The position numbers and the translations under genes were made by a program. This document shows positions 1 through 64,000 of a stretch of 64,000 bases of DNA, in pieces; position 1 is the first letter of the stretch, and each line of letters opens with the position of its first letter. The DNA comes from Kineosporia mesophila (lineage in GTDB: Bacteria; Actinomycetota; Actinomycetes; Actinomycetales; Kineosporiaceae). The stretch covers positions 186,001 through 250,000 of the forward strand of contig NZ_JAJOMA010000002.1 in assembly GCF_021129235.1 (NCBI RefSeq), in the 5' to 3' direction. The notes under the pieces are model-generated. The model was given only the letters and a program-made list of their open reading frames with translations. It searched no databases and was not told where the DNA came from.

Positions 1-545
1 AGCCGCTGACGGGTCATGTCGTCCAGTGCCCCGAACGGCTCGTCCAGCAGCAGCACCGACGGCTTCACCACCAGCGCCCGGGCGATCGACACGCGCTGGC
101 GCATACCGCCGGACAGCTGCGCGGGCCGGGCCTTCTCGAACCCGGTGAGGCCGACCAGCTCGATCAGCTCGTCGATGTAGTCCGGATCCGCCTTCAGCCC
201 GGAGATCTCCAGCGGCAGGCGGATGTTCGTGCGCACGCTGCGCCAGGGCAGCAGCGCGGAGTCCTGGAAGGCGATGCCGAGGTGATGACGCCCGCGCAGC
301 TGCTGCGGGGTTTCGCCGTGCACCAGCGCCCGGCCGGTGGTCGGCGTCTCCAGCCCGGCCAGGATGCGCAGGATCGTCGACTTGCCGCAGCCCGAGGGGC
401 CGAGCAGGGTCAGGAACGATCCCTGCTCGGTCTTCAGGTCGGCGTTGTCCAGGGCCGTCACGGTCTTACGGCCCATCCGGAAGGTCTTGCCCAGACCCTC
501 CAGGGTGATGCCGGAGGTGACGTCGGGGGTGGTGCCCTCGCTCAT
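1..545 (-). CDS. ABC transporter ATP-binding protein (SsuB/TauB/NMT1-type), 3' end outside window
   Basis: The first 181 codons of an importer ATPase can be read from ATG at 545 down to the window edge. It shows Walker [10 protein letters not shown], the Q-loop region [11 protein letters not shown] typical of nitrate/sulfonate/taurine-type ATPases, signature [15 protein letters not shown] and Walker [14 protein letters not shown]. The start overlaps the stop of the substrate-binding lipoprotein by ATGA, so the two are translationally coupled. Its job is to power uptake of the ligand bound by that lipoprotein; the permease is expected just outside the window. The ligand cannot be told from sequence. 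Confidence 0.93.
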
Positions 546-1624
546 GCGCTCTTCAGCTCGGGGTTCTCGGTGTAGACCTCTTCCAGCAGCGAGAGGTCGA
601 ACAGCTGCTCGGCCGTGATCGTGACGCCCGACAGCGCGAGCACCTCGATGTTCGCGTCGATCAGCTCCTGGGTCATGGTGAAGAGCCCGTTGGCCTTGGT
701 GTCGTCGCTGACGATCAGGTCGTTCTGCGCCGTGGCCTCCTTGACCTGCTCCTCCAGCTTCAGGCCCTGGTCCTTGCCGAAGTTGGTGACGGCCAGGTCG
801 GCGGAGTCCTCCGGGCTGGCCACGGCGTCGGTCCAGCCCTGGATCTCCGCCTTGAGGAACGCCTTGACCTTGTCGCGCTCCTTGTCGATCGACTCCTGCA
901 GCACCGTGAACGTCTCCGCGACGAACGGCAGCTTGTGGTCGGCCATCAGGAACGTGGTGACCTCGAAACCGCGCGCGGCCAGCAGGATCGGCTCGTTGGT
1001 GATGTAGCTCATGAAGCCGTCGACCTCACCGGTGGTGACCACCGTCGGGTCGAACTGCACCGGCACGATCTCCACGTCGCCCTCGGCGATGCCGTTGGCC
1101 TTCAGCAGCGCGGCGAAGATGACCTGGTTGGCGCCGGTCTGCACACCGATCTTCTTGCCCACCAGGTCGGCGGGGGAGGCGATCGGCTTCTTGTCGATCG
1201 ACAGGATGCAGAAGGGGTTCTTCTGGTAGGTCGTGCCGACGATCTTCAGCGGCGCGCCCTTGAGGATGGCCGGCGCGACCACGGTCGGGGTGGAGAGCCC
1301 GACGAAGGCCTTGCCGGTGGCCAGCGCCGACTCCGCGGTGGTGCCCGAGGCGCCGCCCGCGACCAGCTCGACCTTGGTGAAACCGGCCTTCTCGTAGTAG
1401 CCCTTCGTGGTCGCCATGTACTCACCGGCGAACTCGATGTTCTTGATCCACGACAGCTGCACGGCGATCTCGCCGAAGCTCGCGCCGCCCCCGTCGCCGG
1501 GGGTCGCGGCGGCGTCGCTGTCCGAACCGCAGGCCGCGAGCAGGGGCACGCCGGCCAGCACCAGGGCCCCGGCCTGGAAGAGACGACGGCGGCCGAGCAG
1601 GGCGGGTTCGGGACGACGCGACAT
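542..1624 (-). CDS. ABC transporter substrate-binding lipoprotein, NMT1/THI5-like
   Basis: A 360-residue periplasmic-type binding protein with an N-terminal export signal: twin-arginine-like GRRRLFQAG, a hydrophobic stretch and lipobox LLAAC (Cys32), then an acidic Gly/Ala-rich linker. The mature part has NMT1/THI5-family features such as [17 protein letters not shown] near its start and the VGLSTPTVV segment. I use the ATG at 1624, preceded by GGAG 7 nt upstream; an in-frame ATG lies 24 codons further up but would put a polar extension before the signal. It is the first gene of the operon with the ATPase. The family binds pyrimidine precursors, riboflavin, nitrate or sulfonates; no THI-box is seen, so the substrate is open. 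Confidence 0.93.
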
Positions 1625-1727
1625 GGTGCTCCGATCTAGGTACCAACTGTGATCGGCTGAGGCTAGGAGCGGTGCATTGCGGTGTTGTTTCGCCATGTTC
1701 CGGTCTTATGTCAGTTCCGGCGGGCTC

Positions 1728-1753
1728 CGGGCCGGGAATTTGCGCCCGGCCCG
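1728..1753. promoter_or_regulatory. Inverted repeat just upstream of the def -10 box
   Basis: CGGGCCGGG (1728-1736) pairs perfectly with CCCGGCCCG (1745-1753) around an 8-nt loop. It abuts the -10 of def and fills its -35 region in the divergent def/ABC gap. It could be an operator or a chance GC palindrome. Confidence 0.4.
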
Positions 1754-1759
1754 TAGACT
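1754..1759 (+). promoter_or_regulatory. -10 box of leaderless def
   Basis: TAGACT lies 6 nt before the GTG start of def and no ribosome binding site is present, so transcription should start at or next to the start codon. Confidence 0.6.
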
Positions 1760-1765
1760 CGTTCG

Positions 1766-2311
1766 GTGCCTATCCAGACCATCCGCCTGTTCGGCGACCC
1801 CGTGCTGCGCTCCCAGGCCGAGCCGGTCGTCGATTTCGACCGTGAGCTGCGCACCCTGGTCAAAGACCTCCAGGACACGATGATGGACGCGCCGGGCGCC
1901 GGCCTGGCCGCGCCGCAGATCGGGGTCGGGCTGCGGGTGTTCACCTACTACGTGGACGGCCGGCTCGGGCACCTCGTCAACCCCGACCTCGACCTGTCCG
2001 TCGAGGAGCAGGAGGGTGGCGAGGGCTGCCTGTCCCTGCCCGACCTGGTGTTCGAGACCCGGCGTTCGCTGCGGGTCGTGGCCAAGGGCTTCGACCAGTA
2101 CGGCGAGCCCGTCGAGATCGAGGGCACCGAGCTCCTGGCCCGCTGCATCCAGCACGAGACCGACCACCTCGACGGCATCCTGTTCATCGACCGCCTCGAC
2201 CGGGAGACCCGCAAGCTCGCGCTGAAGGCCATCCGCGAGGCCGAATGGGCCGGCGGCGCCCCGCCGCAGGTCAAGGTCAGCCCGCACGCCACCTTCGGGC
2301 GCGCCGTCTAG
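1766..2311 (+). CDS. def: Peptide deformylase
   Basis: Removes the N-formyl group from nascent proteins in the cytoplasm. All three family motifs are present: [10 protein letters not shown] (residues 44-53), EGCLSLP with metal ligand Cys88, and HETDH with His130, Glu131 and His134. At 181 residues the length is normal. The GTG start has no ribosome binding site but a -10 box 6 nt upstream. It is followed 32 nt later by fmt, which makes the formyl-Met-tRNA whose formyl group Def removes; this pairing is common in bacteria. Confidence 0.97.
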
Positions 2312-2343
2312 TTCGCCCGCTCCAACGTCAGCGAGACTCCACC

Positions 2344-3342
2344 GTGCGCATCATCGTCGCGGGCACCCCTGAGGTCGCCCTGCCGCCACTAGAGGCCGTC
2401 CACGCCTCGCCCCACGAGATCATCGCCGTGCTCACCCGGCCCGACACCGTGGCGGGGCGGGGCCGCAAGGTCTCCCGCTCGCCGGTGGCGCAGTGGGGTG
2501 ACGAGCACGGCGTGCCGGTGCTCCAGCCGGCGAAACCCGGTGACCCGGAGTTCCTGGACCAGCTGACAGAGCTGGCCCCGGACTGTGTGGCCGTCATCGC
2601 CTACGGCGCCCTGGTGCCGCAGCGCGCGCTCGACGTGCCGCGGCACGGCTGGGTGAACCTGCATTTCTCGGTGCTGCCCGCCTGGCGTGGCGCGGCCCCC
2701 GTGCAGCGTGCGCTGATGGCCGGTGACCAGGTCACCGGGGCGTCGGTCTTCCAGCTGGAGAAGGGCCTGGACACCGGGCCCGTCTACGGCGTCATGACCC
2801 AGACCGTGCACCCGGGCGACACCGCCGGCGATCTGCTCGGCCGGCTCGCCGAGGGCGGTGCGGGCCTGCTGGTCGCGGTGCTGGACGGCCTGGAGACCGG
2901 CGAGATCGAGGCCCATCCGCAACCCGAGGAGGGCGTGTCGCTGGCACCCAAGATCTCGGTCGAGGAGGCCCGCGTCGACTGGGCGCAGCCGGCCGTGGCC
3001 GTCGACCGCCGGGTGCGGGGCTGCACGCCCGCGCCGGGGGCCTGGACCACCTTCCGGGGGGCCCGTCTGGGTCTGGGGCCGGTGTCCGTCCTGGTCGCGG
3101 ACGACGACGCCGAACCGCTCGCCCCGGGTGAACTACGCGTGCTGAAGAAGGCCGTGCACGCCGGTACGGCCACCGGCCCCGTGGTACTGGGCGAGGTGCG
3201 CCCGGCGGGCAAGAAGGCGATGGCCGCCGTGGACTGGGCGCGCGGTGCGCGTCCGGCCGCCGACGAGCGTCTCGGGCTTCCCGGGCTGGAGGACGCGCAC
3301 GAGGACGCCGCGGTCCCCGCGGCTTCCGGTGGTGTTGCGTGA
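2344..3342 (+). CDS. fmt: Methionyl-tRNA formyltransferase
   Basis: Transfers a formyl group from 10-formyl-tetrahydrofolate to initiator Met-tRNA. The N-terminal formyltransferase domain carries Asn105, His107 in [14 protein letters not shown], and Asp143 in GLDTGPV, the catalytic set of the family. The C-terminal half is the tRNA-binding domain. The GTG at 2344 is chosen because the hydrophobic first strand [10 protein letters not shown] starts there; the open frame upstream is not Fmt-like. Length 332 aa is normal. Probably co-transcribed with def and rsmB. Confidence 0.96.
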
Positions 3343-3363
3343 GCGGCTCTGCCCGCTGCGCGT

Positions 3364-3400
3364 GTGATAACAGGCTTTCGCAGAGCCCTTCAACAGTCAG
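3364..3400. repeat. Intergenic element copy 1 (GTGATAACAGGCT type)
   Basis: The 13-mer GTGATAACAGGCT (3364-3376) followed 10 nt later by CCTTCAACAGTCAG (3387-3400). The same 13-mer with a similar second block recurs after polA at 47710-47750. Here it sits in the loop of an inverted repeat (GGCTCTGC 3345-3352, GCAGAGCC 3380-3387) between fmt and rsmB. Confidence 0.45.
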
Positions 3401-3487
3401 TGCCCCGGTCACCGATCGGGGTAGCAGGTACGTGCTTGAGGACGTTGTGGCGCCTGTGCGCCTGGCCTCGGCTTTCGAGAGGGCGTC

Positions 3488-5041
3488 ATGAGCAAGCAGA
3501 CTTCGGCCGGCCGGCCCTCCGGCCCGCCCCGCCGCGTGGGCGGCAAGCCCGGCCGGGCCGGTGGCCGGGACTCATCGCGTGCGGGCAGCCCCGAGAGCAG
3601 GCCGACGGGTGGCCGCCCGACCGCCGTCGACCCGGCCCGGGGTGTCGCCTACGAGACCCTGCGGGCCGTCACCGAGCGCGACGCCTACGCCAACCTGATC
3701 CTGCCCGGCCTGCTGCGCCGGGCCCGGCTGCGCGGCCGCGACGCCGGCCTGGCCACCGAGCTGGCCTATGGCGCCCTGCGCGGGCGGGGCAGCTACGACG
3801 CGATCATCGCGGCCGGTACCGACCGCCCGATCGCCGAGATCGACCCGGCCGTGCTCGACGCCCTGCGCCTGGGTGTCCACCAGCTGCTGCACATGCGGGT
3901 CCCGCCGCACGCCGCCGTCTCCACCACGGTCGACCTGGTGCGCTCGGTCGCCGGGCCGGGCGCGTCCCGGTTCGCGAACGCCGTGCTGCGCCGGGTCGGC
4001 GAGCGCGACGAGACCGAGTGGATGGAGCGGGTGGCGCCCGACGCGTCGAAGAACCCGGACGGCAACCTGTCGGTGCGGTACTCGCACCCGGAGTGGATCG
4101 TGCGCTCCCTGCGCGACGCGCTGCGGGGCAGCGGCCGCCCGGCCGACGAGCTGCCGGCGCTGCTGGCCTCGCACAACGCCCGCCCGTCGGTGGCCGCCGC
4201 GGCGCTGCCCGGGCTCTCCGACGTGGCCGAGCTGACCGACGGGGAGCACGCGCAGCCCGGGGTCCTGTCCCCGGTCGCGGCCATCCTGAAGGGTGCGCCC
4301 GATGACGTCCCGGCGGTTCGCCAGGGCCGGGCCCGCGTGCAGGACGAGGGCAGCCAGCTGGTCGCCCTGGGTGCGGCCGCCGCGTCGACCGTGGGTCCCG
4401 ACCGGGGCCGGTGGCTCGACCTGTGTGCCGGGCCGGGCGGTAAGGCCGCGCTGCTCGCGGCGCTGCTGGCCGAGCGGCACGCGGCCGGGCTGGTCGGTGA
4501 CGACGCCGAGCTGGTGGCGGTGGAGTCGGCCGAACACCGGGCCGGGCTGGTGCAGCAGTCGCTGGCCGCCGTGCAGTGTGCCTACGACGTGCGGGTGCGG
4601 GACGGCCGCACCGTCGGGGAGGCCGAGCCCGGCCGTTACGACCGGGTTCTCGTCGACGTGCCGTGCACCGGGCTGGGCGCGCTGCGCCGCCGTCCGGAGG
4701 CCCGCTGGCGCCGCACCCCGTCCGACCTCACCTCGCTGGCCCCGCTGCAGCGCGAGCTGCTGGAGTCGGCGCTGGCCGCGGTCCGGCCGGGCGGCGTCGT
4801 GGCCTACGCCACCTGTTCGCCGCACCCGGCCGAGACCCGGATGGTGGTCGACGACGTGCTGCGGGGTCGGGACGACGTGGAGCGCCTCGACACCCCGGCC
4901 GTGCTGCGTGACCTGATCGGCTCGCGGCGCCTGCCCGGCACCGAGGACCTGTACCTCGGCGACGGCCCGGCCGTGCAGCTGTGGACCCACCTGCACGGCA
5001 CCGACTCGATGTACCTGTCCCTGCTGCGCCTGAAGGCCTGA
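3488..5041 (+). CDS. rsmB: 16S rRNA m5C967 methyltransferase RsmB
   Basis: Methylates cytosine 967 of 16S rRNA using SAM. After about 40 basic Gly/Arg-rich residues, an N-terminal NusB-like RNA-binding domain (about 45-185) is followed by a Rossmann methyltransferase domain with the SAM loop LCAGPGGKAALLAALL and the two catalytic cysteines in VDVPCTGLGALRRRPEARW and YATCSPHPAET. The start ATG has GAGAGGG upstream. Length 517 aa includes the low-complexity head seen in actinobacterial homologues. It follows fmt as in many bacteria. Confidence 0.96.
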   Translation: MSKQTSAGRPSGPPRRVGGKPGRAGGRDSSRAGSPESRPTGGRPTAVDPARGVAYETLRAVTERDAYANLILPGLLRRARLRGRDAGLATELAYGALRGRGSYDAIIAAGTDRPIAEIDPAVLDALRLGVHQLLHMRVPPHAAVSTTVDLVRSVAGPGASRFANAVLRRVGERDETEWMERVAPDASKNPDGNLSVRYSHPEWIVRSLRDALRGSGRPADELPALLASHNARPSVAAAALPGLSDVAELTDGEHAQPGVLSPVAAILKGAPDDVPAVRQGRARVQDEGSQLVALGAAAASTVGPDRGRWLDLCAGPGGKAALLAALLAERHAAGLVGDDAELVAVESAEHRAGLVQQSLAAVQCAYDVRVRDGRTVGEAEPGRYDRVLVDVPCTGLGALRRRPEARWRRTPSDLTSLAPLQRELLESALAAVRPGGVVAYATCSPHPAETRMVVDDVLRGRDDVERLDTPAVLRDLIGSRRLPGTEDLYLGDGPAVQLWTHLHGTDSMYLSLLRLKA

Positions 5042-5048
5042 GGAAACC

Positions 5049-5459
5049 TCAGCCGTGGGGCGGCGGCTCGCCGTCCAGACCGAAGCTGATGATGCGGCGC
5101 GGGTGGATGCGGATCATCTCGCCACTCGTGCCGCCCTCGGCCGGAAGGCCGCGCAGGGCCTGCGCCGTGCCGCGGATCTCCACCAGCCGCACCCGCCACG
5201 GGTCGACAGAGGGGATGTCGTCGATCACGAACGACACCGCCGGGTTCCTCTCGATGTTCCGGAACTTGCGGGAGTCACCGAGGTTCCAGCCGCGGATGTC
5301 GATGGTGCCCAGCTCGGCGTTGTGGGTGAATCCCACGGGGCTGTTCTGCGGGGCGTTCTTCGGGTCGACCGTGGCCAGCCGACCGAGCGTCTGCGTGGCG
5401 AGGTAGGCGATCACCGGCGGCGTGAGCTCGTCGTGAGCGGTCTCGGGGCGAGTAGTCAT
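5049..5459 (-). CDS. Pyridoxamine 5'-phosphate oxidase-family protein (PPOX, possibly F420-dependent)
   Basis: A 136-residue split-barrel flavin or deazaflavin-binding protein. The body shows LATQTLGRLATVDPKNAPQ, IDIRGWNLGDSRKFRNIE and VSFVIDD, resembling actinobacterial PPOX class F420-dependent proteins. The ATG at 5459 has GAGG 8 nt upstream; an alternative start lies 9 codons earlier. It is convergent with rsmB (7 nt apart) and divergent from rpe. Whether the cofactor is F420, FMN or heme cannot be decided from sequence. Confidence 0.85.
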   Translation of the reverse strand: MTTRPETAHDELTPPVIAYLATQTLGRLATVDPKNAPQNSPVGFTHNAELGTIDIRGWNLGDSRKFRNIERNPAVSFVIDDIPSVDPWRVRLVEIRGTAQALRGLPAEGGTSGEMIRIHPRRIISFGLDGEPPPHG

Positions 5460-5540
5460 GCATCGATCCTCGAAGGTGAACCGCACGTGAGGTCAAGCGT
5501 CGGCGGGCCTGCCGCCTGCGACCGGTTCCCGACTCCGCAC

Positions 5541-5546
5541 TAGGCT
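5541..5546 (+). promoter_or_regulatory. -10 box of leaderless rpe
   Basis: TAGGCT is 8 nt before the GTG of rpe; no ribosome binding site lies between. Confidence 0.55.
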
Positions 5547-5554
5547 CTGGAGCC

Positions 5555-6214
5555 GTGGGCATCCAGATCTCTCCCAGCATCCTGAACTCCGACTTCTCCC
5601 GCCTCGACCGTGAGCTCCAGCGCATCGCGAGCGCCGACTGGGCGCACGTCGACGTGATGGACAACCACTTCGTCCCTAACCTCACGCTCGGTCTGCCGGT
5701 CGTCGAGTCGATCCTGAAGGTGTCGCCGGTCCCGGTCGACTGCCACCTGATGATCGAGGACCCGGACCGCTGGGCCCCGGCCTTCGCCGAGGCGGGCGCC
5801 CAGAGCGTGACGTTCCACGCCGAGGCTGCCGGCGCCCCGATCCGTCTGGCCCGTGAGCTGCGCAAGCAGGGGTCCCGGGCCGGTCTCGCGGTGAAGCCGA
5901 CCACCGCGATCGAGCCGTACCTCGAGCTGCTGCCCGAGATCGACATGCTGCTGATCATGACGGTCGAGCCCGGTTTCGGCGGTCAGCCGTTCCTGGAGTC
6001 GATGCTGCCGAAGATCCGCCGCACCCGGGCGGCCGTGAAGGACTCCGGCCTGGACGTGTGGATCCAGGTCGACGGTGGCGTGTCGGTGTCGACGATCGAG
6101 CGCTGCGCCGATGCCGGGGCCGACGTGTTCGTGGCCGGTTCGGCCGTGTACGGCGCCGAGGATGCGGCGGCGAGCATCACCCAGTTGCGTGAACTGGCCG
6201 CCGCGGCCTGCTGA
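5555..6214 (+). CDS. rpe: Ribulose-phosphate 3-epimerase
   Basis: Interconverts ribulose 5-phosphate and xylulose 5-phosphate in the pentose phosphate pathway. TIM-barrel landmarks are [12 protein letters not shown] at the N-terminus, [12 protein letters not shown] (metal and acid/base residues), [12 protein letters not shown] and VDGGVS near the C-terminus. Length 219 aa is standard. Ribulose 5-phosphate is also the substrate of the RibB domain encoded downstream, so its placement before the rib operon makes metabolic sense. Confidence 0.97.
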
Positions 6215-6287
6215 TCCCACGGACCCGCCGTTTCCGGGAACAAGGTTCGGTGGCAGACTGTTGGGCAGTTCAGCAAGCGATAGCAGT

Positions 6288-6420
6288 GCGTGCTCCGGGG
6301 TCGGTGTAATTCCGAACCGGCGGTGACAGTCCGCGACCCGACCGTGTCCTCGTGACGTGGGCGGTTGACCTGGTGGAATTCCGGGACCGACGGTGAAAGT
6401 CCGGATGGGAGGCAGCACGC
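6288..6420 (+). promoter_or_regulatory. FMN riboswitch (RFN element)
   Basis: Closing helix P1 is GCGTGCT (6288-6294) with AGCACGC (6414-6420). Inside are the conserved RFN blocks: GGGGTCGGTGTAATTCCGAA at the 5' side, ACCGGCGGTGACAGTCCGCGA, then CCGACGGTGAAAGTCCGGAT and GGGAGGCAGCACG at the 3' side. It precedes the riboflavin operon and should shut it down when FMN is abundant. Confidence 0.97.
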
Positions 6421-6435
6421 GGTGTCGTTGGTGTG

Positions 6436-6518
6436 CCCTCGGTGAGGGTCGCCGCGGTACCGGCGCGACGCGACGGCTTTTCCCGATGACGGGACGAGTC
6501 GGCGGCTCTTCCCGTCGT
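6436..6518 (+). promoter_or_regulatory. Probable expression platform of the FMN riboswitch
   Basis: Between the aptamer and ribE lie CCCTC-GGT-GAGGG (6436-6448) and a 9-bp hairpin with one wobble pair (6486-6494 with 6510-6518). CCCTC is complementary to the GAGGG in the ribE ribosome binding site (6550-6555), so it could switch between the local hairpin and sequestering that site. No U-tract follows a hairpin, which favours translational control. This is inference. Confidence 0.45.
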
Positions 6519-6561
6519 GATCCCCCGGAGCCCGCCCCACGGCGTGGTAGGAGGGTCACTG

Positions 6562-7188
6562 ATGTTCACCGGGATCGTTGAAGAGCTGGGCCAGGTGGTC
6601 GAACTGGTGCCGGGGGCGGACTCCGCCCGGGTGACCGTGCGCGGGCCGCTCGTGACCTCCGACGCCGTGCCCGGCGCATCGATCGCGGTCAACGGTGTCT
6701 GTCTCACCGTGGTCGAGCTGGCCGGTGACACCTTTACGGCCGACGTGATGGCCGAGACGCTCAACCGCAGCTCCCTGCGTACCGCCGCACCCGGCGTGCC
6801 GGTGAACCTCGAGCGCCCGCTGGCGGCGAACGGCCGGTTCGGCGGTCACGTCGTGCAGGGCCACGTCGACGGCACCGGCACCGTCGTCGAGCGCGTGCCC
6901 GGCGACAACTGGGAGCTGGTGCGTGTCGAGATCCCGGTCGAGCTGGCCCGTTACGTGGTGGCCAAGGGCTCGATCACGATCGACGGCGTCTCCCTCACGA
7001 TCGCGGAGCTCGCCGACGGCCCCACGGTCGTCACCGTCTCGCTGATCCCCGAGACTCTTTCCCGCACCACGCTCGGGCACCGCGCCGTCGGAGAGCCGGT
7101 GAACCTTGAGGTGGACGTGCTGGCGAAGTACGTGGAGCGGCTGAGCACCGCTCCCACATTCACGGAAGAGACGGTGGCTCCACGATGA
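6562..7188 (+). CDS. ribE: Riboflavin synthase alpha chain
   Basis: Dismutates two 6,7-dimethyl-8-ribityllumazines to riboflavin. It starts with the hallmark MFTGIVEELG and contains two tandem lumazine-binding domains (about 1-95 and 96-190), each with a VNG/IDGVSLT-type motif (AVNGVCLTV and TIDGVSLTI). GGAGGG 6 nt before the ATG is the ribosome binding site. At 208 residues it has the usual length. First gene of the FMN-riboswitch operon; overlaps ribBA by ATGA. Confidence 0.97.
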   Translation: MFTGIVEELGQVVELVPGADSARVTVRGPLVTSDAVPGASIAVNGVCLTVVELAGDTFTADVMAETLNRSSLRTAAPGVPVNLERPLAANGRFGGHVVQGHVDGTGTVVERVPGDNWELVRVEIPVELARYVVAKGSITIDGVSLTIAELADGPTVVTVSLIPETLSRTTLGHRAVGEPVNLEVDVLAKYVERLSTAPTFTEETVAPR

Positions 7189-8474
7189 GCGGCGACCTGC
7201 AGGTGCACGAGAACGAGGTCCGGTACGGCGACATCGCCCTGGACCCGGTGGAGAAGGCTCTGGAGGCACTGCGGGCCGGGCTGCCGGTGCTGGTGGTGGA
7301 CGACGCCGACCGGGAGAACGAGGGCGACGTCATCCTGGCGGCGGTCAGCGCCTCGCCGGAGTGGGTGGGCTGGACCGTGCGGCACACCTCCGGCGTGCTC
7401 TGCGCCCCGATGCTCGACGACCGCGCCGACGCGCTGCGGCTGCCGCACATGGTGGAGCGCAACGAGGAGTCGCTGCGCACGGCCTACACGGTCAGTGTCG
7501 ACGCCCGGTCGGGAATCTCGACCGGGATCAGCGCGGCCGACCGCTCGGTGACCCTGCGCCTGCTGGCTGACGGCCGCACCGTGCCCGAGGACCTGGTGCG
7601 TCCCGGTCACGTGTTCCCGCTGCGGGCCCGCCCGGGGGGTGTGCTGGAGCGTCGCGGCCACACCGAGGCGGCCGTGGATCTGTGCGTGCTGGCCGGTCTG
7701 CCGCCGGTCGGGGTACTGGCCGAGGTGGTGGAGGACGCCGGCCCGGTCACCCGCCTGCCCGGCCTGCGGGCCCTGGCCGACGAGTTCGGCCTGCCGCTGA
7801 TCAGTATCGAAGACCTGGTGGCCTACCGCCGCGAGCACCCGGAAGCCGTTCCGGAGGCCCCGGTCGCAGCGCCGCCGCGAGTGCGCCGCGTGGCCGACAG
7901 CCTGCTGCCGACCAGCCACGGCGACTTCCGGGCCGTCGCCTACCGCGACATGCTGACCGGCCACGAGCACGTGGCGCTGGTCGCGGGCGAGCCCGCCGGG
8001 ACCGGTGCGCTGGTGCGGGTGCACTCCGAATGCCTGACCGGTGACGCGTTCGGATCCAGCCGCTGCGACTGCGGCCCGCAGCTCGACGCGGCCCTGGAGC
8101 GCGTCGCCTCGGAGGGTGGCGTGGTGATCTACCTGCGCGGTCACGAGGGCCGGGGCATCGGCCTGCTGGCCAAGCTCACCGCCTACCAGTTGCAGGACTC
8201 CGGGCTGGACACGGTCGCCGCGAACACCGCGCAGGGCCTGCCCGCCGACGCCCGGGAGTACGGCGCGGCCGCGGCCGTGCTCGACGACCTGGGTCTGGAC
8301 GCGATCCGGCTGCTGACCAACAATCCGGCCAAGCTCACCGGGCTGGCCGCGCACGGCATCACCGTGACGACGCGGATCGGCCTCCAGGTCGGCGTGAACC
8401 CGCACAACACCGCCTACCTGGCCAGCAAGCGCGACCTGATGGGCCACCAGCTGGACGACCTGAACGCCCGCTGA
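7185..8474 (+). CDS. ribBA: Bifunctional DHBP synthase / GTP cyclohydrolase II
   Basis: Supplies both precursors of riboflavin. The N-terminal RibB half (about 1-215) has DDADRENEGDVILAA, SGISTGISAADRS and RPGHVFPL. The C-terminal RibA half (about 225-429) has the zinc-site ECLTGDAFGSSRCDCGPQLD with its three cysteines and EGRGIGLLAKLTAYQLQD. The start ATG overlaps the ribE stop by 4 nt, so the two are translationally coupled. Length 429 is normal. No separate ribD is seen in the window; the deaminase/reductase must be elsewhere. Confidence 0.97.
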   Translation: MSGDLQVHENEVRYGDIALDPVEKALEALRAGLPVLVVDDADRENEGDVILAAVSASPEWVGWTVRHTSGVLCAPMLDDRADALRLPHMVERNEESLRTAYTVSVDARSGISTGISAADRSVTLRLLADGRTVPEDLVRPGHVFPLRARPGGVLERRGHTEAAVDLCVLAGLPPVGVLAEVVEDAGPVTRLPGLRALADEFGLPLISIEDLVAYRREHPEAVPEAPVAAPPRVRRVADSLLPTSHGDFRAVAYRDMLTGHEHVALVAGEPAGTGALVRVHSECLTGDAFGSSRCDCGPQLDAALERVASEGGVVIYLRGHEGRGIGLLAKLTAYQLQDSGLDTVAANTAQGLPADAREYGAAAAVLDDLGLDAIRLLTNNPAKLTGLAAHGITVTTRIGLQVGVNPHNTAYLASKRDLMGHQLDDLNAR

Positions 8475-8520
8475 CCGGCAGCAGCACACGACCAACAGGT
8501 AACGAACGAAGGAGAACGCG

Positions 8521-9006
8521 ATGAGTGGCGAGGGTGCGCCCACGATCACGGTGGACGGCTCGCAGCTGCGGGTCGGTCTGGTCTGGGCCTCGTGGCACGA
8601 GGAGGTCATGAACGGGCTGATCGACGGCGCGCGACGCGGTCTGGCCGACGCCGGCGTGAAAGACGTCGTGGAGGTTCCGGTCCCGGGCAGCTTCGAGCTC
8701 CCGGTCGCCGCCTCCCGGCTGGCCGCGTCCGGTGTCGACGCCGTGATCGCGCTCGGCGTGGTCGTGCGGGGCGGCACCCCGCACTTCGACTACGTCTGCC
8801 AGGCCGCGACGAACGGCCTGACCGACGTCAGCGTTCGCTCCGGGGTCCCGGTCGGTTTCGGCCTGCTCACCTGCGACGACATGGCCCAGGCCCTGGATCG
8901 CGCGGGCCTGCCCGGCTCGCGGGAGGACAAGGGTCACGAGGCCGCCACCGCCGCGATCGCCGCGGCGCTGGTGCTGAAGGACCTGCCCTCGCCGGTCCCG
9001 GCCTGA
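8521..9006 (+). CDS. ribH: 6,7-dimethyl-8-ribityllumazine synthase
   Basis: Condenses the RibA-pathway pyrimidine with dihydroxybutanone phosphate, giving the substrate of RibE. Motifs seen: [23 protein letters not shown] and [15 protein letters not shown] with the active-site His; KGHEAATAA near the end. Strong GAAGGAGAA before the ATG. 161 residues is the usual length. Last gene of the riboswitch operon; hisE follows after 19 nt but has its own -10 box. Confidence 0.97.
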
Positions 9007-9013
9007 CCCCGGA

Positions 9014-9019
9014 TACCCT
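9014..9019 (+). promoter_or_regulatory. -10 box of leaderless hisE
   Basis: TACCCT is 6 nt before the GTG start of hisE, so hisE can be transcribed apart from the riboswitch operon. Confidence 0.55.
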
Positions 9020-9025
9020 CAAGCC

Positions 9026-9289
9026 GTGAAGACGTTCGAGACCCTGTTCGCCGAGTTGACCCACCGTGCGCAGACCCGGCCGGAGGGCTCCGGCACGGTC
9101 GCCGCCCTCGACGCCGGTGTGCACAGCATCGGCAAGAAGGTGGTCGAGGAGGCCGCCGAGGTGTGGATGGCCGCCGAGTACGAGTCGAACGAGGCCGCCG
9201 CCGAGGAGATCTCGCAGCTGCTCTACCACCTTCAGGTGATGATGATCGCCAAGGGCATCAGCCTCGACGACGTCTACAAGCACCTGTGA
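9026..9289 (+). CDS. hisE: Phosphoribosyl-ATP pyrophosphatase
   Basis: Second step of histidine synthesis: hydrolyses phosphoribosyl-ATP to phosphoribosyl-AMP. The 87-residue all-alpha protein carries [13 protein letters not shown] and the second metal-binding helix [14 protein letters not shown], the MazG-like EExxE pattern. In many actinobacteria hisG follows directly; here the next gene is a PH-domain protein overlapping by GTGA, and hisG is absent from the window. Confidence 0.96.
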
Positions 9290-9795
9290 CGGTCTCGGCC
9301 GGTCAGTCGGGCAGGGAGGGCAGGTCGGGCAGGGAGGGCCGGGAGGCGGCGATCGCCGACCTGCACCGGCCCTTCGTCTCCCGCCGGGGCCGCATCGTGG
9401 CCTGGGTGATGGGGGTCGGGCAGGCCCTGGCCTTCATCGCCTGCGCGTTGCTGCTGCCCTGGTCGGGTGTCGATCAGGTCGGCATCAACGACCGGATCGG
9501 CCTGCTGGTGATCGCCGTGTTCATCGGCTGGGGCATGAGCCGGTTCGGCGGGGTGCGGGCCACCCCCTCGAAAGAGGGCCTGGTGGTGCGCAACCTGCTG
9601 ATCACCCGCACCCTGACCTGGCGCGAGGTCGAGGGGCTGAATTTCGGCGTCAGCGACCCCTGGGTCACGCTGAACACCGAGGACGGCGACCCGCTCGCGG
9701 TGATGGCGATCCAGCGGGCCGACGGTGAGCCGGCCCGGTCCGAGGCCGAGCGCCTGGCAACGCTGATCGAGTATCACCACACCACCGCCCAGTAG
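9286..9795 (+). CDS. Small membrane protein with bacterial PH-like domain
   Basis: 169 residues starting at a GTG that overlaps the hisE stop. After a 40-residue polar head come two hydrophobic segments (about 44-64 and 69-85), then a PH-like domain of the type found beside his genes in actinobacteria ([29 protein letters not shown]). Function is unknown. The tight coupling to hisE reflects conserved order rather than a proven role in histidine synthesis. A large hairpin follows the stop. Confidence 0.8.
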
Positions 9796-9805
9796 CCACA
9801 CAACA

Positions 9806-9878
9806 AAAAATGAGGGTCCCCCAGCCCTAGCGGGCCGGGGGTGCCCCCAGCGGGTGCGCACCCGCGTCCCTCATTTTT
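9806..9878. terminator. Bidirectional terminator with three-way-junction fold
   Basis: Outer stem AAAAATGAGGG (9806-9816) with CCCTCATTTTT (9868-9878), enclosing two hairpins: CCCCC-A-GCCC with GGGC-C-GGGGG (9818-9841) and GCGGGT with ACCCGC (9850-9865). The A-run and T-run give a U-tail in both directions between convergent genes. The SelW-like stop codon touches the 3' arm. Confidence 0.8.
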
Positions 9879-10162
9879 CAGTGGGGTTTCCTGGCCCGGT
9901 CGGCATGCCCCAGAACGAACCCCGGAACCGCCAGATCCCGCACCCGGCGCTTGATCTCGACCACGTCCGCGGCACTGCCGTCGGCCGTGCGGTCCCAGAC
10001 CAGGGTGTCGCCGACGTGGACCCGGAAAATGCCTCCCGTGCCCGGCACCAGTGCCACCTCGTCCAGTTCCGTGCCGAACGTCTGCAGCAGTTCCTGCGAC
10101 ACCCAGGCCGCTCGCAGCAGCCAGTTGCACTGCGTGCAGTAGGTGACGGAGACCCGGGCCAT
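9878..10162 (-). CDS. SelT/SelW/SelH-family CxxC protein
   Basis: A 94-residue thioredoxin-fold protein whose first strand and helix give VTYCTQCNW (Cys9, Cys12), the Rdx/SelW signature with Cys instead of selenocysteine; the second half has GIFRVHVGDTLVWDR. The family is thought to act in thiol redox chemistry, but bacterial members are poorly studied. It is the last gene of a minus-strand series: kinase, MauE-like, DsbA-like, SelW-like, starting 13 nt after the DsbA-like stop. Confidence 0.85.
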   Translation of the reverse strand: MARVSVTYCTQCNWLLRAAWVSQELLQTFGTELDEVALVPGTGGIFRVHVGDTLVWDRTADGSAADVVEIKRRVRDLAVPGFVLGHADRARKPH

Positions 10163-10175
10163 TACCTGACCGTCA

Positions 10176-10931
10176 TCATTGGGCAGCTGCCAGTGCGGTG
10201 TCCACGGCCTTCTTCAGTGAGGCGGCGTCGAGGTTCTCCAGCGCGGTGCCGTTGACCTTCACCGTCGGGGTGCCGGAGATGCCGGCCTTGGACGAGGCCT
10301 CGGTGACGCGCTCGGTCCAGCCCTTGTAGGTCTGGTCGTCGACGGCCTTCTTGATGGTCGCCTCGTCGGCCCCGGCCTGCACCGCGTAGGCGACCAGCTG
10401 CTCGTCGCTCAGGCCCGCGCTGCCTTCCTCGGGCTGGTTCTCGAAGAGCAGGTTGTGGAACTCCAGGAACGCGTCCGGGCTCGAGTTCACCACTGCCGCC
10501 ACCGCGTTCAGGGAACGGGTGGAGTAGTTGGTGGTGGAGGCGCGGTCCAGGAAGGCGATGGGCCGGTACTGCACCTGCACGTCACCGTCCTTGGCCATCT
10601 GCACCAGCTGCTCGCGGTTGGCGGCCTCGAACTGCGCGCAGTACGGGCACTGGAAGTCCTCGTAGATGACGACCTTGACGGGCGCGGTGTCCTTGCCCTG
10701 GACGATCGAGTTGTCCCCGCCCAGGTTGGCCGGGTCGGCGGCGCTGGAGGTCGAGCTGTCGCGGTTGGCCGCCTGCACGACGACGAACACGCCGACGATC
10801 GCCAGCACCACCACCAGCACCACGCTGCCGACGACGAGGGTGCGGCGCCTGGCCTCGGCCTTCGCCGCCGCCGCGCGCATCTGCACGGCCTTGGCCTGAC
10901 GTGCATCCCGGGTCGAGCTGCCGCTCGCCAT
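10176..10931 (-). CDS. Membrane-anchored DsbA-like thiol oxidoreductase
   Basis: 251 residues: a basic cytoplasmic head, one transmembrane helix (about 31-54), a Ser/Thr linker and an extracytoplasmic thioredoxin-fold domain with active site FQCPYC (Cys95, Cys98) and the cis-Pro loop GISGTPTVKVNG. Similar to actinobacterial DsbA-like oxidoreductases that form or shuffle disulfides in exported proteins. GGAG lies 8 nt before the ATG. The preceding MauE-like gene (29 nt away) may encode its electron partner. Confidence 0.92.
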   Translation of the reverse strand: MASGSSTRDARQAKAVQMRAAAAKAEARRRTLVVGSVVLVVVLAIVGVFVVVQAANRDSSTSSAADPANLGGDNSIVQGKDTAPVKVVIYEDFQCPYCAQFEAANREQLVQMAKDGDVQVQYRPIAFLDRASTTNYSTRSLNAVAAVVNSSPDAFLEFHNLLFENQPEEGSAGLSDEQLVAYAVQAGADEATIKKAVDDQTYKGWTERVTEASSKAGISGTPTVKVNGTALENLDAASLKKAVDTALAAAQ

Positions 10932-10960
10932 ACCTGTGACTCCGATCGTGAGGTTCTCGT

Positions 10961-11479
10961 TTAGAGCGTGCCCGTCGCGGGGGAGAGGCCCAGCGTGCGG
11001 TCGAGGGAGAAGCGGCCGGCGCCGCGCAGGAACAGCCAGACGCAGCCGGCCATGATCGTGCCGTTCAGCACGAGCTCACGCACGTAGCCGGGCACCGGGT
11101 TGCTGGTGAAACCGCTGTTGCCGAAGCAGCCGCACTGGATCTGCAGACCCCGCGCCCAGGCGGCGGACACCCCGATGAAGAAGGCCAGGCTGACCAGCGC
11201 GGTGAAGAGCGCCACGTAGTGGGTCAGCACACCGGCGATCAACAGCACGCCGAGGATCAGCTCGACCACCGGTAGCGCCGTGCCCACGGTCGGCACGATC
11301 GCCTCGGGCAGCAACTGGTAGTTCCGCACCGAGCGGATGGTGTCGTCGATGTCCTGGATCTTGGCCCAGCCGGTGTACAGGAACACGCCGCCGGCCAGCA
11401 CTCGGATCAGCGGACCGATCCACTGCTGCCATTCGGTGGTAGTCACGACACCTGGGGAACTCTCGCCACGCATGGACAC
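10961..11479 (-). CDS. MauE/DoxX-family membrane protein
   Basis: 172 residues with four predicted membrane helices (about 21-38, 66-86, 88-108, 137-154). The motif GGVFLYTGWAKIQD and the Cys pair QCGCFG (Cys116, Cys118) fit the MauE branch, proposed to take part in disulfide formation together with a thioredoxin-like protein (MauD in methylamine utilisation). Here the partner is a DsbA-like protein, with no mau genes. Start GTG at 11479 has a -10 box 7 nt upstream and no ribosome binding site. Confidence 0.88.
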   Translation of the reverse strand: MSMRGESSPGVVTTTEWQQWIGPLIRVLAGGVFLYTGWAKIQDIDDTIRSVRNYQLLPEAIVPTVGTALPVVELILGVLLIAGVLTHYVALFTALVSLAFFIGVSAAWARGLQIQCGCFGNSGFTSNPVPGYVRELVLNGTIMAGCVWLFLRGAGRFSLDRTLGLSPATGTL

Positions 11480-11484
11480 GGCAT

Positions 11485-12171
11485 TCAGCGTAGTGCGCGA
11501 CCCTGGACGGATCCTGGAAGCAGGAGCAGGTCTGCCCGCTCGTGAGGGCGGTCCTGCGCGAAATAGGCCAGTTCCTGCGCCGCCCAGCGTTCCCAGTGGG
11601 GCCGGTAGCCCTCCCCGTCGCGGGCCATCGCGCGAGCATGTCTGACCTGTTCAGGGGCATCGAGGAAGACGAGGGCCGACACCATCGGCGCGGCGGCCAG
11701 GGCTCCGGCGCCCACTCCCTCGACGATGGTCACCTCTTTGGCGGGCACTTCGTCCTGAATCACCCCATAACGGTCGGCGGTCCAGTCCCAGCGGGCGTAG
11801 CGGGCGGTCTCGCCCCGGGTCAGCGCGGGCAGCACCTCGGTGGCGAGCCGGCCGGTGGCCGCCCGCAGCCCGTCCCAGCCGGGGTAGAGATCCTCCAGGC
11901 GCACCAGGGCAGCCGTCCCCGGCTCTCGCCGATGGAGGACGCGGATCAGCTCGTCGGCCAGCGTGGTCTTCCCGGACCCGCTGGGGCCGTCGATGGCGAG
12001 AACCGTGGTGGCCGAGGGGAGCGGGCGGGCGCGGGCCTGCTCGAGAAGGCCGATGAGCAGGTCGACCGTCTCAGGACCAGGCCGGGGATCAGGCCGGGGA
12101 TCGAGCTGGGGATCGGGCCGGCGATCAGGCTGGGGATCGGGCTGGCGATCGGGCTGGGGGCCGGACGTCAC
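11485..12171 (-). CDS. P-loop nucleoside/nucleotide kinase-family protein (uridine-kinase-like)
   Basis: About 228 residues from the GTG at 12171. A repetitive Pro/Asp/Gln/Arg head (about 5-32) precedes a P-loop domain: Walker A AIDGPSGSGKTT, then a segment with LEDLYPGWDGL and RYARWDW, and VTIVEGVGAGAL. This resembles ATP-binding proteins of the uridine kinase/adenylylsulfate kinase class. Substrate unknown. It is divergent from hisF; their -10 boxes overlap. The MauE-like gene begins 5 nt after its stop. Confidence 0.82.
   Translation of the reverse strand: MTSGPQPDRQPDPQPDRRPDPQLDPRPDPRPGPETVDLLIGLLEQARARPLPSATTVLAIDGPSGSGKTTLADELIRVLHRREPGTAALVRLEDLYPGWDGLRAATGRLATEVLPALTRGETARYARWDWTADRYGVIQDEVPAKEVTIVEGVGAGALAAAPMVSALVFLDAPEQVRHARAMARDGEGYRPHWERWAAQELAYFAQDRPHERADLLLLPGSVQGRALR
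11487..11492 (-). promoter_or_regulatory. -10 box of leaderless MauE-like gene
   Basis: TACGCT on the minus strand is 7 nt before the GTG start and overlaps the last codons of the upstream kinase gene, so the redox genes can be transcribed independently. Confidence 0.6.
12075..12158. repeat. 12-bp coding tandem repeat in the kinase head
   Basis: Six 12-bp units of form GATCNGGCYGGS run from 12087 to 12158, with a degenerate seventh at 12075. On the coding minus strand they give a repeated Pro-Asp-Pro-Gln/Arg pattern at the N-terminus. Confidence 0.8.
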
Positions 12172-12178
12172 CGGGCGG

Positions 12179-12184
12179 ACACTA
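12179..12184 (-). promoter_or_regulatory. -10 box of leaderless kinase gene
   Basis: TAGTGT on the minus strand, 7 nt before the GTG at 12171. It shares two base pairs with the hisF -10 box on the other strand. Confidence 0.55.
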
Positions 12185-12188
12185 CGCT
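12183..12188 (+). promoter_or_regulatory. -10 box of leaderless hisF
   Basis: TACGCT is 7 nt before the GTG of hisF; no ribosome binding site is seen. Confidence 0.6.
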
Positions 12189-12195
12189 GTGACCT

Positions 12196-12966
12196 GTGCC
12201 GGTTGCCGTGCGAGTCATCCCCTGTCTGGACGTCGACGCCGGGCGCGTCGTCAAGGGCGTCAACTTCGAGGGTCTGCGGGACGCCGGTGACCCGGTCGAG
12301 CTCGCCGCCCGGTACGACGCCGAGGGCGCCGACGAGCTGACGTTCCTCGACGTCACCGCCTCGTCCTCGGGTCGCGAGACGATGTACGACGTGGTCTCCC
12401 GCACCGCCGAGCAGATCTTCATCCCGCTCACGGTCGGGGGCGGCGTGCGCTCGGTCGACGACGTCGACAAGCTGTTGCGCGCGGGCGCCGACAAGGTCGG
12501 GGTGAACACGGCCGCGATCCAGCGGCCCGAGCTGATCGCCGAGGTCGCGCACCGGTTCGGGGCGCAGGTGCTGACCCTGTCGGTCGACGCCCGGCGCTGT
12601 CCGCCCGGCACGCACACCGCCTCCGGGTTCGAGGTGACCACGCACGGTGGCCGCCGCGGTACCGGCATCGACGCGGTCGACTGGGCCGCGCGCGGCGCCG
12701 AGCTGGGGGCCGGGGAGATCCTGCTGAACTCGATGGACGCCGACGGTACCAAGGCCGGCTTCGACCTGGAACTGCTGCGCCTGGTGCGCGAGGAGGTCGG
12801 CGTGCCGCTGATCGCCAGTGGCGGAGCCGGCGCCGTCGAGCACTTCCCGCCGGCCGTGGCCGCCGGGGCTGACGCCGTGCTCGCGGCCAGTGTCTTCCAC
12901 TTCCAGCAGCTCACGATCGGCCAGGTCAAGGACGAGCTGCGGGCGGGCGGGGTACCCGTCCGCTGA
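12196..12966 (+). CDS. hisF: Imidazole glycerol phosphate synthase, cyclase subunit
   Basis: Forms imidazole glycerol phosphate and AICAR from the PRFAR intermediate using ammonia from HisH. The (beta/alpha)8 barrel shows catalytic Asp in [14 protein letters not shown] and a second in LSVDARR, plus phosphate-binding LTVGGGVRS and [11 protein letters not shown]. Length 256 aa is standard. It stands alone: hisI is 6.2 kb downstream and hisH, hisA and hisB are not in the window. Convergent with the TIGR03085 gene (16 nt gap). Confidence 0.97.
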
Positions 12967-12982
12967 TCCGTGTCCTGACCAG

Positions 12983-13624
12983 TCAGGTCCGCATCGGCGT
13001 CTCGCGGAACCGCGCGACCGCCTGCGGGTCACCGACGAACTCGACCCGGGCGTGCTCCTTGCGCCCGAACAGGTACATCGCGATCTCGCCGGGCTCACCG
13101 ACCAGGGTGACCGTGGTGCCCTCGCCCTTGGCCTTCAGGGCCACCGGTTCGCCGCCGGGCACCTGAACGCTCACCGGCATCGCGGCCTTGCGCACCATCA
13201 GCTTGCCGAACGGGCTGGTCACGTTCTTCCAGATGGCGGCCTGCCGGTCACCGGGCAGGGCCCGCGGCTCCCAGTCCGGGGCCGCGCGGCGCACGTCCTC
13301 GCAGTGCACGAAATGCTCCAGCAGGTTGGCGAGGGAGTCCGCACCGGGCAGGGCCATCGGTGACCTGCGGGGCGGGCCGTTGCGCACGGTCGTCACCAGG
13401 TCTTCGTAGGGACGGGCCGCGGTCTCCTGCTCCTGACGGGCCGCCCAGTTCTTGGCCGGTCCGATCGAGCCGGCCAGGCGCACGTGCGGGCGCCCTTCCC
13501 GCAGGACGAGGTGCACGGCCAGGTCGGTGGTCGTCCAGCCGGCACAGAGGGTGGGGGCGCCGGGGCCGGCCCCGGCCAGGGCGTCGGCGAGAGCCTGACG
13601 TTCTGCTGCGGAATGCGAGGGCAT
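12983..13624 (-). CDS. TIGR03085-family metal-binding protein (mycothiol-enzyme / DinB-like fold)
   Basis: 213 residues. The N-terminal four-helix part has TLCAGWTTTDLAVHL and REGRPHV, characteristic of the maleylpyruvate-isomerase/DinB metal-binding fold; LEHFVHCEDVRRA supplies further histidine ligands. The C-terminal half resembles an SCP2-like domain. AAGGTGAG precedes the ATG. Related proteins use mycothiol or bind metal, but the specific reaction is unknown. Confidence 0.85.
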   Translation of the reverse strand: MPSHSAAERQALADALAGAGPGAPTLCAGWTTTDLAVHLVLREGRPHVRLAGSIGPAKNWAARQEQETAARPYEDLVTTVRNGPPRRSPMALPGADSLANLLEHFVHCEDVRRAAPDWEPRALPGDRQAAIWKNVTSPFGKLMVRKAAMPVSVQVPGGEPVALKAKGEGTTVTLVGEPGEIAMYLFGRKEHARVEFVGDPQAVARFRETPMRT

Positions 13625-13765
13625 GCGCTCACCTTGACACAGGGGGAAGTTACTGACGAGGTGACGTTGCGCCCGTTCTGGCGGGTGACATCACCGTCCG
13701 ATTCTGTCGGTGGTGCCGCCTAACGTTCCTGTGCGTGGGGACGCGGGTGGGCGGCCGGGTTCTCT

Positions 13766-13792
13766 CGTGGTCAGGGCACATCCCTGCCCACG
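13766..13792. promoter_or_regulatory. Inverted repeat upstream of the ABC exporter
   Basis: CGTGG-T-CAGGG (13766-13776) pairs with CCCTG-C-CCACG (13782-13792) around a 5-nt loop, 33 nt before the exporter start. It could be an operator or a leader hairpin. A possible -10, TAACGT, is at 13721-13726. Confidence 0.4.
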
Positions 13793-13825
13793 ATCGTTGC
13801 GTGAGCGTTGACAGGAGGTACCCGC

Positions 13826-15745
13826 GTGGTGAAGCGGGTCGCACGGGCCGATCGGGAGCCGAGCACGCTGTTGCGTGGTCTGCGCGTGATCGGCATCGGT
13901 ATCCGGCAGGAGCCGGCCATCTTCTCGGTGGCGGTGGTGATGTCGGCGCTCTACGGCGCGGGCACGGCCGGTGGCGGCTGGGTGCTGGGCCGCCTCACCG
14001 ACCACGTGCTGACGCCCGCCTTCGAGGCGGGCAGCATCAGCGGGCACGACCTGCTCACCACCGGCCTGGTGCTGGCCGGGGTGGCGGCGCTGACGGCCGT
14101 CGGGGTGGTCGGGCGCCGGGTCGCGGCCGGGCTCACCTCGTTCCGCCTGCAGGCGCGGTACCGGCGCCTGCTCACCCGGCAGTACCTGCGCCTGCCGCTG
14201 GAGTGGCACCACCGCCACCCGGCCGGGGTGCTGCTGTCCAACGCGAACGCCGACGTCGAGGCCACCTGGCAGGTGTTCGCCCCGCTGCCGATGGCCATCG
14301 GTGTCATCGTCATGCTGATCGTCGCGGCCGCCGCCATGCTCGTGGCCGACCCGGTGCTGGGCGCGGTCGGCCTGCTGGTGCTGCCCTGGGTGGTGCTGCT
14401 CAACACCGTCTACCAGCGCTACATGTCGCCGGCGGTGACGCGGGCCCAGGCCGAGCGCGGCGAGGTCTCCTCGGTCGCGCACGAGAGCCTCGAGGCCGCG
14501 GCCGTGGTGAAGAGCCTGGGCCGGGAGGCCTCCGAGACCGAGCGGTTCGCCGTCTACGCCGACCGGCTGCGGGTGGCGAACGTGCGGGCCGGGCGGCTGC
14601 GTGCGGCCTTCGACCCGCTGATGGAGGCCATTCCCACCCTCGGCACCCTGACCGTGCTCGCGGTCGGGGCCTGGCGGGTGCGCTCGGGGGCCATCGCGAC
14701 CGGTGACGTGGTCCAGGTCGCGTACCTGCTCAGCCTGGTCGCGTTCCCGCTGCGCTCGATGGGCTGGGTGCTGGGCGAGATCCCGCGCACCGTGGTCGGC
14801 TGGGAGCGCACCAGCGCCGTGCTGGCCGAGACCGACACGATGCCCTACGGCGACGTCACCCCGGCCCCGGGCGGTGCGGTCGGCGTGGAGCTGTCCGAGG
14901 TCGCCTACGCCTACCTGGACAACGACGGCGAGCGCTACGAGGTGCTGCACGACGTCGACCTGAGCGTGCGCCCGGGCAGCACGCTGGCCCTGGTCGGGCC
15001 GACCGGCTCGGGCAAGTCCACGCTGGCCACCCTGCTGGTGCGGCTGGTCGACCCGGCCAAGGGCGAGATCCGCCTGGACGGCACCGACGTGCGTGAGCTG
15101 CGGGCCGGTGGGGTCGCCGAGCTGGCCGCGCTGGTGCCGCAGGGCACGTTCGTCTTCAACGACACCGTGCGCGACAACGTCACGCTGGGCGATACCCGCT
15201 TCGGCGACGACGACGTGTGGCGGGCGCTCGGGGTGGCCCGGGCCGAGGCCTTCGTGCGGCACCTGCCGCACGGTCTCGACACGGTCATCGGGGAGCGGGG
15301 CGCCGACCTGTCCGGAGGGCAGCGGCAGCGGCTCGCGCTCGCCCGGGCCCTGGTGCGCCGGCCCCGCCTGCTCGTGCTCGACGACGCCACCTCGGCCATC
15401 GACCCGCGGATCGAGGCGGAGATCCTGAGCGGTCTCGACAGCCTGTCCGACGCTCCGTCCTCGCCGGCCGGGCCCTCGGTCACGGTCGTGGTGATCGCCT
15501 ACCGCCGCGCCACGATCGCCCTGGCCGACGAGGTGGCCTACCTGGAGAACGGCCGCATCGCCGACCGCGGCACGCATGCCGAGCTCCTGGTCCGCAGCGA
15601 GGGCTACCGGCGGCTCGTCACGGCCTACGACCACCAGGACGACGAGGAACCGGAACCCGGCCCGGCGACGGGTGACCGGCCGGACGACCCGGCTGAACGC
15701 CTCGACGAAGACCTGGACGACCTCACGGGGATGACACGGCGATGA
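13826..15745 (+). CDS. ABC exporter half-transporter, degenerate ATP-site subunit
   Basis: 639 residues: a six-helix exporter domain (about 25-330) and a C-terminal nucleotide-binding domain with Walker A GPTGSGKST (about 390), Q-loop VPQGTFVF, signature LSGGQRQRL (about 495) and Walker B LLVLDDATSAID. The catalytic Glu after Walker B is Asp and the H-loop His is Tyr (VIAYRRAT), so its own site should be weak. The start is GTG 13826, 7 nt after AGGAGG. The next gene overlaps by ATGA and supplies the partner half. The cargo is unknown. Confidence 0.95.
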   Translation: MVKRVARADREPSTLLRGLRVIGIGIRQEPAIFSVAVVMSALYGAGTAGGGWVLGRLTDHVLTPAFEAGSISGHDLLTTGLVLAGVAALTAVGVVGRRVAAGLTSFRLQARYRRLLTRQYLRLPLEWHHRHPAGVLLSNANADVEATWQVFAPLPMAIGVIVMLIVAAAAMLVADPVLGAVGLLVLPWVVLLNTVYQRYMSPAVTRAQAERGEVSSVAHESLEAAAVVKSLGREASETERFAVYADRLRVANVRAGRLRAAFDPLMEAIPTLGTLTVLAVGAWRVRSGAIATGDVVQVAYLLSLVAFPLRSMGWVLGEIPRTVVGWERTSAVLAETDTMPYGDVTPAPGGAVGVELSEVAYAYLDNDGERYEVLHDVDLSVRPGSTLALVGPTGSGKSTLATLLVRLVDPAKGEIRLDGTDVRELRAGGVAELAALVPQGTFVFNDTVRDNVTLGDTRFGDDDVWRALGVARAEAFVRHLPHGLDTVIGERGADLSGGQRQRLALARALVRRPRLLVLDDATSAIDPRIEAEILSGLDSLSDAPSSPAGPSVTVVVIAYRRATIALADEVAYLENGRIADRGTHAELLVRSEGYRRLVTAYDHQDDEEPEPGPATGDRPDDPAERLDEDLDDLTGMTRR

Positions 15746-17595
15746 GCGCGATGACAGACACGGACACCGGCACCACCGACGCTGCCACCGACGCGGCCCC
15801 GGCCCGCCGGCCCGGCCTGACCGGTAACCGCCTGGGCGCCTGGCAGGTGCTGCGGCGTGGTGCGGAGATCTCCCCGGAACTGGTGCGGGGTGTCTGGCTG
15901 ACGCTGCTGCTGGCACTGGTTGCGACCTGCGGCCGGATCCTCGTGCCGATCGCCGTGCAGCAGACCATCGACTCCGGCATCTCGGGTGACGACGGCGTGC
16001 GGCTGGGCCTGGTGCTGCGGCTGGTGGGGGTGGTCGCCGGGGCCGTCCTGCTGACCGCGGTGGCCTCGTACGTGAGCAACGTGCGGCTCTTCCAGGCCAC
16101 CGAGGCCGGGCTGGCGACGCTACGGGTGAAGGCGTTCCGGCACATCCACGACCTGTCGGTGCTGACCCAGAACACCGAGCGCCGAGGCGCCCTGGTCGCC
16201 CGCGTCACCAGTGACGTCGACACCATCTCGACGTTCGTGCAGTGGGGCGGCCTGCTGCTGGTGCTGTCGGCCGGTCAGCTGCTCATCGCCACGATCGTGA
16301 TGGCCGTCTACTCCTGGCAGCTCACCCTGCTGGTCTGGGCCTGCTTCCTGCCGCTGTTCATCATCGTCCGGCCGATCCAGCGCCGGGTGTCCGTGGCCTA
16401 CGGCACCGTGCGCGAGCGGGTCGGCGAGATGCTGGGCTCGATCTCGGAGGCCGTGGTCGGTGCCGACACGATCCGCGCCTACGCGGTGCAGACCCGCACG
16501 CAGCGGCGTATCGACACGGCGATCGAGGCCCACCGGCACTCGGCCGTGCGGGCGCAGATGCTGGTGGCGGTCTCGTTCACCGGTGGCGTACTGATGTCCG
16601 GCCTGGTGGTCGCGGCGGTCGTGGTGGCCGGTACGGCCCTCGGCGTGGACGGCGGCCTCACCCTGGGCGAGCTGCTGGCCGTGCTGTTCCTGGTGCAGCT
16701 GTTCACCACGCCGGTGCAGATGGGTACCGAGGTGCTGAACGAGCTGCAGAACGCCGCGGCCGGCTGGCGCCGCGTGATCGGCGTGCTCGACACCCCGGCC
16801 GACATCGTCGACCCGGGCGAGGAGGGCGTGAGCCTGCCGCGCGGCCCGATCGGCGTGGAGTTCGAGCACGTCACCTTCGCCTACCCGGACGGCGATCCGG
16901 TGCTGCGCGACGTCAGCCTGAGCATCCCGCCCCGGGCCCGCGTCGCGGTGGTCGGCGAGACCGGCTCGGGCAAGACCACCCTGGCGAAACTGCTCACCCG
17001 CCTGATGGACCCGGCCGGCGGGCGCGTGCTCCTGGACGGGGAGGACCTGCGCCGCATCGCCTTCGCCAACCTGCGCTCGCGGGTGGTGATGGTGCCGCAG
17101 GAGGGGTTCCTCTTCGACCTGAGCCTGGCCGACAACATCGCCTGGGGCAGCGAGGGTGCCACCCGGGAGCAGGTGGAGGGCGCGCTGCGGGAGCTCGGTC
17201 TGCTGGACTGGGCGCAGGGTCTGCCGCGGGGCCTGGACACCCCGGTCGGGCAGCGCGGCGAGTCGCTGTCGGCGGGGGAGCGGCAGCTGCTGGCCCTGGC
17301 CCGTGCCTACCTGGCCGATCCCGACCTGCTGGTGCTCGACGAGGCCACGTCCGCCGTCGACCCGGCCACCGAGGTGAAGCTGCAGGCCGCCCTCGACGGC
17401 GTCACCCGCGGCCGCACCTCCGTCACCATCGCCCACCGCCTCAGCACGGCCGAGGCCGCCGACCTGGTCGTGGTGGTCGACAAGGGTGAGGTCGCCGACG
17501 CCGGTCCCCACGCCGACCTGCTGAAACGCTGCGAGCCCTACCAGCGCATGTACGCGTCCTGGCGCAGCCAGACCTCTCGGCCGGCGAAGGGATGA
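15742..17595 (+). CDS. ABC exporter half-transporter, catalytic subunit
   Basis: 617 residues with six membrane helices (about 45-340) and a nucleotide-binding domain: Walker A GETGSGKTT (about 407), VPQEGFLFD, Walker B LLVLDEATSAVD with normal Glu, and H-loop IAHRLST. Its signature is LSAGERQLL instead of LSGGQ. This is complementary to the partner: degenerate Walker B/H-loop in one and altered signature in the other come together in the same ATP site, as in heterodimeric exporters such as TM287/288. Substrate unknown. Confidence 0.95.
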   Translation: MSAMTDTDTGTTDAATDAAPARRPGLTGNRLGAWQVLRRGAEISPELVRGVWLTLLLALVATCGRILVPIAVQQTIDSGISGDDGVRLGLVLRLVGVVAGAVLLTAVASYVSNVRLFQATEAGLATLRVKAFRHIHDLSVLTQNTERRGALVARVTSDVDTISTFVQWGGLLLVLSAGQLLIATIVMAVYSWQLTLLVWACFLPLFIIVRPIQRRVSVAYGTVRERVGEMLGSISEAVVGADTIRAYAVQTRTQRRIDTAIEAHRHSAVRAQMLVAVSFTGGVLMSGLVVAAVVVAGTALGVDGGLTLGELLAVLFLVQLFTTPVQMGTEVLNELQNAAAGWRRVIGVLDTPADIVDPGEEGVSLPRGPIGVEFEHVTFAYPDGDPVLRDVSLSIPPRARVAVVGETGSGKTTLAKLLTRLMDPAGGRVLLDGEDLRRIAFANLRSRVVMVPQEGFLFDLSLADNIAWGSEGATREQVEGALRELGLLDWAQGLPRGLDTPVGQRGESLSAGERQLLALARAYLADPDLLVLDEATSAVDPATEVKLQAALDGVTRGRTSVTIAHRLSTAEAADLVVVVDKGEVADAGPHADLLKRCEPYQRMYASWRSQTSRPAKG

Positions 17596-17658
17596 AGCGG
17601 GCCACCGTCACGCGGAGGTGGCGGGTGCGCGGTGCGGTGCCGCCGCGCCCGCCAGGAA

Positions 17659-19017
17659 TCATCCGAATTGATCGGTGCCGTGACCGGTCGTGGACCGGGT
17701 GGATGGATCTTCCTCCAGTGGCTCCAGCGCCTCGACCTTCTGCTGCGGTGTCAGCGTGCCCCGGGCGGCGATGCGCCGGATCCGGCGGCTCTGCGTGCGG
17801 TACTGCTTGCGCACGCCCTTGCGTAGCCGGGTGGCCAGGACCTCACTGATCTCGCGGGAGGACAGGTCCTCTATCCGGACGATCTCCTTCTCCGTGCGCT
17901 GCGAGCCGGGCAGGCCCTCCTGCTCGCCGAGGCCCTGGGCCACCTCGTCCGGGAAGAACGCGTTGCCGGTGCTGGAGCGGGACACGACGCCGAGGATGGC
18001 CTGCACGGCGGTGTCCATCGGGACCAGGTCGGGGGCGGGCCGTTCCTCGTCGGCGCCGGGGTAGGCCTCGGTCAGCAGGGCGGGGTCGCCGATCACCGTC
18101 ATCCCGGCCTTCTCCAGCTCGCCGATGGTCTCCTGGTACCCGGTGGCCAGTTCGACGGCGCGGTCCACGGCCCAGTCCGGGGTGCGCACGGCGGGGCCGT
18201 CCCCGGAGGGCATCAGCTCGACCGTGCGCAGGACGGAGCCGTAACGGATCAGGTCGGCGTAGTCCTTCCACGGGAAGTCGCGTTCGCGCAGCTGCACGTT
18301 GAGCCGCCGGAACAGCTCGGTCTCGGCCGCGGACATCGACCGGTTCTGCCGTCCACCCGCGCCACCGGTCAGGGTGCCCACGGGCAGACCCAGCAGGCCG
18401 TCGAAGGTGCGCATCAGCAGACCGCGGTCGGCCGGGTCCAGGACCACCGCGGTGACGTTCCGCGGACCCACTGCGGCGGCCCACCGCCGCAGCACCGCGC
18501 CCTGGTCGTGGCGGCGCCAGAACGAGGGCGTCACGCCACGTTTCGGCGGGGACGAGAGCATCGCCCGGCACCACTTGGGGTAGGGGAGCTGGTGACCGCT
18601 CTTCAGGTACTGCTGCCACGCCGAGGGCATGATCCGGGTCAGCGGGCGCAGCGTGAGCACCACGCGCACCCCGTCGCCCCCACTGTGCTCGCGCAGGTCG
18701 TCCACGATCCGCTGCGCCGACTCCTCCGACGCCTCGCACAGGTACTCGCTGGACACGAACCGTAGTCCCGGCGCCGCCTCGACCTGCACCAGCAGCCGCT
18801 GCCAGTGGCGGTCCTTCACCGGATTGTCACTGGCCTGCCAGCCCGTGCCCTGACCGAGCGCGGCGAGTGCCCCCTTGGCCTGCTCGAACGGGGTGCCGGG
18901 CATGCTCAGCCCGTACGTCTCCAGTCCACCCTCGGTGCGGTGCTTGAGATCCTCCAGGGATGCCTGAATGGCGGTCGTCCCCGTTTTCGGGGCACCGATG
19001 TGCAGCAAGGTGGGCAT
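17659..19017 (-). CDS. Sulfotransferase-like protein
   Basis: 452 residues from ATG 19017. It opens with [15 protein letters not shown], the P-loop-like motif that binds the 5'-phosphosulfate of PAPS, followed later by [17 protein letters not shown], matching the 3'-phosphate-binding region. The C-terminal about 90 residues are charged, rich in Arg, Glu and Gln, and not obviously part of the fold. No signal peptide, so probably cytosolic. The acceptor is unknown; actinobacterial relatives may modify glycans or lipids. It is convergent with the exporter (63 nt gap). Confidence 0.82.
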
Positions 19018-19192
19018 CCCGACATCATTCAGTGAACGGATGCCTCCACGCACGTCAACGGGATGTGAAAAGACTGTGCACCGGTGGTTCCGCGACCAAA
19101 TCGCAACCTCCCGGTCGGTCTTCCGGGCCCGGTCAGGGCACCTCGGGTGGGGCGGCACAGGCTGCCCCGGGAGCGGTGCCAGTATTGGCCGG

Positions 19193-19642
19193 GTGAGTGC
19201 GACCCCTGAGAAACCGGCTGAGAACTCGCCGCTGGACCCCGGCCTCGCCGCCCGCCTGACCCGCAACCCCGACGGCCTGGTCTGCGCCGTCGTGCAGCAG
19301 TGGGACACCCGCGAGCTGCTCATGGTCGGCTGGATGGACGACGAGGCCCTGCACCGCACCCTGACCAGCGGCCGGGTGACGTTCTGGAGCCGCAGCCGCC
19401 AGGAGTACTGGCGCAAGGGCGACACCTCCGGGCACGTGCAGTGGGTCAAGGCGGTGGCACTGGACTGCGACGGTGACGCGCTGCTCGTCACGGTCGACCA
19501 GGTCGGTGCCGCCTGCCACACCGGTGACCGCACCTGCTTCGACGCCGACCGGCTCGAGGTCGTCACCGGACCGGTCCTCACCCCGAACACCTCCCAGAAC
19601 TCCGCCCCGCATTCTTCCCAGAACGAGGAGTCACCCGCGTGA
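19193..19642 (+). CDS. hisI: Phosphoribosyl-AMP cyclohydrolase
   Basis: Third step of histidine synthesis. The 149-residue protein shows [33 protein letters not shown] and the zinc-site segment DCDGDALLV with [12 protein letters not shown]. The GTG at 19193 is used because the upstream open frame has no family similarity. A weak -10 (CAGTAT, 19180-19185) is 7 nt before it. It overlaps trpE by GTGA, so histidine and tryptophan genes are coupled here. Confidence 0.95.
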
Positions 19643-21234
19643 CCGCCACGAGCGAGCGCCCCACCGACGTCCCCACCGATCTGGGTTTCGGTGGCACCTG
19701 GCCGGACCTGGACGGGTTCCGGCGCCTGGCCGCCGACCGCCGGGTGATCCCGGTGGTGCGGCGGTTCCTGGCCGACGGCGAGACCCCGATCGGCGTGTAC
19801 CGCAAGCTGGCCGGCGACCGTTCCGGCACCTTCCTGCTGGAGTCGGCCGAGCACGGCGGTGTCTGGTCGCGCTACAGCATCGTCGGCGCGGCCAGCCGGG
19901 CGACGCTGACGTCGAGGGACGGCGTGGCGCACTGGATCGGTGACCCGCCGGCCGGGGTCCCGACCGGCGGCGACCCGCTGGTCGCGCTGCGCGACACGGT
20001 CGAGGCGCTGCGGGCCCCGCGCCTGCCCGGGCTGCCGCCGCTGACCGGCGGCATGGTCGGCTACGTGGGCTGGGAGGCCGTGCGCCGCTGGGAGAAGCTG
20101 CCCAACGCGCCGAAGGACGAGCTCGAGGTGCCGGAGCTGGCCATGAGCCTGGCCACCGACCTGGCCGTTCTCGATCACACCGACGGCACGCTGATGCTCA
20201 TCGCCAACGCGGTGAACTACGACGGCACCGACGAGCGGGTGGACGAGGCCCACGCCGACGCCGTCGCGCGCCTGGACCGGATGACCCGCCAGCTCGCCGA
20301 GCCCGCCCCCAGCACCGTGGCGGTGCACCAGCCGGCGCCGAAGAAGGTCCAGCCCCGTGAGCGCACCCGCCGCGAGGACTACCTGGACGCCGTGGCGGCG
20401 GGCCAGCGCGCCATCGTCGACGGCGAGGTGTTCCAGGTGGTCATCTCGCAGCGCTTCGACCTGGACTGCCCGGCCGACGCGATCGACGTCTACCGGGTGC
20501 TGCGCGCGTCCAACCCCAGCCCGTACATGTACCTCTACCGGACCGAGGACTCCGCGGGCCGGGAGCTGGCCGTGGTCGGCTCCAGCCCCGAGGCCCTGGT
20601 GAAGGTCACCGGCGGGCGCGCGATCACCCACCCGATCGCCGGTACCCGCCCGCGCGGGGCCACCGCGAGCGAGGACAACGACCTGGCCGTGGAGCTGCTC
20701 GCCGACACCAAGGAGCGCGCCGAGCACCTGATGCTCGTCGACCTGGCCCGCAACGACCTGGGCAAGGTCTGCGCCGCGGGCACCGTCGAGGTGGTCGACT
20801 TCATGGAGGTCGAGCGCTACAGCCACGTCATGCACCTGGTCTCCACGGTCGAGGGCGAGCTCGCGCCGGGCCGCACCGCGTTCGACGTGCTGCGTGCCAC
20901 CTTCCCCGCCGGCACGCTCTCCGGGGCCCCGAAACCCCGCGCCATGCAGCTGATCGACGAGCTGGAACCGGTCACCCGCGGCATCTACGGCGGGGTGGTG
21001 GGCTACCTCGACGTGGCCGGCGACATGGACTTCGCGATCGCCATCCGCACCGCCCTGCTGCGCGAGGGCGTGGCCCACGTGCAGGCCGGCGCGGGCATCG
21101 TGGCCGACTCGGTGGCGCAGAAGGAGGACGAGGAGTGCCGCAACAAGGCGGCCGCCGTCCTGCGCGCCGTCCACGTGGCCGCCACGGTCCGGCCGGTCGG
21201 AACCACGATTGAGGACGACGGGACGCCCGCATGA
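19639..21234 (+). CDS. trpE: Anthranilate synthase component I
   Basis: Makes anthranilate from chorismate with the glutamine amidotransferase TrpG. The 531-residue protein has the N-terminal domain with the feedback site region ([18 protein letters not shown]) and the chorismate-binding domain with [30 protein letters not shown] and [16 protein letters not shown]. The start overlaps hisI by 4 nt and the stop overlaps the next membrane-protein gene by ATGA. No leader peptide rich in Trp is seen upstream. Confidence 0.97.
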
Positions 21235-22064
21235 GTTCGGTCCAGCTTCCGGAGGTCCCCGGATCGGTCACCCCGAAGGGCCCGGGCGGGCCCCGGGCCC
21301 TGACCGGCCGGCGCACGGTCGTGCTGCTCGGACTGCTCGGTGCCGGTCTGGTGCTGCTGGGGGGATCGCGTCCCTGGGGCACCGTGAACGTCACCGCGCT
21401 GGCCACCTTCGGGGACATCGACATCACCGGTGGCCAGGCCGCCCCCGCCGGGACGGCCGTCGCGGTCGCGGTCGCGGCCGCCTCCCTGGTCCTGACCATC
21501 GCCGGGCGCCTGGCGCGGTTCGTGATCCCGGTCGGCGTGCTGGTCTGCGGGGTCGCGCTGGCGGTCAGCGGGGTGCGCACGATGGGCGACCCGCAGGGCG
21601 CGGCCTCCGCCGCGCTGCGCGACACCCTCAGCCTCGGTGGCGACCTGGCCGAGAGCTTCGACCTGAACGTCAGCCTGAACGGCTGGGGCTGGATCCACGT
21701 GGCCGGTGCGGTCGTGATCGCGCTGGCCGGTCTGCTCGGGGTCGTGGGCAGCCGGTCGTGGCCGGTCGGCGGACGCCGGTTCGAGCGTCAGGGCGCGAGG
21801 ACCACCACGCCGCCGGCCGCCGCCGGTGCCCCGGCCGCCGGTGGCTGGTCCAGCTCGGCGGATGTCTGGGACGCCCAGAACCGCGGCGAGGACCTCACCT
21901 CGGACCTCACCTCGGACCTCACCTCGGACGGCACCTCCGACGGCACCTCCGACGGCCAGGGCGACCAGCCGGCCGAAGGTCGCGGCTCGCCCGAACGGGG
22001 TGCGCCGCGACTCGGTGGAGGCGAACCGATATCGTCCCTACCGGCCCGAGCTGAAGAGAGCTGA
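21231..22064 (+). CDS. Trp biosynthesis-associated membrane protein (TIGR02234-type)
   Basis: 277 residues with four predicted membrane helices (about 27-45, 66-86, 92-112, 160-180) and a long hydrophilic tail. Proteins of this type lie between trpE and trpC in many actinobacteria; role unknown, perhaps transport or membrane support of the pathway. The tail contains a 12-bp repeat encoding Asp-Leu-Thr-Ser three times and Asp-Gly-Thr-Ser twice. Coupled to trpE by ATGA. Confidence 0.85.
   Translation: MSSVQLPEVPGSVTPKGPGGPRALTGRRTVVLLGLLGAGLVLLGGSRPWGTVNVTALATFGDIDITGGQAAPAGTAVAVAVAAASLVLTIAGRLARFVIPVGVLVCGVALAVSGVRTMGDPQGAASAALRDTLSLGGDLAESFDLNVSLNGWGWIHVAGAVVIALAGLLGVVGSRSWPVGGRRFERQGARTTTPPAAAGAPAAGGWSSSADVWDAQNRGEDLTSDLTSDLTSDGTSDGTSDGQGDQPAEGRGSPERGAPRLGGGEPISSLPARAEES
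21891..21950 (+). repeat. 12-bp coding tandem repeat
   Basis: GACCTCACCTCG occurs three times exactly (21891-21926), then GACGGCACCTCC twice (21927-21950), all in frame in the hydrophilic tail of the Trp-associated membrane protein. Confidence 0.9.
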
Positions 22065-22094
22065 CAGAATGTGGGCCGTCTGAAAGGGGACGTC

Positions 22095-22361
22095 ATGGCG
22101 GGCACCAAGGAACAACACCCGAAGCCTGCGGAGCAGGACTTCCACGACCCGTACGGCCACGGTCACTCGGTTGCGGCCTGGGTCGCGGTCGTGGTCGTGC
22201 TGATCGGTTCGCTGCTGGCGACCATCGCGGTCGGCTTCGGCATCAACGAGTACCTGTGGCTGTTCATCGTCGGCATGGTCATCGCCGTCGTGGTCGGTCC
22301 CGTGGCCGGCAAGGTTCTCGGGGCGATGGGGTTCGGCGCACAGCCTCACTCCGGCCACTGA
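22095..22361 (+). CDS. HGxxPAAW-type small membrane protein (DUF6704-like)
   Basis: 88 residues from ATG 22095, preceded by AAGGGGA. After a polar head comes HGHSVAAWVAV, a variant of the HGxxPAAW motif, then two membrane helices (about 27-47 and 52-75). It is a conserved companion of the trp membrane protein in actinobacteria; no function is known. Confidence 0.8.
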   Translation: MAGTKEQHPKPAEQDFHDPYGHGHSVAAWVAVVVVLIGSLLATIAVGFGINEYLWLFIVGMVIAVVVGPVAGKVLGAMGFGAQPHSGH

Positions 22362-22462
22362 GACGCCGGGCCGGATCGGGCCCGGTGGGCACCTCCGGCC
22401 GACCGCTGACGTTGGCCGGGGAGAAGACCTGGCGACAGAGCAGTGACGGGCAGGCGGTCCGG

Positions 22463-22484
22463 GCCCTCCTCCTCGGAGGAGGGC
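22463..22484. terminator. Candidate terminator after the hisI-trpE operon
   Basis: GCCCTCCTCC (22463-22472) pairs with GGAGGAGGGC (22475-22484). There is no U-tract, but the stem is very stable and is placed 100 nt after the last gene. Confidence 0.5.
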
Positions 22485-22575
22485 GGTCACCCGCCGGTGG
22501 ACGACCCGGGCCGACCCGCCGGTAACCTGCGTGTCGACCGGGGCCAGGTAGGCCCGCACCGACGATGAGGTGACG

Positions 22576-23655
22576 ATGTCCGAGTACGGCTCGAATCCGC
22601 CGCGCGACCCGAACAACGGCGAATCCGGCAACCCGGAACAGCAAGGCCAGCCGGGGCAGTACGGCCAGCAGGGCCAGCCGGGGCAGCACGGCCAGCCGGA
22701 GCAGCACGGGGGGCAGCCCGCCGGGCAGCAGCCGGGGTACGGCCAGCCGCCGCAGTACGGGCAGAACCAGCCGGGCCCCGAACAGCCGGGCCAGTACCAG
22801 CCCGGCCAGAACCAGCCCGGCCAGAACGGTCAGCCCCAGTACGGGCAGAACTCGCCCGGCCCGGGCCAGTACGGTCAGAACCAGTCCGGGCAGAGTGAGC
22901 CCGGGCAGTACGGCCAGCCCGCGTACGGGCAGGACCAGTACGGGCAGGACCAGTACGGCCAGTCCCAGCAGCCGGGTCAGCCCGAATACGGTGCGCCCGG
23001 GCACCAGCCCCCGTACGGCCAGCAGCCCGGCCAGTACGGCCAGCAGCAGCCGGGTCAGTACGGGCAGCCGGGTCAGTACGGCCAGCAGCCGGGCGCCTAC
23101 GGCTCCAACCCGTACGGCCAGCCGCCCGTCTACGGGCAGTACGGCAACCCGATGCAGAACAACGCGAGCAACATCCCGGCGAACATCGAGTTCGCCACGA
23201 TGGGCCGTCGCCTCGCCGCGCAGCTCATCGACGGGCTGCTGCTGTCCGTGGTCTTCGCCATCCTGTTCGTGCTCATGGGCCTCGCACTCTGGTCGGGTGA
23301 CGACAGCGTGGGCTCTGGTTCGGCCTCGGGCGCCACCAGTGCGGGCGAGACGGTCGTGGTCCTGCTGGCCTACGCCATCGCCTTCCTGATCCCGCTCGTC
23401 TACCAGGTGACCATGATCGCCACCCGGGGTGCCACGGTCGGCAAAATGGTGCTCGGCGTGCGGGTCGTGAAGATCGAGGACGGTCAGGTACCCGGCTGGG
23501 TCCCGGCCCTCCTGCGCTGGCTGATCCCCTTCGCGGGCAGCCTTTTCTGCGGGATCGGCCAGATCGTCGTGTACCTCTCGCCGTTCTTCGACTCCAGCGG
23601 CCGCCGGCAGGGCTGGCACGACATGGCCGCCAAGACCGTCGTGATCCGGGTCTGA
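22576..23655 (+). CDS. RDD-family membrane protein with Gln/Gly/Pro/Tyr-rich head
   Basis: 359 residues. Positions about 15-190 are built of short repeats such as GQYGQ, PGQ and GQNQPGQ, a disordered low-complexity head. The C-terminal 165 residues form an RDD domain: [15 protein letters not shown], a second helix near [32 protein letters not shown] and a last helix, ending [17 protein letters not shown] 22576 has GAGG 5 nt upstream. RDD proteins are membrane proteins of mostly unknown role; some are ion antiporters. The head may mediate membrane-surface assembly. Confidence 0.88.
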
Positions 23656-23698
23656 GTCGATCCGTGTCGAGCAGTGCTGAACCGCGGCGGGTCGAGCG

Positions 23699-24313
23699 GT
23701 GCCAAGAGACGGTTCCGAGGCGAGCGGTGCCCGTGACCCGACCGTGAACGCCGTGCGACGGCCCGTGAGCGCACCGGAGCGGCCCCTGCGGCCCTCCCGG
23801 CCCCTGATGCGCCCGCTGGCCGTCGCCGCCGTTCTGGGCGCCGCCACCGGCTACCTGGCGGCCGTCGACCCGAACCGTCCCGGTCACTACCCCGGCTGCC
23901 CGTTCCGCGCGCTGTTCGGCGTGTACTGCCCCGGCTGCGGCGGCCTGCGGGCGGTGCACGACCTGACCCATGGCGATGTTCCGGCCGCCCTGTCCTCGAA
24001 CCTGCTGGTGACCCTCGCGATCCCGGTCGTCGTCGTGCTCTGGGTGCGCTGGTTCCGGCGTCGTGCCCGGCCGGGCACCGACCGCCGGGTCACCCACCCC
24101 ACCGGCACCCGTCTCGCCGGCACCCACTTCACCGGCACCGGCCCGACCGCGCCGGGAACCTCGTCCTCAAGCACGAAAACCCTGCTCACAGGTGACGCGA
24201 AAGGGCGCTTACGTGCGGGTGTCCGGCCCTGGGGGCCGGTCGCGGTCGTTCTCGGCCTTATCCTCTTCGGGGTGCTGCGGAACATTCCCGGATGGGAGTT
24301 CCTCGCTCCGTGA
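23699..24313 (+). CDS. DUF2752 membrane protein
   Basis: Up to 204 residues. The family core CPFRALFGVYCPGCGGLRA is present (about residues 67-85), with hydrophobic segments around 37-55, 98-117 and 177-196. The Cys-rich loop suggests metal or redox chemistry but no function is known. The start is unresolved: GTG 23699 gives the longest form and GTG 23744 is equally possible; neither has a clear ribosome binding site. The middle has a Thr/Gly-rich tract rich in TGT repeats. Confidence 0.82.
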   Translation: MPRDGSEASGARDPTVNAVRRPVSAPERPLRPSRPLMRPLAVAAVLGAATGYLAAVDPNRPGHYPGCPFRALFGVYCPGCGGLRAVHDLTHGDVPAALSSNLLVTLAIPVVVVLWVRWFRRRARPGTDRRVTHPTGTRLAGTHFTGTGPTAPGTSSSSTKTLLTGDAKGRLRAGVRPWGPVAVVLGLILFGVLRNIPGWEFLAP

Positions 24314-24424
24314 CCGGTCCGGCGACGGATCGGTCGCTGAAGGGCCTGGGCGAAACGGTCCATACCAGACGGGACCTGCGGGTCCTGGCGGACGGTAGGG
24401 GCCGGAGCACCCTCCGGGAATAGG

Positions 24425-24430
24425 TACCAT
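24425..24430 (+). promoter_or_regulatory. Candidate -10 box for trpC-trpB-trpA-lgt
   Basis: TACCAT about 38 nt before the trpC start would give a short leader. There is no clear -35. Confidence 0.35.
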
Positions 24431-24468
24431 CGACGGGTTGACACCGCCGCGTGACGAGGGAGCCTTGT

Positions 24469-25281
24469 GTGACTGTGCTCGATCAGATCCTCGTCGGGGT
24501 TAAAGCTGACCTGGAAGAACGCCAGGCCACCACACCCCTGGAGAAGCTCCAGGAACGGGCCGCGCAACTGCCCTCGGCCAAACCGGCGGAGTCGGTCCTG
24601 CGCCACGGCGACACCGTCAAGGTGATCGCCGAGGTGAAACGGTCGAGTCCGAGCAAGGGTTCCCTGGCCGAGATCGGTGACCCGGCCGGCCTGGCCACCG
24701 AGTACGAGTCCGGTGGCGCCTCCGTCATCAGCGTGCTCACCGAGAAGCATCGCTTCGGCGGCAGCCTCGAAGACCTGGCCAGCGTGCGCGCCGCGGTCGA
24801 CGTGCCGGTGCTGCGCAAGGACTTCGTGTTCACCAGCTACCAGGTGTGGGAGGCCCGGGCCACCGGTGCCGACGCGATCCTGCTGATCGTCGCCGCGCTC
24901 GAGCAGGAGGCCCTGGTCTCGCTGGTCGAGCGGGTGCACTCGGTCGGCATGACCGCCCTGGTCGAGGTGCACGACGAGGAAGAGGTGCAGCGTGCGGTCG
25001 ACGCCGGCGCCCGGGTGATGGGCGTCAACGCCCGCAACCTGAAGACCCTCGAGGTGGACCGCAACACGTTCGCCAAGCTCGCGCCGAAGATCCCCAGCGG
25101 CATCGTCCGGGTCGCCGAGTCCGGGGTGCGGGGTCCGCACGACGTGCTCGACTACGCCCGCTCCGGCGCCCACGCGGTGCTGGTCGGCGAGAGCCTCGTG
25201 GTCGGCAACAACCCCCGGGGTGCCGTCGCCGACCTGGTCGCCGCCGGATCCCACCCCGCCCTGCGGGCCGGGCGCTCCTGA
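24469..25281 (+). CDS. trpC: Indole-3-glycerol phosphate synthase
   Basis: Fourth step of tryptophan synthesis, acting on carboxyphenylamino-deoxyribulose phosphate. The 270-residue barrel shows catalytic Lys in [46 protein letters not shown] and VAESGV. I choose GTG 24469 because GAGGGAG lies 6 nt upstream; the longer frame from 24451 would include that site. No trpF is expected in actinobacteria that use PriA. trpD is missing from the interval between trpE and trpC. Confidence 0.96.
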
Positions 25282-25320
25282 CCCCCTGCCCGGTCACCCC
25301 TTCGAACAGAACTGAAAGCG

Positions 25321-26604
25321 ATGACGGACTCTCAGCCCACCTCCGCCCGGCTGCGTGACGCCGTCGGCCCGTACTTCGGCCGTTTCGGTGGCCGGTTCGT
25401 GCCGGAGGCCCTCGTGGCCGCCCTGGACGAACTCGACGCGGCGTTCGGTGCCGCGGTGGTCGACCCGGCGTTCATCGCCGAGCTCGACCACCTGCACCGC
25501 ACCTACTCCGGCCGGCCGAGCATCCTCACCGAGGCTCCCCGCTTCGCGAAGCACGCGGGCGGCGCCCGGATCCTGCTGAAGCGGGAAGACCTGAACCACA
25601 CCGGTTCACACAAGATCAACAATGTGCTCGGGCAGGCCCTGCTGACCAGGCGCATGGGCAAGACCCGGGTGATCGCCGAGACCGGGGCCGGTCAGCACGG
25701 CGTGGCCACGGCCACCGCCGCCGCGCTGATGGACCTCGAGTGCGTGATCTACATGGGCGAGGAGGACACCCGGCGACAGGCACTCAACGTCGCCCGGATG
25801 CGCCTGCTCGGCGCCGAGGTGGTCCCGGTCACCGCCGGCTCGCGCACCCTGAAGGATGCGATCAACGAGGCGATGCGCGACTGGGTGACGAACGTCGACA
25901 CCACCCACTACCTGCTCGGCACGGTCGCCGGCCCGCACCCGTTCCCCACCATGGTCCGTGAGTTCCACCGGATCATCGGCGAGGAGGCCCGGGAGCAGGT
26001 GCTCGAGCTGACCGGCCGGCTGCCCGACGTGGTCACGGCCTGCGTCGGTGGCGGCTCCAACGCGATCGGCATCTTCCACGCCTTCCTCGACGACCCCGAG
26101 GTGGAACTGCTCGGGCTCGAGGCGGGCGGCGACGGGGTCGAGACCGGGCGTCACGCCAGCTCGATCACCGGGGGCGTGGCCGGCGTGCTGCACGGCAACC
26201 GGACCTTCATCCTGCAGAACGAGGACGGCCAGACGATCGAGAGTCACTCGATCTCGGCCGGTCTGGACTACCCGGGCGTCGGCCCGGAGCACGCCTGGCT
26301 GGCCGAGTCCGGCCGGGCCCGGTACGAACCGGTCACCGACACCCAGGCGATGGAGGCGTTCCAGCTCCTGTGCCGCACCGAGGGCATCATCCCGGCGATC
26401 GAGAGCTCCCACGCCCTGGCCGGCGCCCTGCGTGAGGGCAAGCGGCTCGGCGAGGGCGGCATCGTGCTGGTCAACCTCTCCGGCCGGGGCGACAAGGACG
26501 TGGACACCGCGGCCCGCTGGTTCGGGCTGGTCTCGGCGCCCGACCTGGTCGCCTCCGAGGCCGAGCGCGTGGTGGCCACCGATGAGCTGAAGGAAGAACT
26601 GTGA
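25321..26604 (+). CDS. trpB: Tryptophan synthase beta chain
   Basis: Condenses indole and serine using pyridoxal phosphate. 427 residues with [13 protein letters not shown] at the start, the PLP lysine in [31 protein letters not shown], the phosphate-binding GGGSNAIG loop, and SGRGDKD near the end. It overlaps trpA by 4 nt, matching the alpha2beta2 complex with indole channelling. Confidence 0.98.
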
Positions 26605-27413
26605 GCAGCGTTTCGTCGGTCCTCGCCGCCGCGCGGGCCGAGGGCCGGGCGGCCCTGATCGGTTACCTGCCCGTGGGTTTCCCCGACCACGAGACCTCGG
26701 TAGCGGCGATGGTGGCCATGGTCGGGGCCGGTGTCGACATCGTCGAGATCGGCGTGCCGTACAGCGACCCGCTGATGGACGGCCCGGTCATCCAGCACGC
26801 CGTCGAGGCCTCCCTGGCCGCCGGCGCGCGGCCGAAGGACGCGATCGTCGCCGCCGAGGCAGTGGCCCAGGCCGGCGCTCCCGCGCTGCTGATGTCCTAC
26901 TGGAACCTCGTCGACCGCTACGGCGTCGCGCGGATGGCCACCGACCTGGCGAACGCCGGGGGAGCGGGCCTGATCACCCCCGACCTGATCCCCGAAGAGG
27001 CCGGTGAGTGGATCGAGGCCTCCGACGAGCACGGTCTGGACCGGATCTTCCTGGTCGCGCCCAGCTCCACCGACGGCCGCCTGGCGATGACCGCCGCCGC
27101 CTGCCGGGGCTTCGTCTACGTCGCCTCCACCATGGGTGTCACCGGCGTCCGCTCCAGCGTGAACGACGCCGCCGAGGTCCTGGTGCACCGCACGCGCGCC
27201 GCCACCGACCTGCCGCTGTGCGTCGGCCTGGGTGTCTCCACCGCCGAACAGGCCACCCAGGTTTCCGGTTTCGCCGACGGAGTGATTGTCGGGTCGGCCT
27301 TCGTGCGGGCCCTGGCATCGGCCTCCAGCCCGGCCGAGGGCGTCCGTGCGGTCGCCACCGTGGCCGCCTCGCTGGCCGAGGGCGTGCGCGCCGGCCAGCC
27401 CACCCGCAGCTGA
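26601..27413 (+). CDS. trpA: Tryptophan synthase alpha chain
   Basis: Splits indole-3-glycerol phosphate to indole and glyceraldehyde 3-phosphate. The 270-residue barrel has GYLPVGFPD, catalytic Glu in [16 protein letters not shown], catalytic Asp region [12 protein letters not shown], and [16 protein letters not shown] start overlaps the trpB stop. Confidence 0.97.
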
Positions 27414-27457
27414 ACCACACCCCCTAGCTGAATCATCCAAGACATGGAGGCCGTCGG

Positions 27458-28495
27458 ATGAACGCCGCTGTGCTGGCGTCGATCCCGAGCCCGGACCAGG
27501 GCGTCTGGCACCTGGGCCCACTGCCGCTGAGGGGCTATGCGCTCTGCATCCTCATCGGTATCGGCCTGGCGATCTGGACCGCCCAGGTGCGCTGGAAGGC
27601 GCGCGGGGGAGACCCCACGGTGGTGCTCGACATCGCCACCTGGGCCGTGCCTTTCGGGGTCGTCGGCGGTCGCCTCTACCACGTGATCACCTCGCCGCAG
27701 CAGTACTTCGGCGAGAACGGTGACCCGGTCAAGGCCCTGTTCATCTGGGAAGGCGGCCTGGGTATCTGGGGCGCCATCGCGCTGGGCGGTGTCGGCGCGT
27801 GGATCGGCTGCCGCCGCAGGGGAATCCGGCTGCCGGTGTTCGCCGACGCGCTGGCCCCCGGGCTGCTGTTCGCCCAGGCCTTCGGCCGCTGGGGCAACTG
27901 GTTCAACAACGAGCTCTACGGCAAGCCGCTGACCCAGGACAACCCGTTCGCCCTGAAGATCTACGAGTGGGACACCGGGGCCGGCCGCGCCATCCGCAAC
28001 GCCGCCGGAGACCCGGTGGTGAAGGGCTACTACGAGCCGACCTTCCTGTACGAGTGCGGCTGGAACATCCTCGCCGCGCTGTTCATCCTCTGGGTGGACC
28101 GCCGCTGGAAGCTGGGCCACGGAAGGGTCTTCGCGCTCTACGTGATGACCTACTGCATCGGGCGCGGATACATCGAGACCTTGCGCATCGACGAGGCGAA
28201 CCACATCCTAGGTCTGAGACTGAACGTGTGGACATCGATCCTTCTGTTCACCGGCAGCCTCGTCTACCTGATCATCTCGTCCCGGCTCCGGCCCGGTCGC
28301 GACACCACCCTGTACCGGAACCCGGCTCCCGAGGGCGGGCCCGTCGACGGGGATGCGACCACAAGCACGCCGGACGAGACCGTCACCGTGGGCGCGGACG
28401 CCGGTGAGAGCAAGAAGACCGAGGACCGGGCCAGGACCGACGGCAAGGACGCCGGCGACGAGGCCAGGGCCGCGGTACCGGAATCCGGCGCGTAA
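27458..28495 (+). CDS. lgt: Prolipoprotein diacylglyceryl transferase
   Basis: Transfers diacylglyceryl from phosphatidylglycerol to the lipobox Cys of prelipoproteins. 345 residues with about seven membrane helices, the Lgt signature FGRWGNWFNNELYG, the catalytic-region YHVITS with its His, and RGYIETLRID. A charged C-terminal extension of about 60 residues is typical of actinobacteria. GGAGG is 8 nt before the ATG. It serves lipoproteins such as the two solute-binding lipoproteins in this window. Same order (trpA-lgt) as in many actinobacteria. Confidence 0.96.
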   Translation: MNAAVLASIPSPDQGVWHLGPLPLRGYALCILIGIGLAIWTAQVRWKARGGDPTVVLDIATWAVPFGVVGGRLYHVITSPQQYFGENGDPVKALFIWEGGLGIWGAIALGGVGAWIGCRRRGIRLPVFADALAPGLLFAQAFGRWGNWFNNELYGKPLTQDNPFALKIYEWDTGAGRAIRNAAGDPVVKGYYEPTFLYECGWNILAALFILWVDRRWKLGHGRVFALYVMTYCIGRGYIETLRIDEANHILGLRLNVWTSILLFTGSLVYLIISSRLRPGRDTTLYRNPAPEGGPVDGDATTSTPDETVTVGADAGESKKTEDRARTDGKDAGDEARAAVPESGA

Positions 28496-28828
28496 ACCGG
28501 ATTGTTTGCGTGAGGGAACGGGTCTGCACCGTACGTCTTACGGCGAAACAGCCGTGAAACGAAGCTGATCGTCAGGTGACCGCCCGGCCCGGCATCGCCC
28601 CAGGTGAAGGGGGCATGATGGGACGGGAAAATCGGCGAAGTCGCAGGTTTCACAAAGGTTTCGAAATGCCGTACCGACCCGTTACAGTGTCGACAACCCG
28701 AGGGCCATAGGCGTCCCCCTGCGCGGATCATCTTTGCGGCTCGCTTGACCCTCATCGCGGTGATCATCGACATGGCACACGGGTCGTTACCCCGCTTCTG
28801 AGCCCCAAGCGACCACGAGGTGCAGATC
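28496..28828 (+). other. Gene-free leader region of gltB
   Basis: 333 nt without a convincing gene. A candidate -10 is TACAGT (28683-28688) in a relatively AT-rich stretch, which would leave a leader of about 135 nt. No riboswitch fold is recognised. Confidence 0.4.
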
Positions 28829-33380
<4,552 letters not shown>

Positions 33381-33388
<8 letters not shown>

Positions 33389-34838
33389 CCCGAGGGGGTT
33401 CCTCAACACCCGCCAGCGTGAGTTGCCGGTCCGCCGGCCCGTGCCGATCCGGCTGATGGACTGGAAAGAGGTCTACGAGTCCACCGACCAGGGGCAGTTG
33501 CAGCGCCAGGCCGGCCGGTGCATGGACTGCGGTATCCCGTTCTGTCACAACGGTTGTCCGCTCGGGAACCTGATTCCCGAGTGGAACGACCTGGTCTGGC
33601 GCGACGACTGGCGCGAGGCGATCGAGCGGCTGCACTCCACGAACAACTTCCCGGAGTTCACCGGCAAGCTCTGCCCGGCGCCCTGTGAGTCGTCCTGCGT
33701 GCTGGGCATCAACCAGCCCGCGGTGACGATCAAGCAGGTCGAGGTCACCACCATCGCCAGGGCCTTCGACAACGGCTGGGTGCAGCCGATGCCGCCCGAG
33801 CGCCTGACCGGGAAGACCGTGGCCGTGATCGGTTCCGGTCCGTCCGGACTGGCCGCCGCCCAGCAGCTCACCCGGGCCGGTCACACCGTGGCCGTGTACG
33901 AGCGGGCCGACCGGATCGGTGGGCTCCTGCGCTACGGGATCCCCGAGTTCAAGATGGAGAAGGCCGTCATCGACCGCCGTCTGGCGCAGATGGAGGCCGA
34001 GGGCACCCGGTTCCGCCCGGGTGTCAACGTCGGCACCGAGCTGACCGGCCAGCAGCTGCGCGACCGGTACGACGCGGTCGTCCTGGCGGTCGGTTCCACC
34101 ACGGCGCGCGACCTTCCCACCCCCGGGCGGGAACTCGGAGGTATCCACCAGGCCATGGAGTACCTGCCCCAGGCCAACCGGGTGGCGCTCGGCGAGGAGA
34201 TCGAGGGCCAGATCCGCGCCGACGGCCTCGACGTCGTCATCATCGGTGGCGGTGACACCGGCGCCGACTGCCTGGGCACCGCCCTGCGGCAGGGCGCGAA
34301 CTCGGTCACGCAGCTGGAGATCATGCCGCGCCCGACGCAGGAGCGTCCGACCGGTCAGCCGTGGCCGACCTACCCGATGCTCTTCCGTGTCGCCTCGGCG
34401 CACGAGGAGGGTGGCGAGCGGGTCTACGCGACCAGCACGCAGGAGTTCCTGAGCGACGAGAACGGTCGCGTGCGGGCGCTCAAGCTGGTCGAGGTGGAGT
34501 TCAAGGAGGGCCGGTTCACGCCGGTCGAGGGCTCCGAGCGGGAGATCCCGGCTCAGCTGGTGCTGCTCGCGATGGGCTTCACCGGCCCGGAGAAGCCCGG
34601 TCTGGTCGAGCAGCTGGGTGTCGATCTGGACCCGCGGGGCAACATCTCACGTGACAACGACTACATGTCGAGCGTGCCCGGGGTGTTCGTGGCCGGTGAC
34701 GCCGGCCGGGGTCAGTCGCTCATCGTCTGGGCGATCGCCGAGGGTCGCTCCTGCGCGGCCGGGGTGGACACCTGGCTGTCCGGATCCACCACGCTCCCCA
34801 CGGCCATCCCACCGACCGCCAGGCCGCTGACGGTCTGA
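33381..34838 (+). CDS. gltD: Glutamate synthase small subunit
   Basis: Passes electrons from NADPH through FAD and iron-sulfur clusters to GltB. 485 residues with N-terminal cluster cysteines [18 protein letters not shown] and [15 protein letters not shown]-binding [20 protein letters not shown]-binding [12 protein letters not shown] and the C-terminal [18 protein letters not shown]. The GTG start lies inside the last codons of gltB, with GGAGG 6 nt upstream, so translation is coupled. Confidence 0.97.
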
Positions 34839-34849
34839 CGGCCTGGCTG

Positions 34850-34891
34850 ACGCGTACCCCGGCACCCCTGGTGGGTGGCCGGGGTACGCGT
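34850..34891. terminator. Terminator after gltBD
   Basis: A 14-bp perfect stem (34850-34863 with 34878-34891, core GTACCCCGGC) and a 14-nt loop, 11 nt after the gltD stop. No U-run, as is common for stem-only actinobacterial terminators. Confidence 0.75.
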
Positions 34892-35008
34892 GTTCGTCCC
34901 CGGCGGTGCGTCTGCCGCCCGTCTACTGCCGGATGACCAGTGGATGAAGGTCTTTGCGACATCGGCAAGAGGCCGACCGGGGCATGAATCTCCCGCCGGG
35001 CTCCCGGC

Positions 35009-35014
35009 TAAGCT
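35009..35014 (+). promoter_or_regulatory. -10 box of leaderless pyk
   Basis: TAAGCT is 7 nt before the ATG start of pyk. Confidence 0.6.
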
Positions 35015-35021
35015 CTGTGAC

Positions 35022-36473
35022 ATGCGCCGCGCCAAAATGGTTTGCACTATGGGCCCGTCTACGCAAGGTCGTTTGGCAGAGTTCGTCGATGCCGGGATGG
35101 ATATCGCCCGGCTCAACCTCAGCCACGGCTCGTATGCGGACCACGAGAAGATGTACTCAGAGATCAGGGCTGCCGCCGAGGCCTCAGGCCGAGCGGTCGG
35201 GGTCATGGTCGATCTCCAGGGACCCAAGATCCGCCTCGGCAGGTTCGCCGACGGTCCGGTCACCCTGGTCAACGGGGCCGAGTTCACGATCACCACGGAC
35301 GACATCCTGGGTGACGTGAACCGGTGCTCCACCACGTACAAAGGCCTCCCCGGCGATGTGAAGGCCGGGGACGTCGTCCTGATCGACGACGGCAAGCTCA
35401 GCCTCCGGGTCAAGGAGGTCAAGGACAACGACGTCGTCCTGACGGTCGAGGTCGGTGGTAAGGCCTCGAACAACAAGGGCATCAACCTGCCCGGCACGCT
35501 GGTCAGCGTCCCGGCCCTGTCCGAGAAGGACAAGGAAGACCTGCGCTGGGGCCTGAAGCTCCGCGCCGACATGATCGCCCTGTCGTTCGTCCAGCGGGCC
35601 GCGGACATCGAGGACGTCCGCGTGATCATGGCGGAGGAAGGCGTCCGCCTCCCGATCATCGCCAAGATCGAGAAGCCGCAGGCGATCGAGAACCTGGACG
35701 AGATCGTCCGGGCCTCCGACGCGATCATGGTCGCCCGGGGCGACCTGGGCGTCGAGCTGCCCCTGGAAGACGTGCCGATCGTCCAGAAGCAGGCCGTCTC
35801 CCTGGCCCGTCGCCTGGCCAAGCCGGTCATCGTCGCCACCCAGGTGCTCGAGTCGATGATCGACATGCCGCGCCCGACCCGGGCCGAGGTGTCCGACTGC
35901 GCCAACGCTGTCCTCGACGGTGCCGACGCGGTGATGCTGTCCGGTGAGACCAGCGTGGGCAACTATGCGCTGGAGGCGGTCCAGACGATGGGCCGCATCA
36001 TCACCAGCACCGAGGACCACGGCCTGGAGCGGATCCCTCCGCTGGGCACGCAGCCGTCCACCACCGGTGGGGCCGTGACCCTGGCCGCCGCCACGGCCGG
36101 TCGCCTGCTGGGTGTGAAGTACCTGGTCACGTTTACCCAGTCGGGTGACAGCGCCCGCCGGATGGCCCGGCTGCGTTCGGCGATCCCGCTGCTGGCCTTC
36201 ACGCCCGACCCGGCCGTGCGCGCCCAGCTCACCCTGGTCTGGGGCGTGGAGACCTACCTCACCGACGTCGTCGAGCACACCGACGAGATGGTGCTCCAGG
36301 TCGACCAGGAACTGATGAAGTCGGGTAAGTGCTCCGAGGGCGACCTGGTCGTCATCGTGGCCGGTGCTCCTCCGGGCATCCCGGGCTCGCTCAACGCGAT
36401 GCGCGTGCACCGGATCGGTGACGCCGTCAGCGGTGTCGCCCCGGCCTACCGTCGCGCGTCGTCGAAGGCCTGA
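35022..36473 (+). CDS. pyk: Pyruvate kinase
   Basis: Last step of glycolysis: phosphoenolpyruvate plus ADP to pyruvate plus ATP. 483 residues: [25 protein letters not shown], the B domain (about 70-165), catalytic [14 protein letters not shown] and [12 protein letters not shown], with a C-terminal regulatory domain. The ATG 35022 is the family start; the frame upstream is not similar and contains the -10 box. Followed by a strong terminator shared with the tRNA gene. Confidence 0.97.
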
Positions 36474-36517
36474 ACCACGGTGGCCTGATCCACGGTCCGA
36501 CCACGACTGGACATGCA

Positions 36518-36551
36518 TGAGGCCCGCTCCCCACGAGGGGAGCGGGCCTCA
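36518..36551. terminator. Bidirectional terminator between pyk and tRNA-Leu
   Basis: 15-bp perfect stem: TGAGGCCCGCTCCCC (36518-36532) with 36537-36551, loop ACGA. It ends 4 nt from the 3' end of the tRNA on the minus strand, so it serves both converging transcripts. Confidence 0.85.
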
Positions 36552-36555
36552 GCTG

Positions 36556-36638
36556 TGCCGAGTGCGGGATTCGAACCCGCACGCCCTTTCGGACGGAGCA
36601 TTTTGAGTGCTCTGTGTCTGCCATTCCACCAACCCGGC
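36556..36638 (-). tRNA. tRNA-Leu (anticodon CAA)
   Basis: Read on the minus strand. Acceptor GCCGGGT pairs with ACTCGGC (one G-T), anticodon stem GAGCA/TGCTC encloses loop CTCAAAA with anticodon CAA (UUG codon), a long variable arm CGTCC-GAAA-GGGCG marks class II, and the T arm is GCGGGTTCGAATCCCGC. The discriminator is A, as for all tRNA-Leu. CCA is not encoded. Length 83 nt. Confidence 0.95.
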
Positions 36639-36685
36639 AGGGGGCAGGGCGGGACGAAAGACCGCTCCGTTCCGCCGCGAGGGTG

Positions 36686-36691
36686 AGTTTA
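36686..36691 (-). promoter_or_regulatory. Candidate -10 box of tRNA-Leu
   Basis: TAAACT on the minus strand about 48 nt before the mature 5' end. No good -35 is visible. Confidence 0.4.
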
Positions 36692-36737
36692 ACGGAAGCC
36701 GGGCCGGGCGATGGGCCGGGCCGCCCGCGGCCCGAAC

Positions 36738-36785
36738 GGCTGACGTGACGGCTGACGTGACGGCTGACGTGACGGCTGACGTGAC
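36738..36785. repeat. 12-bp tandem repeat, four perfect copies
   Basis: GGCTGACGTGAC repeats four times without mismatch (36738-36749, 36750-36761, 36762-36773, 36774-36785), 55 nt before the pdtaR -10 box, outside any gene. Each unit contains TGACGT. Confidence 0.95.
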
Positions 36786-36840
36786 ACTGACCATGCCCGA
36801 CAGCTGCCGACCTGCTTGCTCCTGACGCCCTGTGGATAGC

Positions 36841-36846
36841 TACCCT
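36841..36846 (+). promoter_or_regulatory. -10 box of leaderless pdtaR
   Basis: TACCCT is 7 nt before the ATG of pdtaR. Confidence 0.6.
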
Positions 36847-36853
36847 GAGCTTT

Positions 36854-37528
36854 ATGACTGCTGGCGACTCATCCACTGAAACCACCCCGGACGGGTCCGG
36901 CCTGCTGGTGCCCGAGCCCAGCGCGGCCGACGTCCCCGCGCCGGCTGCTTCCAAGGAACGTACGGTTCTCGTCGCCGAGGACGAGGCCCTGATCCGGCTG
37001 GACATCGTCGAGATGCTCCGCGAGAACGGCTTCAACGTCGTGGCCGAGGCCGGCAACGGCGAGGAGGCCGTGCAGCTCGCCACGGAGCACAAGCCCGATC
37101 TGGTCGTGATGGACATCAAGATGCCCGTCCTCGATGGCATCTCCGCGGCCGAGCGCATCGTCAGCGCCCGGATCGCGCCGGTGGTGCTGCTGACGGCCTT
37201 CTCCCAGCGCGAGCTGGTCGAGCGGGCCCGGGACGCGGGCGCCATGGCCTACGTGGTCAAGCCCTTCACGGCCGCCGACCTGGTGCCCGCCCTGGAGATC
37301 GCGGCGAGCCGTCACGGCGAGCTGGCGGCGCTCGAGGCCGAGGTCGCCGACCTGGCCGAGCGTTTCGAGACCCGCAAGCTCGTCGACCGGGCCAAGGGCC
37401 TGCTCCAGACCAAGTACGGCCTGAGCGAGCCCGAGGCGTTCCGCTGGATCCAGAAGACCTCGATGGACAAGCGGCTCACCATGAAGGACGTGGCCTCTGC
37501 GGTCATCGCGTCCGGCACCGACGGCTGA
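36854..37528 (+). CDS. pdtaR: ANTAR-domain response regulator PdtaR
   Basis: 224 residues. After a 35-residue disordered head comes a receiver domain with acidic pocket VAEDEAL, phospho-acceptor Asp in VVMDIKMPVLDG, and VVKPF. A short coiled coil leads to a C-terminal ANTAR RNA-binding domain with KLVDRAKGLLQTKYGLSE and EAFRWIQKTSMDKRLTM. The family acts by antitermination on RNA after phosphorylation by PdtaS. The kinase gene is not adjacent, as in mycobacteria. Confidence 0.95.
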   Translation: MTAGDSSTETTPDGSGLLVPEPSAADVPAPAASKERTVLVAEDEALIRLDIVEMLRENGFNVVAEAGNGEEAVQLATEHKPDLVVMDIKMPVLDGISAAERIVSARIAPVVLLTAFSQRELVERARDAGAMAYVVKPFTAADLVPALEIAASRHGELAALEAEVADLAERFETRKLVDRAKGLLQTKYGLSEPEAFRWIQKTSMDKRLTMKDVASAVIASGTDG

Positions 37529-37637
37529 GGTCGGCCGACGGCAGGCGGGACACGCCCGGGCGTGCAGATCGCCCCGGTGACAATCCGTTTCCACCAGGTT
37601 CAAATCACGCGAGCGCCGACCACTCGGCGCAGAATTG

Positions 37638-37665
37638 GTCCCCGGGATCTTCCGATCCCGGGGAC
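37638..37665 (+). terminator. Intrinsic terminator downstream of pdtaR
   Basis: 12-bp perfect stem GTCCCCGGGATC (37638-37649) with 37654-37665, loop TTCC, followed by the pyrimidine-rich GTTCTGCTTT. Confidence 0.8.
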
Positions 37666-38002
37666 GTTCTGCTTTGCCCGCCCGTTAGGACACTTGAATT
37701 GATGGGATGAATAGGCTGTCCCCTGGGTGGTTGCCCGAACGGACTTTCAACCCGTCCTAAAAACCTTTGTTTCGGGCAGCTCAAAGAATTGCTCAAGCCG
37801 GAAACTCCCCGGAAACATGGGGACCCCCCTAAAGGTGTTCTGACCGAACACCATCCGCCAAAAGTGTCAAAGCGCCGGGAATCGTTGCCGAGCCTTGACC
37901 TTTGGCAAGAACAACCACCCTTCCGGCGTCACATCGCAGTGGTAATTTCCCCACCCATCAGCGTCAGAGCGATCGGCTCAGGCCGTGGGGAAGAGGTAGG
38001 AC
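37666..38002 (+). other. Gene-free leader region of the liv operon
   Basis: 337 nt, clearly more AT-rich than its surroundings. It holds a perfect 7-bp inverted repeat GGTGTTC-TGACC-GAACACC (37834-37852) and a TTGACC (37895-37900), but no convincing -10 at proper spacing. A promoter with operator is likely here. Confidence 0.45.
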
Positions 38003-39265
38003 ATGGGGAAACCGGTTCGCGCATTGGCCATCGTCGCGGTTGCCACGCTGGGCATTGCTGCATGTGGTGGCGGCTCGTCCGACGGGGCTGAGTCAGGTGG
38101 AGGCAAGACCCTGACCATCGCGACCGACCTCCCGCTGCAGGGAGCTTCGGCGGACGCCTCGACCGACACCAACAACATGATCGAGCTGTACCTGGAGTCG
38201 ATCGGCAACAAGGTCGGCGACTACACCATCAAGCTCGAGAAGTACGACAACTCCACGGCCACGGCCGGCCAGTGGGACGCCGCCACCTGTACGGCGAACG
38301 CCCAGAAGCACGTGGCCTCGGACACCGAGGTCGCGGTCATGGGTGAGTTCAACTCCGGCTGCTCGAAGCTCGAGGCCCCGGTGCTGAACCAGGACCCGAA
38401 CGGCCCGATGCTGCAGGTCTCGCACGCGGCCACCAACCCCGGCCTGACGAAGACCTGGGACCCGGGCGAGCCGGAGCTCTACGCGCCGAGCGGCAAGAAG
38501 AGCTTCGCCCGCGTGGTCACCACCGACGACTACCAGGGCACCGCGGCGGCCGACTTCGCCAAGGAAGACCTCAAGGTCACCAGCTGCTACATCCTGAACG
38601 ACAACCAGACCTACGGTCAGGGCATCGCGAAGGCCTTCCAGACGCAGGCCGAGAAGAACGGCATCAAGATCCTCGGTAACGAGGCGTACGACGAGAAGGC
38701 CCCGAACTACACGGCCCTGTTCCAGAAGATCAAGGGCATGAACCCCGACTGCATCTACGTCGGCGGCATCTACGACCTCAACGGTGGTCAGCTGCTGAAG
38801 GACAAGGTCTCGGTCCTCGGGGACAACGAGAAGGTCAAGTTCATGGTGCCGGACGGCTGGACCGGTTACCCGGCCCTGGACAAGCAGCCGCAGGCCGTCG
38901 GCCTCTACGCGACCTTCGCGGGCCTGGCCACCGAGCAGCTCCAGAAGCAGGGTGGCGCGGCCGCCGACCTGCTGAAGAAGTACGAGGCCAAGTACGGCCA
39001 GGGACCGCGCACCAGCTACGCGCTCTACGGCGTGGCCGGCGTCCAGGTCATCCTGGAGGCCATCAAGAACTCGGACGGCACCAAGAAGGGCGTCCGGGAC
39101 GCCGTGTTCGAGGGTGCGGGCGTGACCATCCCGGCGGCCGACTCGGCCACCGGTAAGGACATCAAGATCGACCCGGCCACCGGTGACACCACGGCCAAGG
39201 ACATCTCCGTGCTGCAGGAGAAGGACGGCGAGCAGAAGTTCCTCAAGGCTCAGCCGGTCGAGTAG
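38003..39265 (+). CDS. livK: Branched-chain amino acid ABC transporter, substrate-binding lipoprotein
   Basis: 420 residues. Lipoprotein signal with lipobox GIAAC (Cys21) and a Gly/Ser-rich linker, then a periplasmic-binding type I domain: LTIATDLPLQGASAD, VAVMGEFNSGCSKLEAP, and ARVVTTDDYQGTAAADF. AGGTAGGA precedes the ATG. First gene of a five-gene uptake operon. A strong hairpin directly after its stop may raise its mRNA level over the membrane genes. Exact ligand (Leu/Ile/Val or another) is inferred from family only. Confidence 0.94.
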   Translation: MGKPVRALAIVAVATLGIAACGGGSSDGAESGGGKTLTIATDLPLQGASADASTDTNNMIELYLESIGNKVGDYTIKLEKYDNSTATAGQWDAATCTANAQKHVASDTEVAVMGEFNSGCSKLEAPVLNQDPNGPMLQVSHAATNPGLTKTWDPGEPELYAPSGKKSFARVVTTDDYQGTAAADFAKEDLKVTSCYILNDNQTYGQGIAKAFQTQAEKNGIKILGNEAYDEKAPNYTALFQKIKGMNPDCIYVGGIYDLNGGQLLKDKVSVLGDNEKVKFMVPDGWTGYPALDKQPQAVGLYATFAGLATEQLQKQGGAAADLLKKYEAKYGQGPRTSYALYGVAGVQVILEAIKNSDGTKKGVRDAVFEGAGVTIPAADSATGKDIKIDPATGDTTAKDISVLQEKDGEQKFLKAQPVE

Positions 39266-39281
39266 TGACCTGACGTGCCAT

Positions 39282-39320
39282 CCGGGTGGGGGGTCTCCAG
39301 GACGGAGGCTCCCCACCCGG
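39282..39320 (+). promoter_or_regulatory. Intercistronic hairpin between livK and livH
   Basis: A 17-bp stem (39282-39298 with 39304-39320; two wobble pairs) with loop AGGAC, 16 nt after the livK stop. No U-tract, so it more likely stabilises the upstream message or attenuates partially than ends transcription. Confidence 0.7.
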
Positions 39321-39378
39321 TCCGCGTCAGGCTCCCAGTCCGCCCCGCACCCCTCGCCATCCGCGAAAAGAGCCATCC

Positions 39379-40428
39379 ATGACCCAAACCGCGATAGCCG
39401 CGTCCGAGGTGAAGCCACGACGGCTTCCTCGGGAGACCGCCGTATCGGCCCTGGGACTGCTGCTGGTCGCAGCCGTCGTCGTCTGGGTGCTGTATGAGGC
39501 GATCAAGAGTCCCCAGGAGTTCGCGTCCCTGATCGTCGCCGGAGCCGGCAACGGCGCGCTGTACGCGCTGATCGCCCTCGGCTACACGATGGTCTACGGC
39601 ATCATCGAGCTGATCAACTTCTCCCACGGCGACCTCTTCATGCTCGCCACGGTGCTCTCCGGCATCATCTGCGTGAGCCTGTTCAACGTCGACTCGTTCG
39701 GCTTCGGCGCGGTCGGTGCGGTGGCGCTGGCCCTGTTGATCTCGATGGCGGCGGCAGCCCTGGTGAACGTGGCCGCCGAGCGCGTGGCCTACCGCCGCTT
39801 GCGGCGGGCCCCCAAGCTGGCGCCCCTCATCACCGCGGTCGGCCTGAGCTTCATGTACCAGTGGTTCGGCCAGCGTCAGTTCATGACCGGCTCGGCACCG
39901 AAGCAGTGGTCGACGATGTTCGGCGACGACGGCTTCAACATCGGTGACGTCCGGGTGCCCTACACGACCGTCACCGTCATCGCCATCACCATCCCGCTGC
40001 TGCTCCTGATGGTCTACATCGTCCAGCGCACCCGGGCCGGCAAGGCGATGCGCGCCGTGGCCCAGGACCAGGACGCCGCCCGCCTGATGGGCATCGACGT
40101 CGACCGCACGATCACCTTCGTCTTCGCGCTCGGTGGCGGCCTGGCCGGCGCCGCCGGTCTGCTGTACCTGCAGTCCGTCGGCACGAGCAACTACAACCTG
40201 GGCTTCCGGCTCGGGCTGATCGCCTTCACCGCAGCGGTTCTCGGCGGCATCGGCAACCTTCAGGGCGCGGTGCTCGGGGGATTCCTGCTCGGCATCCTGT
40301 CCAGCCTGAACGACGGCATGCTCCTCGGCCAGCAGTGGTCGATGACCGTCGTGTTCACCGTCCTGATCCTGCTGATGGTGTTCAAGCCCGAGGGCATCCT
40401 GGGCTCGCCGACGACCGAGAAGGTGTAG
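39379..40428 (+). CDS. livH: Branched-chain amino acid ABC transporter permease LivH
   Basis: 349 residues, about eight membrane helices. Family motifs GAGNGALYALIALGYTMVYG, LINFSHGDLFML and MRAVAQDQDAARLMGID (the coupling loop to the ATPase) are clear. The ATG 39379 is used; the frame upstream lies in the intercistronic hairpin. Pairs with LivM. Confidence 0.95.
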   Translation: MTQTAIAASEVKPRRLPRETAVSALGLLLVAAVVVWVLYEAIKSPQEFASLIVAGAGNGALYALIALGYTMVYGIIELINFSHGDLFMLATVLSGIICVSLFNVDSFGFGAVGAVALALLISMAAAALVNVAAERVAYRRLRRAPKLAPLITAVGLSFMYQWFGQRQFMTGSAPKQWSTMFGDDGFNIGDVRVPYTTVTVIAITIPLLLLMVYIVQRTRAGKAMRAVAQDQDAARLMGIDVDRTITFVFALGGGLAGAAGLLYLQSVGTSNYNLGFRLGLIAFTAAVLGGIGNLQGAVLGGFLLGILSSLNDGMLLGQQWSMTVVFTVLILLMVFKPEGILGSPTTEKV

Positions 40429-40431
40429 CCG

Positions 40432-41730
40432 ATGTCGACCACAACTCCCGCCGCCCCGCCGGTGGTGAAACCCCCCGCTCCCAAGACCTCGTTCGCGTCC
40501 CGTTTCGGCTGGCCGCTCGGCTTCCTGATCCTCGCGATCGTGGTCTTCTCGTTCAACCAGTGGATCCTGCCGGAGACCAACGGCGACTTCCGCACCGGTT
40601 ACAACAACTGGCTCCCGATGACGGCCGTCAACGAGGCAGTCATCTGGGCGATCTTCGCGCTCGGCCTGAACATCGTGGTCGGTTACTCGGGTCTGCTCGA
40701 CCTGGGTTACGTGGCTTTCTGGGGTATCGGCGGCTACGTCGCCGGCTGGCTGATGGCACCGTTCGCCAACCAGGTCACCCCGGCCTGGGCCAACCTCAGC
40801 GTCAACATCTTCGGTCACCCGCTGCCCGGCCAGGACCGCGGTATCCACATCAACTTCTGGCTCGTGCTGATCATCGCGGCCCTGGTCTGCGCCCTGGCCG
40901 GCGTGATCATCGGGGCCCCGACCCTGCGGCTGAAGAGCGACTACCTGGCGCTCGTCACCCTGGGCTTCGGCGAGATCCTGCCGGAGGTCTTCCGCAACGG
41001 TGAGCACGTCGGCCCGGACGGCAAGTGGAACATCACCAACGGAACCAAGGGCATCACCGGTATCGACCAGATTCCGACCGGCCCGTTCCAGCTGATCCCG
41101 GGCGTGCCCGCGACCATCGGCACGTTCGACCTGACGTTCAAGTTCATCGTGTTCGCGTTCCTGCTCGCGGTGGCCATGTTCGTCTCGCTGCGCATCCGTG
41201 AGGGCCGGCTCGGCCGGGCCTGGCTGGCCATCCGTGAGGACGAGCTGGCCGCCAGCATGATGGGCGTGCCGCTGATGCGGATCAAGCTGTCCGCCTACGC
41301 GGTCGGCGCGGCCTTCGGCGGTATCGGTGGCGTCTGCTACGCCACGCACGTGGGTGGCGTGCTGGCCGACCGGTTCAACTTCTCGGTCTCCATCACGCTG
41401 CTCGCCATGGTCGTGCTCGGCGGCATGGGCAACGTCTGGGGCGTCACGGTCGGCGCCCTGGTGCTGGCCTGGATCAACTCCACCGGCCTGGCCCAGCTGG
41501 GCAACGTCTGGAACGACGCCACCGGCTCGAACGTGAACTTCGCGTCGCACAACTTCCTGATCTTCGGTGCGGTGCTGGTGCTGTTCATGCTGTTCCGGCG
41601 CGAGGGCCTGATCCCGGAGACCCGCACCAAGCAGGTGCTGCAGGAGCCCGAACGCGGCGAGATCGAGTCGCTGGGCGCCGAGATGGAAGGCACAGCCGAG
41701 AACACCGCGGCGGAGGGAACGAAGAAATGA
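40432..41730 (+). CDS. livM: Branched-chain amino acid ABC transporter permease LivM
   Basis: 432 residues, starting 3 nt after the livH stop. Membrane segments alternate with ALGLNIVVGYSGLLDLGYVAF, APTLRLKSDYLALVTLGFGE and the coupling-loop motif WLAIREDELAASMMGV. A charged tail of about 45 residues precedes the ATGA overlap with livG. A LivM of this length with a loop between first helices is usual in actinobacteria. Confidence 0.95.
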   Translation: MSTTTPAAPPVVKPPAPKTSFASRFGWPLGFLILAIVVFSFNQWILPETNGDFRTGYNNWLPMTAVNEAVIWAIFALGLNIVVGYSGLLDLGYVAFWGIGGYVAGWLMAPFANQVTPAWANLSVNIFGHPLPGQDRGIHINFWLVLIIAALVCALAGVIIGAPTLRLKSDYLALVTLGFGEILPEVFRNGEHVGPDGKWNITNGTKGITGIDQIPTGPFQLIPGVPATIGTFDLTFKFIVFAFLLAVAMFVSLRIREGRLGRAWLAIREDELAASMMGVPLMRIKLSAYAVGAAFGGIGGVCYATHVGGVLADRFNFSVSITLLAMVVLGGMGNVWGVTVGALVLAWINSTGLAQLGNVWNDATGSNVNFASHNFLIFGAVLVLFMLFRREGLIPETRTKQVLQEPERGEIESLGAEMEGTAENTAAEGTKK

Positions 41731-42563
41731 CCACCACCGCGTCCGAGCCGACCACCCCGGTGGCGGCGGCTGCGCCTGCCCTGCAGGCCGACCACATCAC
41801 GGTGCAGTTCGGCGGTCTGACGGCCGTCAACGACGTCTCGTTCACCGTGCCCGAGAAATCGGTCGTCAGCCTGATCGGCCCCAACGGCGCCGGGAAGACG
41901 ACGTTCTTCAACGTGCTCACCGGTCTGTACCGGCCGACCACGGGCAACGTCACCCTGGACGGCAAGACCGTGACCGGCCTGCCGGTGCACAAGATCGCCT
42001 CCCAGGGCCTGGCCCGCACGTTCCAGAACATCCGGCTGTTCAACCTGATGACGGCCGAGGAGAACGTGATGGTGGCGATGCACAGCCACCTGAAGTCGGG
42101 CATCTTCGGCACGGTGCTGCGCACCCCGCGCCAGCGCCGCGAGGAGAAGGAGGCCCGCGAGTTCGCCCGCGAGCTCCTCGACTACATGGGCATCGGCAAG
42201 ACCGCCGACGACTACGCCCGCAACCTCTCCTACGGTGACCAGCGTCGTCTGGAGGTCGCCCGGGCCCTGGCCCTGCGGCCCAAGGTGCTGCTGCTCGACG
42301 AGCCGACCGCCGGCATGAACCCGCAGGAGTCGGCCCAGTTCGTCGAGTTCATCCGGAAGCTGCGCAACGACCGCGACGTCTCGATCCTGCTCATCGAGCA
42401 CGACATGAGCGTCGTGATGAAGGTCAGCGAGCGGGTCACGGTCCTCGACCAGGGCCAGAAGATCGCCGAGGGGCTGCCCGCCGAGATCCAGTCCGACCCG
42501 CGGGTCATCGAGGCGTACCTGGGCAAGACCGGTACCGAAGAGGGATACGGAGGCGACCTGTGA
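41727..42563 (+). CDS. livG: Branched-chain amino acid ABC transporter ATPase LivG
   Basis: 278 residues. Walker A GPNGAGKTTFFNVLTG, the family-specific GLARTFQNIRLF Q-loop, signature NLSYGDQRRLEVARAL, Walker B VLLLDEPTAGMNP and H-loop LLIEHDM. Overlaps livM (ATGA) and livF (GTGA), so all cytoplasmic parts are made together. Confidence 0.96.
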   Translation: MTTTASEPTTPVAAAAPALQADHITVQFGGLTAVNDVSFTVPEKSVVSLIGPNGAGKTTFFNVLTGLYRPTTGNVTLDGKTVTGLPVHKIASQGLARTFQNIRLFNLMTAEENVMVAMHSHLKSGIFGTVLRTPRQRREEKEAREFARELLDYMGIGKTADDYARNLSYGDQRRLEVARALALRPKVLLLDEPTAGMNPQESAQFVEFIRKLRNDRDVSILLIEHDMSVVMKVSERVTVLDQGQKIAEGLPAEIQSDPRVIEAYLGKTGTEEGYGGDL

Positions 42564-43324
42564 GCACCCCCACGGATGCGGCCCCGGCACAGCCCGGAGT
42601 CCGCAAGGCCGGCGAGGATCTCCTCACCGTCACCGATCTGCACGTCTACTACGGCAACATCGCCGCGGTGAAGGGTGTCTCGCTCTCGGTCAAGCAGGGC
42701 GAGATCGTCACGCTGATCGGCTCGAACGGCGCGGGCAAGTCCACCACGCTGCGCACCATCTCCGGCCTGCTGCGCCCGCGCACCGGCACCGTCGTCTTCG
42801 ACGGCAAGTCGCTCGTGGGCATCCCCGGGCACAAGGTCGTCGGGCACGGCATCTGCCAGAGCCCCGAGGGCCGGCGCATCTTCCCGAAGATGACCGTCGA
42901 GGAGAACCTCGAACTCGGTGCCTTCCTGCGCAACGACAAGGCCGGCATCGCGGCCGACAAGGAGCGGGTGCTCGACCTCTTCCCGCGCCTGAAGGAACGC
43001 ATCGCGCAGAAGGCGGGCACGATGTCCGGCGGTGAGCAGCAGATGCTCGCCGTCGGCCGGGCGCTGATGGGCAGCCCGAAACTGCTGCTGCTCGACGAGC
43101 CGTCGATGGGTCTGGCGCCGGTTCTCGTCGACCTGATCTTCGACACCATCCGCACTATTCGCGACCAGGGCACCACGGTTCTCGTGGTCGAGCAGAATGC
43201 GCTCGCCGCTCTGCGGATCGGGGACTACGCGTACGTGCTGGAATCCGGCCACTTGAAGCAGGAGGGCGTTGCCCGGGAATTGCTGAAGGACGACAGCATC
43301 GTCAAGGCCTACCTCGGCGGCTGA
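42560..43324 (+). CDS. livF: Branched-chain amino acid ABC transporter ATPase LivF
   Basis: 254 residues. Walker A GSNGAGKSTTLRTISG, CQSPEGRRIFPKMTVEENL, signature MSGGEQQMLAVGRAL, Walker B LLLLDEPSMGLAP, H-loop-equivalent VVEQNA as usual for LivF. Last gene of the operon, closed by a strong terminator. Confidence 0.96.
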   Translation: MSTPTDAAPAQPGVRKAGEDLLTVTDLHVYYGNIAAVKGVSLSVKQGEIVTLIGSNGAGKSTTLRTISGLLRPRTGTVVFDGKSLVGIPGHKVVGHGICQSPEGRRIFPKMTVEENLELGAFLRNDKAGIAADKERVLDLFPRLKERIAQKAGTMSGGEQQMLAVGRALMGSPKLLLLDEPSMGLAPVLVDLIFDTIRTIRDQGTTVLVVEQNALAALRIGDYAYVLESGHLKQEGVARELLKDDSIVKAYLGG

Positions 43325-43357
43325 GGTTATTTCCTGACGATCAAGCAGGGCAGAACA

Positions 43358-43393
43358 CGTAGGGCCGGACCCCGACCGGGGTCCGGCCCTACG
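43358..43393 (+). terminator. Terminator of the liv operon
   Basis: 16-bp perfect stem (43358-43373 with 43378-43393, core AGGGCCGGACCCC), loop GACC, 33 nt after the livF stop. Confidence 0.85.
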
Positions 43394-43648
43394 GCATTCC
43401 GGGGCCGTTTTCCCGACCCTCCGGCGAACTTAACCGACAGTCGTCGAAGAAAGCATGGGGCCGGGCCGAATTCACTGACATAGGGGAACGTCAGTGATCT
43501 CGCGGGCTGAGATTTTCTCCATTCGATCCGCCTGATTCGCCGGGGTTCGCCATGATGTCGCTCGGTCGTGGGATGTCGCGGCCCGGCGCCGGGTGTGGTG
43601 CGTCGTGGAGACCGGGGCAGAATTCCGGTCGGGTGGCCAGGAGGCCCA
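43394..43648 (+). other. Leader region of the GNAT gene with inverted repeat
   Basis: About 255 nt without a supported gene. TCACTGAC (43472-43479) and GTCAGTGA (43490-43497) form an 8-bp inverted repeat with a 10-nt spacer, operator-like in shape. The nearest possible promoter element is TAGGGG within the spacer, which is weak. Confidence 0.4.
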
Positions 43649-44281
43649 GTGTCCCGAGAACCGGTCGAGATCCGGCGGGTGGTCGAGATCAGGAGGGCGG
43701 CGGTGGACGACGTCGGCGAGGTCCTCGCCCTCTGGGAGGCGTCCGCGGCGGAGGGTCCGCGCCAGGTCCGGGCGCTGCACGCCGATCATTCCGGTCAGGC
43801 CGCGGAGCGACTGGCCGAGGCGATCGGCAGCGGTGCGCTGGAGGTGCTCGTGGCGCGCTCGGGGGAGCGGGCGGTGGGGTTCCTGGTGATGCGCGAGACC
43901 ACGCTCAACGTCCTCACCGGCTCGACCGCGCTGTCCATCGACGAGTTCTACGTGGCCCCCGCCGACCGCCGGCACGGAGTGGCCCGGGCCTTGCTGGCCC
44001 AGGTCGCCCCGCATGCCGAGCGGCTGGGGGTCGAGCAGGTCGTGGCCGGGGTGCCACCCTGGGCCAAGGAGACGCACCGCTACTTCGCCCGGCTGGGTTT
44101 CGCCCCCGTCCTCCTGCGCCGGGCCGCCACCCCGACCGCCCTGCGCCGTCGTCTGGCCGGCACCGACGCCCAGCGGGGTGCCCTGGAGAACCTGCTCGCC
44201 CGGCGCCGCTCCCTGCGAGCCCGGGCCCGCCGGCAGGGACCCGTGGGTGGCCCGGTCGACGAGTCTCCGGTCACGGCCTGA
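43649..44281 (+). CDS. GNAT-family N-acetyltransferase
   Basis: 210 residues. IRRAAVDDVGEVLALWEA starts the fold; ALSIDEFYVAPADRRHGVARALL contains the acetyl-CoA-binding loop (RRHGVA form of Q/RxxGxG/A), then HRYFARLGFAP, the typical C-terminal strand. The last 45 residues are Arg-rich. GTG 43649 lies 4 nt after AGGAGG. The acceptor is unknown. Convergent with the thioesterase gene. Confidence 0.88.
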   Translation: MSREPVEIRRVVEIRRAAVDDVGEVLALWEASAAEGPRQVRALHADHSGQAAERLAEAIGSGALEVLVARSGERAVGFLVMRETTLNVLTGSTALSIDEFYVAPADRRHGVARALLAQVAPHAERLGVEQVVAGVPPWAKETHRYFARLGFAPVLLRRAATPTALRRRLAGTDAQRGALENLLARRRSLRARARRQGPVGGPVDESPVTA

Positions 44282-44428
44282 AACAGGGGACGCACGGGAG
44301 GCTCACGCGGGCGGGTCGCCCAGTCGTCGGCCCGGGAGCAGAGGACGTGGGGGAGACCCGGTCCTGCGGGTCGCCTCGGTCGGGGCGGCCGAGTCAGGAA
44401 CTGCGGACGTCCACCACGCCTGCGCGGG

Positions 44429-44450
44429 CCCGCCCACCCGGGTGGGCGGG
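44429..44450. terminator. Palindromic bidirectional terminator
   Basis: A perfect 22-bp palindrome CCCGCCCACCCGGGTGGGCGGG between the convergent GNAT and thioesterase genes. Confidence 0.65.
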
Positions 44451-44490
44451 AAGGTGAGGTGGGGCCGGAAGGCTTACCTCGTCCGCAATT

Positions 44491-44925
44491 TCAGCTCTTG
44501 GCCGGGTCCGGCAGGAACATGCAGGTGAGCCGTGAGGTGCAGACCCGTTTGCCGCTCTCGTCGAGGATCTCGATCTCGTAGGTCGCGGTGCTGCGGCCGC
44601 GGTGCACGGCCTGCGCGGTGCCGGTGACGGTGCCGGAACGCAGGCCACGGTGGTGCGTCGCGCTGATCTCCAGGCCCACGGCGACCATGCCCATGGTGCC
44701 GGCGTGCACGTTGGCTGCGATCGAGCCGACCGTCTCGGCGAGCACGGCGGACGCACCGCCGTGCAGCAGGCCGAAGGGCTGGGTATTGCCCTCGACCGGC
44801 ATCGTGGCGACCGTGCGCTCGGCACTGATCTGCGTGATCACGATGCCCATCTTGTCGGTCAGGGCGGAGGAGAAGTCCGGGGCAGCGGCGCCGCCGGCCG
44901 TCGGGACACCAAGACTGTCGGACAT
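44491..44925 (-). CDS. PaaI/YdiI-type hotdog-fold thioesterase
   Basis: 144 residues. PFGLLHGGASAVLAETVGSIAA holds the family HGG motif and the catalytic acid (AETVGS); GLEISATHHRGLRSG follows. Such enzymes hydrolyse aryl- or acyl-CoA; substrate not predictable. ATG 44925 chosen over an upstream frame start. It lies next to and divergent from polA; a weak -10 (CACCCT, minus strand, 44938-44933) overlaps the polA -10. Confidence 0.9.
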   Translation of the reverse strand: MSDSLGVPTAGGAAAPDFSSALTDKMGIVITQISAERTVATMPVEGNTQPFGLLHGGASAVLAETVGSIAANVHAGTMGMVAVGLEISATHHRGLRSGTVTGTAQAVHRGRSTATYEIEILDESGKRVCTSRLTCMFLPDPAKS

Positions 44926-44931
44926 GGGCCA

Positions 44932-44937
44932 TAGGGT
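44932..44937 (+). promoter_or_regulatory. -10 box of leaderless polA
   Basis: TAGGGT is 7 nt before the GTG start of polA. Confidence 0.55.
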
Positions 44938-44944
44938 GTCAGAC

Positions 44945-47668
44945 GTGAGCGAGACAACGACCCCGGGGGCATCTGCCACCCGCCCACGGCTTCTGCTGAT
45001 CGACGGTCATTCCCTGGCCTACCGCGCGTTCTACGCGCTGCCGGTGGAGAACTTCTCCACGGCCACCGGCCAGGTGACGAACGCTGTCTACGGTTTCACG
45101 TCGATGCTGATCAACGTGCTGCGCGACGAGGCGCCCGACCACGTCGCCGTGGCCTTCGACGTCTCCCGGCAGACCTTCCGCACCGAGACCTACGCCGAGT
45201 ACAAGGGCAACCGGTCCAAGTCGCCGGAAGAGTTCGGCCCGCAGGTCTCGCTGATCAAAGAGGTGCTGGCCGCGCTGCGCGTGCCGGTGCTGGAGAAACC
45301 CGGCTACGAGGCCGACGACATCCTGGCCACCCTCGCCACCCAGGCGTCCGACGCCGGGTACGAGGTGCTGATCTGCTCCGGCGACCGCGACACCTTCCAG
45401 CTGGTGCGCGACAACGTCACGGTGCTGTACCCGACCCGCGGCGTCTCCGAGCTCTCCCGCATGACGCCCGCCGCGGTCGAGGCGAAGTACGGCCTGCTGC
45501 CCGAGCGCTACCCCGACCTGGCCGCCCTCGTCGGTGAGACCAGCGACAACCTGCCCGGCATCCCCGGGGTCGGGCCGAAGACGGCCGCCAAGTGGGTCGG
45601 CCTGTACGGCGACCTCGACGGCATCGTCGCCAGCGCCGACCAGATCAAGGGCAAGGCCGGGCAGAGCCTGCGCGACCACCTGCCTCAGGTGCTGATCAAC
45701 CGCCAGGTCAACGGCCTGGTCCGCGACCTCGACCTGCCCCTGGGCCCGGCCGACCTGCGGCTGCCCGGCTGGGACCGCGAAGAGGTGCACCAGGTGTTCG
45801 ACGGCCTGGAGTTCCGGGTGCTGCGTGAGCGCCTGTTCGCCACCCTGGCCACGCCCGAGCCCGAGGCCGAAGAAGGCTTCGACCTGACCGGTGAGAAGCT
45901 CACCGGCGAAGCTGTCGGCGCCTGGCTCCAGGCGAACACCGATGTGCCCGTAGGTATCACGGTGCTCGGCACGTGGAAGGCGGGCCACGGCGACGCCACC
46001 GGCCTGGCCATCGCGGCGCCCGAGCCCTCTCCCGGCAAGCCCGGGCCGGCCGCGTTCGTGAACCTGGTCGAGGTTGATCCCGACGCGCTCGCCGCCGTCA
46101 CCGGCTGGCTCGCCGACGCCTCGAAACCCAAGGTGCTGCACGACGCCAAGGGCCCGCTCACCGCACTGTCCGACCGCGGCCTGGCCGTCGAGGGCATCAT
46201 CGGCGACACCGCGCTCGCGGCCTACCTGTGCCTGCCCGACCAGCGCAGCTACGACCTGGCCGATCTCACGGTGCGGCACCTGGGCCGGGCGCTGAAGGCT
46301 GAGGAGGCGCCGGTCAACGAGCAGCTCACGCTCGACATGGAAGAGACGGCCGGGCCCGACGAGGGCGACCTGGCCATGGTGCGGGCCCGCGCGGTCATCG
46401 ACCTGTGGGGCGCGCTGCAGTCCGACCTGGCCGCCCGCAACGCCTCCGGCCTGCTCACCGACGTCGAGCTGCCGCTGCTCGGGGTGCTGCGCGTGATGGA
46501 GCACCACGGCATCGCCATCGACCAGGACGCCCTGGGCGACCTCGACAGCTACTTCGCCGCGGCCGTGGCCGACGCCGGTAAACAGGCCTTCGAGGCGATC
46601 GGCAAGGAGATCAACCTCGGCTCGCCCAAGCAGCTCCAGGTGGTGCTGTTCGACGAGCTCGACATGCCGAAAACCAAGCGCACCAAGACCGGTTACACCA
46701 CCGACGCCGAGGCACTCGCCGACCTCTTCGCCAAGACCGAGCACCCGTTCCTGGCCCACCTGCTGCGCCACCGCGACGCCACGAAGCTGCGCCAGACCGT
46801 CGAGGGCCTGCTCAAGGCGGTCGGTGACGACGGCCGGGTGCACACCACCTACCTGCAGACCATCGCGGCCACCGGGCGCCTGTCGAGCACCGAGCCGAAC
46901 CTGCAGAACATCCCGGTCCGTACCGAGGAGGGCCGCCGCATCCGCGAGACCTTCGTCGTGGGGCCCGACTTCGAGTGCCTGCTGACCGCAGACTACTCGC
47001 AGATCGAGATGCGCATCATGGCGCACCTCTCGAACGACGAGGGCCTGATCGAGGCGTTCCGCAGCGGTGAAGACCTGCACCGCTTCGTCGGCAGCCGGGT
47101 CTTCGCGGTCGAGCCGGCCGACGTCACCGCCGAGATGCGCTCCAAGATCAAGGCCATGAGCTACGGCCTGGCGTACGGTCTTTCGGCGTTCGGTCTGTCC
47201 CGGCAGCTGAACATCCCGGTCGACGAGGCGAAGACGCTGATGGAAGACTACTTCGACCGTTTCGGCGGGGTGCGCGACTACCTGCGCGGCGTCGTCGACG
47301 AGGCCCGCCGCACCGGTTACACCGAGACCATCCTGGGCCGCCGTCGCTACCTGCCCGACCTGGTCAGCGACAACCGGCAGCGCCGCGAGATGGCCGAGCG
47401 GATGGCCCTCAACGCGCCGATCCAGGGCTCGGCCGCCGACATCGTCAAGGTCGCCATGCTCGAGGTCGACCGCAAGCTCCGCGAGGAGGGCCTGCGGTCG
47501 CGCATGCTGCTCCAGGTGCACGACGAACTGGTGCTCGAGGTGTCGGCGGGGGAGCTGGACCAGGTCAAGACCCTGGTGGGTCAGGCCATGGGCGGCGCCG
47601 CGGAACTGAACGTGCCCCTCGACGTCTCGGTCGGCGTCGGCCGGTCCTGGCACGAGGCGGCTCACTGA
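44945..47668 (+). CDS. polA: DNA polymerase I
   Basis: 907 residues: 5'-3' exonuclease domain (about 15-300; LLIDGHSLAYRAFYA, YEADDILATLA, GDRDTFQLV), a 3'-5' exonuclease-like domain (about 320-500) lacking the DxE metal motif so probably without proofreading, and the polymerase domain with TADYSQIEMRIMAHLS, AMSYGLAYGLSAFG and LQVHDELVLEV. GTG 44945 is the family start. Roles are Okazaki-fragment maturation and excision-repair synthesis; uvrB lies 6 kb downstream. Confidence 0.97.
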   Translation: MSETTTPGASATRPRLLLIDGHSLAYRAFYALPVENFSTATGQVTNAVYGFTSMLINVLRDEAPDHVAVAFDVSRQTFRTETYAEYKGNRSKSPEEFGPQVSLIKEVLAALRVPVLEKPGYEADDILATLATQASDAGYEVLICSGDRDTFQLVRDNVTVLYPTRGVSELSRMTPAAVEAKYGLLPERYPDLAALVGETSDNLPGIPGVGPKTAAKWVGLYGDLDGIVASADQIKGKAGQSLRDHLPQVLINRQVNGLVRDLDLPLGPADLRLPGWDREEVHQVFDGLEFRVLRERLFATLATPEPEAEEGFDLTGEKLTGEAVGAWLQANTDVPVGITVLGTWKAGHGDATGLAIAAPEPSPGKPGPAAFVNLVEVDPDALAAVTGWLADASKPKVLHDAKGPLTALSDRGLAVEGIIGDTALAAYLCLPDQRSYDLADLTVRHLGRALKAEEAPVNEQLTLDMEETAGPDEGDLAMVRARAVIDLWGALQSDLAARNASGLLTDVELPLLGVLRVMEHHGIAIDQDALGDLDSYFAAAVADAGKQAFEAIGKEINLGSPKQLQVVLFDELDMPKTKRTKTGYTTDAEALADLFAKTEHPFLAHLLRHRDATKLRQTVEGLLKAVGDDGRVHTTYLQTIAATGRLSSTEPNLQNIPVRTEEGRRIRETFVVGPDFECLLTADYSQIEMRIMAHLSNDEGLIEAFRSGEDLHRFVGSRVFAVEPADVTAEMRSKIKAMSYGLAYGLSAFGLSRQLNIPVDEAKTLMEDYFDRFGGVRDYLRGVVDEARRTGYTETILGRRRYLPDLVSDNRQRREMAERMALNAPIQGSAADIVKVAMLEVDRKLREEGLRSRMLLQVHDELVLEVSAGELDQVKTLVGQAMGGAAELNVPLDVSVGVGRSWHEAAH

Positions 47669-47709
47669 CCAGCCGTGCCCCAGCTCCAACCGCGCCATCC
47701 TCACCCAGG

Positions 47710-47750
47710 GTGATAACAGGCTAAAGCGCCAGGTACCTTCCAGCAGTCGG
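47710..47750. repeat. Intergenic element copy 2 (GTGATAACAGGCT type)
   Basis: GTGATAACAGGCT (47710-47722) then CCTTCCAGCAGTCGG (47736-47750), matching the element between fmt and rsmB. It sits between the polA stop and a large hairpin. Confidence 0.45.
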
Positions 47751-47751
47751 C

Positions 47752-47800
47752 TCAGCGTGTGCATTCCTTGCGTCATCAGCGCAAGGAATGCACACGCTGA
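47752..47800. terminator. 21-bp hairpin between polA and methyltransferase gene
   Basis: A perfect 21-bp stem (47752-47772 with 47780-47800; core GTGTGCATTCCTTGCG) and a 7-nt loop. It separates two convergent genes and touches the methyltransferase stop codon. Its GC content is lower than that of the other terminators here. Confidence 0.75.
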
Positions 47801-47801
47801 C

Positions 47802-48608
47802 TCAGTTATGCAGCTCGCTGACGAAGATGGCCGTGCCCGGGATCAGCCAGCCCCGCAGGGGGCTCCACCCGCCCCACACGCGCTGGACGTCGTCCGGCCA
47901 TTCCGGTTCGACCAGGTCGACGAGCCGGAATCCGGCGGCGGCCAGTTCGCGTACCCGGTCGCCGATCGTGCGGTGGTGCTCGGAGTAGCTGACCGCGCCG
48001 GAGTCGTCGGTCTCCACGTAGGGCGTGCGGTTGAAGTAGGAGCGGCTCACGGTGAGGCCGGGCTCGCCCCCGTCGTCGGGGAAGGCCCAGCGCACCGGGT
48101 GGGTCACGGAGAACACCCAGCGCCCGCCCGGCCGCAGCACCCGGGCGACCTCGGCGTGCACGCGCTCGGGGTCGGCGACGAAGGGGAGTGCGCCGTAGGC
48201 GGTGAAGACGATGTCGAAGGAGGCGTCGGCGAACGGGAGCACCCTGGCGTCGCAGACCAGCCGGGGCGGAGGGCCGTCGGGGTGATCGGGCGAGCGGTGC
48301 AGCATGGCGGACGAGATGTCGGTCGCCACCGTGCGGGCCCCCACCGAGCGCAGCCAGGCCGAGCTGTCGGCGGTTCCCGCACCGACCTCGAGCACGTCCC
48401 GGCCGTCGACCGGGCCGAGCAGGCGGGCGTCGGCCTCGTCGAGCAGTTCCGGGCCCCAGATCAGCCGGCCGGCCAGATCGGCGCCGTGTTCCTGCTGGTA
48501 CTCGGCGGCGTTCTCGTCCCACCAGGCGCGGCCGGCGCGCGCACTCTCCTCGGCCCCGGCCTCGCGGTAGCCGGCCGAACGCAGATCGCTTGTGCTCACG
48601 CGGAGCAT
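47802..48608 (-). CDS. Class I SAM-dependent methyltransferase
   Basis: 268 residues. The SAM-binding loop DVLEVGAGTADSSAWL, acidic strand end TVATDISSAML, and motif LPFADASFDIVFTAYGALPF mark a UbiE/Methyltransf_11-like fold. ARVLRPGGRWVFSVTHPVRW follows. The N-terminal AWWDENAAEYQQEHG is common in actinobacterial relatives. Start may be ATG 48608 or the GTG 3 codons later. Substrate unknown. Confidence 0.88.
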   Translation of the reverse strand: MLRVSTSDLRSAGYREAGAEESARAGRAWWDENAAEYQQEHGADLAGRLIWGPELLDEADARLLGPVDGRDVLEVGAGTADSSAWLRSVGARTVATDISSAMLHRSPDHPDGPPPRLVCDARVLPFADASFDIVFTAYGALPFVADPERVHAEVARVLRPGGRWVFSVTHPVRWAFPDDGGEPGLTVSRSYFNRTPYVETDDSGAVSYSEHHRTIGDRVRELAAAGFRLVDLVEPEWPDDVQRVWGGWSPLRGWLIPGTAIFVSELHN

Positions 48609-48698
48609 CCAAGCGCACCGGGCTCCGGAACGGGCCGTCCGGGGGTTGCTCAGGTCGACGCGCGTCCCGAGCCCGGGCGTGTCGGGGTGGGGCTGGCT

Positions 48699-48727
48699 TT
48701 GCCCTGCCTTCCTGTGAGCGATAGGCT
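48699..48727 (+). promoter_or_regulatory. Promoter of rpsA
   Basis: TTGCCC (48699-48704) and TAGGCT (48722-48727) with a 17-bp spacer. Predicted start near 48734 leaves a leader of about 125 nt, unlike the leaderless neighbours; S1 genes often have leaders used for autogenous control. Confidence 0.6.
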
Positions 48728-48858
48728 AGGGAAGGCGCAACTGGGCTTTCTGACTAGCGAGATCAACCGGAGCAATTCGGGTCGATCCCGGGAGCCGGGG
48801 TGGCTGCGCCCACATCCATGTCCCATCTATAAACAGTCCGCATCGGAGCCCCTACTTT

Positions 48859-50373
48859 ATGACCACCAGCACGGCCGAGAAGGCTCGTACGCCGCAGATC
48901 GCGATCAACGACATTGGTAGCGAGGCCGACTTCCTCGCCGCCATTGACGAAACCATCAAGTACTTCAACGACGGCGACATCGTCTCCGGGACGATCGTCA
49001 AGGTTGATCGCGACGAAGTGCTGCTCGACATCGGCTACAAGACTGAGGGCGTCATTCCCTCGCGCGAACTCTCGATCAAGCACGACGTCGACCCCAACGA
49101 GGTCGTCACCGTCGGCGACGAGGTCGAGGCTCTTGTTCTCCAGAAGGAGGACAAAGAGGGGCGCCTGATCCTCTCGAAGAAGCGGGCTCAGTACGAGCGC
49201 GCCTGGGGCACGATCGAGAAGATCAAGGAAGAAGACGGCATCGTCACCGGTACGGTGATCGAGGTCGTCAAGGGTGGTCTGATCCTCGACATCGGGCTCC
49301 GCGGCTTCCTCCCGGCCTCGCTGGTTGAGATGCGCCGCGTCCGCGACCTGCAGCCGTACGTCGGCAAGCAGATCGAGGCCAAGATCATCGAGCTCGACAA
49401 GAACCGCAACAACGTGGTTCTGTCCCGTCGCGCGTGGCTCGAGCAGACCCAGTCCGAGGTGCGCCAGACCTTCCTGCAGACCCTGCAGAAGGGCCAGGTC
49501 CGCTCCGGTGTGGTCTCCTCCATCGTCAACTTCGGTGCGTTCGTCGACCTCGGCGGCGTCGACGGTCTGGTCCACGTCTCCGAGCTGTCCTGGAAGCACA
49601 TCGACCACCCGGGTGAGGTTGTCGAGGTCGGCCAGGAAGTCACGGTCGAGGTTCTTGACGTCGACATGGACCGCGAGCGCGTGTCCCTGTCGCTGAAGGC
49701 GACCCAGGAAGACCCGTGGCAGCAGTTCGCCCGTACCCACGCGATCGGTCAGGTCGTCCCGGGTAAGGTCACCAAGCTGGTGCCGTTCGGTGCGTTCGTC
49801 CGTGTCGACGAGGGCATCGAGGGCCTGGTCCACATCTCCGAGCTGGCCGAGCGCCACGTGGAGATCCCGGAGCAGGTCGTCCAGGTCAACGACCCGATCT
49901 TCGTCAAGGTCATCGACATCGACCTGGAGCGTCGCCGGATCTCCCTCTCGCTGAAGCAGGCCAACGAGGCCGGCTCCGGTGCGGGCGCCGAGACGTTCGA
50001 CCCGGCTCTCTACGGTATGGCGGCCGAGTACGACGAGGCCGGCAACTACAAGTACCCCGAGGGCTTCGACCCGGAGACCAACGACTGGCTCGAGGGCTTC
50101 GAGAAGCAGCGTGAGGAGTGGGAGCAGCAGTACGCCGCGGCCCACGAGCGCTGGGAAGCCCACCGCAAGCAGATCGAAGAGGCGAGCGCGGCCGAGGCCG
50201 AGGCGCAGGCCGCCGGTGTCGACGAGGCTGCGGCCTCCTCGTCCTCGTCGTCCTCCTCCTCTTCGTCGGGCTCCAGCTCGAGCTACTCCAGCGAGCCGGC
50301 GGCGGCCGAGGGTACCCTCGCCACCGACGAGGCGCTGGCTGCTCTGCGGGAGAAGCTGACCGGCGGAAACTGA
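48859..50373 (+). CDS. rpsA: 30S ribosomal protein S1
   Basis: 504 residues with four S1 RNA-binding domains (about 38-107, 124-190, 211-280, 297-366), each ending in an LSxR/K-type strand such as VVLSRRAW or RISLSLKQ. Four domains is the actinobacterial form; E. coli has six. The acidic C-terminal part has a Ser tract (11 Ser in a row) and ends LREKLTGGN. The ribosome binding site is poor (GGAG 14 nt upstream), which is usual for S1 mRNA. Confidence 0.97.
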   Translation: MTTSTAEKARTPQIAINDIGSEADFLAAIDETIKYFNDGDIVSGTIVKVDRDEVLLDIGYKTEGVIPSRELSIKHDVDPNEVVTVGDEVEALVLQKEDKEGRLILSKKRAQYERAWGTIEKIKEEDGIVTGTVIEVVKGGLILDIGLRGFLPASLVEMRRVRDLQPYVGKQIEAKIIELDKNRNNVVLSRRAWLEQTQSEVRQTFLQTLQKGQVRSGVVSSIVNFGAFVDLGGVDGLVHVSELSWKHIDHPGEVVEVGQEVTVEVLDVDMDRERVSLSLKATQEDPWQQFARTHAIGQVVPGKVTKLVPFGAFVRVDEGIEGLVHISELAERHVEIPEQVVQVNDPIFVKVIDIDLERRRISLSLKQANEAGSGAGAETFDPALYGMAAEYDEAGNYKYPEGFDPETNDWLEGFEKQREEWEQQYAAAHERWEAHRKQIEEASAAEAEAQAAGVDEAAASSSSSSSSSSSGSSSSYSSEPAAAEGTLATDEALAALREKLTGGN

Positions 50374-50402
50374 CAGCTGATCCAGCTGTAGGTCCAAGCT
50401 CA

Positions 50403-50442
50403 GGAAGGCCCGGTCCCCTCTTCGGAGGGGGCCGGGCCTTCC
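50403..50442 (+). terminator. Intrinsic terminator of rpsA
   Basis: 18-bp stem with one G-T pair (50403-50420 with 50425-50442), UUCG loop, then GGCTTTT. The clearest classical terminator in the window. Confidence 0.93.
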
Positions 50443-50512
50443 GGCTTTTGCGAGGGCTCGCCGGGACGTCGACGTCCGGCCGGTGCTGCGTCATCTCAGT
50501 GCCGGGGCCATC

Positions 50513-50518
50513 TAAACT
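50513..50518 (+). promoter_or_regulatory. -10 box of leaderless coaE
   Basis: TAAACT is 6 nt before the ATG of coaE. Confidence 0.6.
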
Positions 50519-50524
50519 GCGGGC

Positions 50525-51121
50525 ATGGTGCGAACCGCTCTCACGGGGGGCATCGGGGCCGGGAAGTCGACGGTCTCGCGGCGGCTCTCCGATCTCGGCG
50601 CGATCATTCTCGACGCCGATCTGATCGCCCGGGAGGTGGTCGAGCCGGGCACCAGTGGCCTGGCGGAGATCGTCGCGACCTTCGGTAAGAAGATCCTGCG
50701 GGACGACGCGACGCTGAACCGGCCCAAGCTGGGGAAGATCGTGTTCGCCGACGAGAAGAAGCTCGCCCGGCTGAACTCGATCGTGCACCCGAGAGTGGCG
50801 GCGCGGATGGACGAGATCGTGCATGCCGCCCCCGACGACGCGGTGCTGGTGCACGACGTGCCACTGCTGGTGGAGAACCCCCACCGGGCCGAGTACGAGC
50901 TGGTGATGGTGGTGTTCGCACCGGAGGAGGAGCGGATCCGACGGCTGGTCGACGACCGCGGCATGACCCGGGACGATGCCCGGGCGCGGATCGCGGCGCA
51001 GGCCACGGACGCGCAGCGGGCCGCCGTCGCGGACGTGGTGCTGGACAACTCCGGCTCGCTCGCGACCACTCTGGCGCAGGTGGATGCCTGCTGGCGCAAC
51101 CACATCGAGCCACTGAGGTAG
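50525..51121 (+). CDS. coaE: Dephospho-CoA kinase
   Basis: Last step of coenzyme A synthesis, phosphorylating the 3'-OH of dephospho-CoA. 198 residues: P-loop [13 protein letters not shown], catalytic-region [19 protein letters not shown], and [10 protein letters not shown]. It lacks the GrpB-like C-terminal domain fused in mycobacteria. Confidence 0.95.
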
Positions 51122-51164
51122 CGCGCCGGGACGAGCCGGGAACAAGACTGTCGGTGGCTGCGCT

Positions 51165-51170
51165 TACGGT
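51165..51170 (+). promoter_or_regulatory. -10 box of leaderless uvrB
   Basis: TACGGT is 7 nt before ATG 51178. No SOS box is seen near it. Confidence 0.55.
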
Positions 51171-51177
51171 ATTCGTC

Positions 51178-53283
51178 ATGAGGCCAGTCACCGATCTGAA
51201 GCGCACGGTCGCACCGTTCACGGTGGTGTCCGAGTACCAGCCGAACGGCGACCAGCCCAAGGCCATCGCTGAGCTGACGAAGCGGGTGAAGGCGGGCGAG
51301 GAGCACGTGGTGCTGCTCGGCGCCACCGGTACCGGTAAGTCGGCCACCACGGCCTGGCTGATCGAGCAGGTGCAGAGGCCCACCCTGGTGATGGCCCCGA
51401 ACAAGACCCTCGCGGCGCAGCTGGCCAACGAGTTCCGTGAGCTGCTGCCCAACAACGCCGTCGAGTACTTCGTCTCGTACTACGACTACTACCAGCCCGA
51501 GGCGTACGTCCCGCAGACCGATACGTACATCGAGAAAGACTCCTCGATCAACGAGGAGGTCGAGCGGCTGCGGCACTCGGCCACCAACTCGCTGCTCACC
51601 CGGCGCGACGTGGTCGTGGTCGCCACGGTCTCCTGCATCTACGGCCTGGGTACCCCGCAGGAGTACATCGACCAGATGGTCCGGGTGAAGGTCGGGCAGA
51701 CCCTCGACCGTGACGTCCTGCTGCGTCAGTTCGTGCAGATGCAGTACTCCCGCAACGACCTGGCGTTCACCCGGGGCACGTTCCGGGTGCGTGGTGACAC
51801 GGTCGAGATCATCCCGATGTACGAGGAGCTGGCCGTCCGCATCGAGTTCTTCGGTGACGAGATCGACCGGGTCTACACGCTGCACCCGCTCACCGGCGAG
51901 ATCGTGCACGAGGAGGAAGAGATGTATATCTTCCCCGCCTCGCACTACATCGCCGGGCCGGAGCGGATGGTCCGGGCGATCGAGCGGATCGAGGCCGAGC
52001 TGGCCGACCGCCTGGAGGAGATGGAGCGTCAGGGCAAGCTGCTGGAGGCCCAGCGGCTGCGCATGCGCACCACCTACGACATCGAGATGATGCGCCAGGT
52101 CGGTTCCTGCTCGGGCATCGAGAACTACTCGTCCCACATGGACGACCGGCCCTCCGGCAGCGCGCCGAACTGTCTGCTCGACTACTTCCCCGACGACTTC
52201 CTGCTGGTGCTGGACGAGTCGCACAGCACCGTTCCGCAGATCGGCGCGATGTACGAGGGTGACGCGTCGCGTAAGCGCACGCTGGTGGACCACGGCTTCC
52301 GGCTGCCCAGCGCGATGGACAACCGCCCGCTGAAGTGGGAGGAGTTCCAGGACCGGATCGGCCAGACCGTCTACCTGTCGGCCACCCCGGGCAAGTACGA
52401 GCTGGGCCGGGCCGACGGTTTCGTCGAGCAGATCATCCGCCCGACCGGCCTGATCGATCCGAAGATCGTGGTCAAGCAGACCAAGGGCCAGATCGACGAC
52501 CTGCTCGGCGAGATCCGCGACCGGGCGGAGAAGAACGAGCGCGTCCTGGTCACCACGCTGACCAAGAAGATGTCGGAAGACCTCACCGATTACCTGCTGG
52601 AGCAGGGCGTGCGCGTGCGGTACCTGCACTCCGAGGTCGACACGCTGCGCCGGGTCGAGCTGCTGCGGGAGCTGCGCCAGGGCGAGTTCGACGTGCTCGT
52701 GGGCATCAACCTGCTGCGTGAGGGTCTCGACCTGCCCGAGGTGTCGCTGGTCAGCATCCTCGACGCCGACAAGGAGGGCTTCCTGCGCTCATCCACCTCG
52801 CTGATCCAGACGATCGGCCGGGCCGCCCGTAACGTCAGCGGCGAGGTGCACATGTACGCGGACAAGATCACTCCGTCCATGGAATACGCCATCGAGGAGA
52901 CCAACCGCCGCCGCGAGAAGCAGGTCGCCTACAACACGGCCCACGGCATCGACCCGACGCCGCTGCGCAAGAAGATCCAGGACATCACCGACCTTCTCGC
53001 CCGCGAGGACGAGGACACCGAGGAGCTCCTCGGGGGTGGCGGCCGCCAGCGCAGCCGGGGTAAGGCACCGGTCCCGGGAATGAGCAGTGCCGCCGGGGCC
53101 AGGGCCCGCGCGGCCGGGGTGGAGAACGTGCCCGCCACCGACCTGGCCGACCTGATCAAGCAGCTGACCGAGCAGATGCACACCGCGGCCACCGAGCTCC
53201 AGTTCGAGCTGGCGGCCCGGCTCCGCGACGAGATCCGCGACCTGAAGAAGGAGCTGCGCGGCATGCAGGCGGCGAACGCGTAG
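51178..53283 (+). CDS. uvrB: Excinuclease ABC subunit B
   Basis: Damage verification in nucleotide excision repair. 701 residues: Walker [16 protein letters not shown], the beta-hairpin [12 protein letters not shown] that probes DNA, helicase motif [37 protein letters not shown], and a C-terminal UVR domain (about 655-690) for UvrC/UvrA contact. Start ATG 51178 fits the family and the leaderless promoter; an in-frame TTG/GTG extension of 8 codons is less likely. Confidence 0.96.
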
Positions 53284-53384
53284 GGAGTGAGGGCCGGGCG
53301 AGAGCGGGGCGTGGGCAGGTTTCGGGTGCTCCATCCGTGCGTCCGGGTCTCGTGAGGGCGGTCGGCTTGAGAGCATGACCCCTG

Positions 53385-53912
53385 ATGAAGCCCTCGCCTA
53401 TCCTGCTGCGGACGGAGGACACCTTCCGCCCGCTGCTCCGCCCGGCCGACGAGAGATCCCATGCCCTGGCTCAGCGTGGGTGGTCGGAGGCAGGGCTCGT
53501 GGTCCGTGTCGTACGGGGCCGTAAGTGCCGCACGCGGCAAGGACTGTTCGACGAGTTCGCGGCGGCGCTGCAGTTTCCCTGGTTCTTCCCCGAGACCTGG
53601 GACGCGTTCGGTGACTGCCTGGCCGACCTGGACTGGATGCCGCACCAGGCCGGGCACGTGCTGATGCTGAAGGAACCCGAGCAGGTCCTGGCCGACGGGC
53701 CGGACGCCGACTTCGCCGCGCTCGTCGAGTTCTTCCGTGGGGCGGCCCGGGAGTGGGGGCACCCCGCCGAGCGGGGCACCTGGTACGACCGCTCGCCCGT
53801 GCCCTTCCATGTCGTGCTCGCCTGCCTGCCGCACCACACCGACGACACCCGTCGCCGCTGGGAGGCCGCGGCCGAGCTGATCCTGCTCCCCGACCCCGCC
53901 ACCGACCCATAG
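53385..53912 (+). CDS. Barstar-like protein (barnase-inhibitor family)
   Basis: 175 residues. The core LFDEFAAALQFPWFFPETWD and AFGDCLADLDWMP is the barstar signature (Phe-Pro..Trp-Asp..CLxDLxW), the helix that plugs barnase-type RNases. No barnase-like RNase is adjacent, so it may be a solitary immunity protein or have been recruited for another role. The N-terminal 45 residues are not part of the fold. It ends at a terminator. Confidence 0.83.
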   Translation: MKPSPILLRTEDTFRPLLRPADERSHALAQRGWSEAGLVVRVVRGRKCRTRQGLFDEFAAALQFPWFFPETWDAFGDCLADLDWMPHQAGHVLMLKEPEQVLADGPDADFAALVEFFRGAAREWGHPAERGTWYDRSPVPFHVVLACLPHHTDDTRRRWEAAAELILLPDPATDP

Positions 53913-53914
53913 AA

Positions 53915-53945
53915 GACGCCCACCACGACTGTCGTGGTGGGCGTC
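53915..53945. terminator. Terminator after the barstar-like gene
   Basis: GACGCCCACCACGAC (53915-53929) and its exact complement (53931-53945), then CTCAACTATTTTTGC with a T-run. It lies between convergent genes. Confidence 0.88.
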
Positions 53946-53964
53946 CTCAACTATTTTTGCTCTT

Positions 53965-55005
53965 TCAGGCCGCGCTCCAGTCACCCATGACGTCCTGGGC
54001 GGAGTGGTCGGCCGGGGTGCCCAGCACCGGGTGCAGCTCGAGGGCAGGGGAGTAGCGGCTGGCCGGCGTCTCGCGGCCCAGGGCCTCGGCCATCGCGCGG
54101 ACGTAGTGCGGTGCTCCGCCACAGCAGATGCCGACGAACGAGACCCCCAGGTCGGCCGCGCGCCGGGCCCAGTCGGCCATCTCGAAACGGGTGTGCGCGT
54201 ACGGCTCCAGGGAGATCGGGAAGGCCCGGCCACCGCCGGGAGACTCCAGAGACTCGAACGCCGGGGTGGTGGGGCTCGTGCGGTAGGGCACCGGCTGGGC
54301 GGCGATCGGGATGTCGACCGCCGCGCGCAGCTTCTCGAGCATCGGCATCATCGTCCGGGGTCCGCGCGAGCAGTTGAACCCGACCACGGCCGCACCGGCG
54401 TCGGCCAGGCGCTTGCAGGCGTCGATGTAGTCGTAGCCGTCGTAGGTCTTCTCGGGCTGCACACTGGCGAAGGTGACCACGGCGGGCAGGTTCAGCTCCT
54501 GGCACACCTCCAGGCCGATGAGCGCCTCACCGACGAAGTCGTTGGTCTCGGCAATCACGAAGTCCACTCCCTCGTCAACGGCCCAGGTCAGCTGCTCGCG
54601 GTACTGCTCGCGCACCACCGCGCCGGAGGTCTGCGGGTTCGCCGGGTCGTACGACCAGGTGTTGCAGATGTTCCCGGCCACGAGAGCACCACCCTCGGCG
54701 GCGATCTCGTTGGCGATGCGGACGGCCTGCCGGTTCAGCTCTTCCAGCTGCCCGTCCCGGCCGACGTCCTTCAGCTTCTCCCGGTGCGCGTAGTAGGTCA
54801 GCGCCACCATCACGTCGGCGCCGGCCCGCAGGAACTCGCGGTGCAGCTGCCGCAGCGCGTCCGGGGCGTCGAGGATCACCTCGGGCACGTACGGGCCGGC
54901 CTTGATGTAGCCGCGACGCTCGAGTTCGAAGACGTAGCCCTCGGCGCCGATCATCACGCCGTCGGCCAGTCGCTCGGTGAAGGTACGGGAGCTCGGTCGG
55001 GTCAT
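53965..55005 (-). CDS. Homocysteine S-methyltransferase family protein (betaine-type)
   Basis: 346 residues. Barrel with zinc cysteines in VVGFNCSRGP and SFVGICCGGAP, the Cys plus Cys-Cys set of the family, and VMIGAEGYVFELERRGY at the start. The overall layout fits betaine-homocysteine methyltransferase-like enzymes that move a methyl from a betaine to homocysteine or a related thiol. It follows a sarcosine-oxidase-like gene by 26 nt, suggesting stepwise demethylation of a methylated amine. The methyl donor is inferred. Confidence 0.88.
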   Translation of the reverse strand: MTRPSSRTFTERLADGVMIGAEGYVFELERRGYIKAGPYVPEVILDAPDALRQLHREFLRAGADVMVALTYYAHREKLKDVGRDGQLEELNRQAVRIANEIAAEGGALVAGNICNTWSYDPANPQTSGAVVREQYREQLTWAVDEGVDFVIAETNDFVGEALIGLEVCQELNLPAVVTFASVQPEKTYDGYDYIDACKRLADAGAAVVGFNCSRGPRTMMPMLEKLRAAVDIPIAAQPVPYRTSPTTPAFESLESPGGGRAFPISLEPYAHTRFEMADWARRAADLGVSFVGICCGGAPHYVRAMAEALGRETPASRYSPALELHPVLGTPADHSAQDVMGDWSAA

Positions 55006-55031
55006 TGCTCAGTCCTGTCTGGGAAGAGGTT

Positions 55032-56237
55032 TCAGGCGGTGACGAACCTGCTGGGCGCGAAACGGGCCACGTCGTAGACGGTTCCTTCCTGACACGAGAG
55101 CTCGGCCAGTACCCGCCCGACCCAGGGCGCGTACTTGTAGCCGGTCCCGCGCCAGCCGACGCCGACGAAGACATTGCCGAAACCGGGCACGGCGCCCAGC
55201 ACGAAGTCGTCGTCGGCGACCAGGTCGTAGTCGCAGCCGTCGACGTCCGTCACCGGAACCGATTCGGCCTCCAGCAGACCGGGCATGCACTGCTCGACGA
55301 AGTCGCCCACGCTGTTGATGCTCGTAGTGCCCCGCGGCATGTCCGGCGGGTTGTAGAAACCGATCTTCACGGCGTCGATCACGCCCTCGACGATCGGGTG
55401 CAGATAGATCCCGGTGTCCAGGTACGCCATCACCGGCATCCGGTCGGACGTGTACAGGTGCCGCGTCGCGGGCGGCGGTGTGAAGTACTTCGCCTCACTG
55501 GGACGGTCTTTCGTGATCGGCACGCGCAGCTGATTGCCCGGCAGCAGAGCCAGCACGTCGTTGGTGCCGTGCCCGGCCGTGATCACCAGCGACCGGGTGG
55601 TGAAGGTACCGGCCGAGGTCGTGACCGTCACCAGTTCATCGGTGGACGAGGTCGGGGTGGTCGGGTTGGTCCGGGTGGTCCGGGTGATCTTCGTCGTCGA
55701 GGTGCGCTCGTGGACCGTCACCCCCGCGTCCTCCAGCGACTTCTGAAGAGTCCTGGTGACGGTGCGCAGGTCGACCAGACCACCGACCGGGTCCAGGTCG
55801 CCGAGATCGGCCTGGAGATACGGATACTCGGCGGCGATGCCCGCGGTGTCGTACGAGGTGACCGGGATGCCCATTTTCTTGAGCACCGTGGTGCTCAGGG
55901 TGGCGTAGGTGTTGTCGAGGTCGGGCGTGATCGAGGTACTGGCAATGTTCATGCACCCGCAGCGCACCAGGACATCGGCCCCGGTGGCGGTCTCGAACTC
56001 GGTCCAGAGCCGGATCGCCTCGTCGGCGAACCGGGTGTACCCGGCCTCCAGGTAGTCCCGCCGGTAGGAGCGGGTGCGGCCGAACGACGCCGTCATCGGG
56101 TCGCCGATCTCACCGGTCTCCACCACTGCCACCCGGGCCTGGGTGCGGCTCGCCTGATAAGCGGTGAACAGGCCCATCACCCCGCCGCCGATCACCAGCA
56201 GGTCCAGGACCTCACCACGGCCAGTGCCGTCCGTCAT
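55032..56237 (-). CDS. FAD-dependent amine oxidase, monomeric sarcosine oxidase-like
   Basis: 401 residues of the DAO family. FAD-binding LLVIGGGVMGLFTAYQA, then SFGRTRSYRRDY, typical of sarcosine/N-methyl amino-acid oxidases; DGCDYDLVADDDFVLGAVPG has the Cys at the place of covalent FAD attachment; VGVGWRGTGYKYAPWVG ends the FAD domain. ATG 56237 lies after GAGAGGAAG. A Thr-rich insert (about 180-200) is unusual. It likely oxidises a secondary or tertiary amine released by the neighbouring methyltransferase. Confidence 0.88.
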   Translation of the reverse strand: MTDGTGRGEVLDLLVIGGGVMGLFTAYQASRTQARVAVVETGEIGDPMTASFGRTRSYRRDYLEAGYTRFADEAIRLWTEFETATGADVLVRCGCMNIASTSITPDLDNTYATLSTTVLKKMGIPVTSYDTAGIAAEYPYLQADLGDLDPVGGLVDLRTVTRTLQKSLEDAGVTVHERTSTTKITRTTRTNPTTPTSSTDELVTVTTSAGTFTTRSLVITAGHGTNDVLALLPGNQLRVPITKDRPSEAKYFTPPPATRHLYTSDRMPVMAYLDTGIYLHPIVEGVIDAVKIGFYNPPDMPRGTTSINSVGDFVEQCMPGLLEAESVPVTDVDGCDYDLVADDDFVLGAVPGFGNVFVGVGWRGTGYKYAPWVGRVLAELSCQEGTVYDVARFAPSRFVTA

Positions 56238-56635
56238 CAACGATCTTCCTCTCGGTCACATCCCTGAGCGCAGATTAAGCCGCCGGGAGGCCGCAACGGG
56301 AGAGGGAACGGTGAAGCGGTTCACTGATGTAACAAACGACGCGGTTTCTGCTCCGGCTTCGCTCTCCTCCGGTCCGTACGGCCACCCCTACTGGTGACTG
56401 GTGGTCACCAGAGGGGCGACTGTTCAATGATGGACGAGGCGGCCTGCGTCGGGTCGACAGTGCCACTCCCGGTTCCGGAGAGGAATCGGGTTCGCCCGAT
56501 TGCCTGGTCGCCGGGCTGCCGGATGTCCGGGTTGTCACCCTGTGTCGTCGAAGGTTGTTGATCACCCCTACGACGTTCGGCCCATAGGGTTCGACCAGGA
56601 GTGTCTGTTCATTCACTCTGTGTCAGACTCGCGCC
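56238..56635. other. Divergent control region with palindrome
   Basis: 398 nt between the minus-strand oxidase gene and the DUF4012 gene. A near-palindrome CCCCT-A-CTGGTGAC / GTCACCAG-A-GGGG spans 56386-56416 with a 5-nt centre; it may be an operator for the methylamine genes 150 nt away. A weak -10 (CAGACT, 56624-56629) lies 6 nt before the DUF4012 GTG. Confidence 0.45.
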
Positions 56636-58498
56636 GTGGGGCGGCGAGTGAGTGAAGAGCGTCAGGGCCGCAGGCTGCCTGTCGGCAGACTGGGTCGTTT
56701 CGGCCGGTTCGGCAGACCAGGGGTCGTCGTGGCGGTCCTCGCCGTGCTCTCCTTCGGGGCCGCCGGAGCCTGGCTGGCCGTGCGCGCTCAGCAGGCCCGG
56801 GTCGCCGTCGAGGCACTGAAGACCGACGGCAAGGTGCTCCAGAGCCAGCTCGAGGCCTACGACCTCGTCGCCGCGGGGCAGACGCTCGCCCAGGTGCGCG
56901 AGGACGCGCAGCGCGCCCGCGGCCTGACGTCCGACCCGGTCTGGGGTGCCGCTTCCTACGTTCCCGTGCTCGGCCGTGACCTGTACGCCGCGCGTCAGGT
57001 CAGCGCGGTCATGAACGACATCACCCAGTCCGCCCGCCCGCTGGAGACCGCCCTGCCGAAGCTGCGGCCCACCGGCACGGCCGGCAACCAGGGGCAGCTC
57101 GACACCGCCGCGATCCAGGACGTCGCCGAGGCCATGCCCGCTCTCTCCGCCGCGGTCTCCTCCGGGGCCGTGAAGGTGGGGGAGATCGATCCCGGCCCGC
57201 TGCGTCCCGAGGTGGCCGACGGCGTCTCCACTCTCAGCTCCGCCCTGGAGTCCGCCCGCGGCCCGTTCGCCGACGCTGTGCCCCTGCTCCAGCAATTGCC
57301 CGGCATGCTCGGGTCCGACGGTCAGAAGACCTGGATCGTGCTGCTCCAGCAAGACGCGGAGGCCCGCGGCACCGGCGGTCTGGTCGGTGCGTTCGCCGAG
57401 CTGAAGACCGACCAGGGCCGGATGGTGCTGTCCGACGCCGAGTCCCGCTCCGCACTCGACCGGGGTCCGGCCATCCGGTCGAGCGTGGTGCCGCAGAATC
57501 TGCGGGAGCACTACGGCAAGGACCTCACCGAGTGGGCCGGTTTCAACGCCAGCCCGCACTTTCCGCACACCGGCGAGCTCGCGGCCAAGGGCTGGAACGA
57601 GCGCACGCAGCAGCGGGCCGACTTCGTCGCGGGGGTTGACCAGAATGTGGTCGCCTCGATGCTCGCAGCCACGGGTCCGGTGAAAGTCCGTGGTGTGACC
57701 ATCGATTCGTCGAACGCCGCGAACTTCCTGAGCAAGGGCGTATACGCCCGCTGGAACAATCCACAGGTCGTGGACGCCGTGACCACCGAGCTCGTCCAGG
57801 CGGTCTTCGGTAAGTTCTCCAGTGGAGAGTTCAGCATGCCGACGCTGATCAAATCGCTGCGCGAGCCGATCCGCGAGCGGCGTCTCCTGCTCTGGGCCAA
57901 CGACGACGAGGTCCAGGCCCGGCTGGAGCAGCTCAGCATCTCCGGCACCATTCCGGGTGATCCCGGACCGTTTGCCATGACCGTCATCAACAACGGCGGC
58001 GGCAACAAGATGGACGCCTATCTGCAGGTGGACACCAAGTACGACCCGGGCACCTGCACGAACAGCGCCAGGGTGGGCCAGATCGCGGTCACCCTGGACA
58101 ACACGGCTCCCAAGGACGGGGAAGGGCTGCCGTCCTATGTCAACGTCCGGACAGACCTCATACAGCGGGGTTTCACCGGTCGGGCGACGCGTGACGGCAG
58201 CAACCGGATCGTTCTGGACATTTATGGCCCGGTGGGGAGCAGTGCCGTGCTCACCCAGCTCGACGGGTCGACGGTCATTCCGGTGACCGGTCTCGACAAC
58301 AACCACCCGGTGTGGCGCCTCAGCGTGCCCATCGCAGCGGGGCAGACCCGCACGGTGAACGTCGTGATGTCCACCCCGGTCGTCGAGGACGACGCCGGGC
58401 AGATCCCGGTCGTGCTGAACCAGCCCATGGTGAAGCCGGCCACCAGCAGCACCGAGCCGCTGAGTGCTTGCAAGACCTCATCCGTCGTCGGGGGATGA
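56636..58498 (+). CDS. DUF4012 membrane-anchored protein
   Basis: 620 residues with a basic head, one membrane helix (about 30-50), and a large extracytoplasmic part. GLTSDPVWGAASYVPVLG and LLQQDAEARGTGGLVGAFAEL are landmarks of DUF4012 proteins; these are found near polysaccharide and cell-envelope genes in actinobacteria, without a known activity. The family ASPHFPHTGELAAKGW region is also present. Start GTG 56636 has no ribosome binding site. Confidence 0.88.
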   Translation: MGRRVSEERQGRRLPVGRLGRFGRFGRPGVVVAVLAVLSFGAAGAWLAVRAQQARVAVEALKTDGKVLQSQLEAYDLVAAGQTLAQVREDAQRARGLTSDPVWGAASYVPVLGRDLYAARQVSAVMNDITQSARPLETALPKLRPTGTAGNQGQLDTAAIQDVAEAMPALSAAVSSGAVKVGEIDPGPLRPEVADGVSTLSSALESARGPFADAVPLLQQLPGMLGSDGQKTWIVLLQQDAEARGTGGLVGAFAELKTDQGRMVLSDAESRSALDRGPAIRSSVVPQNLREHYGKDLTEWAGFNASPHFPHTGELAAKGWNERTQQRADFVAGVDQNVVASMLAATGPVKVRGVTIDSSNAANFLSKGVYARWNNPQVVDAVTTELVQAVFGKFSSGEFSMPTLIKSLREPIRERRLLLWANDDEVQARLEQLSISGTIPGDPGPFAMTVINNGGGNKMDAYLQVDTKYDPGTCTNSARVGQIAVTLDNTAPKDGEGLPSYVNVRTDLIQRGFTGRATRDGSNRIVLDIYGPVGSSAVLTQLDGSTVIPVTGLDNNHPVWRLSVPIAAGQTRTVNVVMSTPVVEDDAGQIPVVLNQPMVKPATSSTEPLSACKTSSVVGG

Positions 58499-58544
58499 CC
58501 ATCGCCCCCGATCTGCCTCCCGTACCAGAGGGGACCAGCGAGTC

Positions 58545-59153
58545 ATGAACTTCAGCAAGATCAACCGAAAAGCCGCCGTGGTGGGGATTCTCGCCATTGC
58601 CGGCATCGGCGGAGGGGCGGCCTACGCCTATCCGTCGGGTGTGCCACTGACCATCTCCGCCTCGGCCGTGCGCGTGGACGACAGCAATTCCACGCTCACC
58701 GTCACCTTGGGCAACGCCGATCCCCGGTGCTCGACGGCCGTCACCGTCAACGGTGCGCCCTTCGTCACGCTGGGCCCCGGCCAGACCACGGCATCCGGCC
58801 CGGCCACCACCGGTTCCGGCCGGAACCGGGTACGGGCCCGCACGATCGACTGCGCGCTGAAGGAGAGCGCCCGCAGCGATTTCGTGGTGCCGAACGCGGT
58901 TCTTACGGGCCCCACCTCGGCCGTGGTCAAGGAGCAGGTCCGGTTCAGTCTCACCGGTCTGGAGCCGGGTCTGGACGTCACCGTGCAGGCCGTCAAGGTC
59001 GGCGGTGGGGCCACCTACTCCGACACCGACATCTCGAACCGGCGTGGTGAGGCCAAGGTGCGCCTGAAGTTCAAGGTGAAGGGCACCTACGTGGTGACGG
59101 CCAGCATCAACGGCAGCGCGGTGGGCAACAGCATCACCATCACCGTCAACTGA
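58545..59153 (+). CDS. Secreted protein of unknown function
   Basis: 202 residues. A signal peptide (about 1-28: basic NRKAA, hydrophobic core, AYA end) is followed by two beta-rich modules, the second resembling an Ig-like repeat (VTVQAVKVGGGATYSDTD, GTYVVTASINGS). Two Cys (in DPRCST and TIDCALK) could form a disulfide. It starts 46 nt after the DUF4012 stop, so the pair is probably one operon. I do not recognise the family. Confidence 0.75.
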   Translation: MNFSKINRKAAVVGILAIAGIGGGAAYAYPSGVPLTISASAVRVDDSNSTLTVTLGNADPRCSTAVTVNGAPFVTLGPGQTTASGPATTGSGRNRVRARTIDCALKESARSDFVVPNAVLTGPTSAVVKEQVRFSLTGLEPGLDVTVQAVKVGGGATYSDTDISNRRGEAKVRLKFKVKGTYVVTASINGSAVGNSITITVN

Positions 59154-59233
59154 ACCGGCCCGGCGTAGCCGGTTCCGGCGGCATCTGATCCGTTCCCCTT
59201 CCGGGATCGGCGCCGCCTTTCGACGACCGGGCC

Positions 59234-59251
59234 CGGACCATCCGTGGTCCG
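59234..59251. promoter_or_regulatory. Small hairpin in the 59154-59372 gap
   Basis: CGGACCA-TCCG-TGGTCCG is a perfect 7-bp stem with 4-nt loop, and GAACCGG/CCGGTTC (59152-59158, 59169-59175) flank the preceding stop codon. Either may be a terminator; neither has a U-tract. Confidence 0.4.
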
Positions 59252-59372
59252 AACCGGTCAGCAGCCCGGCCGGCCGTCCCGATCTCACCCCCGGGGCGGC
59301 CGACCGGGCCGATCTGTGTGTGCCCCCACGACCGTGTTCGACGAAGTTCCAGACCATCGGGGGAATTGACGC

Positions 59373-60008
59373 GTGACGTCCTCAGCACCTTCAGGGCCAG
59401 ACAACTACGCACCCGACGAACCGACCCACGTGAGCAAGATTTTCGTGATCATCGGAACGGTCGGGGTGCTCGGCGCGATCGCCTGGGGATCGCTGGCCCT
59501 GGTGAACAACGAGAGTCCGGCCGACGACCGGACCCTGCCCGCGGCCACGGGCCGTCCGCTCTGGCGGCCGACCCCGTCCGGTTCCCCGGACGCGACGACC
59601 CCCGCCGCCACCACCCGCCCGGTGGTGCTGTTCGACGGCCCGCTGACCATTGCCGGAGGCCTGGGCATCGACGTCGATCAGGCTGACGAAAGAGCGGCCA
59701 AGGCAAAACCAGGCACCAGCCGCAGGTCGAGCGCGCTCGACGTCTACTGGGACCAGAAGACCGGCTTGTCACCCGTCGACGGCAAGCTGTTCATGGACCA
59801 GGGTCTGCCCCAGGGCGCGGCCGCCCGCTGCGCCTCACGGGTTGCCTCGGGTAAGCAGGGTTTCCCGTCGCTCGACGTGTTCCCGGGCGACCAGTTCTGC
59901 TTGAGGACGTCCGACGGGCGGGTCGCCTGGCTCCGGGTCGGCGAGGGATCGGACCGGCCCGACGAGCTGTCCGTCCAGGTGACCGTGTGGGACGGCGTGC
60001 CGGGTTGA
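59373..60008 (+). CDS. Membrane-anchored protein of unknown function
   Basis: 211 residues: a polar head, one membrane helix (about 22-44), a Pro/Thr/Ser-rich spacer and a C-terminal exported domain with two Cys (ARCASRV, FCLRTSD) that could pair. GGGGGAATTG lies before the GTG start. It looks like the topology of an actinobacterial envelope or kinase sensor domain but I recognise no family. It follows the DUF4012 and secreted-protein genes. Confidence 0.72.
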   Translation: MTSSAPSGPDNYAPDEPTHVSKIFVIIGTVGVLGAIAWGSLALVNNESPADDRTLPAATGRPLWRPTPSGSPDATTPAATTRPVVLFDGPLTIAGGLGIDVDQADERAAKAKPGTSRRSSALDVYWDQKTGLSPVDGKLFMDQGLPQGAAARCASRVASGKQGFPSLDVFPGDQFCLRTSDGRVAWLRVGEGSDRPDELSVQVTVWDGVPG

Positions 60009-60042
60009 AGACAGCACCGATGAAGCTGCCGAAGGAGTCGAC

Positions 60043-60649
60043 ATGCCCACCGATCCGTCCAGCACCGCCCTCGTCCTCATCGAGTACCAGAACGATTTGA
60101 CCAGCGAGGGTGGTGTGCTGCACGGGGCGGACGCGCCGGTGATGGCCGGCACCGGGATAGCTGGCTAAGACACAGGCCGTGGCGAAGGCCGCACGGGCCG
60201 CCGGGATCACGGTGATGCACGCGCCCATCAGTTTTGCCGAGGGCTACAACGAGATCGGCTCGCATCCCTACGGGATCCTGAAGGGCGTCGTCGACGGCAA
60301 GGCCTTCGTCAAGGGATCGTGGGGCGCCGGGATCGTCGACGACCTCGCTCCGCAAGCCGGTGACATCGTGGTCGAGGGCCAATGGGGCCTGGACACCTTC
60401 GCCAGCACCAACCTGAATTTCATGCTGCGCAGCAAAGGAATCCGCACCATCGTCCTGGGCGATTTCCTCACCAACTGCTGCGTCGAGTTGACGATGCGCA
60501 GCGGCTACGAGAACGGGTACCGGGTGGTCACGCTGTCCGACTGCATGGCAGCCACATCGGCGCAGGAGCACGAGAACGCTCTGCGTCTCGACTTCCCGAT
60601 GTTCTCGGTGCCGACAACGGCGGAGGAGTTCCTCGCCGGGCTCCCGTGA
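60043..60649 (+). pseudogene. Cysteine hydrolase (isochorismatase family), frameshifted
   Basis: Two frames make one isochorismatase-like protein. Frame 1 runs from ATG 60043 (catalytic Asp in LIEYQNDLTSEGG) to a TAA at 60166. Frame 2 goes from within 60161-60168 to 60649 and holds the catalytic Lys region KAFVKGSWGAGI and Cys in GDFLTNCCVELTM. A single extra base near 60159 (GGGATAGCTG where GGGATGCTG would keep the frame) explains the break. Either a recent pseudogene or a sequencing error. Such enzymes hydrolyse isochorismate, nicotinamide or ureides; target unknown. Confidence 0.85.
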
Positions 60650-60675
60650 CCCGCCAGCCAGCTACCTCTCCGCAC

Positions 60676-60723
60676 AGAATGAAGGACGCCGGCGCACCGA
60701 CGGTTACCGGCGTCCTCCATTCT
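60676..60723. terminator. Bidirectional terminator after the cysteine hydrolase
   Basis: 17-bp stem with one mismatch (60676-60692 with 60707-60723) between convergent genes; core GGACGCCGG. Confidence 0.75.
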
Positions 60724-60748
60724 GCTGGTCGCCATTCTGCTGGTCGCC
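60719..60748. repeat. 15-bp perfect tandem duplication
   Basis: ATTCTGCTGGTCGCC occurs twice in a row (60719-60733 and 60734-60748), starting in the arm of the terminator and ending just past it. Confidence 0.9.
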
Positions 60749-60756
60749 CCGGAAGA

Positions 60757-61617
60757 TCAGATGGCGTCGGCTAGCGTCGTGAATTCCTCGTCGGTGAGCG
60801 TGATGTCGGCCCCACCGAGATTCTCCTCAAGGTGGGAGACCGACGACGTACCCGGGATCGGCACCATCACGGGGGAGCGGCGCAGCAGCCAGGCGAGTGC
60901 CAGCTGTGACGTGGTGGTGCCCGGGTGGTTCCCGGCAACCTTCTCCAGCGGGCCGCCCGGACGGGCCAGGGATCCGGCGTTGACCGGAGCCCAGGGGATG
61001 AACGCGATGCCCTGCTGCTCACAGTAGTCCAGCACGTCTTCCGCCCGGCGATCGCCCAGGTTGTAGCGGTTCTGCACCGAGGCCACGGGGAGCCCGGCGT
61101 CCTGCGCGGCCCGGATCTCCTCGACACTGACCTCGGACAGGCCGACCTGCAACGCCAGCCCTTCGTCGACGAATTTCTTCACCTCGGCGAAGGTTTCCTC
61201 GCGAGGCGTCTTGGCGTCGATACGGTGCAGCTGCCAGAGCGGGATCTGCTCCAGACCCAGCCGGCGCAGCGACATCAGGATGCACTGGCGCAGATACTCC
61301 GGACGCGCCAGCGGCGGCCAGACGTTCGGCCCGCTCCGAGTCAGGCCGCCCTTCGTCGCGATGATGACGTCGCCGTACCCCGAGCCGTCGTGCAGAGCTT
61401 CCCGGATCAGCTCTTCGGAGATGTACGGTCCGTACGAGTCGGCCGTGTCGATGAAGTCCACGCCCAGCTCGACGGCCCGGCGCAACACGCGGATCGCCTC
61501 GTCGTGGTCCTTGGGCGGACCCCAGATGCCGTCACCCGTGATGCGCATCGCGCCGTACCCGAGCCGGTGCACCTTCTTGCCACCGAGCTCGATCGTGCCA
61601 CTGTCAGCCACTGCCAT
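60757..61617 (-). CDS. Aldo/keto reductase
   Basis: 286 residues, NADPH-dependent oxidoreductase fold. Catalytic tetrad: Asp and Tyr in [11 protein letters not shown], Lys in IIATKGG, His in WQLHRID. The C-terminal NADP-binding [16 protein letters not shown] is clear. ATG 61617 is used; the frame extends 42 codons upstream without similarity. Substrate unknown. Belongs to the group close to AKR13. Confidence 0.93.
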
Positions 61618-61715
61618 CAGGATTCTGCCTTTCGATCTGCTGCGTGCCGTGCCGTTAACGCCGTTCGTGGCCAACCCGGCCCGGAAGGTTTTCCTTCCCC
61701 GCGCTCTGGAAAGTC

Positions 61716-61746
61716 TTGTCTCCACAGATGACTTTGTCTCCACAGA
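61716..61746. repeat. 13-bp direct repeat upstream of the aldo/keto reductase
   Basis: TTGTCTCCACAGA at 61716-61728 and 61734-61746, 18-bp period, about 100 nt before the reductase start on its 5' side. It may be a regulator site. Confidence 0.6.
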
Positions 61747-61824
61747 GGGCCTGGACAGTCTTGCCGCTCTCGACAGTCTCGTCCTCGGTGACTATTCGAC
61801 TGGCTGGGAGCAGGAGTCGGCGGG

Positions 61825-63786
61825 TCAGAACGTCGGTTCCCTGAAGTCTGGTGTCGGGGTTGGTGACGAGGCTGAGGGTGAGGCTGCGCGGCGCCTGCCG
61901 GAGGCAACCTGCTGAAGTTCGCGGTCCCATTCCTCCTGCCGTGCGGCGGCGGTGTGACTGTCGAGGTCGGCGGAGTCGGGCAGGACGTGTGGACGTTCGA
62001 CATGAATCTGCCCGAGACGGCTGTTCCAGATGATTGTGCCGGTCGGATAGGGCTCGTCGGGGCGGGTCAGGCGCAGGGTCCAGCCGGCGTGTGTCTTGAG
62101 GCGGTGGTGGAAACGGCACAACGGAATCAGGTTGCACGGACACGACTTCCCACCCTTGGCATACGGGATGGCATGGTCGATGTCGCACTGCACGGCGTCT
62201 CGGGTGCAGCTGGGATGGACGCATCGCTGGAAGCGCCCGAGGACCTGGTCGATGACGCTCTGGCGGGGCTTGTACCGGGTGGACGGCTCGGCACAGTGAG
62301 CCTGGTCGCCCGGCGGATGTGATCTGCCCGTGTCACTGATCACTGTGACTTTCTCGGCCTGGCGGGCGATCTCCCGGGCCAGGTCGGCGGGGACAGCTCC
62401 GTGGCGACTGAGCTCTCCGGGTAGGTCGTCCAGTCCCAATAGAGTCGTAGCGCTCATCGTGATGACCAGATGGGGACGGCGCCCCTGCCGGGTCGGAAGC
62501 CGTGGGGGCAGCCACCAGGCAAAAACCTGATCATCACTGGTCGGTGAAAGGACGGGGCTTGCCGAGCCTGCTGGTCCTGTCAGACCTAATGAGCCTGTCG
62601 GACCTGCCGGGTTTGATGGACGGGATGGGCTTTCTGGGCTTGTCGGGCTGGCCGGGGCGCCAGGCTCTTTCGGAAACTGGGAGCCTGCCGGCTCCTTCGG
62701 GGCTGCGGGATCGGCCAGCTCGGTCAGGACCACACCCTCCTCCGGGGTGGCGGGGACCGGAGATGACTTCGGAGCTGACGGAGCTGACGGAGCTGGCGAA
62801 GCTGACGGAGCTGACGGAGCTGACGGAGCTGACGGAGCTGACGGAGCTGATGGAGCTGATGGAGCTGATGGAGTGGATGGAGCTGACGGTGCGGATGGTG
62901 CGGCGGGATGCCCGGCCGGGACGACACGTCCGGCGAAGGTCGTGTCATCGGGTGAAGGGTTCGCCGGTACGAAGGGTATGGGGTGGTTCTCGTGAATGGC
63001 CCGGAAGATCGCTACGAGCGCGTCGGCGCAGCGCTGGTCATGGGTGCGTAGATCCGGAACTCCGGTGCGGGCCTTGTAGTCCCGGCACGCATCGGCCAGC
63101 GCATCGAGAACCGACTGGATCAGCTGCGCCTGGTCGGCGCGCAGGGTGGCGGTCACACCACCCATGCCGTCGGCCAGGGGATAGGCCATGACGCAACGCT
63201 TCTCGAAGGCCAGCTGGTGGTTGCGCCGGGCCGATTCGGGATCGGCCTTCAGGATCTCCCGCTTGGCCGCGCTGATGGCATTGCGCACGGACTTACCGGC
63301 CAGGTTCGCCGCCAGCGCCCGTTGCACTTGGTCCCACAGCGGACTTCCGGGATGCAGGCGATCGATCATCTGCGTGTGCACCGACACCGCTGCACACCAG
63401 TCCAGATCTCCCCGCTCCACCAGTGCCAGGATCAGCGGCAGTTCCCGGCAGACGGCGACAGCGGTAGCGACGTAGTTCTCAGCCTGACCACGGGACAGAC
63501 TCAGGGCCAGACCGATCTCTGCCGCCACCAGTTCCACGGCGTCAATGGCTTCGCGGGGCCCGCCGGGTGTGGCAGGGAGGCTCGCCAGACGAGTCGCTCG
63601 CTCCAGAAAACGCGCCATCCGCGCGTCCAGCTGCCTTTGCAGCCGCTTCGCCGCGGCCACTGCCCCCAGGCACTCGCTCTCCCCGGCCGAGGCCCGGTCA
63701 ACGGCATCGACCGCCCGCATCAATACCCGGGCGGGCAAGCCCTTCAATTTCACGCCGGGCCACCCCGCCAGCATGCTCCCCGTCAT
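61825..63786 (-). CDS. DUF222 domain HNH endonuclease (13E12-like)
   Basis: 653 residues. An N-terminal DUF222 helical domain (about 20-260, with QAENYVATAVAVCRELP), a long linker with a PSAP repeat (about 295-340) and a C-terminal HNH nuclease (about 515-565): CVHPSC, CDIDHAIPYAKGG, CNLIPLCRFHHRLKTH. These occur in many copies in actinobacteria; most are of unknown function, some mobile-element linked. ATG 63786 is placed 24 nt downstream of an SOS box, so it should be induced by DNA damage. Confidence 0.9.
   Translation of the reverse strand: MTGSMLAGWPGVKLKGLPARVLMRAVDAVDRASAGESECLGAVAAAKRLQRQLDARMARFLERATRLASLPATPGGPREAIDAVELVAAEIGLALSLSRGQAENYVATAVAVCRELPLILALVERGDLDWCAAVSVHTQMIDRLHPGSPLWDQVQRALAANLAGKSVRNAISAAKREILKADPESARRNHQLAFEKRCVMAYPLADGMGGVTATLRADQAQLIQSVLDALADACRDYKARTGVPDLRTHDQRCADALVAIFRAIHENHPIPFVPANPSPDDTTFAGRVVPAGHPAAPSAPSAPSTPSAPSAPSAPSAPSAPSAPSAPSASPAPSAPSAPKSSPVPATPEEGVVLTELADPAAPKEPAGSQFPKEPGAPASPTSPESPSRPSNPAGPTGSLGLTGPAGSASPVLSPTSDDQVFAWWLPPRLPTRQGRRPHLVITMSATTLLGLDDLPGELSRHGAVPADLAREIARQAEKVTVISDTGRSHPPGDQAHCAEPSTRYKPRQSVIDQVLGRFQRCVHPSCTRDAVQCDIDHAIPYAKGGKSCPCNLIPLCRFHHRLKTHAGWTLRLTRPDEPYPTGTIIWNSRLGQIHVERPHVLPDSADLDSHTAAARQEEWDRELQQVASGRRRAASPSASSPTPTPDFREPTF
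62771..62902. repeat. 9-bp coding tandem repeat in the HNH gene
   Basis: GGAGCTGAC and close variants (GGAGCTGAT, GAAGCTGAC) repeat about 14 times. In the coding frame on the minus strand this yields Pro-Ser-Ala tripeptide repeats. Confidence 0.9.
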
Positions 63787-63809
63787 GATCGGTACCCCCG
63801 CACCGTCGA

Positions 63810-63825
63810 TCGAACGTATGTTCGA
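63810..63825 (-). promoter_or_regulatory. SOS (LexA) box
   Basis: TCGAACGTATGTTCGA is a perfect match to the actinobacterial LexA consensus TCGAACNNNNGTTCGA. A TATCAT -10 candidate for the minus strand (63831-63826) abuts it, so LexA bound here would block the HNH promoter. Confidence 0.88.
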
Positions 63826-63920
63826 ATGATACCTCAAAAGGTGACCGCCGACGTCCTCAAAGCATGTGGTCCAGATCGTGCATCTCTCGCTCGATCGAGC
63901 CCTCGGCACGCGAGAAGCTT

Positions 63921-64000
63921 TTACCCCTGAGCTTTTTCTGGGCGCGCCCGACCCGAGCGTTCGACGATGCGCTCCAGCCAGCGTTCCAGGAGGGACTCCT
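63921..64000 (-). CDS. Possible 3' end of a gene entering from the right
   Basis: The last 26 codons of an open frame on the minus strand (ending ERWLERIVERSGRA..KAQG, TAA at 63923-63921). A second frame is open from 64000 to a TGA at 63857 and is equally plausible (ends EREMHDLDHML). Codon composition does not decide. One of them is probably a real gene tail. Confidence 0.3.
   Translation of the reverse strand, partial: ESLLERWLERIVERSGRARPEKAQG

Follow-up and report, generated by a model that had tools for sequence, protein, structure and literature searches.

A membrane-anchored protein of the DUF4012 family, encoded beside two further genes in a 64,000-nucleotide stretch of DNA (the window) from the soil actinobacterium Kineosporia mesophila, may be a remodelled transferase of the LCP (LytR-CpsA-Psr) type. 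It would fasten lipid-linked polysaccharide to an exported protein dedicated to this purpose, in this organism from a locus apart from the polysaccharide loci. This is the reading we favour, and we hold it somewhat short of an even chance. Computation supports the predicted fold, the invariant residues, and the association with polysaccharide-type genes and an exported neighbour. In the proposed mechanism, the extracytoplasmic, membrane-anchored protein, with its LCP fold and remodelled active site, would most likely bind a glycan carried on undecaprenyl-(pyro)phosphate on the outer side of the membrane. It would then pass the glycan on to a dedicated acceptor, an exported protein encoded beside it. 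The acceptor would be the two-domain Ig-like product of gene 2 in this organism, and in other actinobacteria often a surface protein of the LPxTG/LAxTG type. Polysaccharide loci at other places in the same genome would supply the glycan, the DUF4012 protein presumably acting in trans. The accessible passages on DUF4012 propose no mechanism, and PF13196 was not mentioned in the literature searched. The predicted LCP fold, the conserved but different active site, and the ties to polysaccharide-type genes and exported proteins make DUF4012 a candidate, open to test, for one of the steps that could keep exopolysaccharide attached to actinobacterial cells.

The three-gene locus

Three genes lie in succession on the forward strand, all confirmed as open reading frames. 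Gene 1 (56636..58498, GTG start, 620 aa) encodes the DUF4012 protein, identified by its PF13196 match and structural model and found in 6/6 genus genomes searched. The partner gene, gene 2 (58545..59153), encodes 202 aa from its likely ATG start, the mechanical start of its reading frame lying at 58464. Gene 3 (59373..60008, GTG start, 211 aa) encodes a hydrophobic segment, a linker and a C-terminal two-Cys domain. Between the end of gene 1 and the likely ATG of gene 2 lie 46 bp, and the gap from gene 2 to gene 3 is 219 bp. A promoter and terminator scan of the trio returned no sigma-70-like promoter and no terminator, and a single operon is putative. An ECF sigma-type gene pair downstream was considered as a regulator of the trio and set aside, the pair being convergent and outside the window.

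A scan of the genome contigs gave one locus, and the gene order was identical in all six genus genomes searched, which is beyond chance. The first-pass annotation had described the trio as a membrane-anchored DUF4012 protein, a secreted beta-rich protein and a membrane-anchored protein with two Cys, with no adjacent glycosyltransferases, and this description holds. Gene 2 has a signal-peptide-like start, as read from the sequence, and an all-beta model; gene 3 has its hydrophobic segment and two cysteines, C153 and C176, that are invariant in nine aligned sequences including that of the window; and none of seven glycan-gene types tested for was present in the genus regions. An envelope role for the trio is likewise supported. 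As a conserved neighbourhood, the trio is supported within the genus; direct search found gene 3 in 0/22 other genomes.

In the class, 6/147 other genomes had a match to a gene 3 profile at E<=0.01, and three of these were looked at; the matches share the C-terminal two-Cys region, and Pfam assigned them no family above cut-off. A weak second match in one genome (G001) was inspected as DNA and dropped as unconvincing, and a search of solved structures with gene 3 likewise yielded nothing convincing (best E 0.95). We read gene 3 as a membrane accessory at the level of the genus, and the wider unit as DUF4012 plus one exported neighbour.

Predicted fold and invariant residues of the DUF4012 protein

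The gene 1 product matches PF13196 (DUF4012) at 101.7 bits, against a cut-off of 28, over 144/144 positions, and this is the only family that hmmscan lists for the protein. DUF4012 occurs in 102/197 sampled genomes of the class and 48/149 of the phylum. The LCP profile PF03816 does not match the DUF4012 protein; it finds seven other genes in the same genome, which are ordinary LCP genes and could ligate polymer without DUF4012.

The structural model (pLDDT 90.1, pTM 0.87) predicts a membrane anchor, a helical domain, an LCP-like core and a C-terminal beta-sandwich. Residues 28-224 (56717..57307, forward strand as for all three parts) comprise, in the secondary structure of the model, an N-terminal hydrophobic segment running into the helical domain; the segment would insert into the membrane and leave the remainder outside. 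Residues 222-433 (57299..57934) form the predicted alpha/beta core with E242, R244 and Y370, assigned from VIA-align, hhalign and column counts. Residues 440-613 (57953..58474) form the predicted beta-sandwich with K458, C474 and C612, assigned from the model, the VIA-align rows from 19 on and column counts. C474 and C612 are Cys in 53/59 and 54/59 DUF4012 proteins, respectively, and may form a disulfide.

Within the model, residues 222-433 match the LCP alpha-beta-alpha core fold, and pLDDT block means in this region are 89 to 97. The first 18 VIA-align rows all fall within residues 220-435, with 149-181 residues aligned at Z 10.8-8.0 and rmsd 3.9-5.3. Of these 18 best rows, 10 are named LCP or Tag enzymes, including TagT, TagU, TagV, LytR and Actinomyces oris LCP entries, one of which, structure 5v8c, is row 18 (Z 8.0). 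Row 19, tied with row 18 at Z 8.0, is an integrin aligned to the C-terminal part. Matches to that part (integrins, GPI transamidase and ribophorin-type proteins, mostly over residues 439-620) were put aside, their Z of 6.6-8.0 being at a level that the tool calls common. Foldseek gave no match to the DUF4012 model at E<=0.001. LCP entries are present at weak E (3tep, 0.012), and the first rows, mostly M1 aminopeptidases at E of about 2e-3 to 5e-3, were discounted, with ~130 columns aligned and a TM of 0.11.

Profile comparison agrees modestly with the LCP fold. Aligned by hhalign against 20 LCP proteins, the DUF4012 alignment A1 reached probability 54.5, E 1.2e-4 and score 45.2 over 40 columns, above the best scores of 20 column shuffles (18.6), a reversed control (23.0) and 19 decoy families (29.7). 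The DUF4012 core alone was weak (probability 1.8, E 0.027). When the sequences of solved structures were searched using the DUF4012 profile, 16 entries came up to a limit of E 1, none of them an LCP entry; most are coiled-coil or designed proteins matched to the helical region (best 4.8e-5), and they were rejected.

Because the core-only hhalign and forced alignments are too weak for residue-by-residue mapping of catalytic positions, we relied on counts of invariant residues. E242, Y370 and K458 are each invariant in 59/59 DUF4012 proteins and R244 is kept in 58/59, in sequences down to 19% identity with the window's protein. Judged from these alignments, E242, R244, Y370 and K458 make up an invariant set particular to DUF4012. 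The comparison LCP proteins were drawn from 30 LCP loci, 22 of which passed a motif pattern requiring one LCP arginine; 20 were aligned, and two over-long frames were left out. These 20 share five invariant Arg, one of them (R224) forced by that pattern. Only one Arg (R244) reaches at least 90% in the 59 DUF4012 proteins, and 8/59 have R at position 271, which we guess to correspond to the PRD arginine. The catalytic arginines of A. oris LcpA are R149 and R266 according to the accessible text of PMC6381275, and the canonical LCP catalytic arginines have no conserved counterpart in the 59 DUF4012 proteins. The magnesium ligands of Cps2A are the Asp residues D234 and D246 (PMC7831098). E242 sits close to where the first core strand ends, which by order of structural elements would be the place of the first LCP Asp.

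Genomic neighbourhood and the exported partner

The absence of glycan-type genes around the trio, from which a minimal core had been argued, is peculiar to the genus. Elsewhere DUF4012 is found among priming sugar transferase, Wzz and glycosyltransferase genes, exopolysaccharide-type genes being present in 54/65 loci outside the genus. In a paired test, glycan-type genes occurred in 19/20 DUF4012 regions and in 2/20 control regions, taken from the same contigs at a distance of ~200-400 kb. The 66 non-genus regions came from all matching non-genus genomes and the upper part of the class list, some short contigs being skipped; several share a genome, and genomes that are related cannot be taken as independent. 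A DUF4012 gene was called in 65 of them; the exception (L114) nevertheless counts among the 20 pairs. The accessible text of PMC5412050 likewise lists, in the EPS locus of Bifidobacterium longum 105-A, a DUF4012 gene between the priming transferase and wzz.

Exported neighbours were counted for the 63 DUF4012 genes longer than 400 aa, with genes called by a simple GC-frame script that gives rough starts and with custom rules to recognise sorting signals and exported proteins. Of these genes, 37/63 adjoin a small exported or sortase-signal protein, compared with 25/285 control-region genes and 40/538 genes farther off within the DUF4012 loci. The rules let in some false positives (L129 and L132, scored as small exported proteins, look like enzymes) and overlook other cases, such as L045 and L110 in that category. 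By the same rules, 26/63 have no exported neighbour. For the sorting signal alone, the counts are 23/63, 6/285 and 9/538. The 23 cases represent 10 family-level groups by kinship labels; 22 contain L(P/A/S)xTG, and one passed by a looser rule.

The predicted product of gene 2 is exported and consists of two Ig-like beta domains. Its model is all-beta (pLDDT 80.9, pTM 0.59), and 187 Foldseek matches at E<=0.001 support an Ig-like fold. Its score against Big_1 (PF02369), 23.1 bits, lies below the cut-off of 34.9 for Pfam membership. A sorting signal was looked for in the window's gene 2, and none was found; a sequence search of solved structures gave nothing convincing (best E 0.0039). Homologs of the gene 2 protein are encoded next to DUF4012 in two genomes of the sister genus (L037 and L038; hhalign 96.1, E 2.9e-9), and hmmsearch gave 6.4e-10 and 2.7e-8 for these neighbours with a gene 2 profile of six rows, taken from an alignment made with L037 included. 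In both genomes the homolog follows DUF4012 amid other surrounding genes, and in L038 a Wzz/kinase gene lies two genes before DUF4012. In a third sister-genus genome (L044), DUF4012 is 28% identical and has different exported neighbours.

Alternative readings and known systems

An LCP fold amid priming sugar transferase, Wzz and glycosyltransferase genes would also suit a ligase that, in the manner of ordinary LCP enzymes, joins exopolysaccharide to peptidoglycan; its exported neighbour would then be a cofactor, adhesin or coat protein belonging to the same matrix rather than an acceptor. The DUF4012 genes with no exported neighbour fit such a ligase; the strong association with sortase-signal and small exported proteins does not follow from it, the LCP arginines are missing, and we consider it unlikely, if the most credible of the alternatives. 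Loss of the arginine set, together with the extra helical and beta-sandwich domains, could also indicate a non-catalytic scaffold of LCP fold, which would hold a lipid-linked chain or aid export or chain-length control and form no bond. Against this, the near-complete conservation of E242, R244, Y370 and K458 across such divergent sequences points to an active site, and the scaffold seems slightly less likely again.

The view of the first-pass annotation, that the trio is the minimal structural core of an undescribed envelope structure of its own, draws on the gene order kept across the genus and the lack of adjoining glycan-type genes. It is improbable given that DUF4012 accompanies such genes outside the genus, that direct search finds gene 3 in none of 22 other genomes, and that the central protein has an enzyme-like predicted fold, one that goes with LCP glycopolymer transferases. 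Least probable of all, and to our minds barely tenable, is that genes 2 and 3 are mere neighbours unrelated to DUF4012: the gap between them, the empty search for a shared promoter and the restriction of gene 3 orthologs to the genus are compatible with it, but the genus-wide order and the recurrence of a gene 2 homolog after DUF4012 in different surroundings speak against it. Transfer to an exported protein has its own difficulties, namely the unmatched LCP arginines, the weak core-only hhalign, the lack of a Foldseek match at E<=0.001, the integrin that ties with the last LCP-like VIA-align row, a gene 2 product that carries no sorting signal, genus regions devoid of glycan-type genes, the 26/63 DUF4012 genes with no exported neighbour, the differing neighbours in L044, and the seven ordinary LCP genes of this genome. 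A broader proposition, which we put forward more tentatively than transfer by the window's protein itself, is that DUF4012 constitutes a second class of LCP-fold glycopolymer transferases, with its own active site (E-x-R, Tyr, Lys) and with an exported Ig-like or sortase-anchored protein as acceptor instead of peptidoglycan; it could then be a widespread actinobacterial system for hanging exopolysaccharide on an anchor protein.

The DUF4012 protein resembles the LCP transferases (TagT/TagU/TagV, Cps2A; PF03816) in its predicted core fold, its N-terminal membrane anchor and predicted extracytoplasmic part, and its genomic link to surface polysaccharide. It differs in being unrecognised by PF03816, in having other invariant residues in place of the LCP arginine set, and in its additional helical domain and C-terminal beta-sandwich. 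A precedent comes from A. oris, where, in the accessible text of PMC6381275, LcpA is genetically linked to the sortase-anchored GspA and required for its glycosylation. An LCP-fold protein is linked there to a sortase-anchored protein, as in 23/63 DUF4012 cases; LcpA, however, has the standard LCP arginines, the window's partner has no sorting signal, and glycosylation by the window's system is a prediction. The B. longum 105-A gene, as listed in the accessible text of PMC5412050, bears the same family name and sits in an EPS locus, whereas the copy in the window is set apart from polysaccharide genes.

Conservation and surroundings of the trio

The first-pass annotation described a DUF4012 (PF13196) gene (56636..58498, + strand) followed on the same strand by genes for two exported proteins (gene 2, 58545..59153; gene 3, 59373..60008), and regarded the trio as a candidate undescribed minimal envelope core. 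Our ORF reading found the three genes as described, and they occur together in identical order in all 6 Kineosporia genomes searched, the window's included. The DUF4012 gene is ordinary in that its domain family is already known. Judged by sequence identity, the exported partner, gene 2, is the fastest-changing member of the trio, because its lowest identity to the window within the genus drops to 42%, versus 74% for DUF4012 and 54% for gene 3. Outside the genus, direct search detected genes 2 and 3 in none of 22 genomes. A gene-2 profile matched a 219-aa exported protein after DUF4012 in two genomes of one sister genus (loci L037 and L038; E = 6.4e-10 and 2.7e-8), so the pairing of DUF4012 with gene 2 appears to predate the genus; hhalign of gene 2 against this neighbor gave a probability of 96.1 (E = 2.9e-9). 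In a third sister-genus genome the DUF4012 is more distant and is preceded by two different small exported proteins, of which one matches Big_1 weakly (E = 0.019). The C-terminal two-Cys region of gene 3 recurs in a handful of actinobacterial proteins: at E<=0.01, matches came from 6 of 147 other genomes, and three were inspected.

The genome is 7.78 Mb, with the window on contig 12. Upstream of the trio lie genes for barstar, a homocysteine S-methyltransferase and an FAD oxidoreductase, together with genes which we take to be rpsA-, coaE- and uvrB-like; downstream are an aldo/keto reductase, a DUF222 protein and a broken isochorismatase-type gene (60043-60649). The frame of the latter from ATG 60043 ends after 41 codons, the remainder is open from 60179 in a different frame, and the gene is held in longer ORFs in the five genus relatives. 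In the gene-cluster table, a membrane-type protein gene lies downstream of gene 3 and convergent to the trio in 5 of 5 relatives, as does an ECF-sigma-type gene in 4 of 5 (Pfam was run on two loci); neither is present in the window at 60008-60043.

Genes accompanying DUF4012 across genomes

Across the class, 102 of 197 genomes searched carry DUF4012, and across the phylum 48 of 149 do, both counts including the window's own genome; none of 14 named control genomes gave a match. Sixty-six regions outside the genus were fetched, with a DUF4012 gene called in 65. Of these 65 regions, 54 contain one or more of the seven glycan-gene types tested and 41 contain two or more. In a paired test of 20 pairs on the same contigs, glycan types were found in 19 DUF4012 regions versus 2 control regions; the seeds were Pfam-checked genes, except the phosphatase seed, which came from the cluster of a checked gene. 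In both records inspected out of nine, a plasmid of Streptomyces sp. NBC_00467 and one of Rhodococcus qingshengii, a sugar transferase directly precedes DUF4012, with glycosyltransferases around it. Elsewhere, a stop codon splits the DUF4012 gene of one genome (G211) into two ORFs, another contig (G039, contig 16) holds three DUF4012 genes in ~22 kb with glycan-type genes nearby, and a Streptomyces linear plasmid (L205) carries a chaplin-family gene at 15624-16349, ~5 kb from DUF4012.

The first-pass observation that no glycosyltransferases adjoin the trio held throughout the genus, as none of the seven glycan-gene types occurs in any genus region. Each genus genome has matches elsewhere to PF02397, the priming-transferase family (4), and to Wzz (3 or 4, one G004 match falling below the cut-off). 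The window thus holds a detached DUF4012 copy.

Exported proteins also accompany the family. By our rules, 27 of 63 non-genus DUF4012 genes have a small exported protein next to them in the same orientation, compared to 19 of 285 control genes and 33 of 538 same-locus genes more than two genes away. For proteins with L(P/A/S)xTG-type sorting signals the counts were 23/63 versus 6/285 and 9/538, and for either kind of neighbor 37/63 versus 25/285 and 40/538. LAxTG sorting signals belong to class E sortases. Both terms are named in the abstract of PMC5148588. At four loci (L126, L128, L140 and L143) the gene immediately following DUF4012 encodes a protein of 436-646 aa (starts approximate) that bears an LPFTG sorting signal; a Pfam scan of one gave no match. 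The window's gene 2 has no sorting signal under our rules, and is modeled as two beta domains (pLDDT 80.9, pTM 0.59). Foldseek gave 187 matches to it at E<=0.001, the best 50 including transglutaminase, intimin, immunoglobulin and complement chains; since two domains were matched simultaneously, TM relative to the query is only 0.26-0.40.

Fold and possible role of DUF4012

An AlphaFold2 model built from 59 sequences, the window's and those of fetched loci (pLDDT 90.1, pTM 0.87), comprises an N-terminal helix continuing into a helical domain (residues 28-224), an alpha/beta core (~222-433) and a beta-sandwich (~440-613). In VIA-align, each of the first 18 rows, with Z falling from 10.8 to 8.0, aligned inside 220-435. 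Ten were titled as LCP (LytR-CpsA-Psr glycopolymer transferase) or Tag proteins (LytR, TagT, TagU, TagV, LytR-Cps2A-Psr family, A. oris LCP); six were structural-genomics entries, including YvhJ, presumably TagV; and the titles of the remaining two refer to a widespread family of cell wall assembly proteins. An integrin aligned to the C-terminal part (row 19) equaled row 18 at Z 8.0, a level that by VIA-align's own caution may reflect a common arrangement. Against a chance match for the modeled core stand the top Z, the unanimity of rows 1-18 and their alignment over the entire core. Foldseek was weak, with a best LCP row at E 0.012 and no match at 0.001. The beta-sandwich (57953-58474) resembles oligosaccharyltransferase, GPI-transamidase and integrin domains (Z 6.6-8.0), possibly by chance.

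Comparison with a profile of 20 aligned LCP proteins from relatives gave a probability of 54.5 (E = 1.2e-4) over 40 columns, within which DUF4012 reads approximately DGVxxVDPxxLxxLLxATGPV and LCP IDxYVExxxxGFxxxVDAxGGV. The score was 45.2, versus 18.6 for the best of 20 column shuffles, 23.0 reversed and 29.7 for the best of 19 decoy families. The comparison with the DUF4012 core alone was much weaker, which counts against kinship. DUF4012 is very likely related in fold to LCP proteins. The literature searched yielded no statement calling DUF4012 LCP-like, though Pfam/InterPro entry notes or other papers might contain one, and nothing under the identifier PF13196; among the titles listed for LCP paired with domains of unknown function, or with sortase and glycoprotein together, none was about DUF4012. 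A B. longum EPS-locus table labels it an auxiliary protein (PMC5412050), a label repeated in a CPR survey, and a DUF4012 gene is described as a hub gene in a biofilm transcriptome study.

A. oris LcpA is reported to require R149 and R266 (PMC6381275), and Cps2A to employ several arginines and two Asp (PMC7831098). Five arginines are invariant across the 20 LCP proteins, one of them forced by the selection pattern. The sole conserved DUF4012 arginine is R244 (58/59); E242, Y370 and K458 occur in 59/59. The active site may thus have been remodeled or catalysis lost, and the invariant charged residues favor a remodeled site.

Together, the association with glycan genes, the association with exported neighbors and the LCP fold suggest that DUF4012 may move a lipid-linked glycan onto the exported neighbor. 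The protein might instead transfer glycan to peptidoglycan, or its role might be non-catalytic. We consider it probable that DUF4012 is a polymer transferase in some form; that its acceptor is a protein is more tentative. The family gains interest because a fold, a candidate active site and a partner can now be linked to it. Transfer of a glycan onto an exported partner has been proposed for A. oris LcpA/GspA (PMC6381275). DUF4012 is LCP-like in fold yet lacks a defining feature of that family, the conserved arginine set, keeping R244 alone versus five.
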